Below are positions 1 through 38,277 of a stretch of 38,277 nucleotides of DNA, piece after piece. Under the pieces are notes generated by a model that saw only the letters and a list, made by a program, of their open reading frames with translations, was not told the DNA's origin and did no database searches. Numbering within the stretch: position 1 is the stretch's first letter; each line of letters starts with the position of its first letter. Source of the stretch: a virus. A program made the position numbers and the translations under genes. Location of the stretch: the IMG/VR virus record IMGVR_UViG_3300035703_000206, positions 1-38,277 of that record, one strand, 5' to 3'.

Positions 1-69
1 TTCCGGTGCTGCAACATTTGCTTCGGGCTTCTTACTAGCCTTTGTTGATGTTTTTTTATTTGTTTCCAT
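1..69 (-). CDS. Partial CDS, N-terminus of unknown Lys/Ala-rich protein
   Basis: Only the first 23 codons lie in the window. The start is the ATG at 69-67, preceded on the minus strand by AAAGGGGTAAAT, a good Shine-Dalgarno at normal spacing. The peptide begins METNKKTSTKASKKPEAN and is rich in Lys, Thr and Ala, like a disordered N-terminal tail. It follows the 126-residue gene upstream after a gap of 27 nt, so it is probably in the same transcript. No function can be given. Confidence 0.6.
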   Translation of the reverse strand, partial: METNKKTSTKASKKPEANVAAPE

Positions 70-96
70 ATTTACCCCTTTCTTTATGATTTGTAG

Positions 97-477
97 TTAT
101 AACTTATTTTTATGTTCTTTTTCTAAGTATTCCCAAAGTGATTCAAACGAATAACATATTGGATTTCCATTTTCGTCTTGTGCCCCAAACGTAGAACTTT
201 CTACCATTTCAGTTGTTTCATCTTCTTTTTTTATTAAAGTTGGAATTGTTGAAAAGTCCTTTTCACCAAAATTTGAGTCATATACAAACCAACTTACCCA
301 CTCCCACCCCTCATTACCATAGTGTGATTCTATTGAGGATTGTAACATTAATTCTATAGGTTTTGTTAGCTCATATTTACCATCCATCAAGTTAAACCCC
401 ATATCATAAAGTTTTGATATATCTTCTATAAATTTTTTATAAGATAATAATATTTGTAAAAAATGAGAGTATTGCAT
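97..477 (-). CDS. Conserved-looking phage hypothetical protein, 126 aa
   Basis: I prefer the ATG at 477-475 (MQYSHFLQILLSYKK), one base after the uvsE stop (TAATATG), as expected for coupled translation. A longer frame from 510 would overlap uvsE by 32 nt. The protein is mixed alpha/beta and rich in aromatic and acidic residues, with a GNEGWEWVSWFVYDSNFGEKD segment in the middle that resembles a widespread phage hypothetical. No signal peptide, membrane segment or catalytic motif is visible. The function is unknown; placement beside the UV endonuclease suggests an early or accessory gene. Confidence 0.7.
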   Translation of the reverse strand: MQYSHFLQILLSYKKFIEDISKLYDMGFNLMDGKYELTKPIELMLQSSIESHYGNEGWEWVSWFVYDSNFGEKDFSTIPTLIKKEDETTEMVESSTFGAQDENGNPICYSFESLWEYLEKEHKNKL

Positions 478-478
478 A

Positions 479-1417
479 TTAATTATAAGTTTGAGTGTTT
501 GGTAATCCACTATATTCGCAGATTGTATTTTTGATAAATGGTAATATAGAAAGTTCTTTTTGCTTAGCCTCTACCATTACGTCTAAATCATACCCATATG
601 TAGCTGGTAATTTGTTAATGTAGTCAGAGTGCGCTTGTGGTTTTAATTTATCATTATTTTCGTGTAATGCTTTACTTTCAGAATAATGAACAATTGGTTT
701 TATTCCATTTGACCAAGTTGATATTGCAAGCTCCAACGCTTCTTTTTCAGTTTGGTCACCCGTATTAAATGTAAAATGGTGATAATCAAAAACTATAGGG
801 ATCCCGATTTTATTATGAATATACATTAAATCTTTTACAGAATACATAGTAGCTTTGTCATCATTCTCTACCGTTAAGCGAGATCTAACAGAATGTGATA
901 ATCTATTGTAGTTTTCACAAAATCTATCCATTGCGGATTGTTTATCACCATACACACCATTACAATGAATGTTTATTTTGTTGTAAGGTGTTTTAGATAA
1001 TCCCATCATATCAAAAACCATTCCGTGAATTTCTAAATCAGTAATAGAATTTTTGACAACCGATTCATTAGGTGATGTTAATACGACAAATGGACCTGGA
1101 TGAGTCGTAATGCGAATACTATGCGCTGTGGCATAATCACCGGCACGTTTAAAGTTTTCTCTAATTACATTTGAATTTGGTAGGTCATCAAATTTGTATT
1201 CACTACCCCAAGGTAGAATGTCCGATGAAATGCGAAATAGTTTAATACCATTCTCTACATTCCATTTTAGAATATGTAGTAAATCTTCCGTATTTTTTAT
1301 GGCTAACTCGGACACATACGGCAATCCCATTTTATCAAAGGTTTTACGTATCATAGAACGATTAGTTGTCACCTTTGGAGATAGCGACAAGTTTATACAG
1401 GCATAGCCAAGTGTCAT
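479..1417 (-). CDS. uvsE: UV damage endonuclease (UvsE/UVDE type)
   Basis: The 312-residue length matches the UVDE family, TIM-barrel metal-dependent enzymes that nick DNA 5' of UV photoproducts. Family hallmarks are in order: N-terminal LGYACINLSL, then FRISSDILPWGS (family RISS motif), TTHPGPFVVL with a barrel His, NIHCNGVYGDK, RLTVENDD (the metal-ligand Glu after beta strands), IPIVFDYHHFTFN with the His pair, and KPIVHYSES near the C-terminus. With the overlapping small gene and Hsp20/PhoH downstream of nothing else, it forms part of a stress or repair segment. In a phage the likely job is repair of UV damage in its own DNA. Confident by motif content. Confidence 0.92.
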   Translation of the reverse strand: MTLGYACINLSLSPKVTTNRSMIRKTFDKMGLPYVSELAIKNTEDLLHILKWNVENGIKLFRISSDILPWGSEYKFDDLPNSNVIRENFKRAGDYATAHSIRITTHPGPFVVLTSPNESVVKNSITDLEIHGMVFDMMGLSKTPYNKINIHCNGVYGDKQSAMDRFCENYNRLSHSVRSRLTVENDDKATMYSVKDLMYIHNKIGIPIVFDYHHFTFNTGDQTEKEALELAISTWSNGIKPIVHYSESKALHENNDKLKPQAHSDYINKLPATYGYDLDVMVEAKQKELSILPFIKNTICEYSGLPNTQTYN

Positions 1418-1487
1418 TTATTTTTTTTTAATTATTGTTAATAATGATAATATATTAAATTAAAAATCAAATGTCAATTATTTTTAA

Positions 1488-2867
1488 TTAATAAACCTTG
1501 CTATCAAAGTCTTCGGGATATAAGTATTGATTTTCATCATCCTTCTTTACATAAGTTAGATAATAATTTATTGCGTTCTGGTCAAAAATCCATTTTTGTC
1601 TATCATTCCAATCAAAGTCAGGTCTTGCATAATATGGTTTTTGTTTTTTAGTTTTGCTTGAGCGAGATGATAATTGTGGTTTATACTCATCAATCATACC
1701 ATCACCATTGGTGTCCCAACCTTCAATTTTACCATCATCATTGGTATCAATACCACGTCTACTCTCATCTTTGATTAAATCTTCATCTAATATATCTTTA
1801 ACTTCCTGTGACGTAGAATTTTGATCATCTATTAAATTTGCTATATCTTCAATTTTATTTTCTTCTACCTCATTAACGGTATCATTTAAAGTGCTTATTT
1901 CTATTGGCTCACTAACTTCTTCAACTACTTTATTTACCTTTGGGTTTGCCCGTTTGGATTTTTTTGCAGTTTTTCTTTTTTGTGTCCTTTTTGGTTTTTG
2001 AGTTAAATTAGCATCACTCTTTTCACCATAAATTTTATATAATTTATCTTTATTATCTTCACTCTTTGGTTTTTTGTCAGTATCTAATTTCATTGCAGTG
2101 TTAAACGCAATAACCAAGGAAACTGCTAATGGGTCAAAGACAAATACAATTAGCAATGCAAAGATATTAACGATATTTGCCATAGGCCAACCTGTTATGT
2201 CAGACAAATAACGCAATGGTCCAACTTCACCGGCAACAGTAGATGCTGCTTTAATCTCAAAGATCTCTTTATCAAGTGTAGAAATAGAATCAGTTAATGC
2301 TTCAATTTCTTTACTCAAAACATCCCTCTGTCCTCTACTTTGAGTTAGTTGATCGTTAATATTTCTTTGAGCACCCGTAGATACATTTGTTATAACTTGA
2401 CCAGTTCGTCTATCAACACTTTGATTTACCGCATTTGAAATTCCACCAGTTAATGAAGATATAGATTCATTTAGTGACTCTCTTTCTTTTAAGGTTAAAT
2501 CTAATTGAGTTTGAAATCTTTGTTTCTTTAGCTCAATGACACCAACCTTGGAATCCATAACTGATAATTCATCCGCAGTTGTTTGGTATGCCGATGTTAA
2601 AAATCCATAAATACCAAGTGATGTAATCATCACTAATACAACGGTACCTATCATTAAATATGTCTTTAACAATTTACTTATTCTATCCCAATATGCATAC
2701 AAAAAAGATGCAGTAACTAGTTTTGCAAATTCTAATGAACCTGCCATTATCATAACTTCAAAACTAGCTCCGGCAAATAACTTACCTAAACCAGTAACTG
2801 AAAAAAATGCTGCACAAACTGCAACTAATAAAGATGATAGCCCAAGTAAAAGTGTTCTAATTTTCAT
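1488..2867 (-). CDS. Membrane protein with coiled coil and paired EF-hand-like loops
   Basis: 459 residues. Hydrophobic segments are seen near residues 5-30, 38-55, 68-92 and about 230-258. Between the third and fourth lies a long polar helical region (about 95-215) rich in Leu/Glu/Gln/Ser, likely coiled coil outside the membrane. After the last segment comes a Lys/Arg-rich stretch (PKRTQKRKTAKKSKRANPK), an acidic Glu/Asp region, and two adjacent calcium-loop-like repeats, DTNDDGKIEGW and DTNGDGMIDEY. The C-terminus is aromatic and basic. I do not recognise the family; it may be an inner-membrane protein acting in superinfection exclusion or lysis control, but that is a guess. Confidence 0.8.
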   Translation of the reverse strand: MKIRTLLLGLSSLLVAVCAAFFSVTGLGKLFAGASFEVMIMAGSLEFAKLVTASFLYAYWDRISKLLKTYLMIGTVVLVMITSLGIYGFLTSAYQTTADELSVMDSKVGVIELKKQRFQTQLDLTLKERESLNESISSLTGGISNAVNQSVDRRTGQVITNVSTGAQRNINDQLTQSRGQRDVLSKEIEALTDSISTLDKEIFEIKAASTVAGEVGPLRYLSDITGWPMANIVNIFALLIVFVFDPLAVSLVIAFNTAMKLDTDKKPKSEDNKDKLYKIYGEKSDANLTQKPKRTQKRKTAKKSKRANPKVNKVVEEVSEPIEISTLNDTVNEVEENKIEDIANLIDDQNSTSQEVKDILDEDLIKDESRRGIDTNDDGKIEGWDTNGDGMIDEYKPQLSSRSSKTKKQKPYYARPDFDWNDRQKWIFDQNAINYYLTYVKKDDENQYLYPEDFDSKVY

Positions 2868-2868
2868 A

Positions 2869-3048
2869 TTAAGATATATCTACAATTCCTTCTATTAATT
2901 CCATTAACTTTTTAATTTCCTTTAGTAAGTTAATAACTTCAGCTGGACTTAAAAATGCTTCACCGCGAGATGCTTTATCCAAAATTTCTATTCTTTTATT
3001 TACACCCTCAACAGAGTTTAAAACTTTTTCTTTATATTCAAATTTCAT
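2869..3048 (-). CDS. Small helical protein, 59 aa
   Basis: An open frame starts at ATG 3048-3046 (MKFEYKEKVLNSVEGVNKR) and stops at TAA 2871-2869, two bases before the next gene's ATG. The start is preceded by an A/T-rich leader with GAGG about 6 nt upstream. The protein is predicted mostly helical with a heptad-like Leu/Ile pattern in its C-terminal half (VINLLKEIKKLMELIEGIV). The tight spacing to the membrane protein downstream suggests co-translation. No function is recognised. Confidence 0.65.
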   Translation of the reverse strand: MKFEYKEKVLNSVEGVNKRIEILDKASRGEAFLSPAEVINLLKEIKKLMELIEGIVDIS

Positions 3049-3066
3049 ATAACCTCATTTATTAAA

Positions 3067-3087
3067 ATGGGGGGAGTTACCCCCCAT
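3067..3087 (-). terminator. Rho-independent terminator after hsp20
   Basis: A perfect 8-bp stem, ATGGGGGG pairing with CCCCCCAT around a 5-nt loop, stands out in AT-rich DNA. It lies 11 nt past the hsp20 stop and on the minus strand is followed by TTTTAAT. The T-tract is short, so termination may be partial, with readthrough into the 59-residue gene. Confidence 0.7.
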
Positions 3088-3098
3088 ATATTTATATA

Positions 3099-3569
3099 TT
3101 AAGTAATAATTACTTCTATTTCATTATTTTTCTTTTCTTCTGGCTTGATTTTTGGTATGGTTATATTAACAATACCATTGTCAAACTTTGCATTTATATT
3201 TTTGACATTCAATTTAGACTCATCAATATAAAATACACGTTTGAAGAATGAACGCTTTAATTCTTTATAAATATACCTACCACCGTCTTTGGGTTCGGTA
3301 TTATCCGCTTTTTTATTACCAGATATAACCAACGCACCCTCTGATACTTTTATAGAAATATCATCTTTATTAAGACCTGGTATCTCTGCTATAACGTGAT
3401 ATGAATTATCATATTCAATAACATCACACTTTGGGTATGAACCAGACGTAGTTATCCCAAGTTCCCGTGTAGTCTGTGGGAACATATCCTTAAACATTCT
3501 ATTTGCGATGTCATCAAATGATCTAAATATATCATTAGCATCTACGTATCTTTCAACACCAAATTTCAT
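3099..3569 (-). CDS. hsp20: Small heat shock protein, Hsp20/alpha-crystallin family
   Basis: 156 residues, typical for the family. The N-terminal arm (NDIFRSFDDIANRMFKDMF) precedes an alpha-crystallin domain starting at about residue 45 (YPKCDVIEYDNSYHVIAEIPGL) and ending in AKFDNGIVNITIPK, the family's A-x-x-x-n-G-v-L signature. A charged tail ending in IEVIIT resembles the I-x-I oligomer-docking motif. Such ATP-independent holdases are known in T4-like marine phages, where a scaffolding or protease-adaptor role has been proposed. The start has a strong AGGAG 7 nt upstream, one of the best ribosome sites in the window. The leader contains two hairpins and the gene has its own terminator, so it may be a single-gene transcript. 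Confidence 0.95.
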   Translation of the reverse strand: MKFGVERYVDANDIFRSFDDIANRMFKDMFPQTTRELGITTSGSYPKCDVIEYDNSYHVIAEIPGLNKDDISIKVSEGALVISGNKKADNTEPKDGGRYIYKELKRSFFKRVFYIDESKLNVKNINAKFDNGIVNITIPKIKPEEKKNNEIEVIIT

Positions 3570-3600
3570 AGTTTTACTCCTGTTTTGGTTTATTTGTTAC

Positions 3601-3652
3601 ATTACCCCGTTGGGGTCAATGTATAAATTCAATCCGAGTTTCGGCATTGAAT
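3601..3652 (-). promoter_or_regulatory. Two stem-loops in the hsp20 leader
   Basis: Between the upstream stop and the hsp20 start lie two hairpins. The first (3627-3652) pairs ATTCAAT/ATTGAAT and CCGA/TCGG with one unpaired G. The second (3601-3620) pairs ACCCC/GGGGT plus ATT/AAT, also with one unpaired G. Both close on the triloop AAC when read on the minus strand. Neither is followed by a T-tract, so they are not standard terminators. Neither clearly sequesters the AGGAG at 3577-3581. Confidence 0.5.
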
Positions 3653-3670
3653 ATTATAATAAATATCTAA

Positions 3671-4138
3671 TTATTTAAAATCACATATATCTTTAGAACA
3701 AAGTGATCTATATAAAATTTCAATTTCCTCTTCGCTGAAGCAAATACCTAAATCAAAAAAGTCGTGAAGTTGAACAAAGTATTGTCCTTTTTTTAGACCA
3801 TTTATTTTTTCATTAGAAAGCGATGAAATTAAAACTGGACAACCATTATTTAAATCTAGTTCAGATTCTCTTGGTAATTTTAAAATCCAGTAATATGCAT
3901 CTTCTGCATCCTCGGCACCAAAATTATCATCAAACTCATCCCCATCATCGTCGTCATCATTCATAAATTCTACAAAATCTGTATTGGGGTCATCATCATC
4001 TTCAAATTGATAAAATAAGTTATTATCATCAGTTATGTTAATTCTTTCCCATTTTTGACGAATGAATGTCTCATCTGTAATTGGGGTTAATCCCCAATCT
4101 ACAACCGGTATTTCTGTAGTATTATCATTTAATGCCAT
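3671..4138 (-). CDS. Acidic hypothetical protein, 155 aa
   Basis: The start is ATG at 4138. The sequence is very acidic, with runs EDDDD and NDDDDDGDEFDD between residues about 45 and 75, which are probably disordered. A folded C-terminal half contains NGCPVLISSLSNEKINGLKKGQY and ends in DICDFK. No signal peptide or membrane segment is present. The acidic region could mimic DNA or bind metal or basic partners, but nothing else supports that. It stands alone between PhoH and Hsp20. Confidence 0.7.
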   Translation of the reverse strand: MALNDNTTEIPVVDWGLTPITDETFIRQKWERINITDDNNLFYQFEDDDDPNTDFVEFMNDDDDDGDEFDDNFGAEDAEDAYYWILKLPRESELDLNNGCPVLISSLSNEKINGLKKGQYFVQLHDFFDLGICFSEEEIEILYRSLCSKDICDFK

Positions 4139-4198
4139 TTTGGTATAATTTTATTTTATATAAGCTGAAATATATTAATTTTATTTTCAAATGTCAAA

Positions 4199-4996
4199 TT
4201 AAATATCATTGTTATTAATAGAATCTAAAATTTCATACGTATTGCGCTCACCAAGATCTATAATTTCATCCCCTTCATACGTTTCTAATATTCGTTTAAC
4301 AATACCACTTCTAACACAATCAGCTTTACCAAATTCTATTTGGTATACTCCTTCAACTCCACCAAATCTATTCCATACATCATAAAATCCACTTTTAGTA
4401 TATGCCGGTGATCCGTTAACTCTATACTTATCGGTCTGTGACAAGTCACCCTGAATAATCAATTTAGAATCGTCTGATATTCTAGTCGCTAAAGTTTTAA
4501 GCTGAAGTGGTGAAGTATTTTGCGCTTCATCTAAAATAATATAGCACTTTTCAAAATTAACACCTCTTAAAAAATTTAATACTCTAAATTCTAATTTTTT
4601 CTTTGCTATCAACTTTTCCATTTCAGGTTCACCTATAATTTTTTTTAAAATAAAAAACGCTGAATCATTATGGTATGAAATCTTTTCCATTAGGTCACCT
4701 GGTAAAAATCCAAGTTGATCTTCATTACCTACACTGACTGTTGGATTGATTATAATTAATTTATTAATTTCAGATTCTTTTGAATATAAGAATTCTAAAC
4801 CTTTATGTATTGACGCGTATGTTTTACCAGCACCTGCTAGTGCGTGTGCCATTATAATTCTATTATCTGTGTGCTCTATAGCTCTATAGAATCTTTTTTG
4901 GTTTTTTGTTTTAAATTTAATTTTATTTAGTAGTTTAGGAATTGAACTTTCAGTTAAAGTTTCATCAGTTTGTGTTGTTATGTTCTTTTTTGGCAT
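4199..4996 (-). CDS. phoH: PhoH-like P-loop ATPase
   Basis: 265 residues. Walker A is GAGKT at 55-59 in the context MAHALAGAGKTYAS, and Walker B is ILDEAQN at about 154-160, followed by SPLQLKTLATRI, the typical PhoH continuation. Also present are NPTVSVG and LGFLPGD, and QGDLSQTDKY near residue 185. These are characteristic of the PhoH superfamily (NTPase, helicase superfamily 1-like fold), which is common in T4-like and marine phages. In bacteria it belongs to the phosphate-starvation regulon; its phage role is not settled, with RNA metabolism suggested. No long N-terminal PIN domain is present. Confidence 0.92.
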   Translation of the reverse strand: MPKKNITTQTDETLTESSIPKLLNKIKFKTKNQKRFYRAIEHTDNRIIMAHALAGAGKTYASIHKGLEFLYSKESEINKLIIINPTVSVGNEDQLGFLPGDLMEKISYHNDSAFFILKKIIGEPEMEKLIAKKKLEFRVLNFLRGVNFEKCYIILDEAQNTSPLQLKTLATRISDDSKLIIQGDLSQTDKYRVNGSPAYTKSGFYDVWNRFGGVEGVYQIEFGKADCVRSGIVKRILETYEGDEIIDLGERNTYEILDSINNNDI

Positions 4997-5027
4997 ATTT
5001 GATAATTTTATTTTTTATTAAAAAAAC

Positions 5028-5354
5028 CTATGACATATCATTCAATATATCTCTAATTACTGCACATAACTCATATTCTTCTTCATCAATCAACCACTCC
5101 ATTGCTACGTTTAAAAAATTTACATAGTCACTTTTATAAACAACAATAACTATTGTTGATTTTTTTAGAGTGAATAATGTAATAACATCTGTATTTTCTT
5201 TTATAGATTTTAAAATTAAATCTATTGCATACTTAAAAATTTTAGTACCGTGTTTTTCCAAAAAGAAATTTGCAACTGAATGATAGTCTTTGGATAAATA
5301 ACGTTTCCAGTCTAACGTAGAATATGTTTTAAATGTTGTATGGTTTAATTCCAT
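5028..5354 (-). CDS. Hypothetical protein, 108 aa
   Basis: Begins MELNHTTFKTYSTLDWKRYLSKDYHSVANFFLEKHG. It is mixed alpha/beta with a LFTLKKSTIVIVVYKSDYVNFL segment and an acidic end (DEEEYELCAVIRDILNDMS). It ends 32 bases before the phoH start, so the two are probably co-transcribed. No motif or family is recognised. Confidence 0.65.
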   Translation of the reverse strand: MELNHTTFKTYSTLDWKRYLSKDYHSVANFFLEKHGTKIFKYAIDLILKSIKENTDVITLFTLKKSTIVIVVYKSDYVNFLNVAMEWLIDEEEYELCAVIRDILNDMS

Positions 5355-5413
5355 AAAAATAATTATTTAATGTTTAAATTAAAAAGACTGATAAATACAA
5401 ATAAAATTTATTT

Positions 5414-5581
5414 TCATTTAAAAAATAAAAATAATTTTGAAAGTAAAATGATTGATAAAATCACTATAATATAGAATAATATTACTTTTTTATTTGATTT
5501 TTTTAAGCCTAAAATTCTTCTATTGACAAAGTGACCGATCCCAAGTTTGCTATATTTTTTGTAAGAATTTATTTTCTTCAT
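5414..5581 (-). CDS. Small single-span membrane protein, 55 aa
   Basis: An open frame from ATG 5581-5579 to TGA 5416-5414. The first 30 residues are basic (MKKINSYKKYSKLGIGHFVNRR, then GLKKSNKK) and the rest is a single hydrophobic segment (VILFYIIVILSIILL) ending in a short KLFLFFK tail. By the positive-inside rule the N-terminus would be cytoplasmic. There is no good Shine-Dalgarno, and the AT-rich composition makes chance ORFs more likely, so confidence is moderate. Confidence 0.45.
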   Translation of the reverse strand: MKKINSYKKYSKLGIGHFVNRRILGLKKSNKKVILFYIIVILSIILLSKLFLFFK

Positions 5582-5695
5582 ATTAGGTTTTGTTAAAATT
5601 TGTTAAATTTATGTTAAAATATTTATTATTTTAAACGTTTTAAATATTTCTATATATGTATATATAACTAACTACTTAATACTTAAACAGTACCC

Positions 5696-5767
5696 AGTTA
5701 ATAATTAAAAAGTATATATTAATTAAATTATAAGTTAATAATTAAAAAGTATATATTAATTAAATTA
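5696..5767. repeat. Perfect 35-bp direct repeat, AT-only core
   Basis: The same 35 bases, starting AGTTAATAATTAAAAAGTAT, occur at 5696-5730 and 5733-5767, a period of 37. The second copy includes the last codons and stop of the gene ending at 5760. On the minus strand each copy contains ATATATACTT, sharing eight bases with the recurrent ATATACTTATAT element. The surrounding gap 5582-5759 is nearly pure A/T with no other gene; it could hold promoters or an origin. Confidence 0.85.
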
Positions 5768-5978
5768 ACCATTTATTAATTGGACACTTAGATGAAATAT
5801 TAATAACTTTACTATTTAAATAACAGTTACATTTATTACATATACTTATATCATTTTCTTTATTTCTATATTCACATAAAAAACAAACAGATAGCCGCAT
5901 AGCAGCTATCTGTGATTCTCTCTCATTTGAATATAATTTTATAGAAAATTCTTTTTCTATCTTCTTATATTCAATCAT
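5760..5978 (-). CDS. Small Cys-rich zinc-binding-type protein, 72 aa
   Basis: After a helical N-terminus the last 40 residues carry CFLCEYR, ICNKCNCYLNSK and SSKCPINKW: six or seven cysteines spaced as in small phage proteins resembling the DUF6171 family, which end in a CPxxKW pattern. It probably binds one or two zinc ions; the partner is unknown. Its ATG overlaps the stop of the preceding gene (ATGA), a sign of coupled translation. Confidence 0.7.
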   Translation of the reverse strand: MIEYKKIEKEFSIKLYSNERESQIAAMRLSVCFLCEYRNKENDISICNKCNCYLNSKVINISSKCPINKWLI

Positions 5979-6175
5979 TTATTAATTTTCATTAAAATGT
6001 GTTCTAATTCATTTTTGACGTGCTGGTTTACCTCTTCAATTGGAATGGATCCACCAAGTGGTTTTTTGGATGGTGATAGTCTATAAAAACTAACCCCATC
6101 GTATCCAATGTGACCATTATCAAGATAAATCATTCGTGCTAATCTATTATTTACAAAGTTATTTCTATTTTTCAT
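5975..6175 (-). CDS. Hypothetical protein, 66 aa
   Basis: Begins MKNRNNFVNNRLARMIYLDNGHIGYDGVSFY, then SPSKKPLGGSIPIEEVNQHVKNELEHILMKINK. A short beta region precedes an amphipathic C-terminal helix. It lies 27 nt after the metallophosphoesterase and overlaps the zinc-type gene by four bases. No family is recognised. Confidence 0.6.
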   Translation of the reverse strand: MKNRNNFVNNRLARMIYLDNGHIGYDGVSFYRLSPSKKPLGGSIPIEEVNQHVKNELEHILMKINK

Positions 6176-6202
6176 ATCAGTTTATTTTTTATTTTTATTG
6201 TT

Positions 6203-6892
6203 TTAGTTAAAGGTAATTTGTTTTGTTTCAGTATCTAACGTTATGTTTAATGGTTTATATCTATAATTATATTCCTCATCTAATACAGATGCATTTATAA
6301 AATTAGTTACACCATCAAATCTATGTCCTCTTCCAGAATGGATGTGACCACACACGTGTAGAGTAGGTTTAACCCTATCTTTGATATGTCTTACTAACAA
6401 TTCACATCCTAAACTTTCAGTTTTCCCAATCACTTTGTCCACATATCCCCAAGCAGGTCCGTGTGTTATAAGTATATCAGTATCATCAGGTATCAGTTCC
6501 CATTTTGAATTTAACTCATTTGAATTTCTATCTAAGTTAAATGCCCAGTCATAAAATCGTGCTTGCCAAGGTGAGCCGTAAATCTTTACTCCTTCTATTT
6601 CTACTGAATTATCCATTAGGTATGTCACATCACCAAATTTATTCAGTATATCTACCACAGCATTTTCACTAATGTGCGTTTCAAAACAAAAATCGTGGTT
6701 ACCAGCTATAAAGATTTTATGTGTATATGGTTGTTTATCAAACCATTCTAAAAAGTTTCTAACTTGATATAAATAACCTACAGATGAAATATCACCAGCG
6801 TGAATTAGAATATCACCACCAATCATATCACGTGTAAGTTCATTATGTTTATTGTGAGTGTCGCTTATTAAAGTGATATTTAATTTACTCAT
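6203..6892 (-). CDS. Calcineurin-like metallophosphoesterase
   Basis: 229 residues with the complete two-metal phosphoesterase motif series: SDTHNKH near residues 10-16, GDILIHAGDIS, AGNHDFCF, ILITHGPAWG and CGHIHSGRG. The pattern is closest to the MPPED/UPF0046-like branch of single-domain metallophosphoesterases. The substrate cannot be read from the sequence; members hydrolyse phosphodiesters including cyclic nucleotides. It overlaps the RNA ligase gene by 8 nt and has an AAGGAAAC ribosome site within that gene, so both are made together. An RNA-end processing role is an inference from that context. Confidence 0.88.
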   Translation of the reverse strand: MSKLNITLISDTHNKHNELTRDMIGGDILIHAGDISSVGYLYQVRNFLEWFDKQPYTHKIFIAGNHDFCFETHISENAVVDILNKFGDVTYLMDNSVEIEGVKIYGSPWQARFYDWAFNLDRNSNELNSKWELIPDDTDILITHGPAWGYVDKVIGKTESLGCELLVRHIKDRVKPTLHVCGHIHSGRGHRFDGVTNFINASVLDEEYNYRYKPLNITLDTETKQITFN

Positions 6893-7937
6893 ATGTTTCC
6901 TTAAATGGTTTTGAGTATTCTGGTTTTAATCGTCTCCATATAGATTGCTTATATTCTTTACTATCCAACATTTTGAATAACACATCTTTATACTCAAAAT
7001 CGTTTACAGCATCGGCAAACTCTTTACGAGATTGGGTGTTATTGATTGATTGGAATTTGGAAATACATTCTAATTCTATTTTTTGGAATTGAGTATTCAA
7101 GTTATTTATTGTAGTTTTTACCCAATTATAAAATTCATCAGGCACTCTATCCAATAGCTCGTCCATACTTAATTCTTTTGATAAATGTTCCCAAATAGTT
7201 TTAGTAGAAACATTTGTCACAATTCGGTGCAATCGTAAATATTCATTGCCCTTTATTTTCATCCGGAAACCTGAATTGAACCTAACAACAAATCCTTCTT
7301 CAGTCATTGGTATAATTTTTTTCAGTTCATCAAATGATGTGTGTGATAAACTATTATATCGTTTAGCAGTTTCCATTCCTATTTGATTAAAATAATCTAT
7401 TGGTAATTCTTCACCAGTTTGGGTGTTAATAATAGCCAAGCCAAACAAATCTTCTACATTTTCATAATCTACCACAATTCTGTTTTGTGGGTATATGATC
7501 TCTACTAAAAACGTCAACGGAGACCCACCAAATTTTGCTTGTAACGAATTAACATATTTAGTCCGTAGTAGATTAACCCCCCTAATTGATTGATAACTTA
7601 TAAACGAACCACGGGATGCTAAAATCCATTCCCCATTATATTGAAATATAATACCAAGTGATCCATCTAATTTTTCATAGACTTCAAACGGTTCATTAGG
7701 AATGGATGATAATTCTTCCCAATTAAAAAACTTTGGGAATGGTCGTGCTACAATCTCACCTGTATTGTAGTTAATCACTAAACCTCTACACATTAAAGTG
7801 GTTGGTGTCCAAAACTTATCATACTGCGTAGATGCAGAATAGTTTAAAATCCACAAAGGATATTGTGGGTGTTCAGACTTGATTAAACGACCGTCGGATA
7901 ATAGCTGTTTGATTTCCGACAAATTTACAAACGACAC
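6885..7937 (-). CDS. RNA ligase, T4 Rnl1-like
   Basis: 350 residues. The nucleotidyltransferase motifs are in order: motif I YEKLDGS with predicted adenylated Lys89, ASRGSF at about 107-112, motif III FLVEIIYPQNRIVVDY (143-158), motif IV EEGFVVRF (213-220) and motif V MKIKGNEY (226-233, Lys227 and Lys229). A helical C-terminal region of about 110 residues follows, as in the T4 RNA ligase 1 family. It seals RNA 5'-phosphate to 3'-OH ends using ATP, typically to repair host-cleaved tRNA. The start is GTG at 7937, with the first internal ATG only at residue 49. It is sandwiched between two metallophosphoesterases. Confidence 0.92.
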   Translation of the reverse strand: MSFVNLSEIKQLLSDGRLIKSEHPQYPLWILNYSASTQYDKFWTPTTLMCRGLVINYNTGEIVARPFPKFFNWEELSSIPNEPFEVYEKLDGSLGIIFQYNGEWILASRGSFISYQSIRGVNLLRTKYVNSLQAKFGGSPLTFLVEIIYPQNRIVVDYENVEDLFGLAIINTQTGEELPIDYFNQIGMETAKRYNSLSHTSFDELKKIIPMTEEGFVVRFNSGFRMKIKGNEYLRLHRIVTNVSTKTIWEHLSKELSMDELLDRVPDEFYNWVKTTINNLNTQFQKIELECISKFQSINNTQSRKEFADAVNDFEYKDVLFKMLDSKEYKQSIWRRLKPEYSKPFKETYE

Positions 7938-8016
7938 TTTGGTTATGGTCTATTTGTTAATGTTTCTGTTACTTCTATAAGATACGGAATATGGAATGAA
8001 ATGTCAAATTGTTTTT

Positions 8017-8688
8017 TTATATAAAATTACCTAAAGGTATATTATCCATTTTTAAAATTATATCCGTTAATAAGTTGTATGGTTTTAAATCATTACCATC
8101 AACCCCAACGTCAAGACGCTTACCCTCACCCCATTTTGTTTCTTGGTTAGAATGAATATGCCCGTGTAAATGAATTGAACCATCTTCCATACCTTCCCAA
8201 CTTAAAAATGGATAGTGTGATAATGCAAACGTTTGAGTTCTATTTGGTTTCAAAAAGAAACGTTTTGAAATATCCTCTACAAAATTTACAGTTAAATATA
8301 AGTAATCATATAAACCAGCAAATAACTCTTTTGCTCTTACTGGAATTTTACTATCATTACCATCATATACTATTGAATTTTTTTGTATGTGTTTGTCGTG
8401 ATTACCATAAATTAAATAAATTGTTTTACAATTTATTCTTTTTCTAAATTCGTAAATATTTGATACACCTGAAAATGAAAAATCACCAAGGTGAAATAAA
8501 ACATCATCTACTTTCACATATTTGTTTATATTAGTTACTAATGCATTATTCATATCATCAAGTGTGTCAAACTTACGAGTGGATGATAAGTCATCCCACT
8601 CGCTTACTCCATATGTAATATTCTTGTGCGAATAATGAGTGTCTGACGTGAACCAAATATCTTTTGTATTATCTAGTAATATTTTCAT
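8017..8688 (-). CDS. Second metallophosphoesterase
   Basis: 223 residues, with TSDTHYSHKNI at the N-terminus, DVLFHLGDFSFSG, IYGNHDKH, FALSHYPFLSW and LHGHIHSNQ. These are the five metallophosphoesterase blocks with all metal-ligand Asp, His and Asn residues. It is of a different branch from the one at 6203 (little shared sequence outside motifs), resembling the phage-type enzymes with an SDTHFgH start. It sits 80 nt upstream of the RNA ligase. Substrate unknown; 2',3'-cyclic phosphate removal would fit the neighbourhood but is not shown. Confidence 0.87.
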   Translation of the reverse strand: MKILLDNTKDIWFTSDTHYSHKNITYGVSEWDDLSSTRKFDTLDDMNNALVTNINKYVKVDDVLFHLGDFSFSGVSNIYEFRKRINCKTIYLIYGNHDKHIQKNSIVYDGNDSKIPVRAKELFAGLYDYLYLTVNFVEDISKRFFLKPNRTQTFALSHYPFLSWEGMEDGSIHLHGHIHSNQETKWGEGKRLDVGVDGNDLKPYNLLTDIILKMDNIPLGNFI

Positions 8689-8724
8689 ACCTTAATATAA
8701 TAATATTGATACATAGTGTTAAGT

Positions 8725-8758
8725 AAAAAAAAGTGGTATGGACAAAAGCCCATACCAC
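8725..8758 (-). terminator. Rho-independent terminator after the lipoprotein gene
   Basis: A perfect 9-bp stem GTGGTATGG/CCATACCAC (8733-8741 with 8750-8758) is followed on the minus strand by an eight-T run. It separates the lipoprotein gene from the phosphoesterase and ligase operon. It is the clearest terminator in the left half. Confidence 0.9.
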
Positions 8759-8811
8759 CAAGTGTAACCAATTAATTAAAATTGGCTATTTACTAACTAG
8801 GAGATTGTAGT

Positions 8812-9522
8812 TTATTTAACTAGCAATTGACCAATGTTAGCTAATGTAGATACAATTGAGTAGCCAAGTAACCATCTATTTTGCTTGGTTGTTTTTTGAA
8901 TCCGTGCTTCTTGCGAAGCTACGGTATCTTGGTATGCAGTTAGTTGCGCATTTTTTACATTAATTGTAGATACGTGACCTGCAATTTCATTTTGTTGCGA
9001 ACTAATTACACCTTCTTGTGTAGCAACCAACGCACGAGTTTGTCCTAGCTGCTCAACTGCAACTTCATGTTCAACCGTAATACTATCACCGTGTGTTAGA
9101 TCATCAACGACCCAATTAGTGATAGGCTCTGGTAGTGTAACAGTTTTAGCATTTGTAAGATCCACAGGATTGTCTGGATTATTTAATAGTCCATCATATC
9201 GTGTCATAAAAAATCCAACGACATCGTGTTCTCTAGATTCACGAAGTGTTTGATTTGCACGATTTACACTATTTCGCAATCCACGAATTCTTGCATCCCG
9301 CTGCGCAATCATATCATTTAAATTATTAATGCTCATAGATTGATCGTTCATTAAACTATCCATTTGAGCATTCGCTAATCGCAATGAATCAACGGTTGTT
9401 TGTAATTCGTTTGTGACCTCTGGTTCTACGGAATTGTTTGAACATCCCGTAAATGCTAATGTAGATGATACTACAAAAGCTGTTACAATAACCCAACGAT
9501 TTAAATTTACATAACTTTTCAT
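8812..9522 (-). CDS. Predicted lipoprotein with coiled coil and C-terminal hydrophobic segment
   Basis: 236 residues. The N-terminal signal (RWVIVTAFVVSSTLAFTGC) carries a lipobox with Cys27, so the protein should be lipidated. Two heptad-rich regions follow, about 38-95 (VTNELQTTVDSLRLANAQMDS) and 150-215, flanking a short non-helical part with LLNNPDNPVDL. The C-terminus (WLLGYSIVSTLANIGQLLV) is hydrophobic. A lipoprotein spanning the periplasm as a coiled coil would suit an outer-membrane spanin, but the C-terminal hydrophobic stretch and size are not typical; this is only one possibility. It has its own terminator and a structured leader. Confidence 0.75.
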   Translation of the reverse strand: MKSYVNLNRWVIVTAFVVSSTLAFTGCSNNSVEPEVTNELQTTVDSLRLANAQMDSLMNDQSMSINNLNDMIAQRDARIRGLRNSVNRANQTLRESREHDVVGFFMTRYDGLLNNPDNPVDLTNAKTVTLPEPITNWVVDDLTHGDSITVEHEVAVEQLGQTRALVATQEGVISSQQNEIAGHVSTINVKNAQLTAYQDTVASQEARIQKTTKQNRWLLGYSIVSTLANIGQLLVK

Positions 9523-9545
9523 ATTATTTTTTATTTTTGGTTTGT

Positions 9546-9630
9546 GTTAATTAATTAATTAACTAAACTTCCAGATAATAAACATTATGTATAATCTGGG
9601 TTTCTTTAGTTATATTCGGTTATTCCGAAT
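9546..9630. other. Intergenic palindrome and two stem-loops
   Basis: The 159-nt gap between the kinase and the lipoprotein gene holds an 18-bp perfect palindrome GTTAATTAATTAATTAAC (9546-9563), an imperfect hairpin CCAGATAATA/TATAATCTGG (9571-9599) and a hairpin ATTCGG/CCGAAT (9614-9630). None has a following T-run on the minus strand. They probably regulate the lipoprotein gene or end the upstream transcript. Confidence 0.5.
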
Positions 9631-9682
9631 TTCTTTTTTAAGATATTAAAAAAATTTAAACTTGTCAAATTTTTTATTGTAT

Positions 9683-10075
9683 CTATAAACTCACTTGAAA
9701 ACGTTGTTTCATTTTTTTAATTGTTTCAATTGGAACATTGTGTATGTTAGTTCCCGAGTGCCGAGTTTCAACAATTAAAGAAACAATCATATATCCAAAT
9801 TCTTCTGCTAATTTATAATAGTCAGAAAACTCCCAATCGCGAGTAAATGTGTTAGCTATCGCTATTTTATCTACGGATTCAATCATAGCACCTTTAACCC
9901 GATCATAGCAAAACACGTGTGCGTTTTTTATTTTATTCATATCATACGTATACTTTCCGTTTGCATCGGTAAAGTAATCGTCTGCAGAAAATACATATTT
10001 TTTATCTATTAGTAATTCAGCTGCTGTCGTTTTACCTGATCCAGGTATACCACGAAAAATAAAAAGGGTTTTCAT
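9683..10075 (-). CDS. Polynucleotide-kinase-like P-loop kinase
   Basis: 130 residues, a single kinase domain. The N-terminus IFRGIPGSGKTTAAELL carries Walker A (GIPGSGKT), then VFSADDYFTDANGKYTYD with the SADD acidic pair typical of 5'-OH polynucleotide kinase and AAA_33-type kinases, DRVKGAMIESVDKIAIANTFTRDWEF, and VSLIVETRHSGTNIHNVP near the lid. This matches the kinase half of T4 Pnkp, whose phosphatase half is absent here; a separate HAD phosphatase is encoded at 12519. It probably phosphorylates RNA or DNA 5' ends for the ligase, though other small-molecule kinases share the fold. Confidence 0.78.
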   Translation of the reverse strand: MKTLFIFRGIPGSGKTTAAELLIDKKYVFSADDYFTDANGKYTYDMNKIKNAHVFCYDRVKGAMIESVDKIAIANTFTRDWEFSDYYKLAEEFGYMIVSLIVETRHSGTNIHNVPIETIKKMKQRFQVSL

Positions 10076-10079
10076 TTAT

Positions 10080-10274
10080 TTAGGATTTAACATCATCTGT
10101 CATATTGTTTTTAACTTGTTGCTCCCAAGATAAACCAATGGTGGATTTTAGAAACCCACCTCTTGATTTAATTATTTGGAAGTATAACTCATCATTAAAA
10201 ACTTCATATCTACCAATACCTGTCCGCTTCCTAACTTCATCTCTTTCTAATCGTTGCCAGATGCTTTTTTTCAT
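10080..10274 (-). CDS. Hypothetical basic protein, 64 aa
   Basis: MKKSIWQRLERDEVRKRTGIGRYEVFNDELYFQII, then RGGFLKSTIGLSWEQQVKNNMTDDVKS. It is highly charged with a basic N-terminal helix. It stops four bases before the kinase start, indicating coupled expression. No family is recognised. Confidence 0.6.
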   Translation of the reverse strand: MKKSIWQRLERDEVRKRTGIGRYEVFNDELYFQIIKSRGGFLKSTIGLSWEQQVKNNMTDDVKS

Positions 10275-10285
10275 CTATTTTATTT

Positions 10286-11302
10286 TCATTTAATGTTTCT
10301 TAACCTAAAGAAATATAAAACTTTTTTTAGATAATTCCAAATTATTTTTTTTGTATTCTTAACTGTTTCTACTTTATTGTCCGCTTCGTATTCCCATTGT
10401 TGAATGTTGCTTGGTAGTAATGCAATATCACCATTCACTTTTGACAAAGAGTCTGCATAGCTATATGACCATAGTAAGTAACCAAATCTTCTTTCTTTTG
10501 GGCAATTTTGTATAAAAGTTTTAAATAAGGTTTTATGCTCATCCAATGTAGGATTTCTTGTATTGAACTCTTTAGATCCACTACCTTGACCTACGTATAA
10601 TATAGGCATATCGTTTCTAATATTAGATGATATATTAATAAAATCTCTAAATTTTTTAGTATTAATTTGACTATTGGGATCCAACGATTTATTTGTTAAT
10701 GAAAATGGGTAGTAATCAAAACCGAAGATATCAAAAAAAGGTCCTGTTTCTAAAATTTTATTGTAGTAATTATCTATAAATAATTTAGTGTCACAAAACA
10801 CAGCTAAAATGGGTTTTTGACTATTTCCCTTAATATGCCAATACCTATTTCTTAAAAAATCGTATTCTAATTTTGGATTTGAGTTTGTTACATTTCCATT
10901 TACAATCTCTCTGTATCCCCATACCTCTGGTTCATCTGCATGATACCATCCTAATACTCTTTCGTCTGTATCTAATTCTCTCACTACATATTCAATCCAG
11001 TCTAAGGTCTTCCATACAGGAATGTTTTCCTTAAAACCATCATCAGCTAATCTAGTACCAACATAATAAACTTCAGCTAAGGGAATATCAATGAAGAACT
11101 TTCTATCGGGATGTACTTTAGTATGTTCATCCATATATCTTTTACACGCTTCTACATAATGCGATTTGGAGTATCTACTTAGATCGTTTTGATCTTCTCC
11201 TACTGAAGGATACTCATTAACAATGTAATTCCAATAAGATAATACTACATTACCCTGTGATTTAGGGGAACCATCATACCAACCATAATATTTTAAATTC
11301 AT
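10286..11302 (-). CDS. Glycoside-hydrolase-like TIM-barrel protein
   Basis: 338 residues with features of clan A-like glycosidases: YYGWYDGSPKSQG at the N-terminus, VLGWYHADEPEVWG near residues 118-131 with a possible acid/base Glu, ILAVFCDTKLF, FGFDYYPFSLTN, MPILYVGQGSGSKEFN, and RRFGYLLWSYSYADSL where a barrel strand ends. There is no signal peptide, so it is cytoplasmic until lysis or a virion component. The C-terminal 35 residues are basic (NTKKIIWNYLKKVLYFFRLRNIK). It could be a polysaccharide depolymerase or a moron enzyme. Family assignment is tentative and the catalytic nucleophile is not certain. Confidence 0.55.
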   Translation of the reverse strand: MNLKYYGWYDGSPKSQGNVVLSYWNYIVNEYPSVGEDQNDLSRYSKSHYVEACKRYMDEHTKVHPDRKFFIDIPLAEVYYVGTRLADDGFKENIPVWKTLDWIEYVVRELDTDERVLGWYHADEPEVWGYREIVNGNVTNSNPKLEYDFLRNRYWHIKGNSQKPILAVFCDTKLFIDNYYNKILETGPFFDIFGFDYYPFSLTNKSLDPNSQINTKKFRDFINISSNIRNDMPILYVGQGSGSKEFNTRNPTLDEHKTLFKTFIQNCPKERRFGYLLWSYSYADSLSKVNGDIALLPSNIQQWEYEADNKVETVKNTKKIIWNYLKKVLYFFRLRNIK

Positions 11303-11323
11303 ATATTAATAATTAAGAAATTA

Positions 11324-11362
11324 GTATCAAGGACAATATCAAGGACAATTTGTCCTTGATAC
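11324..11362. repeat. Tandem 12-mer plus inverted copy forming a strong hairpin
   Basis: TATCAAGGACAA occurs twice in tandem (11325-11336 and 11337-11348) and its reverse complement follows at 11350-11361, extended by one base pair (G/C) with the outer copy. Either direct copy can pair with the inverted one, giving two alternative hairpins. It lies 22 nt upstream of the glycosidase-like gene. Confidence 0.8.
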
Positions 11363-11390
11363 TCATTTATTATTTCCTTTATAATAAAAT

Positions 11391-11422
11391 AAAACCGTGT
11401 GAGAACCAACCCACACGGTTTT
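11391..11422 (-). terminator. Rho-independent terminator after small lipoprotein gene
   Basis: An 11-bp perfect stem AAAACCGTGTG/CACACGGTTTT with a 10-nt loop. On the minus strand the descending arm ends in TTTT followed by ATTTTATT. It is placed 7 nt after the stop at 11429; the A/T arms make it potentially bidirectional. Confidence 0.85.
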
Positions 11423-11428
11423 TATATT

Positions 11429-11626
11429 TTAATTTGTTAAAACTGCACCTTCATTTGTATTTACGCTATCCGGTGCAACAGCATTCGTTGAATCAGTTTG
11501 GGTGCTATCTACTGCAGTAGTTTCAACCGTGGTAGTTTCTACACCTTCACCACAACTAACTGCTAAAAAGCTACCCATAATTAAAGTTAAAATGATTGCA
11601 AAGTTTGCTGATAAGTTTTTAGTCAT
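11429..11626 (-). CDS. Small predicted lipoprotein, 65 aa
   Basis: A signal sequence (FAIILTLIMGSFLAVSC) ends in a lipobox LAVSC with Cys25. The mature part is CGEGVETTTVETTAVDSTQT and then a Ser/Thr/Asn-rich low-complexity tail with no aromatic residue. Acidic residues just after the Cys resemble the surface-export signal of Bacteroidota lipoproteins. The Shine-Dalgarno AAAAAGGAAAC is good. It could coat the infected-cell surface for superinfection exclusion, but no direct evidence supports this. Confidence 0.75.
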   Translation of the reverse strand: MTKNLSANFAIILTLIMGSFLAVSCGEGVETTTVETTAVDSTQTDSTNAVAPDSVNTNEGAVLTN

Positions 11627-11700
11627 ATTTTGTTTCCTTTTTATTGTTTGTAAGTTTATGTGAATTTTTTTAATTCACATTTTGCATTAAGCAAATATCA

Positions 11701-11862
11701 TTATTTTTTAAGTGTTGGTTTAACGTGGAACCCATCACAATAAACACATTTGTAATATGTAAAGTTCCTATTGTTTTTTTTCATTTTTTTATTTAAATAC
11801 TTACAGATTTGATCTGCATATTCTTCAGTATTATATTCAAAACGAGGTGTGCCATCAAACAT
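11701..11862 (-). CDS. Small zinc-knuckle-like protein, 53 aa
   Basis: I choose ATG 11862-11860 (MFDGTPRFEYNTEEYADQIC). A longer 84-residue version would need GTG at 11955 and would add a poorly conserved-looking Lys/Ile/Phe-rich leader. The C-terminus YYKCVYCDGFHVKPTLKK carries the CxxCxGxH pattern frequent in tiny phage and bacterial proteins, probably a metal-binding knuckle. It is encoded just downstream of the tRNA. Function unknown. Confidence 0.6.
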   Translation of the reverse strand: MFDGTPRFEYNTEEYADQICKYLNKKMKKNNRNFTYYKCVYCDGFHVKPTLKK

Positions 11863-11988
11863 ACAATGTGAATTTTTTTTAAAAATAAATAAATTAAATT
11901 CAAGTTGTTTAATTTGAAATAGTATTGCCGATACTATGTTTTTTATTTTTTTCACTAAACATAAATATTCGGTTTTACAAATTTAGTG

Positions 11989-12060
11989 TAGACTCGCTAG
12001 GAATCGAACCTAGAATCTCGGTTTAGAAGACCGACGTTATATCCATTTAACTACGAGTCC
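11989..12060 (-). tRNA. tRNA-Arg (anticodon UCU)
   Basis: A complete cloverleaf reads on the minus strand: acceptor GGACTCG/CGAGTCT (first pair G-U), D stem GTTA/TAAC, anticodon stem TCGGT/ACCGA with loop CTTCTAA giving anticodon TCT, variable loop GATT, T stem CTAGG/CCTAG with loop TTCGATT, discriminator A. CCA is not encoded. It would read AGA, a codon favoured by this AT-rich genome, and is a plausible substrate of the phage RNA-repair enzymes. Confidence 0.95.
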
Positions 12061-12112
12061 AAAGTGGTAAACTTACTACATAATATAATAAGTTTACCAA
12101 TAATTGTCAAAT

Positions 12113-12415
12113 TTAATCTACAATTAAATTTTTACTATTAGGTTTAGAAGTTAACCTTCTTTCAAATTTATCAAAACGCGAATCCATACTACTATGAATA
12201 TCACGGTTCAAATCACTTACCGTTCTATCTAAATCACCAGATACTTTTTCTATTTGGTCATATACATCCTTTGAAAGTAATGATAGCTCTAAATTAATAC
12301 TATCTATTTCTTTGCTCATTTTATTATTTTTATGAATTACCCTAAACATACCCACAGCAACTCCAATGAAGAATACCGTGACCACACCTAGAATATATGA
12401 AATAATAAGTGTCAT
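12113..12415 (-). CDS. Membrane-anchored coiled-coil protein, 100 aa
   Basis: An N-terminal membrane segment (LIISYILGVVTVFFIGVAVGMF, residues 3-24) is followed by a short basic loop (RVIHKNNK) and an uninterrupted helical region with heptads to about residue 90 (IDSINLELSLLSKDVYDQIEK). The topology is like i-spanins or holin-associated proteins, but it has no proline-rich linker. It sits directly after the HAD phosphatase by about 100 nt. Function unknown. Confidence 0.65.
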   Translation of the reverse strand: MTLIISYILGVVTVFFIGVAVGMFRVIHKNNKMSKEIDSINLELSLLSKDVYDQIEKVSGDLDRTVSDLNRDIHSSMDSRFDKFERRLTSKPNSKNLIVD

Positions 12416-12518
12416 ATTTTTATCCTTTTTTATTATTTATACGGAATCCAAGCGACATAATATACAACTCCGTTATTGCATATTGTTAAATTTAACTCTA
12501 TTGAGTCACCGTGCAATA

Positions 12519-12962
12519 TTAAACTAAGCTGATGGTATCACCATTAACCAAATATGTAGTTAAGCCACACTCATCTTTCCACATATTTGTATTCTTTTCC
12601 ATATCATCTATTGCAAATAAAACATCATAATATGGTTGTATATTTTTTTCGTATAATTCACGTTTTGAGATAGGCGATGGTCTATAATCTGTGTTGGGTT
12701 TCATTAATAATACCCATTCACTTCTAGGGTGTAATTTCATAAAATATTTCAACAACCAATTGTATGTTTTTTTATAACACCATTCGTGTCTACCTGTTAG
12801 AAACACAATAAATGTTTGATCATCTATTTTGTTTGAGATCCAATCTATGACTTTTGATTTAGGTAAATCCTCATCTACTCTATTAAAGTCATATACATCT
12901 CTTTCTGTGTGCTGGGCTATTGTTCCATCAATATCAATTATAACCGCTTTTTGTTTTTCCAT
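12519..12962 (-). CDS. HAD-family phosphatase, T4 Pnkp 3'-phosphatase-like
   Basis: 147 residues. Motif I is VIIDIDGTIA with Asp10 and Asp12, followed by a DVYDFNRVDEDLPKSKV segment like that of the T4 polynucleotide kinase phosphatase domain, motif II FLTGRHEWCYKKT, a Lys in LLMKPNTDYRPS, and motif IV FAIDDMEKNTNMW. T4 PseT joins a kinase and this phosphatase in one chain; here the kinase is a separate gene at 9683. It would remove 3'-phosphates or 2',3'-cyclic phosphates from nicked RNA. Confidence in HAD is high; the RNA substrate is inferred. Confidence 0.85.
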   Translation of the reverse strand: MEKQKAVIIDIDGTIAQHTERDVYDFNRVDEDLPKSKVIDWISNKIDDQTFIVFLTGRHEWCYKKTYNWLLKYFMKLHPRSEWVLLMKPNTDYRPSPISKRELYEKNIQPYYDVLFAIDDMEKNTNMWKDECGLTTYLVNGDTISLV

Positions 12963-12993
12963 TTACATCTTAGTTTTTATTAACGTTTCACAT

Positions 12994-13140
12994 TTATCTA
13001 CCTTGCCCAGCGTATCTTTTTACATAGTTTTTTGATGTTTTTATTTTTGATGCTTTATTTTTAGACACTATACCCTTTCTCTTTTTTTTAGGTTTTGGTC
13101 TAAACGTTGTGATATTTGTTTTTAATTTTGGTGAAGCCAT
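12994..13140 (-). CDS. Small basic phage protein, 48 aa
   Basis: Starts at ATG 13140-13138 and stops at TAA 12996-12994. The peptide starts MASPKLKTNITTFRPKPKKK, contains KGIVSKNKASKIKTSKNY and ends in KRYAGQGR. This resembles a very common small phage protein ending in NYxKxYxGQGR. It is strongly cationic with no hydrophobic core, so it may bind nucleic acid or the capsid interior. It lies one base after the zeta-like kinase stop region and upstream of the HAD gene. Confidence 0.75.
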   Translation of the reverse strand: MASPKLKTNITTFRPKPKKKRKGIVSKNKASKIKTSKNYVKRYAGQGR

Positions 13141-13141
13141 A

Positions 13142-13972
13142 TTACTTTATTAGTTTAGATTGTTTTAGAGCCCTTGCAGTTTCAATCCACTTTTTACCGA
13201 TTTGATTGTAAATTGGTTTGCGTAAAAATTGATTAATTGCCTTAACTACTGCCGTGGGCGATGGACCATATACTGAATTGTCTACGATAGAAAAGTTGCC
13301 ACCAAATAAGCCTTGGAATTTACCTAAATTAGATTGCACATCTTTCCAAATTTCTTGAACCAAGCTATCTGGTAATGTTCTATCTCTTTTACTATTACGC
13401 TCAAGTGCAACTTCTAATGTAGTATTTACATATACCATATAACAATCATACCCAAGTGATTCAGCGTGTTCTTTTTGCTTTTTAATCTTTGCATAATCAT
13501 CACCTGTTCCGTCCACAATCATACCCAATCTACCCTCTTCATAAAATGATTTTTGTAGATTAGATAAGTTTTTAGCTTTGGTTCTTATAGAATCTGCACC
13601 TGTAATTTTATCCCATAATTCAGGATCTTCTTTTTCAATTTTGGCTAAATCTTTTGGATTAATACCATTATCTCTCATCATTTTTTCAAAAGCAGGATCT
13701 GAATTAACAACCTTCAAACCGCTTGCTGCAAATGATGATTTGAATTTTTTATCAACACCAAAAATATCAAACGCAGTAAATGATTTACCAGAACCAGGAC
13801 CACCTGCCATAAAAACGCATTTTAAAATGCCAGGATCATCTACGCCCTCTAAAATAATCATCTCAATTAATTCTGCTTTTAAGTCTTTAATTTCTTTTTT
13901 TACAGAATCAATATTTGACTTTATTTCATTTAATTCTTTTCTGTTTATGATATTTTTGATGTCAAGTTTCAT
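13142..13972 (-). CDS. Zeta-toxin-like P-loop kinase with N-terminal helix
   Basis: 276 residues. A coiled-coil N-terminus (about 10-42) precedes CVFMAGGPGSGKSFTAFD with Walker A at 57-64. Then come LKVVNSDPAFEKMM (the zeta-type acidic substrate site), RLGMIVDGTGDDYAKIKKQK (Walker B-like), CYMVYVNTTLEVALERNSKRDR with a Arg-rich lid, and GNFSIVDNS near the end. This matches phage P-loop kinases distantly like zeta toxin or chloramphenicol phosphotransferase. No antitoxin-like partner is adjacent, so toxicity is unlikely. It may phosphorylate a nucleotide sugar or RNA end; unknown. Confidence 0.75.
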   Translation of the reverse strand: MKLDIKNIINRKELNEIKSNIDSVKKEIKDLKAELIEMIILEGVDDPGILKCVFMAGGPGSGKSFTAFDIFGVDKKFKSSFAASGLKVVNSDPAFEKMMRDNGINPKDLAKIEKEDPELWDKITGADSIRTKAKNLSNLQKSFYEEGRLGMIVDGTGDDYAKIKKQKEHAESLGYDCYMVYVNTTLEVALERNSKRDRTLPDSLVQEIWKDVQSNLGKFQGLFGGNFSIVDNSVYGPSPTAVVKAINQFLRKPIYNQIGKKWIETARALKQSKLIK

Positions 13973-13984
13973 TACCTAAATTTC

Positions 13985-14134
13985 CTATTTAATTTTATCA
14001 TTTTTTCGTTTCATATAATAAGCATAGTCTTCAGACGAATCCTTGAAGCCACGTTTAAAGTCTTCTTTTGTTCTTTTATCAAACTTATTATCTAAATAAT
14101 CTTTTTTTAATTTTTTTCTATCGTCTTTGTTCAT
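13985..14134 (-). CDS. Small charged protein, 49 aa
   Basis: An open frame from ATG 14134 to TAG 13987-13985: MNKDDRKKLKKDYLDNKFDK, then RTKEDFKRGFKDSSEDYAYYMKRKNDKIK. It is almost entirely Lys/Asp/aromatic and probably one long helix. The ATG lies three bases after an ATATACTTATAT element, so if that is a promoter the message would be nearly leaderless. It stops 12 nt before the zeta-like kinase start, consistent with one transcript. Confidence 0.55.
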   Translation of the reverse strand: MNKDDRKKLKKDYLDNKFDKRTKEDFKRGFKDSSEDYAYYMKRKNDKIK

Positions 14135-14160
14135 ATAATATAAGTATATTAATTTATAAA

Positions 14161-14415
14161 TTATTCATCGTAAATTGAAAATTTGCGAATTGGCTTTTCA
14201 ATTTCAATTGTTTTTTCTTCCACAACTTCAACGATACCACGTCTTGCAGAAATAAAGTATTCTGTTATTCCCGTTTTTTGAAACATCCATTCTAACGCAT
14301 CTGTTAAACTTTCTAATATAGGTGATTTACCATCTTGAGATTGCCACCGGTCACCCGGTGGACATCTCTTTAAAACAGGATGTTTGATAATTTCCTTTTT
14401 AGTTTCTACATTCAT
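14161..14415 (-). CDS. Hypothetical protein, 84 aa
   Basis: MNVETKKEIIKHPVLKRCPPGDRWQSQDGK, then a helix and a basic/acidic C-terminus EEKTIEIEKPIRKFSIYDE. Its start codon overlaps the stop of the DUF4494-like gene (TAATG). No recognised family or motif. Confidence 0.65.
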   Translation of the reverse strand: MNVETKKEIIKHPVLKRCPPGDRWQSQDGKSPILESLTDALEWMFQKTGITEYFISARRGIVEVVEEKTIEIEKPIRKFSIYDE

Positions 14416-14621
14416 TAGGAAACTACCTCTGCAATTTTACTTTCTTTTGCACCAACAACTCTATAATCCATAGATATGTTTGAATACAATTTAACAACCC
14501 GTGCTTCAGCTTCCGTGACAGACATAGCATCAACAAGATATGTTGTTTTTTGCTTTTTATCTTTACCCGTCTTTGGATCGGTGCTGACAACTTCTTCTAC
14601 TAATACTTCAAAAAATTTCAT
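14415..14621 (-). CDS. DUF4494-like protein, 68 aa
   Basis: The sequence FFEVLVEEVVSTDPKTGKDKK followed by TTYLVDAMSVTEAEARVVKL matches the DUF4494 pattern (a beta hairpin, then YLVDALSFTEAEAR). From memory the family is found mainly in Bacteroidota and their phages, which makes it a useful host clue. Function is unknown. It overlaps the next gene by one base. Confidence 0.75.
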   Translation of the reverse strand: MKFFEVLVEEVVSTDPKTGKDKKQKTTYLVDAMSVTEAEARVVKLYSNISMDYRVVGAKESKIAEVVS

Positions 14622-14639
14622 TTGTTTTTAATTTAAGGT

Positions 14640-15218
14640 TTAAAGTAATGATAAATCAATTTCTTCATTATCATTTTTATTTTGTGTTTCAGTTTCAATT
14701 CTTGTTTTTCTTCCGTGTATATTTCCAACAAGTAAAAAATAACAATTGTAGCATAGTAATCTAAGGTTTTCCCATTTATGATTACTTTTATTCCCATCTA
14801 TAAAGTCAAGTAGTAAAGGTATTTTATTATCACTAATTCTCCTTTCACAAAATCCACAATTGGAGCACTCTGCGTTTATGTGCCTACCACTAACTAATCT
14901 ATCTTTAAGCAATTTAGGTGTATATGTTGGGTGCTCCCCATCTAATACATCATTTAACTTTTGCTCACTTTGCGTTGTAATTTTTGATGCTCCACTCCTT
15001 ACTCGTTTTCTTTCAATAATGTGTGGAACATCATATAAGTTACAATATTTTTTGTATGTTTTATAGACAACACCTAAAATTCTGGCAGCGTGTGCAGAAG
15101 ATGTTGCACGCGACTGCGCCTCAATTAATTCAGTTTTTAAAATGGGAGAATATCCCAAAAACCTTTTCTTTGTTTTTAGTGACTGACCATCATTGTATAT
15201 TCTGTAATCATCTTCCAT
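14640..15218 (-). CDS. HNH-like zinc protein, 192 aa
   Basis: The N-terminal half includes a predicted helix-turn-helix (RATSSAHAARILGVVYKTYKKY). The C-terminal half has CSNCGFCE, then LLLDFIDGNKSNHKWENLRLLCYNCYF: the two CxxC zinc pairs and DGN-x-N-x(4)-NLRLLCxNC of phage HNH proteins. The final His of the usual CxNCH is Tyr and the catalytic HH pair is not obvious, so nuclease activity is doubtful. It may be a DNA-binding regulator rather than a homing enzyme. It heads a run of small genes. Confidence 0.7.
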   Translation of the reverse strand: MEDDYRIYNDGQSLKTKKRFLGYSPILKTELIEAQSRATSSAHAARILGVVYKTYKKYCNLYDVPHIIERKRVRSGASKITTQSEQKLNDVLDGEHPTYTPKLLKDRLVSGRHINAECSNCGFCERRISDNKIPLLLDFIDGNKSNHKWENLRLLCYNCYFLLVGNIHGRKTRIETETQNKNDNEEIDLSLL

Positions 15219-15262
15219 AGATATAATGTATGAATAAAATGTTTAAATAGAAATAAGTATTA

Positions 15263-15541
15263 TTACGTATTTTTAAGTTTTTCCACATTTTCATACACAT
15301 CTTGAATAGATATCGTCTGGTGTGGCAATCTAAAAACTTTTAACAATTCATACTTTATACCAAGACTAGCGATTTGAGTTAATGTGTCATTTATTTTATC
15401 CATAACGATTTCCTTTTCATATGCCCATTCACTATCGCTGACTCTTAGCCTAAGTATAACCTTGCCAACAGGTAACCACCTACCCATATCAAATTCACCC
15501 TTAAAGTGATATTCTCTACATAATAGGTGAAGCTCTGTCAT
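15263..15541 (-). CDS. Hypothetical protein, 92 aa
   Basis: MTELHLLCREYHFKGEFDMGRWLPVGKVILRLRVSDSEW, a beta-rich start followed by a helix (KINDTLTQIASLGIKYELLKVF). Its start overlaps the preceding small gene's stop (ATGA). No family is recognised. Confidence 0.65.
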   Translation of the reverse strand: MTELHLLCREYHFKGEFDMGRWLPVGKVILRLRVSDSEWAYEKEIVMDKINDTLTQIASLGIKYELLKVFRLPHQTISIQDVYENVEKLKNT

Positions 15542-15693
15542 AGTCTATAATTTTCAACTTGTTTAGTTTCAACCAAATTCATAATAAACTCATATCGTTT
15601 ATTTTTTAATTTTGCCGTTCTTGCAAACTCCGCCCATTTAGAGATGGTCTGGAGTGTTATTTTTTTATTTTCTATTTTTTCTGTTTTCATCAT
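15538..15693 (-). CDS. Small basic protein, 51 aa
   Basis: Two adjacent ATGs at 15693 and 15690 (MMKTEKIENKK). The body is TLQTISKWAEFARTAKLKNK, then RYEFIMNLVETKQVENYRL. It overlaps the next gene by four bases (ATGA), which favours a real, coupled gene. Helical and basic, no known motif. A strong terminator lies upstream, so this gene probably starts a transcript. Confidence 0.6.
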   Translation of the reverse strand: MMKTEKIENKKITLQTISKWAEFARTAKLKNKRYEFIMNLVETKQVENYRL

Positions 15694-15753
15694 ATTAGAT
15701 AAGGTTTAGTTTCAACACTAATATAGTAAATAAAAATAAAAAAGTCAATAAAA

Positions 15754-15785
15754 AAAAGGAATAAACTTTTACATTTATTCCTTTT
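15754..15785 (-). terminator. Rho-independent terminator
   Basis: A 12-bp perfect stem AAAAGGAATAAA/TTTATTCCTTTT with an 8-nt loop; on the minus strand it is followed by TTTTATT. A second hairpin, CATAAAAGAT/ATCTTTTATG (15787-15796 with 15815-15824), lies just upstream of it in the transcript. Together they close the transcript from the helicase and small genes. Confidence 0.85.
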
Positions 15786-15845
15786 GCATAAAAGATTTAC
15801 ATATTCCCAAAATGATCTTTTATGTGATAAACATATATATAAATA

Positions 15846-16073
15846 TTAGGTATTTATTTTTTCATAGTCTTTAATTACTGATAATACTTCATTGATTGTT
15901 AGGTATCCAACACTATTATTCCAAAACTCATCATTTATATTCAATTCAAACAAACCACCATTTAGATTATGGTTATGCTTTGCTATATTAATAACAAATT
16001 TATTTATTTGAAATGTGAATAAATTGTTTGGTTTAGCATTTTTTAATGTTGATTCAATTTTTGAAATATTCAT
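15846..16073 (-). CDS. Hypothetical protein, 75 aa
   Basis: MNISKIESTLKNAKPNNLFTFQINKFVINIAKHNHNLNG, with a beta-hairpin-like middle and NEVLSVIKDYEKINT at the end. It starts on the TAATG overlap with the 72-residue gene. No family is recognised. Confidence 0.6.
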   Translation of the reverse strand: MNISKIESTLKNAKPNNLFTFQINKFVINIAKHNHNLNGGLFELNINDEFWNNSVGYLTINEVLSVIKDYEKINT

Positions 16074-16291
16074 TAATTAGACCCCATTGCGTTATTAAGT
16101 TGATTATTTAGAGATGCTATTGCAAGTTTCCATTTATCTTCCCACATATCGGGCGATGAAATTGGAATACGATTTATAAAGTCATATAAGCTATTGTATA
16201 GTGCAATTGGGACTCCGTCCTCAATATTCATCCAAGAGCTGACATCTTTAAGCCAAATAACACCAGTAATCATACCAAATTTATCTTTCAT
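16073..16291 (-). CDS. Hypothetical protein, 72 aa
   Basis: MKDKFGMITGVIWLKDVSSWMNIEDGVPIALYNSLYDFINR, then SPDMWEDKWKLAIASLNNQLNNAMGSN. Rich in Trp (four), with a helical C-terminus. It lies 60 nt downstream of the helicase gene and overlaps the 75-residue gene. Function unknown. Confidence 0.6.
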   Translation of the reverse strand: MKDKFGMITGVIWLKDVSSWMNIEDGVPIALYNSLYDFINRIPISSPDMWEDKWKLAIASLNNQLNNAMGSN

Positions 16292-16351
16292 TGTTTTAAC
16301 TTAGTTTATTGTTTATTTTTAAATATACTAATTTAAAATGAATAATGCAAA

Positions 16352-17740
16352 TTAAAAACCTGTGCTTTTAGGTTTATTGTATCCATTTATTTCCGCATAT
16401 TTATTAAATAATAATTGCTTCTCTATTTTTTCACCATCCTTTGAATCTTTCATCGCCATCATTCCATTAGGTGATGTGTTTTCAAATATGCGAATCATAC
16501 CAATGTTAGTGTCCATTTTAGCCGGAAATGTTAAACCATCTGGACCAAAACGATTTTTCATTACGTGAAACCTAGCTGTATTATTTATTTTGTCGCTAGG
16601 TTTTCTCATTAATGACATTACAAAATCGGCATTCATAATTTTAGCGTAGCTATCGGCAATTGAATCGGCCTCTATGATTTCGTTTTGTATAGATGAGCGA
16701 TTTGCTTGACTAGCTGTCCATATGGGTATGCCATATTCACCAGATAAACCACGCAATTCAATATAAACATTACCTGCTTCTTGATATGTGGAATCCGACG
16801 TCACATAATGTGACCTCAATAGATCTGCATAATCAATAATAATTAAGTCTGGTTTATATCCCGTTTGTATTAATTTATCAATGTGTGTTTCTAGCTTTTT
16901 GGTAGTAATACCTTTTGGTGGAAAATACTTTATAATTACATTACCTTTAATAGATTTCAATTTCTGCACAACCTCTTCTTGCTTATCTTTAAGCTCGTGC
17001 GGTGTAATGCCAGATAAAATAGTATCATATCGTCTGCCCACATATGTTTCAGACAGCTCTAAAGTATAATGAACTACATTTTTACCTTCCTTCATTGCGT
17101 GCGCACCAATCTGTGATAATACCCAAGATTTACCAATACCAGATGCAGCAACAATTACTGCCAATTCACCACCGGATAAACCGCCATCCATTAAGTCGTC
17201 AATAGGTTCAAAGCCAGTGGGTACGGTATCTCTGGATTCATCTTCCATTCTTAGCAATACATCATTTATATAATTATGGCCAATATCAGCAGATGTTCCA
17301 ATTTTCATTGCATTATCTACCAACTCTTTTATTTTATTGTAATTACCAGCTTTGAGTAAATCGACTGATTGTAAAATAACTTCTTTTAGATTTTGATTTC
17401 TACAAAAATCTGAAAACTCTTTTTTTATAAAATCTAAATCAACATTCCCAACCTCGGTGTATATATGCCTAAGCTGGTCTTTAACTGTTGTTTTTAAAAT
17501 TTTATTATCGGTTCTATTCAATTCAACTTTAAAGACATCTAATGTTGGTAGTTTTTTATAGTCATTGTAATACTTTAATATAGTGTTTACAATCCATTTA
17601 TTAGATTCGGATTCAAAAAAATCTGGTTTTATAATATCGACCAATGACTCCAACAATTGACTATCGCTTAATAATGCAGATAGTGTTTTAGATTGGAAAC
17701 TTTGACCGTATTTGCTTAAGCTATCAAATGAATCACTCAT
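16352..17740 (-). CDS. Replicative DNA helicase, DnaB/T4 gp41-like
   Basis: 462 residues, the usual size. The N-terminal helical domain (about 1-150) is followed by a RecA-like core: VPTGFEPIDDLMDGGLSGGELAVI, Walker A AASGIGKS (198-205, with Ala where the first Gly is usual), LELSETYVGRRYD (motif H1a region), Walker B DLIIIDYADLL, GIPIWTASQANR (motif H3, Gln sensor) and ADFVMSLMRKP with the C-terminal Arg finger region. It unwinds the lagging strand template at the phage fork. It overlaps the exonuclease gene by 8 nt, so SSB, UvsX, exonuclease and helicase form one replication operon. Confidence 0.93.
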   Translation of the reverse strand: MSDSFDSLSKYGQSFQSKTLSALLSDSQLLESLVDIIKPDFFESESNKWIVNTILKYYNDYKKLPTLDVFKVELNRTDNKILKTTVKDQLRHIYTEVGNVDLDFIKKEFSDFCRNQNLKEVILQSVDLLKAGNYNKIKELVDNAMKIGTSADIGHNYINDVLLRMEDESRDTVPTGFEPIDDLMDGGLSGGELAVIVAASGIGKSWVLSQIGAHAMKEGKNVVHYTLELSETYVGRRYDTILSGITPHELKDKQEEVVQKLKSIKGNVIIKYFPPKGITTKKLETHIDKLIQTGYKPDLIIIDYADLLRSHYVTSDSTYQEAGNVYIELRGLSGEYGIPIWTASQANRSSIQNEIIEADSIADSYAKIMNADFVMSLMRKPSDKINNTARFHVMKNRFGPDGLTFPAKMDTNIGMIRIFENTSPNGMMAMKDSKDGEKIEKQLLFNKYAEINGYNKPKSTGF

Positions 17741-18782
17741 ATACTATAGTATTAAATGTATCTTTTAACCATAGCATCATATTATCCCAACCATTTGTTA
17801 TTTTATATTTTGATGCCGTTTTCATAAATAGGAATTTATCCAATGGTTTTACCATTTCATTATATCTATTTAATATTTTTAGTTTAAAATCAGTAGCTAT
17901 ATCAACATTTGATAATTGCATAATTTTATAATTTCTATAAAATATATCCTTATTTTGTATTATATCAAAATAAATTTTATATTTTTCAGTTTTGCTTTTA
18001 GTATCACATAGTTCAATGAATTCTTCTAGTGATATTAATTTATCTTCACACAATTCTGGAAACCTTTTTATCAAGGTTTTTAATCCACAACCTTTAATAC
18101 CTGGTACATTATCTGATACGTCGCCGTCCAATGACCTGAATATGCAAAAGTTCTGTGGGTATATACCATACTCATCAAACACTTTATGTCTATTATAAAT
18201 TACTTTTTTAGTGGGTGAATATAAAATAGTAGTTGGACTAATCAATTGTAGAAAATCTTTATCGGTAGACATTATAACACATTGTTCTTCTTTTTGTATT
18301 AGATTTGTTGCAATATAAGCTATTACATCATCCGCTTCAATTCCATCATATACCATAGTCGTTACTGGTAAATAATTTAAACAATCTATTAGTTGAACTA
18401 TTTGAGTGCGCATAGACTCACGCTCTTCATCCTCACTCAATAAATTATCATATTGACGATTTACTCTAAATCGTATAGCTCCACGATCTGACTTGTAACC
18501 TTCGTATATTTTTTTTCGGTCATTTGAACCTTTCTTTCCATCGAATACTAAGATAACACGGGTTGGTTTAACTTCACGTATAATATAGCCAATAGATTTT
18601 AAAAACCCAGTTATACCACCGATATGATTACCATTATCGTCCATTTGTGGATTGGTCGTCCAAGATCGTATAAAAGTATTCAACGAATCAACTATTAAAA
18701 CTCGTGAGTTTCGTAGCCGACTCGTTGAATTTTTATGATCCTTTTTTACCTCATTTAAAATATTTAGGTATAATTGGTTCAT
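17733..18782 (-). CDS. 5'-3' exonuclease, T4 RNase H/FEN-like
   Basis: 349 residues. Metal-binding acidic motifs of the FEN family are present in order: VLIVDSLNTFIRSW near residue 30, RVILVFDGKKGSNDRK, YDGIEADDVIAYIAT, VIMSTDKDFLQLI, and DGDVSDNVPGIKGCGLKT, the helix-hairpin-helix region. In T4 this enzyme removes RNA primers from Okazaki fragments. The ATG overlaps the uvsX exon 2 stop (TAATG), so translation is probably coupled to the recombinase C-terminal cistron. Confidence 0.92.
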   Translation of the reverse strand: MNQLYLNILNEVKKDHKNSTSRLRNSRVLIVDSLNTFIRSWTTNPQMDDNGNHIGGITGFLKSIGYIIREVKPTRVILVFDGKKGSNDRKKIYEGYKSDRGAIRFRVNRQYDNLLSEDEERESMRTQIVQLIDCLNYLPVTTMVYDGIEADDVIAYIATNLIQKEEQCVIMSTDKDFLQLISPTTILYSPTKKVIYNRHKVFDEYGIYPQNFCIFRSLDGDVSDNVPGIKGCGLKTLIKRFPELCEDKLISLEEFIELCDTKSKTEKYKIYFDIIQNKDIFYRNYKIMQLSNVDIATDFKLKILNRYNEMVKPLDKFLFMKTASKYKITNGWDNMMLWLKDTFNTIVYE

Positions 18783-19222
18783 TAGTCAATTTCATTTACA
18801 TCATCTATTACAAGTTCACCAACATCAATTTCTTCTTTTCGATATTGTAAAATTGTAGCATCGCAAATTTTAGAGTATATTTGTTCTCTTAATGCATTTC
18901 TATTGGTTAGTATTTCTACAAAGTCTTTGGACTGAAATTTTATTTCTTCACCAGTTTCAGTATCAATATAAGTATACCAAGCTCCGGCTTGTTTAAGCAA
19001 TCCACTATCCTTTAAAACCTGTAACCAACTACCATAATTATCAATACCACGATCAAATAGTATATCAAAATCTGCTGATCTTAATGGCGGACCCATTCTA
19101 TTTTTAATAACCTGTGCCCTGACCTTAATACCAACAATACGTTCATTATTACCGACTTTAGCTTTTATTGTCCCCATACTTTTTAACCTAATACGAACCG
19201 ACGAGTGAAATGCAAGTGCTTT
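18782..19222 (-). CDS. uvsX: UvsX/RecA recombinase, exon 2 (C-terminal part)
   Basis: 146 codons from the predicted 3' splice site to TAA. It begins KALAFHSSVRIRLKSMG, the RecA region right after the TTSGG of loop L2, and continues with MGPPLRSADFDILFDRGIDN, matching the RecA/UvsX C-terminal core, then an acidic tail (VGELVIDDVNEID). The frame also runs upstream for 17 codons to an ATG at 19273, but those codons are intron sequence (P9 region) and not homologous to RecA. Joined to exon 1 after splicing, it completes the second uvsX cistron. Confidence 0.9.
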   Translation of the reverse strand, partial: KALAFHSSVRIRLKSMGTIKAKVGNNERIVGIKVRAQVIKNRMGPPLRSADFDILFDRGIDNYGSWLQVLKDSGLLKQAGAWYTYIDTETGEEIKFQSKDFVEILTNRNALREQIYSKICDATILQYRKEEIDVGELVIDDVNEID

Positions 19223-19259
19223 CAATTTTGTTACCGTATAGTCATTTAAACTATACTTC

Positions 19260-20126
19260 TTATAGTTTCCCATAAGTTCGGACTATATCTTTATCAAATT
19301 TACTTATTATAGACAAAACATTAATTTCACTTATATCAGATTCAAAAATATGATAAACATTATAACCATAGCTAGTTATTATTTTATGCCTAATCCGATC
19401 GGATTCCCATACAGATTCTGCTGATAATAATCTATTTCCTGGATATTTTATTAATTCGTTTTTATCATATTTAGATGGATTTGCGTGCCAATAATCACCA
19501 TCGGCTTCAATTATTAAATTGTAGTCAGGTAAATAAAAATCTACATATATCCCAGGAATTTCATCAAATTGATGAATATATTTAATATTGTTAGAATCTA
19601 GTATGGTTTTAATCATACGTTCTGGCTTTGTATTTTTACTACCACCTGGTATTTTATTTTTTTTACTCCAATTTAATAAACGTAAATCAGCTTCATCTTT
19701 TCCATATTTATCAAACCAACGTTGCCAATTAGATTTTTTATAGTGATGATGATCTTTTCCTTTTATAGAAGTAAACATAACTTTAAATTTATCGGGAAAT
19801 TGTCTAACCACTTCTTTCATTCGTTGACTTTGATTTAATTTATAATCATCACGCTTTACAGCGTTACGAGCTGAATTTTTACGTTTTTCAGAATCCTTCT
19901 GAATACTTTGCTGATATTTAAAATGCTTTTTGTTTTCTTCGGAGTATATCCAATTTGATAATATTTCAAAGTGATTATCGGAAATCATCTTTGAATTTGG
20001 AAATCTTAGTTTATACTCTTCAGTTTTCATATTATGTTTGTGTTTAAGATGTGAATTAGTTATAGATTTAAAAAAATTACCACATAATTCACATTTCAAT
20101 AAGTTAGCTTGATAATCGGTACTCAT
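19260..20126 (-). CDS. Vsr-like (EDxHD-type) homing endonuclease in the intron
   Basis: 288 residues. An N-terminal C2H2-like finger (CELCGNFFKSITNSHLKHKH) is followed by a basic helical linker with NUMOD-like repeats (SARNAVKRDDYKLNQSQRM). The C-terminal nuclease domain runs from about 165: NTKPERMIKTILDSNNIKY, then PGIYVDFYLPDYNLIIEADG and DYWHANPSKYDKNE, with predicted catalytic Glu, Asp and His typical of Vsr-fold homing enzymes such as I-Bth0305I. Its last codons (KDIVRTYGKL) overlap the S element of the intron, so protein and ribozyme constrain the same bases. It probably cuts intronless uvsX alleles. An ATATACTTATAT element 16 nt before the ATG may give it its own promoter. Confidence 0.88.
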   Translation of the reverse strand: MSTDYQANLLKCELCGNFFKSITNSHLKHKHNMKTEEYKLRFPNSKMISDNHFEILSNWIYSEENKKHFKYQQSIQKDSEKRKNSARNAVKRDDYKLNQSQRMKEVVRQFPDKFKVMFTSIKGKDHHHYKKSNWQRWFDKYGKDEADLRLLNWSKKNKIPGGSKNTKPERMIKTILDSNNIKYIHQFDEIPGIYVDFYLPDYNLIIEADGDYWHANPSKYDKNELIKYPGNRLLSAESVWESDRIRHKIITSYGYNVYHIFESDISEINVLSIISKFDKDIVRTYGKL

Positions 20127-20142
20127 GTCACTTTCTTCTTTA

Positions 20143-20154
20143 ATATAAGTATAT
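20143..20154 (-). promoter_or_regulatory. Candidate promoter element before the intron endonuclease
   Basis: The exact 12-mer ATATACTTATAT, also seen at 36571-36582 and 14138-14149, ends 16 nt before the endonuclease ATG and is followed by an AAGAAGAAAGTG ribosome region. No -35 box is evident. Independent expression inside the intron would parallel the late promoter of T4 I-TevI. Confidence 0.4.
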
Positions 20155-20389
20155 ACTATTATGAAAAGTTAAGTCCTTTCCCAATTTACATTTTATTATA
20201 TGTAAAGATTACTAATGTTAGTCTCTGAACCTCCAACTCATTACTAAGAAGTTTGGCTGCTGATTGTCCAATCTTTTAATTTTTTAAACATTCACACTGT
20301 CCATTACTGAATATGTTGTAGTATAAAAGCTCTAAGGAGTTTCCAGCAATTCACCGATTTTTGTTATAGCGGAGGCAAAATTAGCTAAT

Positions 20390-20767
20390 ACCACCGCTTG
20401 TAGTATTATGATTTACATAACCATTTGCAATATATCGCTCTGTATCTGTAACCGTAATATCCACAACGTTCATTTCTCCGTTCATTTTAACAGCATTTGG
20501 ATGATCTTTTAACTTAATAAAATCAGATCCTTCTAATACTCTATGATTTGAAGTTCCACGTAAATCACCAAGTTGATAGTATTCACCTACCTTTGGCTTT
20601 ACCATAAAACTTTCAATATCTTTAAATACCAAATTACCATCCACGTTGGTAGATTCAACTTGTAACCCAGACCAACTTAAATCATAAATTTCTGGATTAT
20701 CTAAATTCATATCTAATATGGATGCCAATTCAAACATCGTCATTTCCTTTTCTATTGTATTATTCAT
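20390..20767 (-). CDS. uvsX: UvsX second cistron, exon 1: C-half of split intein plus TTSGG
   Basis: The ATG at 20767 overlaps the stop of the first cistron (ATGA). It codes for the 121-residue intein C half, then the extein residues T-T-S-G-G, after which the group I intron begins. Without RNA splicing, translation would run into the intron and stop after two more codons (I, S, TAA at 20383-20381). After splicing, the cistron encodes 121 + 5 + 146 residues. The extein pentapeptide is the conserved RecA L2 TTGG/TTSGG motif. Confidence 0.9.
20405..20767 (-). other. Split intein C half (IntC), 121 residues
   Basis: Intein block B is GTSNHRVLEG (about residues 70-79), block F is VVDITVTDTERYIANGY and block G ends in VNHN, with the penultimate His and terminal Asn needed for C-terminal cleavage. 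The +1 extein residue is Thr, an allowed nucleophile. It has its own start codon. Its length, with the very short partner, matches atypically split inteins, which break soon after block A. Confidence 0.9.
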
Positions 20768-21933
20768 TTAACACCTCTTTCTATTTTGTTATGGAATTCT
20801 TTATAAAATTCCGAATCTGTATTATATCGTATTTTAATTTTGGTTGTAAATGGATCAACACACCACGGATCTGCAAATGGCATAGCATTCATTTTTTGAC
20901 GTAACTGATTGGTAAATATTAATGTAATCTTTTCTCTACCGATCATATTAGTAATCTTACGCATTGCCTTGGATATAATAATAGCTTTATCCGTTGCGTA
21001 ACCATCTTTATCGTAATCGGATGCCAATTCTTTTTTTGTAGAAACTGCAGCAACAGAATCAACAACAATCGTTACTAATTTATCCTTTGAAGAAGTCCTA
21101 ACTTTTTCAATTATGTTTTCAATATATTCAAAAACATCTTCAACTGAATCTGCTTGAACATATAATAATTTAGCAACATCAACTCCAATTGCGTCTAAAT
21201 ACTCACGACTAACCGCCATTTCAGTATCAATCAAAACTGCAACACCACCTTGTCGTTGTGTTTCAGCTAAAACGTGTGCAGATACCAAAGATTTTCCAGA
21301 GTTATGATTTAACATACCATTTCCAAAATATGAATGATCTTCACTATCAACTTCAATATCAACGATTGGATATTTACCAACATACTCAAACGATATTACT
21401 GAATAATATTGATTATCGTCACATAAAATTTTGGTTGATCCAAGTTTAAGCTTATCAAACGCAACCCAACCTTGATTTGTAAAAAATCTATGTTTACTAG
21501 ATACCTTTATGCTATAATCATTACTCAATGTAACTTTATATGTGGGTAAAATACCCTTTTCAAAGTAACTTTTTACTTTTACATATTCATCATTTATAGT
21601 TTTTACTTTTATCGTTTTACCGGCTTTAAGTAAAGATTTTATCTCACTTATTTTTATTTTTTCTTTTTTCATTTCAATTATAACATCAATAATTGTATCT
21701 TCGGTAACACATTGTTCCAAACCCGTTAACTCGGATATTCTACCAATGGGAAACCCACCATTCGCTCTGTTTGATATTGCTAAATCTAACATAGATGCTC
21801 CACTTGATACCCAGCCAATAACATTGGCTGGAGTATCATCGGAGTCCAAAAAGAATGCAACCTTTTGATCTTTAGCAGTTTTATTTAACGATTCTGCTAG
21901 AATATCTGCTAAATCAATTTCTTTTTTTGACAT
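20764..21933 (-). CDS. uvsX: UvsX/RecA recombinase, first cistron, with P-loop intein and IntN
   Basis: 389 residues: extein 1-74, intein 75-211, extein 212-357, split-intein N half 358-389. The extein reads SELTGLEQ-SGKSLVSAHVLAETQ across the Walker A, then AVLIDTEMAV, YVQADSVEDVFEYIE, VTIVVDSVAAVSTKKEL (Walker B) and TLIFTNQLRQKMNAMPFADPW, all canonical RecA/UvsX. It lies 20 nt after the gp32-like gene, as expected for a replication operon. The complete recombinase after all splicing would be 371 residues, close to RecA (352) and T4 UvsX (391). It polymerises on ssDNA for strand exchange and recombination-dependent replication. As written the P-loop is broken, so activity depends on intein removal. 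Confidence 0.95.
   Translation of the reverse strand: MSKKEIDLADILAESLNKTAKDQKVAFFLDSDDTPANVIGWVSSGASMLDLAISNRANGGFPIGRISELTGLEQCVTEDTIIDVIIEMKKEKIKISEIKSLLKAGKTIKVKTINDEYVKVKSYFEKGILPTYKVTLSNDYSIKVSSKHRFFTNQGWVAFDKLKLGSTKILCDDNQYYSVISFEYVGKYPIVDIEVDSEDHSYFGNGMLNHNSGKSLVSAHVLAETQRQGGVAVLIDTEMAVSREYLDAIGVDVAKLLYVQADSVEDVFEYIENIIEKVRTSSKDKLVTIVVDSVAAVSTKKELASDYDKDGYATDKAIIISKAMRKITNMIGREKITLIFTNQLRQKMNAMPFADPWCVDPFTTKIKIRYNTDSEFYKEFHNKIERGVK
20767..20862 (-). other. Split intein N half (IntN), 32 residues
   Basis: It begins at Cys (CVDPFTTKIKIRYN, block A), directly after DPW of the RecA core, and ends at GVK-stop. Block A alone is present; block B is on the other cistron. At 32 residues it is among the short N halves. 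The insertion position in RecA, before TTSGG, joins cleanly to the C-half extein. Confidence 0.9.
21301..21711 (-). other. Mini-intein in the UvsX Walker A loop, 137 residues
   Basis: Block A is CVTEDTIIDV with Cys1, block B is VSSKHRFFT, block F is PIVDIEVDSEDHSYFGNGM and block G ends LNHN, followed by the +1 Ser of SGKS. There is no endonuclease domain between blocks B and F. Its excision restores G-L-E-Q-S-G-K-S, a standard GxxxxGKS P-loop. All residues for cis protein splicing are present. Confidence 0.95.
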
Positions 21934-21953
21934 AATTTATATTATTTATATTA

Positions 21954-22772
21954 TTAATCGCCAAACAAATCATCAAATGCATCAACTACATCTGCAATTT
22001 TTGTTTTAGTTGGTGTGATTGGAGTATTTAAAGATTTAGAATCATCATTATTCCAAACATCATCATTATCTACATTTCTTTTAGATGGTGGTGGTGTAAT
22101 ATCGTTATTTTCATTTGACGATGGATTTAACCAACCTTCTAAAATATTACTTAATTCTTGATATGATAATTCTTCGTATAGATCTGATATATTAGTTTGT
22201 AAGGTCAAATATTGTTCTAATTTTTCAGCAGATTCCGATAGTGGTGTTTCTTTTGGTTTAATCCTAATTGTGGTAACTGGATAAGATGTTCCACTTTCTT
22301 CTGCTGATGTAATTTCAACAACGATATCTCTACCTGTAATTGGATCTGTGATATCACCATAGTCAGGATCTGCAATATATGCCAATAATTCCTGATATAC
22401 AGTTTTACCAAATCCCCAAAATCTAATACCTTCAGATTCTTCACCTCTAATTAATACAGGAACGTATGTTCTTAATTTGGGTTCCATTCTCTTACCAGCT
22501 TTCCATTCGTCTTTGCTTCCCATACGTTTTAATTTATCGGAAAATTCAACGATTGGATCTGGTCGACCAAACGAAATTGGTGATAAATAAGTTTTATTAT
22601 TTATACCATAGTGAAAATATAACTCAATGAATGGATTATCTTTATTATGAGTATATGGTACAATTCTTACTTGATATTTACCTGGTTTAGGTTTCCAAAA
22701 CTCTGCGGTTTTGATTGTTGTATTTTTTAATGAATTCAACCTGTCTTTGATTGACTTTAAATCTATTGCCAT
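21954..22772 (-). CDS. Single-stranded DNA-binding protein, T4 gp32-like
   Basis: 272 residues. It begins with the gp32-type basic N-terminus (IDLKSIKDRLNSLKN), then an OB-fold core with WKPKPGKYQVRIVPY, ELYFHYGINNKTYLSP, RMEPKLRTYVPVLIRGEES and GIRFWGFGKTVYQELLAYIAD, GDITDPITGRDIVVEI. A low-complexity Asn/Asp/Pro linker leads to the acidic tip VVDAFDDLFGD, the typical protein-interaction tail. The T4 zinc-binding Cys/His cluster is not seen. It coats ssDNA for helicase, polymerase and UvsX, whose gene follows by 20 nt. The Shine-Dalgarno AAAGGA overlaps the end of a repeat array. Confidence 0.92.
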   Translation of the reverse strand: MAIDLKSIKDRLNSLKNTTIKTAEFWKPKPGKYQVRIVPYTHNKDNPFIELYFHYGINNKTYLSPISFGRPDPIVEFSDKLKRMGSKDEWKAGKRMEPKLRTYVPVLIRGEESEGIRFWGFGKTVYQELLAYIADPDYGDITDPITGRDIVVEITSAEESGTSYPVTTIRIKPKETPLSESAEKLEQYLTLQTNISDLYEELSYQELSNILEGWLNPSSNENNDITPPPSKRNVDNDDVWNNDDSKSLNTPITPTKTKIADVVDAFDDLFGD

Positions 22773-22785
22773 ATTTGTTTCCTTT

Positions 22786-22875
22786 AAGTTTTAAGTTTTA
22801 AGTTTTAAGTTTTATTTGTTTAATAAAACATAATAGTATCCAATAAGATACTATTTATTTTGACATAAGTCAAAA
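22786..22875 (-). promoter_or_regulatory. gp32 leader: four 7-nt repeats and two hairpins
   Basis: Exactly four tandem copies of AAAACTT (minus strand; AAGTTTT on plus, 22786-22813) run up to the AAAGGA ribosome site of the gp32-like gene. Upstream in the leader are hairpins AATAGTATC/GATACTATT (22832-22855) and TTTTGAC/GTCAAAA (22858-22875). In T4, gp32 represses its own message by binding an unstructured A/U-rich repeat region nucleated by a pseudoknot; this layout is analogous. The hairpins might also be weak terminators. Confidence 0.55.
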
Positions 22876-22881
22876 ATGTTT

Positions 22882-23226
22882 TTATTTAGCCCACTTACCG
22901 CGCTGAACTATTTGAGCAATAATTGCATAAACAGATAGGTCTTGGTAAGTATCTTGTATGGGTTCACCCACTTCATCTGGATGACCTAACACAACTAATT
23001 GTTTTAGTCTTTGGATTTTGTCATTAACCCTAAACCACAATCCGGTTAATGATAGCTTAATATCTTCATTTGTTGATAAGCTAGTTCCAACAGATATATT
23101 GCTAGGTCCGTAGTTTCGTTGCTTCTTACAAAATGTTTCATACATTTCAGCTTGAATTTTTTTAAACTCGGATGTCATTTCGGGATAGTGTTTTTCACAA
23201 TATTCTATTGCATTCATTTCATTCAT
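22882..23226 (-). CDS. DUF1599-like (nucleotide modification-associated) protein, 114 aa
   Basis: The helical sequence has MYETFCKKQRNYGPSNISVG, LTGLWFRVNDKIQRLKQLV and EPIQDTYQDLSVYAIIAQIV, the DUF1599 / Nmad1 pattern (QxNYGxxNI, TGLxxRxxDKxxRLxxL, DxxxDLxxYxxI). The family is linked to nucleotide-modifying or MazG-like chemistry in phages. The conserved acidic pairs suggest metal binding. It lies just upstream of the gp32 leader. Confidence 0.75.
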   Translation of the reverse strand: MNEMNAIEYCEKHYPEMTSEFKKIQAEMYETFCKKQRNYGPSNISVGTSLSTNEDIKLSLTGLWFRVNDKIQRLKQLVVLGHPDEVGEPIQDTYQDLSVYAIIAQIVQRGKWAK

Positions 23227-23272
23227 ATAAAAAAATTAATTATATGAAATATAAGGTATTATAAAGATAAAA

Positions 23273-23875
23273 TCAAATAATATCCGTAGATTCAATTAAT
23301 GTGTAAGTAAATGTAGATCCGTGAATTTTAGCTGCCGATCTGCAAATATCCATAAATTCATTGAAATCTGCTTCTACTTTAAAAACTTGGCATCCTTCTG
23401 ACCAGTTTTCAATAATAGATGAATTTTTACCTGCTTTATGTATGTTTATTCCAAATAATCCAGTTTGGGTTTTGTTTTCATCATATACCAAATCTTTATC
23501 TGGATCTCTATACACAGTTACGGGTTTAGTTTGACGCAATGCTTCATATTTACCTTTATGTAATCCAATAGAATATGAAGAGCGATATTGACCTGGAACT
23601 AAACGTGCAACTCCATTTGCATTTTTAACTTCTAACATTGCCCTACGCCCTGGGTCGGTAGTGACTGCCCACTCTTTATACACCCAATTACCATTTACTT
23701 TATAAGATACAGTTAATACATCATCAAATAAGTTGGTCACTTTATCTGCAACATCTTTATTGTTATTCCGTATACCTACAATATTTAAATCGTATCCTTT
23801 GTTAGAAGAGTCCTCAAACCATACGTATTTTTTATTTTTGACAGCGTTTTCAACTTTATCTTTTGTAAATTTCAT
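23273..23875 (-). CDS. L,D-transpeptidase-like protein
   Basis: 200 residues. The C-terminal half has LFGINIHKAGKN, with the His, and about 15 residues further NWSEGCQVFKV with a probable catalytic Cys in a SxGC context, as in YkuD-type cysteine L,D-transpeptidases (HxnxxH..S/THGC). Upstream are PGQYRSSYSIGLHKGKYEAL and VTVYRDPDKDLVY. There is no signal peptide, so it would need holin release or act as a tail-borne enzyme. It may act in cell-wall digestion or modification at lysis. The family call is by motif only. Confidence 0.65.
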   Translation of the reverse strand: MKFTKDKVENAVKNKKYVWFEDSSNKGYDLNIVGIRNNNKDVADKVTNLFDDVLTVSYKVNGNWVYKEWAVTTDPGRRAMLEVKNANGVARLVPGQYRSSYSIGLHKGKYEALRQTKPVTVYRDPDKDLVYDENKTQTGLFGINIHKAGKNSSIIENWSEGCQVFKVEADFNEFMDICRSAAKIHGSTFTYTLIESTDII

Positions 23876-23886
23876 AATAACTCCAA

Positions 23887-24288
23887 TTAATATTCTGTTA
23901 TAAATTTGTATATGTTGTGTATTTTAGTTTTAACTTTTAATAACTCACTACCGTTCCATATAATTATCGTATTTTTTAAATCATCCCAATCTACAACAAA
24001 TTTAGTATCCAATACACCATTGTTTTCTTTTTTTATTAGCTCATTGAGTGCATTAATTGTGTATATTGTATTAGTTAATTTTTTTCTATGTATTAAAATG
24101 GTATCTTTTAATTGTAGTTTTTGATTGCTTTTTCTTATATTATATGTAACAAATAATTCATCATCATTATCTACATTTTCCAACACATATATAGATGAAT
24201 ACACAATATCATACCAATTTCTAATATTGTCTAGTGTGCCGTGTAACTGATTTTTAGTTGTAAAAGTGCATAGTAATTGTAATTGCAT
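23887..24288 (-). CDS. Conserved-type phage hypothetical, 133 aa
   Basis: Begins MQLQLLCTFTTKNQLHGTLDNIRNWYDIVYSSIYVLEN, then DTILIHRKKLTNTIYTINALNELI, TKFVVDWDDLKNTIIIWNG. The LxLLCTFT start and TIxIHRKKxTNTxYTINALNxLI block are like a recurrent T4-like phage hypothetical. It is encoded between the transpeptidase-like gene and the 178-residue gene. Function unknown. Confidence 0.7.
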   Translation of the reverse strand: MQLQLLCTFTTKNQLHGTLDNIRNWYDIVYSSIYVLENVDNDDELFVTYNIRKSNQKLQLKDTILIHRKKLTNTIYTINALNELIKKENNGVLDTKFVVDWDDLKNTIIIWNGSELLKVKTKIHNIYKFITEY

Positions 24289-24305
24289 ATAAATTATCCG
24301 TAAAT

Positions 24306-24842
24306 TTACCCATCCCTTTTAATTGCTTCTATAAACTCATCTATGTTTTTTAATTTATCTTTTAACGGGTCTGTATCCGGTAAATCTTTAAGGTATTCTT
24401 CACCTTCGGGTGAATTAAAAATAGATGTATCTTTTTGTATTTTTCTATTTACATCGTCAAACTCTTCTTGAGTTGCTGGTATTAATTTTAACCCACTATC
24501 ATCTTTTTTATAAATAACCTTACCATCTACGTTTGCGTAAAAACCAAACCCCATATCCACCAATCCTGCATAGTCTATTTTAGCTTGCAGATCTTCAGCA
24601 TCTTTCCCTGTAAATTCTATTTTATCTTTGGTAATGTCAATCGGGGGTTCTGGGTCTTCCTCCGCACCACCCTCTACTATATTTTTTATAATCTCATCAC
24701 TAATTTCAGCATATCCCATTTCAACTAAAATTGAATGTAAGACATTTAAGTCCTCTGCATTTTTTAAATTAGGGATACCATCTTTTTTTCTAAATGATAA
24801 TTCGTTTAATATTTTTTGTATAAACCCATCAATGAAACTCAT
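24306..24842 (-). CDS. Hypothetical protein, 178 aa
   Basis: I choose ATG 24842 (MSFIDGFIQKILNELSFRKKDGIPNLKN), 31 nt after the polymerase stop; a longer start at 24899 would overlap that gene by 26 nt. The N-terminal 70 residues (to IIKNIVEGG) look like the small helical domain seen at the start of many phage proteins; an acidic linker (EEDPEPPIDITKDKIE) leads to a second part with FGFYANVDGKVIYKKDDSGLKLI. No enzymatic motif is seen. Confidence 0.7.
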   Translation of the reverse strand: MSFIDGFIQKILNELSFRKKDGIPNLKNAEDLNVLHSILVEMGYAEISDEIIKNIVEGGAEEDPEPPIDITKDKIEFTGKDAEDLQAKIDYAGLVDMGFGFYANVDGKVIYKKDDSGLKLIPATQEEFDDVNRKIQKDTSIFNSPEGEEYLKDLPDTDPLKDKLKNIDEFIEAIKRDG

Positions 24843-24873
24843 AGTAAAAATCCATTTATATACTATATAAATA

Positions 24874-26178
24874 TTACAATTCTCCAAAAGTATATCCAAT
24901 TTTACGTTTTATTGGATAATTACCTTCTGTTAATATATTTGATATATCTTTAAATATACGTAGGTCTGAATTAATTGGTAACCTGAATATAAATGAATCG
25001 TAGGTATATAATATTAACTCTACATTTGTATTCTGTATTATTTTAATTAATTTGTATAGCTTATCTATATTTATTTCAGTTTCCATTGCCTGTAATAAAT
25101 AATTAAATACTTTGTTTGGGTCTGGGTTGCTAATCCACGATAATGGTATTCTTCTATTTAATGTTTGAATATATCCGTTTTTATTTGTGAGATTCCACAA
25201 GTTATTTATAAAGTCTTGTGTTTTTTTGAAAAATGGAATGTTTAAAAAATTAGTATCAATACCACCATAGATTTGCCTAAAAGTAATTTTTTTACTTTCC
25301 TCATACGTAGAGTTGTATTGATCGGCTAACCATTGATGTATAGATTCTTTTGGTAGCTCCATATTTATCAAATTTCCAATCAATCTTAAATGGTATGAGT
25401 CATAGTCAAATTGAACCAAAAAGTTTCCATTACCTGCTACAAAATAATCACGAATACCAGAATTTTTATTTAATGCAGAATAGTTTACACCCCCGTGTCT
25501 ATTGGATGGTCTACCCGTGGCTGTATATGGGTTATACTCGGTGTATACTTTATTATCGGTTGTTAAGTGTATAAATTTACCAACATTACGTATATAATCA
25601 ATTCTATTAACTATTAAACCAGATGATTCAATTTTAGATAGGGTTGGTATATAAATTGAACTATACCATTTTACATCGTCACCAATTTCGCAATTTATAT
25701 TTATTTTATTTGCAATTACATTTATAATATCGTATAATTTTAGAATCGGTATGGATTTTATTATATCTTTATTATAGCGAAGTGAGTTGTAAAATGCGAA
25801 TATACTTTCAAACTCACGGTTCCAATCAAATTTATATTTACCCCCATACTCATTTTGTGACAAAAATAATAAAGAATCAGCATCTATGGCATTCATCAAT
25901 TCAAATCTAAATAACATAGATTTTAAATTAAAAACCACTTTCTGTTGACTTGATTTTTGTAAAATATTTTGTACGTCATTATAGTTTTGATTTATACAAT
26001 CTACGTGGTCTAGTGATATTATATAATCTACATTATTACACCTTACAAATAAAAAGGACAGATTGCTTCTTATTGGATGAATTCTATTATCCACCCACAT
26101 AGGAAATATAATGGATGGGTGATTGATAAAATCAATCTCAAACAAATTAAGCTGGTCGCAAGTTTCTACTATAATCAT
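24874..26178 (-). CDS. Family A DNA polymerase, short, exonuclease region degenerate
   Basis: 434 residues. The palm and fingers are clear: YTATGRPSNRHGGVNYSAL (219-235), motif A QFDYDSYHLRL with Asp258, motif B SKKITFRQIYGG with Lys296, Phe300 and Tyr304, and motif C YTYDSFIF with Asp394. The usual Glu of motif A (DYSQIELR) is His263 and the Glu of motif C (HDE) is Ser395. The N-terminal 130 residues resemble a 3'-5' exonuclease remnant (VVFNLKSMLFRFELMNAIDADSLLF) without its metal-ligand Asp/Glu. T4 uses a family B enzyme, so this is a lineage difference. It may be the replicase or an auxiliary enzyme. Confidence 0.88.
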   Translation of the reverse strand: MIIVETCDQLNLFEIDFINHPSIIFPMWVDNRIHPIRSNLSFLFVRCNNVDYIISLDHVDCINQNYNDVQNILQKSSQQKVVFNLKSMLFRFELMNAIDADSLLFLSQNEYGGKYKFDWNREFESIFAFYNSLRYNKDIIKSIPILKLYDIINVIANKININCEIGDDVKWYSSIYIPTLSKIESSGLIVNRIDYIRNVGKFIHLTTDNKVYTEYNPYTATGRPSNRHGGVNYSALNKNSGIRDYFVAGNGNFLVQFDYDSYHLRLIGNLINMELPKESIHQWLADQYNSTYEESKKITFRQIYGGIDTNFLNIPFFKKTQDFINNLWNLTNKNGYIQTLNRRIPLSWISNPDPNKVFNYLLQAMETEINIDKLYKLIKIIQNTNVELILYTYDSFIFRLPINSDLRIFKDISNILTEGNYPIKRKIGYTFGEL

Positions 26179-26208
26179 ATATTTAGGTTAAATATATGAA
26201 AATATTTA

Positions 26209-26583
26209 TTAAAAATCAACTACTTTATAAAACTGGGATAAGTTTGGTAAATATAAACTTAAATTTGGTATAACCTTTTGTCCAATTAAGACACTTTTTT
26301 TATTCATCATTTCCACATCTTCTATCGGGGCTTTTGATATCTTCCAATCTATTTGTGTCCAAATGTAGAAAGGGTTTGCCGCAAATATTGATACATTTCG
26401 CACATCAACTTCGTATATTACAGCGGATAAGTCATTAACTCGTCTTGTAAAATATCGTGTAATATAAGATTTATTATAATCATAATCGGTTGGATTGGGA
26501 ATATAAGTTCTAACCAAAATAGAATCCATATACAAATGGGTATCAAAATTATCTTTATATAATTGTTTATAGTTATCTATCAT
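26209..26583 (-). CDS. Hypothetical protein near baseplate genes, 124 aa
   Basis: MIDNYKQLYKDNFDTHLYMDSILVRTYIPNPTDYDYNK, then FTRRVNDLSAVIYEVDVRNV and SLYLPNLSQFYKVVDF. Beta-rich and aromatic, with no membrane segment. It starts three bases after the hub gene stop, so it belongs to the tail operon and is probably a structural or assembly protein. Family not recognised. Confidence 0.65.
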   Translation of the reverse strand: MIDNYKQLYKDNFDTHLYMDSILVRTYIPNPTDYDYNKSYITRYFTRRVNDLSAVIYEVDVRNVSIFAANPFYIWTQIDWKISKAPIEDVEMMNKKSVLIGQKVIPNLSLYLPNLSQFYKVVDF

Positions 26584-26586
26584 ATT

Positions 26587-28962
26587 TTATAATGGCCTAA
26601 ATTTAGATTCTACTTTGGTTTCCCAAAAATTATTAGATACGTTATGTGAGATTTCTGTTATTTGAAAAATACCAGTATCTCTAAATTTATTAATCGTATC
26701 TCCTAATTTAAAAGATTGTCCAAATTCCAAACCACCCACACCTGGAACTGTAAATTCAACAGTAATTGGTAGTAAAATTCCTTTGTCTCTTTTGTTTGTT
26801 CCTTTATCGGCTGCTCTAATATTATCCAAAATTGCAGTATCAGAAAATGTACCAACGAAAATATGGTTTTGTTGAGCTAGTGTTTTCATAGATGCATCAT
26901 CACTACCTTTAATTAATTCTGGATTTCTATGCTTTAAGAAAATACCTGCTTTTTTAACAAACTCTAATGCATTTTTTTGTTTAGCGTCATCTGGTGTAGT
27001 AATTATAGGGGATGTTACATTTTTTGCGCACGGATCAACTGCGCTATTTGTTTTATTTAATTCTGTCATTATATTATCTTTTAATGAAGAACCCCATAAA
27101 GTTGGGTGTGGATCTGGGAGGTGTGGATTAAATTTAGGTTTAACTGAACCATCCGATGTGCGCTTTGCTAATATTTGATTTTTCATTGCAGCTGGAATAT
27201 CAATACTATACGATATAGATTTAAATACAGATTCTACTCCAGTGTGATAAAATGTAGGATACACGTGATTTGCAAACCTATTAAAATTCAAATCAGCAAC
27301 GCTCAATCTTAAATTACCATTTTGGTCAACATCTTCAACAACTTGAAAATCCCATAAATTATTTACAGCAGACGACATACCATTTAACATCTGTAATAAC
27401 GCATCCTTTGCCATTATACCAGGTTGTTTTAGTACAGACATAGCAAAGTCAAAATTTATATACAAATCCTCTAGGTATCCCCAACTATGCCAAGGTGCAT
27501 CAATATTACCATCCTTTAAATCACCTGGATATGGAAATGTACCCTCGGGTTGACCATTGTTACGCGGATATGTTGTGTTTATTATTGGGTTTGTTGGGGT
27601 ACCAGCAGTAGAAGTTGACTTGCCCCAAAAAACATATAATGATGCAGGATTACGTTGTGCGTTTTCAAAATTTTCTAATAAACCAAAATCAGGTGTGTTT
27701 CCATTTAATATCAGTAATTTACTTTTATCTGTGCTAAATATTCGCTTATGTGCAGAAATAGGTACTTTCTCTGTATTTATTATTAAACTAACATTACTAG
27801 AGCCACCTGCCAAATTTATACCTTTTTTTAAATCATATGGCACTTTTTCTAGCATACCCATAAGCGCACCGAATCTAATAAATCTATCACCATCTATAAG
27901 TGGCTCATCACCCAAATCAACGTTAGCGATTGTTGCTCCTTGTGGTCCAAAACCAAGAAATGCTTTAACATCACCCCAAAAACCAAGTTGCCCTGCTTTT
28001 TCTAGTGCAGATTCATTAAAACCAACAAAATTGCGCCAATTCATTTTCATTTTTTTAATTTCATCTGTCTGTAATTCAGGTGGCAATGATCCATACATAG
28101 CTAAAAACGGCTCATCGTCATAATCAGTAATTTGGCTTTTATCCCAATAGTTGTTAAACGCTGTAATTTTATTTAATACCCATTTCTGTGAATTCTTCCA
28201 CGCATTGGTTACTGTATTTGTCCAACTACTATCGTCAACTTGAGTGTTCGATGTCGTGGCATCTTCACAAGATACTTCATTTAATACTTGTAAATTTAAA
28301 GCTAATTCACCGACTCCAGTTGCCTCCATAGTTAAATCAAATGATGCATCATTTACACTCATATTACCACCCGTAACGGTACCTATAAAGTTTTCATATT
28401 TACATCCACCTGTACTTATTTTTCTACTTTGATTTTTAGTAAAATTATTAACCGTGGTGAATCCAATTGGGTCACCTGAAATAACTGCATTGGTTCCACC
28501 GTTATTCCAACCCCATTGTATAACAATAGAAAATCCAGGTTCTAAAAAGTGCTTAGCTAATTCTGTTAATTGCTCTATGCTGAAACATTTTATATTTACG
28601 GTTGCTTTTTTACTTAATCCGTGTTTTCCATTTTTAACCTCAATTGATTCTACAATTGGTCGCGGTCTATAACCAGGTCCAGAAACTTCACGAACCCCTG
28701 AATTCCATTTGCCAGTTTCAGATGTTCCAATTGTGGCAGGATTACTAAATCTACCGTGTATGCTAGTTACATTACTATTATCGGGATCTCTAAATAACGG
28801 TATGTCAGGATTGGATGAAAGTGTTAAGCCAGCACCAGATGTTACTTTGATCCACGCTACATATGAAGATGCGTGTAACACATCTTTCATTTTAGTCATT
28901 TGACTTCTAATTTCAGATGGAATTGGTCTTGGTGATAAACGTTCATAACCGAATGCTGCCAT
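26587..28962 (-). CDS. Baseplate hub-like tail protein
   Basis: 791 residues. The N-terminal half contains VSGPGYRPRPIVESIEVKNG, KATVNIKCFSIEQLTELAKHF and GFSIVIQWGWNNGG, typical of phage hub proteins of the gp27 / VgrG-like beta-barrel type. The C-terminus has VEFTVPGVGGLEFGQSFKLG and GIFQITEISHNVSNNFWETK, a last tail-hub domain. The central part is Asn/Gly-rich and may thread inserts. It probably forms the trimeric hub at the tail tip. It follows the LysM gene by 28 nt. Exact T4 equivalent is not certain. Confidence 0.75.
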   Translation of the reverse strand: MAAFGYERLSPRPIPSEIRSQMTKMKDVLHASSYVAWIKVTSGAGLTLSSNPDIPLFRDPDNSNVTSIHGRFSNPATIGTSETGKWNSGVREVSGPGYRPRPIVESIEVKNGKHGLSKKATVNIKCFSIEQLTELAKHFLEPGFSIVIQWGWNNGGTNAVISGDPIGFTTVNNFTKNQSRKISTGGCKYENFIGTVTGGNMSVNDASFDLTMEATGVGELALNLQVLNEVSCEDATTSNTQVDDSSWTNTVTNAWKNSQKWVLNKITAFNNYWDKSQITDYDDEPFLAMYGSLPPELQTDEIKKMKMNWRNFVGFNESALEKAGQLGFWGDVKAFLGFGPQGATIANVDLGDEPLIDGDRFIRFGALMGMLEKVPYDLKKGINLAGGSSNVSLIINTEKVPISAHKRIFSTDKSKLLILNGNTPDFGLLENFENAQRNPASLYVFWGKSTSTAGTPTNPIINTTYPRNNGQPEGTFPYPGDLKDGNIDAPWHSWGYLEDLYINFDFAMSVLKQPGIMAKDALLQMLNGMSSAVNNLWDFQVVEDVDQNGNLRLSVADLNFNRFANHVYPTFYHTGVESVFKSISYSIDIPAAMKNQILAKRTSDGSVKPKFNPHLPDPHPTLWGSSLKDNIMTELNKTNSAVDPCAKNVTSPIITTPDDAKQKNALEFVKKAGIFLKHRNPELIKGSDDASMKTLAQQNHIFVGTFSDTAILDNIRAADKGTNKRDKGILLPITVEFTVPGVGGLEFGQSFKLGDTINKFRDTGIFQITEISHNVSNNFWETKVESKFRPL

Positions 28963-28990
28963 AATGTAAAAAAATTAAAGTATTTGTTTA

Positions 28991-29269
28991 TTAAATAGTA
29001 TTAGATAATTCAATGTAATTCATTGGTAATCTCAATATAAGCCCATCTTCAATACCAGTTGGTGCATTGTGTATATTATTAGCAGATGCAATAATCCACC
29101 ACAATCTAGAGTCTCCATAAAATTTATATGCAATTGAATCTAACCTATCACCCGTTTGAGTTACAATATATAAATCATCATCACGCATTGGAATTGGTTT
29201 ATAGAACCTGCTTCTATATACTGTTTTACCATCCGGTGTTTTTTTGGTTTCATTTGTATTATATCTCAT
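28991..29269 (-). CDS. LysM baseplate protein, T4 gp53-like
   Basis: 92 residues. The LysM-like region reads YIVTQTGDRLDSIAYKFYGD, RLWWIIASANNIHNAPTGIE and GLILRLPMN: the GDRLDSIAYKFYGDxxLWWxIAxAN pattern is the gp53-type wedge protein of contractile tails. In such tails this domain is a structural element rather than a peptidoglycan binder. It is in the expected cluster between hub and tape-measure-proximal genes. Confidence 0.85.
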   Translation of the reverse strand: MRYNTNETKKTPDGKTVYRSRFYKPIPMRDDDLYIVTQTGDRLDSIAYKFYGDSRLWWIIASANNIHNAPTGIEDGLILRLPMNYIELSNTI

Positions 29270-29296
29270 AGCTATAAATATGAATAATATTAAATT

Positions 29297-31264
29297 TTAA
29301 AACCTTGGGCGAGTTAAATTTGGTGTAGTTAAATTAGATGGAACGTTTCTAAACGTTGGTACACTTGGAACGTTTGGATTTGGAATTCTTGAGCCAAACG
29401 TAGTGTTCAAATCTGGAAATCTACGAGCAGCTGCGATTTCAGCATCTCGTTCTGACAATGATTCTAACCTAACAGGATTTACATTTTCATTTACCTTAAA
29501 TGAATATTCACCTGATGATCTATATTCAATGAATTTAAATGTAATTTGCATTTCAATTAATCTTGGGGCTTTATAATTTTTTACTTGTAATAATTCATTA
29601 ACTTTATCCCATCTATTTGGTACGTCACTTAATTGGCTACCCAATTGTATATATTCACCATCTTTAAGGTGTTCATTTTCAAACAATCTTTTATATTCAT
29701 ATACCTCTTCATCAGCCCGTCCAAGTTCCCACGCACCCTCATCATCAACATTATAAGATAAACTTTCAATAAACCCAGATTTGTTAATGTACATATCACC
29801 GAGTGTTATATTAGTAATTGGTGGGGTTACCGCCCCGGCACTACCCACATAACTTAATGGATATACTAAATTATTTATTTTTTGTATATTGTCCCAATTT
29901 TCTTTGTGTTGTTTTGGGTTTAGTGCATATAACTTTATATTAAATGATACACTCCTATCAATTGAATCATATGTATATGCGTTAAATGGTGATCCAACCA
30001 TACGGTAGGATGACCACGATGGTGAAAACGTCTCACTCAATCCTGAAATTGCTGCATTATGAAAACGAACGGATCCAATTTGTATTATTACATTATCAAT
30101 GTATAAATTTCGTGTGGATTCTTCATTTCCAATTTGAAATAGTTGCTTATTGAATTTTAGTCGATATCCACGATCAATTCCAGGAAATTTCCTATACTCT
30201 GCACCTGGTCTATCAAATTCAGCTGTTATTTTAGTTGATGTTTCTAAATATCCCTTTTTTCTATCATTTTTACGTTTAGCATTTATTGGATATTTAATAT
30301 CATCTAACCAGTTTAATAAAGTTCCATCACCATCAGAAGGTCTATCCGTTATTGGACTTTCAGTTGCATCAGTTCTGGTTTCTTCCTCCATTACTAACGT
30401 ATATCGCTGATCACCAGTTGAGCCACCACTACCATAAATGACATTTTGAGACTCATTGCGCTGTGGCTCATTAACACCAATAGTTGTCCCACGACCAAAT
30501 AACGCACCTCTTACTTTTTTCTTTATATTTTTACCAACACCACCCACTGCACTTTTAACAATTTGTTTAGGGGTTCCTGTATTTTTAGCCAAAAATCTGC
30601 CGATTATACTACCAGCTGCCTTTTTTTGTATTTTGGCTAAATTCTCCATTGTATCCTGTTCGTTACCTGGATATTCTCTAAATATATTTTCGTCTTTACC
30701 AATTTCAATTACGGTAGTTGGTATTGTGTCTCTTGGTATTCCAATGAGATTGCCAACTTTTTGTTTTACATTTTCTTTAAAATTTCTAAGGTTATTTATT
30801 AAATTTTTTATTTGCTTATCTTCTGTGGTTGATTTTTTCATCCTCTCAACTAAATCAGTTCTCTGCTTGGTTATTCTAATTAGATCAGTACCATAAATAT
30901 CAATCACACTCCCAAGATGCTTTATACGCAAACCACTTAATTCTTGATCAACTACATTCTTAACACGCGTAAATGTTTTCTTTGGTAATATTTTAGCTAT
31001 TTTTAAAGCACCATTGCGCACTCCACCTATATCTACCTGTCTATTTCCAAGTTGAAGCTGAAATGCACCATCATCGGTATTTTGTTTATCTACATCGGTG
31101 GAGTAATTGATCCCATACTTATAATCACCCGTATAGTATATACCTTTTTTATCTATATTTTTAGAATCATCCTCACCCACGCCCTCTGACATAGGTGTTT
31201 TATCTGGACTTTTATAATTTATATCTTTGTTTGAATTTCTAAATAAATCTAATATTGTTGCCAT
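29297..31264 (-). CDS. Large baseplate/tube-cap structural protein (tentative)
   Basis: 655 residues. The N-terminal 330 residues are basic and partly disordered, with KKTFTRVKNVVDQELSGL, RFLAKNTGTPKQIVK and a Gly/Arg-rich segment. From about 385 the fold looks beta-rich: YIDNVIIQIGSVRFHNAAIS, FSPSWSSYRMVGSPFNAYTY, SVSFNIKLYALNPKQHKENW and INKSGFIESLSYNVDDEGAW. The SPSWSxYRMVGSP...YxxIDRSVSF pattern resembles phage tail proteins of the gp48/gp54 or LysM-associated class. It lies two bases after the tape measure gene, typical of tail operons. Precise role unproven. Confidence 0.65.
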   Translation of the reverse strand: MATILDLFRNSNKDINYKSPDKTPMSEGVGEDDSKNIDKKGIYYTGDYKYGINYSTDVDKQNTDDGAFQLQLGNRQVDIGGVRNGALKIAKILPKKTFTRVKNVVDQELSGLRIKHLGSVIDIYGTDLIRITKQRTDLVERMKKSTTEDKQIKNLINNLRNFKENVKQKVGNLIGIPRDTIPTTVIEIGKDENIFREYPGNEQDTMENLAKIQKKAAGSIIGRFLAKNTGTPKQIVKSAVGGVGKNIKKKVRGALFGRGTTIGVNEPQRNESQNVIYGSGGSTGDQRYTLVMEEETRTDATESPITDRPSDGDGTLLNWLDDIKYPINAKRKNDRKKGYLETSTKITAEFDRPGAEYRKFPGIDRGYRLKFNKQLFQIGNEESTRNLYIDNVIIQIGSVRFHNAAISGLSETFSPSWSSYRMVGSPFNAYTYDSIDRSVSFNIKLYALNPKQHKENWDNIQKINNLVYPLSYVGSAGAVTPPITNITLGDMYINKSGFIESLSYNVDDEGAWELGRADEEVYEYKRLFENEHLKDGEYIQLGSQLSDVPNRWDKVNELLQVKNYKAPRLIEMQITFKFIEYRSSGEYSFKVNENVNPVRLESLSERDAEIAAARRFPDLNTTFGSRIPNPNVPSVPTFRNVPSNLTTPNLTRPRF

Positions 31265-31266
31265 AG

Positions 31267-34200
31267 TTACGCGCCTTTCAATCCATATGAATTACTAGCA
31301 GATCTGTTTATGTTTTTTACTATTTTAGATGTAACGCTATCACCATCCATATTAACAGATATTTTACCCGAATTAAGATCTTCTCTTAATCCTTTAATTT
31401 CCATTAGCAACATTTCATTTGTTTCCCGTATTGCTTGCTCTAGTATAGAATTTTTATCTATTTCCTCTTGACCTGTTTGTGTTTGTTGCACATTTTCACT
31501 TGGGGTTGCAAATAATTTTAATGCGATCATTGCAGGTGCAGCCAAAATACTTGCAAACGAAAGTTTTGACAAATTTGAAGCTAACCTAGATATTGATTCA
31601 GACAATAAATCTATGCTTTCCACAGAAGATGCAAGTTGTTGAATTGATTGTGATATAATAGGTAATGATTGTGATAGCATATTGCTTGCATTAGCTGCTC
31701 TTTCTAATCCAAAACCAAACAACATAAATGCACTACCCAGTAATATTAAAATTGGTAAAATTGTAGCTAATACAGATATCGCACCGATGGATGCCATCAT
31801 ACCAGTTGCTGCCATTATAGAGCCCATACCAATTTGATACATAGATGTACCAATTAAAGATAGATTTTCACCATTAACAGATGCTAATGCTAATAAATTT
31901 TGCGCAAAGATTGGTAATACAGAATTTAAAATCATTATACTACCAACACCTAACATTATGGTAGGTAGCATCAATCCTAATGCTGATATAGAACCACCAA
32001 GTGCGACTAGCCCAATTCCCAAATTAATAAAGCCAGATGCATCTATAGATGATAACTTTACTAATCCATCAGTTACACTTTGTATTATTTGAGGTATGGT
32101 GCTAAACATTTTTGTTATTGTATTCGCAAATATTTCTATCATTGGTGTTATATACGATAGCGCATATCCAAATGGAATTAAAGCTAAACTCAAAATAACA
32201 ATTGCAGATGAACCTGAAATTATAAGAGGTGATACCATACCTATTAATGCGGCTGTTCCTGCAAACGCCGCTAATGATATTGCGGTTGTTAACAATATAT
32301 TTGGATCAACTGATTTAAGTTGTGATAGCGCAAATGTAAATGGTATTAGAGATAAACCTATTAAAGTGATACCCAATGCACCCATTGCAATTAATGGGAA
32401 AGCTGCTCCTATTGCAGCAGCCGCAATTCCAAGAATAACAAAGGAACCTACCGTTGCAAGTATTACACCAGCGTCAACACCCTGTAATAAAGATAAGGCA
32501 AACGTGAATGGTATTAATGCGGCACCTATTAATGCAAGACCTATTGCACCTTTAAATATAGATGGACTACCCATAGTAGTCAAACCAGCAGATAGTGCAG
32601 ATAAACCAGCACCCAACGGGGCACCAAGTAAGGCTATTATTCCCATACCAATTGCACCTAGTGTCATAATACTAAATCCAATACCAGTTGCTACTAAATT
32701 TGCTGCGCCAAATGAAACTTTACCAGTTCCCATTGCCGTTAATCCAATTGCCATTGATGCCAACCCAACCCCTATTTTAGAAATATCAATTTTGGACAAG
32801 AAAAATATAGCTGGTATAGCAGGTAGCATAGCTACAAAACCCAATGCAGTTGGTATTAAATTAAGGGCACCAAATAAAACTTTACCAGTTCCCATTGATG
32901 ATAGACCATTTGATAGATCTGTTAATTTGCTCCCCATCTGCGGTTTTTTCATTTTGGTATCTGCCATATCCACTTTTTTGGCTTTTTCTGTCACAGAGTC
33001 TGTTAAATCGCTAGCAGCTTTAACACCACCACCAAACATTTTTGCAATACCAGAACCAATGGCTTTGAATGGCATTGCTAACCAAGTCAGCATTTTTTTA
33101 ATAATACCAGCCAAATTCACACCCATTGCTGATAGTCCCATATTTATCTGCCCAAGCTGAACTAAAAATCCACCAGCACCCTGTAGAATAGTTCCAGCGA
33201 GTGTATTACCAAATGCAGTTAATGACTCTGTTAATGTGCTCCATTTTTCTTGGAAAAATCCAACGTCTTCACCCATTTTACTTTGTTGCTCTGCCATTTT
33301 TTGAAACTCACCAACGGACACGCCTAATAACTCGGCAGTTTGTTTCTTTTGGTAATAGTCCATTTTATTAAATGCTTCAATGCCACCTAATTGATTTAAT
33401 GTCTCACCTATAGATTCTTCAATCTTACCCTCATATGCTAATTGTCTTGCTCGGTTTAAATTTATATTCTTACCTAACATAGCAGATAATTCAAGTTCGT
33501 CTGTTATAGAATTTTCAAAATCTAATAATTTATCTGTTATACCAGTTAGGGTGTCCATTTCTGTGCCCAATTTAGCAGCATATACTGCGGCTTCTGCTAT
33601 ATTTTTACCACCATCCTTGCCGTACAATGCAAACGCTTCTGTGCTTTTTGCTAAATCTTTCATTACTTTAGATGGAACAACACCTGCCATTTTTGCAGTT
33701 TGTTGGGTTGATTTTATCATATCGGCTGCTATGTCAGTTGAACTATTATTTAACATTGAAAAGCTCTTTGTTAAATCAATAGCTTCGTCACCGGAAATAC
33801 CTAAATTTGTGGCCATTAAATTTGTTTGGAGTTGCAATCCAAACGAAGCCTTTTCCATACTACCAAATTTTTCAGCTAACCCAGTTGCGATAGCATCAGC
33901 ATCTTTAAACGCTAGCCCCAACCCAAGTGCAGATAATTGCATCTCACCTGTATCTAATAAAGATAAACCTAAACTTTGGTTCATTTCACCAAGTTTATTT
34001 ACAACGGTTCCAAGTCCAATTAATGTACCAGAAATAAACCCACGTATTCCACTAAATAAAGTTCCAATTGTGTTTAATACCCCACCTATAGAATCTTTTA
34101 TCCCATCATATACGTCAATTTGAGATTCTAACCTATCTTTTTGATCTTCTGTTAGATTTGATATACGCGCAGCTTCTGCTTTTTGATTTTCCAATGATTG

Positions 34201-35025
34201 TAGTATATCATCGGAAACTATGCCATATGATTTTAATGCAGATAAACTATCTTCTAAATTAAGTAACATCCTTTCTCTAGCGACACTATCTTCTTTTGAC
34301 AATTCTGACAATTCCCTTGAGATATCATTTATATCGGACATTAACTTAAAGACCTCTTCATCAACAAATGCAGGACCAGCTTGCATAGATGAAATATCAC
34401 CCATAGTTGTTTGTATATCTTTTAAATTATTAGAGTAGTCATTTGAATTTTTAATTAAATCGCCAAATGATACCAACTCGCCTTGTAATTGAGATAGTAT
34501 TAAATCTCTATCTTGTCGCTTTGTTGCATTTGATAGATCGTCTTGTAATTGTAAAATTCTAGATGCTTGATCATATCTTTGTCTTTCTTCATCGTTAGCA
34601 TCTTCTAATTGAGTCGTAATGTCACCATACTTACCAAGTGAGTTTGTTATATTGGATTGTATTTTTTCTGTACTATCCAATATAGATGAATTTATGCTTA
34701 AATAATCGGTCTGTGCTTTGACTATTTTTTCAGTATCTCTTTTAAATCCTAATTGTATTCCACTTAAACTTTTTAAACTATCTTGCTGATCGATTATTAA
34801 ATCTGCAGATTCACTTAATGTATTAGAAATATCAGCTGTTTGATTTTTAAAATTCTTTATTTCTTCATTTAAATTTTTATATATTTCTAGTTGAGATCTA
34901 TACGCTTTAGTTTGCTTAATATCATCCTGTTCGCTTTTGGTTTTACCTTGAGCTAATAGAGTCTCTAAAATCTGACTTTGGATTTTAGCGCGTTCTTTTA
35001 AATCTTTTAAACTTTCGTCAGCCAT
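31267..35025 (-). CDS. Tail tape measure protein
   Basis: 1252 residues, the longest gene. The first 310 residues are coiled coil (ERAKIQSQILETLLAQGKTK onwards). About 320-620 carry the tape-measure-type globular region with GLGLAFKDADAIATGLAEKF, QTAKMAGVVPSKVMKDLAKS and AELLGVSVGEFQKMAEQQSK. The next 500 residues are a series of Gly/Ala/Ile/Leu-rich hydrophobic repeats (for example IGLALIGAALIPFTFALSLL and its near copy at about 900). The C-terminus is helical and polar. The length would set a tail near 190 nm at 1.5 A per residue. It sits between assembly and baseplate genes as expected. Confidence 0.92.
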   Translation of the reverse strand: MADESLKDLKERAKIQSQILETLLAQGKTKSEQDDIKQTKAYRSQLEIYKNLNEEIKNFKNQTADISNTLSESADLIIDQQDSLKSLSGIQLGFKRDTEKIVKAQTDYLSINSSILDSTEKIQSNITNSLGKYGDITTQLEDANDEERQRYDQASRILQLQDDLSNATKRQDRDLILSQLQGELVSFGDLIKNSNDYSNNLKDIQTTMGDISSMQAGPAFVDEEVFKLMSDINDISRELSELSKEDSVARERMLLNLEDSLSALKSYGIVSDDILQSLENQKAEAARISNLTEDQKDRLESQIDVYDGIKDSIGGVLNTIGTLFSGIRGFISGTLIGLGTVVNKLGEMNQSLGLSLLDTGEMQLSALGLGLAFKDADAIATGLAEKFGSMEKASFGLQLQTNLMATNLGISGDEAIDLTKSFSMLNNSSTDIAADMIKSTQQTAKMAGVVPSKVMKDLAKSTEAFALYGKDGGKNIAEAAVYAAKLGTEMDTLTGITDKLLDFENSITDELELSAMLGKNINLNRARQLAYEGKIEESIGETLNQLGGIEAFNKMDYYQKKQTAELLGVSVGEFQKMAEQQSKMGEDVGFFQEKWSTLTESLTAFGNTLAGTILQGAGGFLVQLGQINMGLSAMGVNLAGIIKKMLTWLAMPFKAIGSGIAKMFGGGVKAASDLTDSVTEKAKKVDMADTKMKKPQMGSKLTDLSNGLSSMGTGKVLFGALNLIPTALGFVAMLPAIPAIFFLSKIDISKIGVGLASMAIGLTAMGTGKVSFGAANLVATGIGFSIMTLGAIGMGIIALLGAPLGAGLSALSAGLTTMGSPSIFKGAIGLALIGAALIPFTFALSLLQGVDAGVILATVGSFVILGIAAAAIGAAFPLIAMGALGITLIGLSLIPFTFALSQLKSVDPNILLTTAISLAAFAGTAALIGMVSPLIISGSSAIVILSLALIPFGYALSYITPMIEIFANTITKMFSTIPQIIQSVTDGLVKLSSIDASGFINLGIGLVALGGSISALGLMLPTIMLGVGSIMILNSVLPIFAQNLLALASVNGENLSLIGTSMYQIGMGSIMAATGMMASIGAISVLATILPILILLGSAFMLFGFGLERAANASNMLSQSLPIISQSIQQLASSVESIDLLSESISRLASNLSKLSFASILAAPAMIALKLFATPSENVQQTQTGQEEIDKNSILEQAIRETNEMLLMEIKGLREDLNSGKISVNMDGDSVTSKIVKNINRSASNSYGLKGA

Positions 35026-35045
35026 TGTTTTTATTTACAATTAAT

Positions 35046-35429
35046 TTATAAAAATCGTTTTAAGTCGTTTTCAACTTGATTTGCTAAATCATCTAATTCT
35101 TTTTTTCTTTGCTCTAAATCTTTTATTTTTTTAACAACAGATCTGACCTTCTCGGCATCTGGATCTTCTTTTACATTATTCAATGCTCTTTTTATTGTGT
35201 TCTGTGTTAAACCATCGAAAAACGCATCACTATATTTTGTTAAAAAATCGGTAATACCCTCACCTATTAAATTATAGTTGGTATAGCCCTCATTCCACCC
35301 GAGTTTCCAATTCTTGGATTTGGAATCATTAGATTCATTAAATGGATTTAATTTTTTACTTTTACCAGATACACCACACTTGTATCCCATTTTATAAGCT
35401 AGCTCATTTAATTTATTTTTAGTTTTCAT
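35046..35429 (-). CDS. RMF-like motif plus coiled coil, 127 aa
   Basis: The first 55 residues contain AYKMGYKCGVSGKSKKLNPF and NWKLGWNEGYTNYN, close in pattern to ribosome modulation factor (GYxAGxxGKSxxxxPF...WxxGWxxG). After it come a short globular part (GEGITDFLTKYSDAFFDGLT) and a charged coiled coil (VVKKIKDLEQRKKELDDLAN). It lies 20 nt upstream of the tape measure start, a usual place for a chaperone. Ribosome binding is only suggested by the motif; small phage tail proteins sometimes share it. Confidence 0.6.
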   Translation of the reverse strand: MKTKNKLNELAYKMGYKCGVSGKSKKLNPFNESNDSKSKNWKLGWNEGYTNYNLIGEGITDFLTKYSDAFFDGLTQNTIKRALNNVKEDPDAEKVRSVVKKIKDLEQRKKELDDLANQVENDLKRFL

Positions 35430-35470
35430 TTCATCCCCAACTAAATCATTATTAATAAATATCTATAAAT

Positions 35471-35512
35471 AAAAAAAGTAAGGTAAAGACGCTAACGCCT
35501 AAACCTTACTTT
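35471..35512 (-). terminator. Rho-independent terminator at the end of the gp26-like unit
   Basis: A perfect 10-bp stem AAAGTAAGGT/ACCTTACTTT (35475-35484 with 35503-35512), with a smaller inner stem, ends in a seven-T run on the minus strand. The stop codon of the gp26 extension frame (TAG at 35494-35492) lies in its loop. Confidence 0.9.
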
Positions 35513-35704
35513 GGAAGATGATGATTTCTGTTTAGATTCTACTTTTTTATACTCGTCTCTCTCTTTTTTCTTTAATTCTACAAGTTGTTTGTAGTAAAAT
35601 CTACGCCAGTGTATCGGCATCCTATAAACATCATACCAAGTGAATCCATTACCAAATTGACAAAGTTCCCAAATTTGCGTATGAAGTTGGATGCTATAAT
35701 CAGA
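35492..35704 (-). CDS. Probable +1-frame C-terminal extension of the gp26-like protein
   Basis: Directly after the gp26-like stop, the +1 frame stays open for 70 codons to TAG 35494-35492, in good protein: SDYSIQLHTQIWELCQFGNG, FTWYDVYRMPIHWRRFYYKQ, then a Lys/Glu coiled coil and SSSSKVRFRR. This is like the end of phage gp26/gp51-type baseplate proteins. It has no ATG, GTG or TTG start between the in-frame TGA at about 35745 and this stretch. It is therefore best explained as a frameshifted continuation, or else as a sequencing or real indel. Confidence 0.6.
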   Translation of the reverse strand, partial: SDYSIQLHTQIWELCQFGNGFTWYDVYRMPIHWRRFYYKQLVELKKKERDEYKKVESKQKSSSSKVRFRR

Positions 35705-36545
35705 GGGAAGGGTAAAAAAACTCGATGCCGAATGGTATCGACATCACCTCCGTTTCTCCACTTAATTCGGACTCAAATACAAATGTTAAATCTAAATCAG
35801 GTGATATTTCTTTGACGTGATTTCTAAATGCTCTGTTATCACGCGCTAAAAATTCATTGACAATCCACTTATTAATATAGGATCGATCGTCATTACCATC
35901 AATAGATAATATCATATGACGAAGTCTAGTTGTCACATCTTGCGATCCAACTAAATCACCTTTAATCTTACCTTTGAGTCTTTCCATTGCTTGAACTTCC
36001 GCTGATATATTAATTTCATCTCCGTGAGTTAATAGCTTAAATTCTATAACTCGTTTGCTTATTGGTAATTCAAACTTATATCTATTATTTGGATTTAGTA
36101 GTGATTCATTCACTTCTTTTATTTGGATTTTAGATAAATCAATTGTTACATCTTGCTTTTCACCAGAAAATGGATCAGTAACTGATACTTGATAATCTGC
36201 CCCATAACCCAATATTCGTGTTGCTAATAAAATTGCGTTTTTGTCCCCAATTAATATATCATTTATATTCACATTATCTACCACAATTGATTCAAACAGC
36301 TTGTCCAATACCACGCCCTTTTTAATTAAATTCTGTGACGCTAAAATATCTTCTTCTTTTGCTGTCATATATTTGATATATAACTGACCTTTAGATAGTG
36401 GGTTATTCGCTGGGTAGCATTTACCTTTAGATGGTAGGTCAATTAATTCAGTTGGAAAGTCAAATTGTTTATTTGTATTTTGATTTTCTGTTGTGTTTTC
36501 AGTTATTACGTTTAATCTTTGTTTTGCTAATTTATTATCTTCCAT
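35700..36545 (-). CDS. Baseplate protein, T4 gp26-like
   Basis: 281 residues in the zero frame. The opening FPTELIDLPSKGKCYPANNPLSKG and KYMTAKEEDILASQNLIKKG, then ILIGDKNAILLATRILGYGA and VTDPFSGEKQDVTIDLSKIQ are the T4 baseplate family signature (PF12322, seen also in marine phages). The C-terminal LDLTFVFESELSGETEVMSI and PFGIEFFYPS end at TGA, with protein-like sequence continuing in the +1 frame. It has an ATATACTTATAT element 25 nt before the ATG. It likely helps assemble the hub or tape-measure initiation complex. Note that a frameshift could make two forms in a set ratio. Confidence 0.85.
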   Translation of the reverse strand: MEDNKLAKQRLNVITENTTENQNTNKQFDFPTELIDLPSKGKCYPANNPLSKGQLYIKYMTAKEEDILASQNLIKKGVVLDKLFESIVVDNVNINDILIGDKNAILLATRILGYGADYQVSVTDPFSGEKQDVTIDLSKIQIKEVNESLLNPNNRYKFELPISKRVIEFKLLTHGDEINISAEVQAMERLKGKIKGDLVGSQDVTTRLRHMILSIDGNDDRSYINKWIVNEFLARDNRAFRNHVKEISPDLDLTFVFESELSGETEVMSIPFGIEFFYPSL

Positions 36546-36570
36546 AGTCAGTAACCATTTAGTTTGTTGT

Positions 36571-36582
36571 ATATAAGTATAT
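36571..36582 (-). promoter_or_regulatory. Candidate promoter element before the gp26-like gene
   Basis: An exact ATATACTTATAT 12-mer ends 25 nt before the ATG at 36545, just after the terminator at 36598-36632. This is a natural place for a promoter. The same 12-mer occurs before two other genes. Confidence 0.4.
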
Positions 36583-36597
36583 ATTTTTTGTATTTTA

Positions 36598-36632
36598 AAT
36601 AAAAAAAGCTCAATTCAATGGAACCGAGCTTT
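36598..36632 (-). terminator. Rho-independent terminator after tube and small genes
   Basis: Stem AAAGCTC/GAGCTTT (36605-36611 with 36626-36632) with partial inner pairing, followed on the minus strand by a run of seven Ts and ATTT. It lies 22 nt past the small gene's stop. Confidence 0.85.
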
Positions 36633-36653
36633 AAAAATCAAAAGTAATGTGAA

Positions 36654-36866
36654 TTACATTCGTTTTTTTATTTTGGATAATCCCATCATTAGTTTATCCA
36701 CTGATCTTGTATCCGTGAATCTAATGACCATATCTTTTTCATCAAATATGCCAACACTATTATCATCTAACAGTCTAACACTTACATAGGGATTGACTAC
36801 AAAAGATAAATTTTCATTTAATTCTTTTCTAATCATTTCTTTTAATTGCAATTTTGTAATTTTCAT
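36654..36866 (-). CDS. Small phage protein, 70 aa
   Basis: I choose ATG 36866 (MKITKLQLKEMIRKELNENL) because AAAGGA lies 7 nt upstream; a longer frame would overlap the tube gene. The ITKLQLKEMIRKEL opening resembles a helix that recurs at the N-terminus of many phage structural proteins. A beta domain follows (VSVRLLDDNSVGIFDEKDMVI). It sits between tube and gp26-like genes, so a virion role is plausible. Confidence 0.6.
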   Translation of the reverse strand: MKITKLQLKEMIRKELNENLSFVVNPYVSVRLLDDNSVGIFDEKDMVIRFTDTRSVDKLMMGLSKIKKRM

Positions 36867-36883
36867 TTTAATTCCTTTATTTA

Positions 36884-37372
36884 TTAGAATTCTAAGATAC
36901 AATAATCCATAGATAGTGTTAATTCAATGGTAGCCGGATCATCGGTTGCCCAATCCAAACTACCGAAGTTTGCACTACTAATAAATGCACCTTTAATTTT
37001 CCATTGTTCAATCTTATCACCAACAGGACCTAACATATAAATGTCTAAATCTTTTTTGTAGAAATCAGCATATCCATCACGACCAGTTATAGATTCGTGG
37101 GACAATCTAACCCACTCCATAACAGCCTGTGCACCAGATGGTACGATTGGATCGTGTAAAGTAATTGTAATATCTTGCCACTCACCTTTACCTTTTAATT
37201 TTCTTTTGACGTTTATGTGATCTAATGTAGTTACATTAAATTGTAAGGTTGGACGACTTGCAGCTTTAATAAGATATGATGGAATACCTTCGATTTCCAT
37301 TATATAAAGGTTTTGCCTTTTTGGTTCAAAGTTAGTATAAAACATTTCACTAAATTCAAGTACCTCTGCCAT
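36884..37372 (-). CDS. Tail tube protein, T4 gp19-like
   Basis: 162 residues, the usual size. It carries NFEPKRQNLYIMEIEGIPSY, ASRPTLQFNVTTLDHINVKR, GEWQDITITLHDPIVPSGAQ and ESITGRDGYADFYKKDLDIY, with IKGAFISSANFGSLDWATDD at the end: the beta-sandwich tube protein pattern of contractile tails. It has a good AAGGAG upstream. It follows the sheath gene, as in T4 and marine myoviruses, and forms the inner tail tube. Confidence 0.92.
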   Translation of the reverse strand: MAEVLEFSEMFYTNFEPKRQNLYIMEIEGIPSYLIKAASRPTLQFNVTTLDHINVKRKLKGKGEWQDITITLHDPIVPSGAQAVMEWVRLSHESITGRDGYADFYKKDLDIYMLGPVGDKIEQWKIKGAFISSANFGSLDWATDDPATIELTLSMDYCILEF

Positions 37373-37544
37373 TTTACATCTCCTTGTTATGTATTATATA
37401 AATATAATATTTTTGTTTTTATCTATTTTTATTAATTTTGTTTTGTAACTATGCTGCAATTTGTCTATGACAGCTGAAACTTTTATTATTCCATTCACTA
37501 TTAATAAGTATAATATGATAAAAAAAATATAAATTATTACGTAT

Positions 37545-37582
37545 TAATTAAAAAGGGATATTCCGTTAAGAATACCCCTTTT
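37545..37582 (-). terminator. Terminator after the tail sheath gene
   Basis: Stem AAAAGGGATATTC/GAATACCCCTTTT (one mismatched pair), a six-base loop and a TTTTAATTAA tail on the minus strand. It separates the sheath from the tube gene. The rest of the 37373-37597 gap has no convincing gene; a 34-codon GTG frame there was rejected. Confidence 0.8.
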
Positions 37583-37597
37583 ATTATTGCTTATCTA

Positions 37598-38277
37598 TTA
37601 GTCACCAAACGAAGCACCTGTCGGTAGAATGTTGAAGTCTAATATAATGAATTCAGCGGCTTTTGCTGGTTGGAGGTAAATTGCACCTCTCAATTCATTT
37701 CTATCTATAACATCAGGCGTGTTATTTGTTTCATCCATAACAACTCTAAATGCGTATAGACCTTGACGTTGCTGTACTGCTTCTAAATATGGATTAACCG
37801 TATTTAAGAATCTATTACGTGTTACTGAAGTGTTTTGATCAAACAACAAGTATCTTGCAGTTGAAGCAAAGAACTTTTTAACTGTAATCAGTAATCTTCT
37901 AACATTAATTCTGTCCAATGCCGAGGCACGCTCTTGTAAGGTTTTTTGACCCCATACACAAATTCCTTGTCCAGGAAATACTGCAATTGGATTAACTTTA
38001 CCTTCATATAGAACATCTCTTTCGGCATGTGTCAATCTGTTTAGAACTTGAACAGCCCCAACCAAACCACCTCGGTTCAAACCAGCAGGTGCAAACCATT
38101 CAGCTGAAACTCTGTCGTTTGCCGCATAAACTGCAGGTAATAATACAGATGGCGGAACGGATGTTAGTTTATTTGTATTTCTATCAATAGTTTTAACCCA
38201 CGGATAGTATGATCCAACATAGGAAGAATCAACTGCGGATGCTTGATCTACCGCTGTGCTAATTACTGCATTTGCGG
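37598..38277 (-). CDS. Tail sheath protein, C-terminal part
   Basis: The open frame runs to the window end with no stop, so the first part is outside. It reads VDSSYVGSYYPWVKTIDRNTN, VPPSVLLPAVYAANDRVSAEW, FAPAGLNRGGLVGAVQVL, NPIAVFPGQGICVWGQKTLQ, INVRRLLITVKKFFASTARY and LRGAIYLQPAKAAEFIILDFNI. This is the conserved C-terminal half of the contractile sheath family (gp18, phage_sheath_1). The sheath contracts to drive the tube into the host. It ends FPTGASFGD-like (LPTGASFGD) and has its own terminator. Confidence 0.95.
   Translation of the reverse strand, partial: ANAVISTAVDQASAVDSSYVGSYYPWVKTIDRNTNKLTSVPPSVLLPAVYAANDRVSAEWFAPAGLNRGGLVGAVQVLNRLTHAERDVLYEGKVNPIAVFPGQGICVWGQKTLQERASALDRINVRRLLITVKKFFASTARYLLFDQNTSVTRNRFLNTVNPYLEAVQQRQGLYAFRVVMDETNNTPDVIDRNELRGAIYLQPAKAAEFIILDFNILPTGASFGD

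Follow-up and report, generated by a model that had tools for sequence, protein, structure and literature searches.

A T4-like phage uvsX gene interrupted by two inteins and a group I intron, with signs that the intron and its neighbouring split intein move together

The window analysed here, a 38,277-nucleotide stretch of viral DNA (IMG/VR record IMGVR_UViG_3300035703_000206), carries on its minus strand, from 21933 to 18782, a uvsX/recA gene that is broken by three elements, with reading frames and junctions that are exact to the base (Table 1). These are an intein in the P-loop (site A), an atypically split intein (site B) and, 15 bp further on, a group I intron with an endonuclease gene of its own (site C). 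The break at site B divides the gene into two cistrons that overlap by 4 nt (ATGA), where the ATG of the C half lies over the upstream stop and is preceded by a Shine-Dalgarno-like AGAGG in the 3' end of the N half. An ATG-initiated reading frame that begins within the intron and extends over the last exon (18782-19273) was rejected as a gene, its frame being broken in two related alleles, L135 and L214. The gp32-type neighbour upstream of uvsX places the locus in the context of a replication/recombination cluster.

Table 1. Features of the interrupted uvsX locus and its upstream neighbour (window coordinates)
Feature	Position	Strand	Description	Support
UvsX N extein	21712..21933	-	74 aa; terminates in GLEQ, first P-loop half	Aligns collinearly with UvsX genes lacking the inserts
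P-loop cis mini-intein (site A)	21301..21711	-	137 aa, CVTED...NHN; C1 ... SSKH ... NHN/S	Pfam, PDB inteins, AF2, related loci
UvsX middle extein	20863..21300	-	146 aa, SGKS...DPW; RecA core and end of Walker A	Pfam RecA, relatives
Split-intein N half (site B)	20764..20862	-	32 aa, CVDPF...GVK (20862-20767), plus stop (20766-20764)	Conserved in L135, L084, L214, L219
Split-intein C half (site B)	20405..20767	-	121 aa, own ATG at 20767, GTSNH block B, ...VNHN/T	Family alignment; contiguous relative L211
TTSGG exon	20390..20404	-	15 nt; 20398-20390, at its 3' end, supplies the 5' strand of P1	Reading frame and intron P1
Group I intron (site C)	19223..20389	-	1167 nt, ends ...UUG	Fold and covariation; Rfam matches in sister introns
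Intron-encoded homing endonuclease	19260..20126	-	288 aa; EDxHD/Vsr domain (EADGDYWH), N terminus zinc-finger-like	Pfam Vsr, 3r3p, intron relatives
UvsX C-terminal exon	18782..19222	-	146 aa (KALAFHSS...EID), coding to 18785, plus stop	Pfam RecA, relatives
gp32-type single-strand binding protein	21954..22772	-	Upstream neighbour	Pfam gp32 E 1.8e-11, phrog_1192

The original prediction, made from the sequence alone, was that the pieces join precisely into one recombinase, and the frames agree: the two exteins (74 and 146 aa), TTSGG and the last exon (146 aa) add up to 371 residues. This join is recovered as a single tblastn segment, collinear with about 150 uninterrupted UvsX genes and with no insertion at the three sites, and it matches RecA (E 7e-52) as well as the phage UvsX structures 9gbg and 3io5; the RecA core, with its Walker A motif, is thus continuous once the inserts are removed. 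Pfam RecA covers both the middle extein (E 3e-32), which is 82-88% identical to its relatives, and the C-terminal exon (E 5e-11), for which 337 relatives were found. The locus is the only recombinase gene seen in this T4-like phage contig; a second intact recA/uvsX, which would have counted against the prediction, was found neither in the 38-kb window, itself a genome fragment, nor in related records of 203-369 kb.

The identities first proposed for the three elements hold up on motifs, folds, covariation and Pfam and PDB matches. The P-loop element matches Pfam Intein_splicing (E 1.1e-6, below the Pfam cut-off) and inteins in the PDB (E 2.7e-5), and its AF2 model (pLDDT 96) finds its best PDB match in the VidaL intein (TM 0.89); among isolated phages it matched distant inteins only. 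Alignments of the site-A and site-B families show Cys1, the block B His, the block F Asp, the C-terminal His-Asn and a Ser, Thr or Cys at +1 to be conserved, and the HINT fold is seen in the window P-loop intein and in L211, a contiguous member of the site-B family. At site B, the two halves occupy separate reading frames, an arrangement shared with L135, L084, L214 and L219. The length and frame of the cistron overlap vary between the window, L135 and L084, and are replaced by a 1-nt gap in L214 and L219, while both halves stay open throughout; separate cistrons are therefore maintained, and a frameshift error between them was rejected. Between L214 and L219, dN/dS is 0.14 for the N half and 0.15 for the C half, which indicates purifying selection on both. 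The split intein was not found in 50,697 isolated phage records, and its C half has no match among prokaryote genomes.

The group I intron has a guide (20376-20368) that pairs with 20398-20390 to form a P1 ending in U.G at the 5' splice site, and changes in the guide are matched. The fold includes P4-P7 and P9, the exon ends in GGU and the intron in a terminal G, and P10 is AAAG/CUUU in L160 and AAAGC/GCUUU in L135. Across 56 pairs, 97.2% are paired and 18 have changed on both sides, a result reached in 0 of 500 shuffles and lost on sliding. The P1 and P10 pairing and these compensatory changes, together with RF00028 matches in two sister introns that lack the endonuclease (L242, 60.6 bits; L219, 54 bits; cut-off 50), fix the intron boundaries. 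Rfam gave no group I match in the window at E<=10, which is probably explained by the 0.87-kb endonuclease insert. The encoded protein matches Pfam Vsr (E 5e-6, just under the cut-off) and I-Bth0305I (PDB 3r3p, E 1.6e-4), the latter over residues 165-238, the nuclease domain only. It is 52-61% identical to four intron relatives, with E207 and G210-H214 (GDYWH) of the EDxHD catalytic motif invariant among five relatives, and the 3' end of its gene overlaps the P7/J8-7 core of the intron (KDIVRTYG).

On the reading we favour, with a probability of roughly 0.8, homing parasites, and not dedicated regulators, have settled in uvsX at three conserved sites, such that one chain would need three splicings, the split intein would hitch-hike and the P-loop intein would have been re-fused. 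The gene layout bears out the earlier proposal that three chemistries are needed for a single chain, and from it we infer the following sequence. The intron would self-splice out of the transcript; ribosomes would halt after two intron codons, ahead of the ribozyme core (an in-frame stop lies at 20383-20381). ORF1 (389 aa) would supply the N extein, P-loop intein, middle extein and N half, and ORF2, once the RNA is spliced (121 + 5 + 146 aa) and by re-initiation at the overlap, the C half and C extein. The P-loop intein would be removed in cis, while the split-intein halves would associate and ligate the two chains at DPW/TTSGG, giving the 371-residue UvsX.

Relatives carry the three elements singly and in combinations, forming an allele series that runs from empty through cis intein, fractured first with and then without endonuclease, and with intron to the triple; with this stepwise series, ideas on how gene breaking arises and is reversed can be tested. 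The split intein, intron and endonuclease also occur together in L135, L084/L085 and L214/L218, and L219 is a second triple stack. Fractured genes that have split inteins together with endonucleases of the EDxHD/Vsr-like type were reportedly described by Dassa et al. in 2009. Like the window gene, they are phage replication or recombination genes broken by a split intein, with an endonuclease of the Vsr-like family that is also found in group I introns. At the same UvsX site, four intron-less relatives (L215, L216, L228 and L237) reproduce this layout exactly, with an endonuclease gene between the halves and an N half of 15 aa as against 32 aa in the window. No such gene separates the halves in any of the five intron-adjacent alleles; the window differs from the Dassa type in that its halves overlap instead, its endonuclease lies in the downstream intron and a third element occupies the P-loop.

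Several observations bear on how the intron and split intein came to be neighbours. The split inteins that lie next to an intron group in a single clade (100/99.9). Between L160 and L242, a pair with the intron only, identity climbs from 76% in the upstream gene through 82, 88 and 93%, reaches 99-100% in the intron and falls again to 93, 78, 64 and 58%, a peak centred on the intron. Between L214 and L219 the introns are 95-97% identical, and here the peak also covers the intein, whose pS of 0.28 lies below that of the exteins upstream (0.50, p 0.001) and downstream (0.70, p 1e-8), in a test that was made on this one allele pair and chosen after the data had been seen. The intron and split intein thus look like one mobile unit, and the sister viruses suggest that the intron endonuclease drags the endonuclease-less split intein along. 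In this proposal, the endonuclease would cut intron-less uvsX near GG/K and repair would copy the intron plus its flanks; since the copied tract includes flanks, the split intein would travel with it. It is possible, if unlikely, that each element instead colonised its conserved site independently, with the split intein and intron inherited together vertically and no hitch-hiking. Every element is indeed also found alone. In the extein tree the alleles with an intron are scattered, but a single extein clade of the five alleles with intein and intron is not rejected by an AU test (p 0.29); the identity peak, the low intein divergence and the single intein clade all argue against such inheritance. 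Trees were discarded as proof of transfer, the extein tree not being decisive and the endonuclease tree too weak.

The three splicing steps might alternatively be kept as control points that time the appearance of active UvsX, for example for recombination-dependent replication late in infection. The P-loop and TTSGG positions should block activity before splicing, and other inteins are reported to splice conditionally (PMC7360933), yet we consider this improbable: about 150 close relatives do without any element, no regulatory feature was found, and endonuclease loss, identity tracts and patchy distribution lead us to read the elements as selfish homing elements. Non-covalent assembly of the ORF1 and ORF2 products has precedents in T4-like phages in the split NrdA of phage Aeh1 and the split gp43 of phage 25 (PMC2988022), but is highly improbable here, as the inteins retain intact, conserved termini and motifs, both halves appear to be under purifying selection in L214 and L219, and unspliced inteins would occupy the P-loop and adjoin TTSGG. 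Hardly any weight falls on a decaying pseudogene whose role is served by another recombinase; the genome is known only as a fragment, but all exons are open and close to intact relatives, the related longer records hold no other RecA, and pN/pS for the middle extein is 0.16 between the window and L135.

Returning to the parasites favoured above, T4-type intron homing depends on UvsX (PMC2988022), and a badly splicing parasite would thus cut off its own spread. That an endonuclease-less split intein is spread by an intron endonuclease 15 bp away, within homing's own recombinase gene, with the adjacent P-loop intein a re-joined fractured gene, is a proposal to which we give even odds. In relatives the P-loop intein usually comes in two parts, the first of just 13-14 residues, and residues 13/14 of the window intein (IIE/MKK) coincide with that split point: CVTEDTIIDVIIE/MKKEKIKISE in the window against CVTEDTLIDVIIE-stop ... 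MSIIKQIKISE in L219. The window intein therefore looks like a re-fused descendant of a split ancestor; alternatively, a contiguous P-loop intein may be ancestral, with a minimum of 3 changes.

The joint movement of intron and split intein, the normally split state of the P-loop intein and the recurrence of the triple stack are additions to the earlier reading; fractured genes, and an intron plus an intein in one phage gene, are already known in kind. I-Bth0305I (annotated Mobile intron protein) is of the same catalytic family as the window enzyme and likewise intron-borne, with a different N-terminal region; its home is a group I intron in the recA gene of Bacillus phage 0305phi8-36, and no split intein is known beside it. 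Its target is reported to be near 60 bp (reviewed in PMC3943268), and a similar target would span both insertion sites here. Haloarchaeal MCM is likewise a conserved gene with two homing elements, here neighbouring inteins, near each other, though both endonucleases are active and hinder each other's homing (PMC10643990), whereas in the window only the intron keeps an endonuclease and the tracts suggest that the two elements are transferred jointly. The nrdE gene of Bacillus phage SPbeta, with a group I intron plus an intein (PMC3653736), similarly combines RNA and protein splicing for one phage enzyme, but has two elements, and trans-splicing is not mentioned. The precedents considered here hold at most an intron and an intein, which, with the lack of split-intein matches among the isolated phage records, upholds the view of the original prediction that the stack is unusual. 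The locus would be an example from nature of one essential phage enzyme for which RNA self-splicing and both cis and trans protein splicing are all required. Other atypically split inteins also pair a very short N fragment with a long C one, with N halves of 25 aa in AceL-TerL, 37 in GOS-TerL, 16 in VidaL and 15 in PolB16 OarG (PMC13014065, PMC11766414, PMC10189870). The 13-14 residue N halves of the site-A relatives fall below this 15-37 aa range; they would undercut the shortest natural N half yet characterised (15 aa; PMC10189870) and could serve protein labelling.

The original prediction held that one recombinase is built from pieces needing cis-intein, trans-intein and group I intron splicing, and the uvsX pieces and junctions it described were recovered exactly on the minus strand of this IMG/VR virus record of 38,277 bases, where T4-type replication genes share one direction. 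The joined pieces make a 371-residue protein that matches RecA (E 7e-52) as well as phage UvsX structures, and the proposed database search with the reconstructed recombinase aligned it in one piece with about 150 UvsX genes from environmental phages that have no interruption and by sequence are natural empty alleles for the P-loop intein position (GLEQ/SGKS; site A), the split intein position (DPW/TTSGG; site B) and the group I intron (site C). Splicing is probably essential for UvsX, because searches of the window and of 19 related records, up to 369 kb long, turned up no second RecA, and every one of those records shows a single gene or the pieces of a single gene; for regulation by splicing, no supporting feature was found. 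The remainder of the phrog_17-type polymerase was not located within the window.

Coordinates of features in the window and in related contigs (L-numbers)
Feature	Position	Remarks
gp32-type SSB	21954-22772	same direction as uvsX
Split uvsX	21933-18782	minus strand
5'-3' exonuclease	17733-18782	same direction as uvsX
DnaB-like helicase	16352-17740	same direction as uvsX
ORF, 434 aa	24874-26178	match to a phage DNA polymerase family (phrog_17) confined to its C-terminal part, positions 954-1210 of 1445
HNH endonuclease ORF	14640-15218	possible further free-standing homing endonuclease
tRNA gene	11989-12060	minus strand; Rfam 68 bits
Split site A intein (example)	L224:4076-4114, with IC 4424-4798	further contigs L225, L227-L237
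ORF between site A halves	L237:4907-5986	weakly matches the families of phage endonuclease I and of PD-(D/E)XK nucleases
Single uvsX with two fractured inteins	L237:4633-8692	endonuclease-like ORF in each; five ORFs in total
Apparent endonuclease remnant and short tandem duplication between split-intein halves	L222:10372-10477; L223:894-958	minus strand
Introns with near-complete endonuclease ORF loss	L219, about 3321-3746; L242, about 1356-1766	426 nt; 411 nt

The literature has names for split inteins in UvsX from lake metagenomes. Known kinds include fractured genes, intron-borne EDxHD endonucleases, split inteins of the atypical sort, and an intron together with an intein in one phage gene, the last from SPbeta nrdE (PMC3653736) and from crAss-like phages rich in introns and inteins (PMC7886860). 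In the part of the literature that was searched, neither the triple stack nor a split intein travelling with an intron was found described. Triple stacks occur in the window and in L219 (= L224); the L219 stack has a split P-loop intein and a decayed endonuclease in its intron. Other alleles combine sites A and B without the intron (L216, L228, L230, L237) or sites B and C (L135, L084/L085, L214/L218), or carry the intron only (L160, L242).

At site B, 15 bp upstream of site C, the window encodes an N half of 32 aa and a C half of 121 aa in ORFs overlapping by 4 nt. The overlap is longer in L135 and L084, both of which, like the window, have a Shine-Dalgarno-like stretch ahead of the second ATG, and is replaced by a 1-nt gap in L214 and L219. 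Since overlap and frame vary between relatives while both halves remain open throughout, assembly error is ruled out as the source of the split, which on this sequence evidence is maintained. The intein is contiguous in L211/L213 and L230. A predicted model of L211 (pLDDT 95.4) shows the intein fold for this family, with inteins as the top PDB matches (E 5e-5 and weaker). An EDxHD-type (Vsr-like) endonuclease gene sits between the halves in L215, L216, L228 and L237, and an apparent C-terminal remnant of one in L222/L223, two contigs that are nearly identical elsewhere and are separated here by a 41-column deletion.

The window's site A intein is contiguous (137 aa) and predicted to fold as an intein (pLDDT 96; VidaL TM 0.89). 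In thirteen relatives the split comes after residue 13 or 14 (CVTEDTLIDVIIE-stop); the shortest characterised natural N half has 15 aa (PMC10189870). In seven of the 13 the halves lie 1.1-1.3 kb apart, with a large open frame in the gap; in the other six the distance is 77-306 nt, and several of these retain remnants of that ORF. The window's joint, IIE/MKKEKIKISE, has a methionine where the C half starts in L219/L224, which suggests that its intein is a re-fused split intein. Contiguous site A inteins lacking that methionine occur in L226 (= L216) and L239/L240, and continuity in the window may, as a possible alternative to re-fusion, simply be ancestral. Fractured site A alleles have, between the halves, a type of endonuclease (weakly matched in L237) other than the EDxHD one found at the B and C sites.

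The site C intron follows a 5' exon ending in GGU, ends in G and precedes a 3' exon starting AAAG. A guide inside it, GCCUCCGCU, base-pairs with the end of the exon, AGCGGUGGU; this helix has a U.G pair where splicing would occur and one internal U-U mismatch, and exon and guide co-vary in L135, L084, L214, L219, L160 and L242. P10 could form between the 3' exon AAAG(C) and bases preceding the guide, limited to three to four pairs in the window. Across seven alleles, RNAalifold and pair counting gave 56 pairs (97.2% paired), and in 18 of them both partners have changed; no shuffle out of 500 did as well, and the signal was lost on sliding partners. Rfam (cut-off 50 bits) did not recognise the window's own intron, with its 0.87-kb ORF, and recognised the sister introns of L242 (60.6 bits) and L219 (54 bits), in both of which the ORF is down to a remnant; L242 is an intron-only allele and L219 a triple stack. 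The window's ORF product (288 aa) combines an EDxHD/Vsr-type domain with an N terminus resembling a zinc finger, and its top PDB match is I-Bth0305I (3r3p). All intein-bearing alleles inspected have an in-frame stop two to four codons inside the intron, and ribosomes should therefore exit ahead of the core.

Between L160 and L242, identity starts at 76% in the gene upstream, climbs across the exteins, peaks at 99-100% over the non-coding intron and drops to 58% downstream, with synonymous differences of 0.62, 0.42 and 0.31 before the intron and 0.24, 0.57 and 0.74 after it, a profile that reads as the expected trace of homing with co-conversion. In one allele pair, L214 and L219, the split intein by the same kind of comparison lies within the intron's tract, because its halves (pS 0.28) are less diverged than the exteins before them (0.50; p 0.001) and after them (0.70; p 1e-8); identity in the intron is 95-97%. 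A 27-base intron 3' signature, used as query regardless of inteins, found eight contigs, six also with the split intein, an association inflated by shared ancestry; otherwise, set against a total of at least 588 UvsX matches, inteins at site B are rare. Neither extein nor endonuclease trees decide the question of element transfer. Split inteins adjoining the intron form one clade (100/99.9), and none of the five has a second endonuclease between its halves. The EDxHD prototype has a 60-bp target (PMC3943268), and a comparable target here would cover both sites B and C.

What the first reader, a model, noticed from the sequence alone, without database searches (positions are those of the whole stretch)
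20405..20862. Atypically split intein: 32-residue N half and 121-residue C half sharing ATGA
The break lies just after block A rather than at the usual endonuclease position, as in the AceL-TerL type. The two halves are on adjacent cistrons whose stop and start overlap (ATGA), which would give near-equal amounts of both. Cys1, the block B His, the penultimate His, the terminal Asn and the +1 Thr are all present. Short N halves are valued because they are compact, and natural examples are few.
Basis: partly seen in the sequence, partly recalled or inferred. Interest (0 to 1): 0.8.

Follow-up and report, generated by a model that had tools for sequence, protein, structure and literature searches.

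The report
Phage recombinase split by intein, intron
A virus of bacteria carries its DNA-repair recombinase gene in pieces that must be rejoined by both RNA splicing and protein splicing, with a split intein and a mobile intron only five codons apart that appear to travel together.

Summary
In detail: a 32-aa IntN (20862-20767) and a 121-aa IntC (20767-20405) on the minus strand, with ATGA overlap. It is not a sequencing error: three other, divergent phage lineages (L001, L007, L168) have the same break, two with overlapping ORFs and one with a 1-nt gap. The host gene is uvsX/recA; the intein sits in the L2 loop (DPW|TTSGG). Five codons after the intein a 1.17-kb group I intron (20389-19223) begins; it carries an EDxHD homing endonuclease gene, and the rest of UvsX lies beyond it. 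Excising all elements (plus a P-loop mini-intein) gives a 371-aa UvsX in exact register. So UvsX should need RNA splicing, protein trans-splicing and cis-splicing. Relatives at this site are empty, carry a contiguous intein, split halves around a different endonuclease, or the intron alone. Two near-identical phages differ exactly by this cassette, which argues that split intein and intron move as one unit. The intein is a new member of the short-IntN class (S1 split, VidaL-like rather than AceL-like); its composite with an intron is a new variant. No splicing was tested.

The parts
21712..21933 (-). uvsX/recA N-extein part 1 (codons 1-74, ..SELTGLEQ)
   Evidence: Pfam RecA E 3.2e-32 for the ORF
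21301..21711 (-). contiguous mini-intein in the P-loop (137 aa, GLEQ|CVTED...LNHN|SGKS)
   Evidence: (intein_Nterm, intein_Cterm); absent from L001, L007, L168
20863..21300 (-). uvsX extein part 2 (146 codons, SGKS..FADPW)
20767..20862 (-). IntN, 32 aa (block A plus 18-aa tail); stop TGA at 20766-20764
20772..20778 (-). Shine-Dalgarno-like agaggtg for IntC, inside the IntN tail
20405..20767 (-). IntC, 121 aa, ATG overlaps the IntN stop (ATGA), ends VNHN
20390..20404 (-). five-codon C-extein micro-exon TTSGG between intein and intron
   Evidence: DPW-TTSGG-KA uninterrupted in empty relatives
19223..20389 (-). group I intron (1167 nt), 5' splice site after GGT, 3' splice site after G19223
   Evidence: RF00028 pieces E 8.3e-7 and 4.8e-5 (35.1 and 29.2 bits, below the 50-bit gathering score)
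20368..20376 (-). internal guide sequence gcctccgct pairing with exon agcggtggt (P1, U.G at splice site)
   Evidence: covaries with the exon in L001/L007/L168/L169
20219..20223 (-). P7 5' strand gacta
19281..19285 (-). P7 3' strand tagtc (within the endonuclease reading frame)
19236..19276 (-). two covarying hairpins at the intron 3' end (P9 and a following hairpin)
   Evidence: 7 of 14 pairs with two-sided changes, 98.6% of 69 cells paired
19260..20126 (-). intron-encoded EDxHD/Vsr-like homing endonuclease gene (288 aa)
   Evidence: (PDB 3r3p, E 6.6e-7)
18782..19222 (-). uvsX exon 2 / rest of C-extein (146 codons + stop, KALAFHSSVR...)

Best explanation
This is a fractured phage uvsX (RecA-like recombinase) gene. 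Ribosomes translate UvsX-N-IntN and then re-initiate or start at a site within its 3' end to make IntC-UvsX-C. The IntC message is complete only after a group I intron, starting 15 nt downstream of the intein, has spliced itself out; the two polypeptides then associate and trans-splice at DPW|TTSGG. In this phage a separate mini-intein must also leave the P-loop. The intron carries an EDxHD homing endonuclease; the split intein has none of its own, and is most likely carried along when the intron homes. Shown by sequence: anatomy, exact register, conservation in 4 lineages, purifying selection, cassette exchange between near-identical phages. Inferred: that splicing occurs, and that the nuclease cuts the empty site and mobilises both elements.
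For: Register: removing all three elements gives a 371-aa UvsX aligning to the uninterrupted L008 protein at 284 of 373 columns identical with 2 gap columns, none in the printed stretches spanning the P-loop and L2 junctions. Empty relatives read FxDPW-TTSGG-KA(L/I)AFH. Intron: RF00028 pieces on both sides of the nuclease ORF; exon/guide covariation; 3' hairpins with 7 of 14 compensatory pairs. Nuclease: profile matches structure 3r3p, E 6.6e-7. Conservation: the same split + intron + nuclease in L001, L007, L168; dN 0.17-0.43 and, where computable, dS 0.8-3.4 for IntN, IntC and HEG pairs. Fold: the IntC model's leading PDB matches are inteins. Cassette: L168 and L179 share 654 of 666 nt of exon 1 and 432 of 447 nt of exon 2, but one has split intein + TTSGG + intron/HEG and the other a different contiguous intein without intron.
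Against: No splicing was observed; the window and the occupied relatives are IMG/VR virus contigs, not isolates. IntC scores weakly in Pfam (E 0.023, below cut-off). RF00028 scores stay below the gathering threshold, presumably because the ORF interrupts the core; P3 and P8 were not resolved. L168 lacks a clear Shine-Dalgarno before IntC. Linked mobility rests on one allele pair; which allele is ancestral is unknown.
Confidence: 0.85

Rival explanations
1. The intein is effectively contiguous: the apparent stop is a sequencing/assembly error, or programmed frameshifting at ATGA joins the halves, so no trans-splicing is needed.
For: A contiguous intein at the same site exists in L087/L179.
Against: Four lineages keep the break; relative frames differ (window +2, the other three +1) and the junction ranges from a 20-nt overlap to a 1-nt gap; a ribosome-binding motif precedes IntC in 3 of 4.
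Confidence: 0.05
2. Decaying gene: uvsX is dead or being lost and the pieces are remnants of failed insertions.
For: Three interruptions in one gene; no expression data.
Against: Catalytic residues, exon register, P1 pairing and ORFs are intact in 4 lineages, with dN below dS where dS is computable.
Confidence: 0.04
3. Independent elements: split intein and intron each inserted separately at a popular target and simply co-reside; the intron nuclease moves only the intron.
For: Intron without intein exists (L169 with HEG, L184 without), and split inteins without intron exist (L088, L089, L172, L175).
Against: All 4 lineages whose split halves lie next to each other have the intron, while 0 of 4 whose halves flank an ORF and whose 3' side is visible have it; L168 and L179 differ by the whole cassette including TTSGG codons.
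Confidence: 0.35

Closest known systems
VidaL and PolB16 OarG naturally split inteins (S1 split site; PMC13014065 and PMC10189870, passages read)
   Same: Short IntN (16 and 15 aa there), break after beta-2 and before alpha-1, long IntC.
   Different: Here Cys1/Thr+1, IntN 32 aa with an extra conserved tail, abutting cistrons, and an intron in the C-extein. I recall (not from a call) a 'VidaL UvsX-2' intein; its sequence and site could not be checked.
AceL-TerL / GOS-TerL split inteins (PMC13014065, PMC11766414, passages read)
   Same: Natural short-IntN inteins (25 and 37 aa), large IntC (104 and 115 aa).
   Different: Their split is after alpha-1 (S2) and, by name, in terminase; here S1 and in UvsX.
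Fractured genes (Dassa et al. 2009; paper not held, known from citations and recall)
   Same: Split intein halves flanking a homing endonuclease gene; L089, L090, L172, L175 show that arrangement at this very uvsX site.
   Different: In the window nothing lies between the halves; the EDxHD nuclease sits in a neighbouring group I intron.
I-Bth0305I, EDxHD homing endonuclease of a group I intron (PDB 3r3p; review PMC3943268 read in passages; its recA location is recalled)
   Same: Catalytic-domain homology, intron-encoded, phage.
   Different: The match covers residues 165-249 only; here the intron shares its site with a split intein.
[quoted passage not shown]
   Same: RNA- and protein-splicing elements in one phage gene.
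   Different: Not described there as a split intein, nor as a cassette 15 nt apart.
Collaborative homing (PMC10448857, passages read)
   Same: An endonuclease mobilising a neighbouring self-splicing element it does not lie in.
   Different: The cases in that passage pair a nuclease outside the intron with an intron; here an intron nuclease would carry a split intein.

Membership tests
Intein (HINT, class 1) | Cys/Ser at position 1, block B TxxH, C-terminal HN, Cys/Ser/Thr +1 | tested here: met
   C1, GTSNHR, NHN, T+1; Cys1, the block B His and the terminal His-Asn invariant in 9 aligned relatives
Intein (HINT, class 1) | HINT fold | tested here: met
   moderate-confidence models, leading PDB matches are inteins (TM by query up to 0.72)
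Atypically split intein, short IntN | two separate ORFs, IntN about 15-37 aa, break near the N end | tested here: met
Atypically split intein, short IntN | trans-splicing of the two halves | not testable with these tools
   needs expression of both halves
AceL-TerL type (S2 split) | split after alpha-1 | tested here: not met
   IntC starts upstream of alpha-1 (helix 11-17 of IntC); matches S1 as defined in PMC13014065
Fractured-gene arrangement (Dassa) | homing endonuclease gene between the intein halves | tested here: not met
   halves overlap by 4 nt; relatives L089, L090, L172, L175 do meet it
Group I intron | P1 with U.G at the splice site, P4-P6, P7 strands, terminal G | tested here: met
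Group I intron | Rfam gathering score (50 bits) | tested here: not met
   35.1 and 29.2 bits in two pieces split by the ORF
Group I intron | P3 and P8 | tested here: inconclusive
EDxHD homing endonuclease | homology to the I-Bth0305I catalytic domain | tested here: met
   3r3p E 6.6e-7, residues 165-249
EDxHD homing endonuclease | cleavage of the empty target site | not testable with these tools
   needs purified enzyme

The most novel reading that the evidence does not exclude
Split intein, five-codon spacer and group I intron form one composite mobile element: the intron's nuclease recognises the intact DPW-TTSGG-KA DNA, and repair copies both elements. The intein thereby kept its split after losing its own between-halves nuclease. 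Making UvsX then requires RNA self-splicing and protein trans-splicing in succession, two steps that could delay or gate recombinase production.
Probability: 0.5. Interest if true: 0.78.

Novelty: new variant of a known kind. Interest (0 to 1): 0.62.

Why it matters
It gives a natural series of states at one codon site (empty, contiguous intein, split intein with nuclease between the halves, split intein with the nuclease in an adjacent intron, intron with or without nuclease). That makes the open question of how split inteins arise and persist without an endonuclease testable. It also adds short-IntN split inteins with native cistron overlap as candidates for protein labelling.

Tried and rejected
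Sequencing error or conserved frameshift: rejected because four lineages keep the break, with different overlaps and frames. Isolated-phage relatives: tblastn of the window IntC and of a joined L172 IntN-IntC against 50,697 phage records found nothing. Genome contigs: 202 pattern matches, no relative of IntC. The Rfam gathering scan of the window found only a tRNA; the intron appeared only at a lower threshold. Discordance between HEG and extein distances looked suggestive, but worked by hand both favour the same four-taxon grouping, so I do not use it. MAFFT misplaced the guide sequence of L169; its P1 was read by eye. Counts of occupied sites are biased: each of two relative searches kept only the best 80, and the 153 'empty' entries include several loci from the same contig. 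L090 ends inside IntC, so its intron status is unknown and it is left out of the 0-of-4 count.

Literature: nine of ten searches used. 'split intein' + 'UvsX' gave 0 papers; 'split intein' + 'group I intron' gave 18, of which I read passages in PMC3653736, PMC10643990, PMC10448857 and PMC2814812 and found no split-intein/intron cassette described; the other 14 were seen as a listing only. Passages were also read in PMC13014065, PMC3943268, PMC6892783, PMC10189870 and PMC11766414. Papers not held: PMC4661395, PMC3239194, PMC2677866.

Full report
What is there. The window is a 38,277-base virus record. On the minus strand, ORF 21933-20764 (389 aa) is the N part of a UvsX/RecA recombinase (Pfam RecA E 3.2e-32; PHROG UvsX-like 1.6e-40). 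It ends ...FADPW-CVDPFTTKIKIRYNTDSEFYKEFHNKIERGVK*. ORF 20767-20381 starts in the overlapping ATGA and reads IntC(121 aa)-TTSGGIS*.

What was missed. The sequence after TTSGG is a group I intron. Rfam RF00028 matches 20351-20217 (E 8.3e-7) and 19359-19259 (4.8e-5), on either side of a nuclease ORF (the second piece overlaps its end); both score below the family's gathering cut-off. The exon agcggtggt pairs with the guide gcctccgct at 8 of 9 positions, with the standard U.G at the splice site. In L001, L007 and L168 the exon has agt where the window has agc, and the guide has act where the window has gct; L169 has cct with agt. P7 strands gacta/tagtc and a terminal G are present in all five introns. 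Two hairpins at the 3' end have 7 of 14 pairs with two-sided changes and 98.6% of 69 cells paired, against 26.1-56.5% when slid. The intron is 20389-19223, and exon 2 starts at 19222 with KALAFHSSVR.

Register. Joining codons 1-74, 146 codons, TTSGG and exon 2 gives 371 aa without a stop. Against the uninterrupted L008 protein, 284 of 373 columns are identical with 2 gap columns, none in the printed stretches spanning the P-loop or L2 junctions; against Microcystis phage Mel-JY01 RecA, 212 of 384. The L2-loop and P-loop assignments rest on general knowledge of RecA. The window alone among the four split-plus-intron lineages also has a 137-aa P-loop mini-intein.

Relatives at the same site. Searching IMG/VR gave the following. 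Empty: 153 locus entries (duplicates of contigs included). Contiguous intein, no intron: L087/L179. Split halves flanking an EDxHD-like nuclease ORF, no intron where visible: L089, L172/L173, L175, and L090, which is truncated. Split halves flanking an ORF that I could not assign: L088. Adjacent halves plus intron with nuclease: window, L001/L002, L007, L167/L168. Intron without intein: L169 with nuclease and L184 without. The nine inteins align end to end and share 24 invariant columns (A6). The four intron-linked ones have an IntN tail (DSxFYxEYHxKL-like) absent from the others. All 4 lineages with adjacent halves have the intron; 0 of 4 lineages with an ORF between the halves and a visible 3' side do. 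By hand that is 1 in 70 if random, but the lineages are related, so this is not a clean test.

Cassette exchange. L168 and L179 come from closely related phages (flanks 94-98% identical in most blocks). Exon 1 is identical at 654 of 666 nt up to the codon before the intein, and exon 2 at 432 of 447 nt from the first base after the intron; similarity by blastn stops about 20 nt inside the intein and resumes exactly at exon 2. Between them L168 has split intein, TTSGG and intron/HEG, while L179 has a contiguous intein (about 34% identical to the L168 IntC) and different TTSGG codons. The simplest reading is one exchange of the whole cassette.

Nuclease. Intron HEGs are 51-66% identical among five loci; HEGs from between split halves match them mainly in the C-terminal catalytic part (69-228 aa at 22-38% identity for the main matches). 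The profile's best solved match is 3r3p, 'Mobile intron protein' (E 6.6e-7), which I recognise as I-Bth0305I; PMC3943268 (passages) describes that enzyme as recognising nearly 60 bp, long enough to span both insertion points.

Intein class. PMC13014065 (passages) places VidaL and PolB16 breaks after beta-2 (S1) and AceL/GOS-TerL breaks after alpha-1 (S2). Here IntC carries alpha-1 (helix 11-17), so the break is S1. IntC and the contiguous homologue model as HINT folds with inteins as leading PDB matches; confidence is moderate (pLDDT 77 and 74).

How it probably works. UvsX-N-IntN is translated; IntC-UvsX-C is started from a site inside the IntN tail, with a Shine-Dalgarno-like motif in 3 of 4 lineages. 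In unspliced RNA that product stops two codons into the intron; after intron removal it reads through to exon 2. The halves then trans-splice. Relative amounts and timing are inference. Since neither the split intein nor the spacer encodes a nuclease, the intron's nuclease is the likeliest driver for both. In contrast, PMC10643990 (passages) found neighbouring inteins, each with its own nuclease, to interfere rather than cooperate.

Novelty. Short-IntN split inteins, EDxHD introns, nuclease-fractured split-intein genes and intron-plus-intein genes (SPbeta nrdE, PMC3653736) are known. A split intein whose C-extein is interrupted 15 nt later by a nuclease-bearing group I intron, conserved in four lineages and exchanged as a unit, I did not find in the nine paper searches (listed in Tried and rejected); the library lacks several key papers, so this is not proof of absence.

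Noticed in passing
window 21301-21711 (-): A separate 137-aa contiguous mini-intein interrupts the UvsX P-loop (GLEQ|..|SGKS); the other three intron-bearing lineages lack it.
   Followed up: partly
L088 6196-6636: A 147-aa ORF that I could not assign lies between the split intein halves, where relatives carry an EDxHD nuclease; a Vsr-like ORF (by eye) follows uvsX at 7542-7940.
   Followed up: no
L087 2449-2667: A short ORF resembling, by eye, the C-terminal end of a Vsr-like nuclease sits directly after the contiguous-intein uvsX, perhaps a remnant of the nuclease that once mobilised it.
   Followed up: no
L087 3775-4551 and L175 6953-7741: The DnaB-like helicase gene next door is broken at its P-loop Lys by CVGxxT.. 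sequences that look like further N-inteins.
   Followed up: no
L184, about 12667-13077 of the reverse complement: A roughly 0.41-kb version of the same uvsX intron without the nuclease gene and without intein.
   Followed up: partly
window 19260-19285 (-): The last codons of the homing endonuclease also form the P7 3' strand and P9 of the intron core.
   Followed up: partly
window 11989-12060 (-): A tRNA gene (Rfam 68.1 bits).
   Followed up: no
L003 505-3696: A terminase-like ORF (by eye) with a large contiguous intein ending NGYVNHN|T, the same C-terminal block as the window IntC.
   Followed up: no
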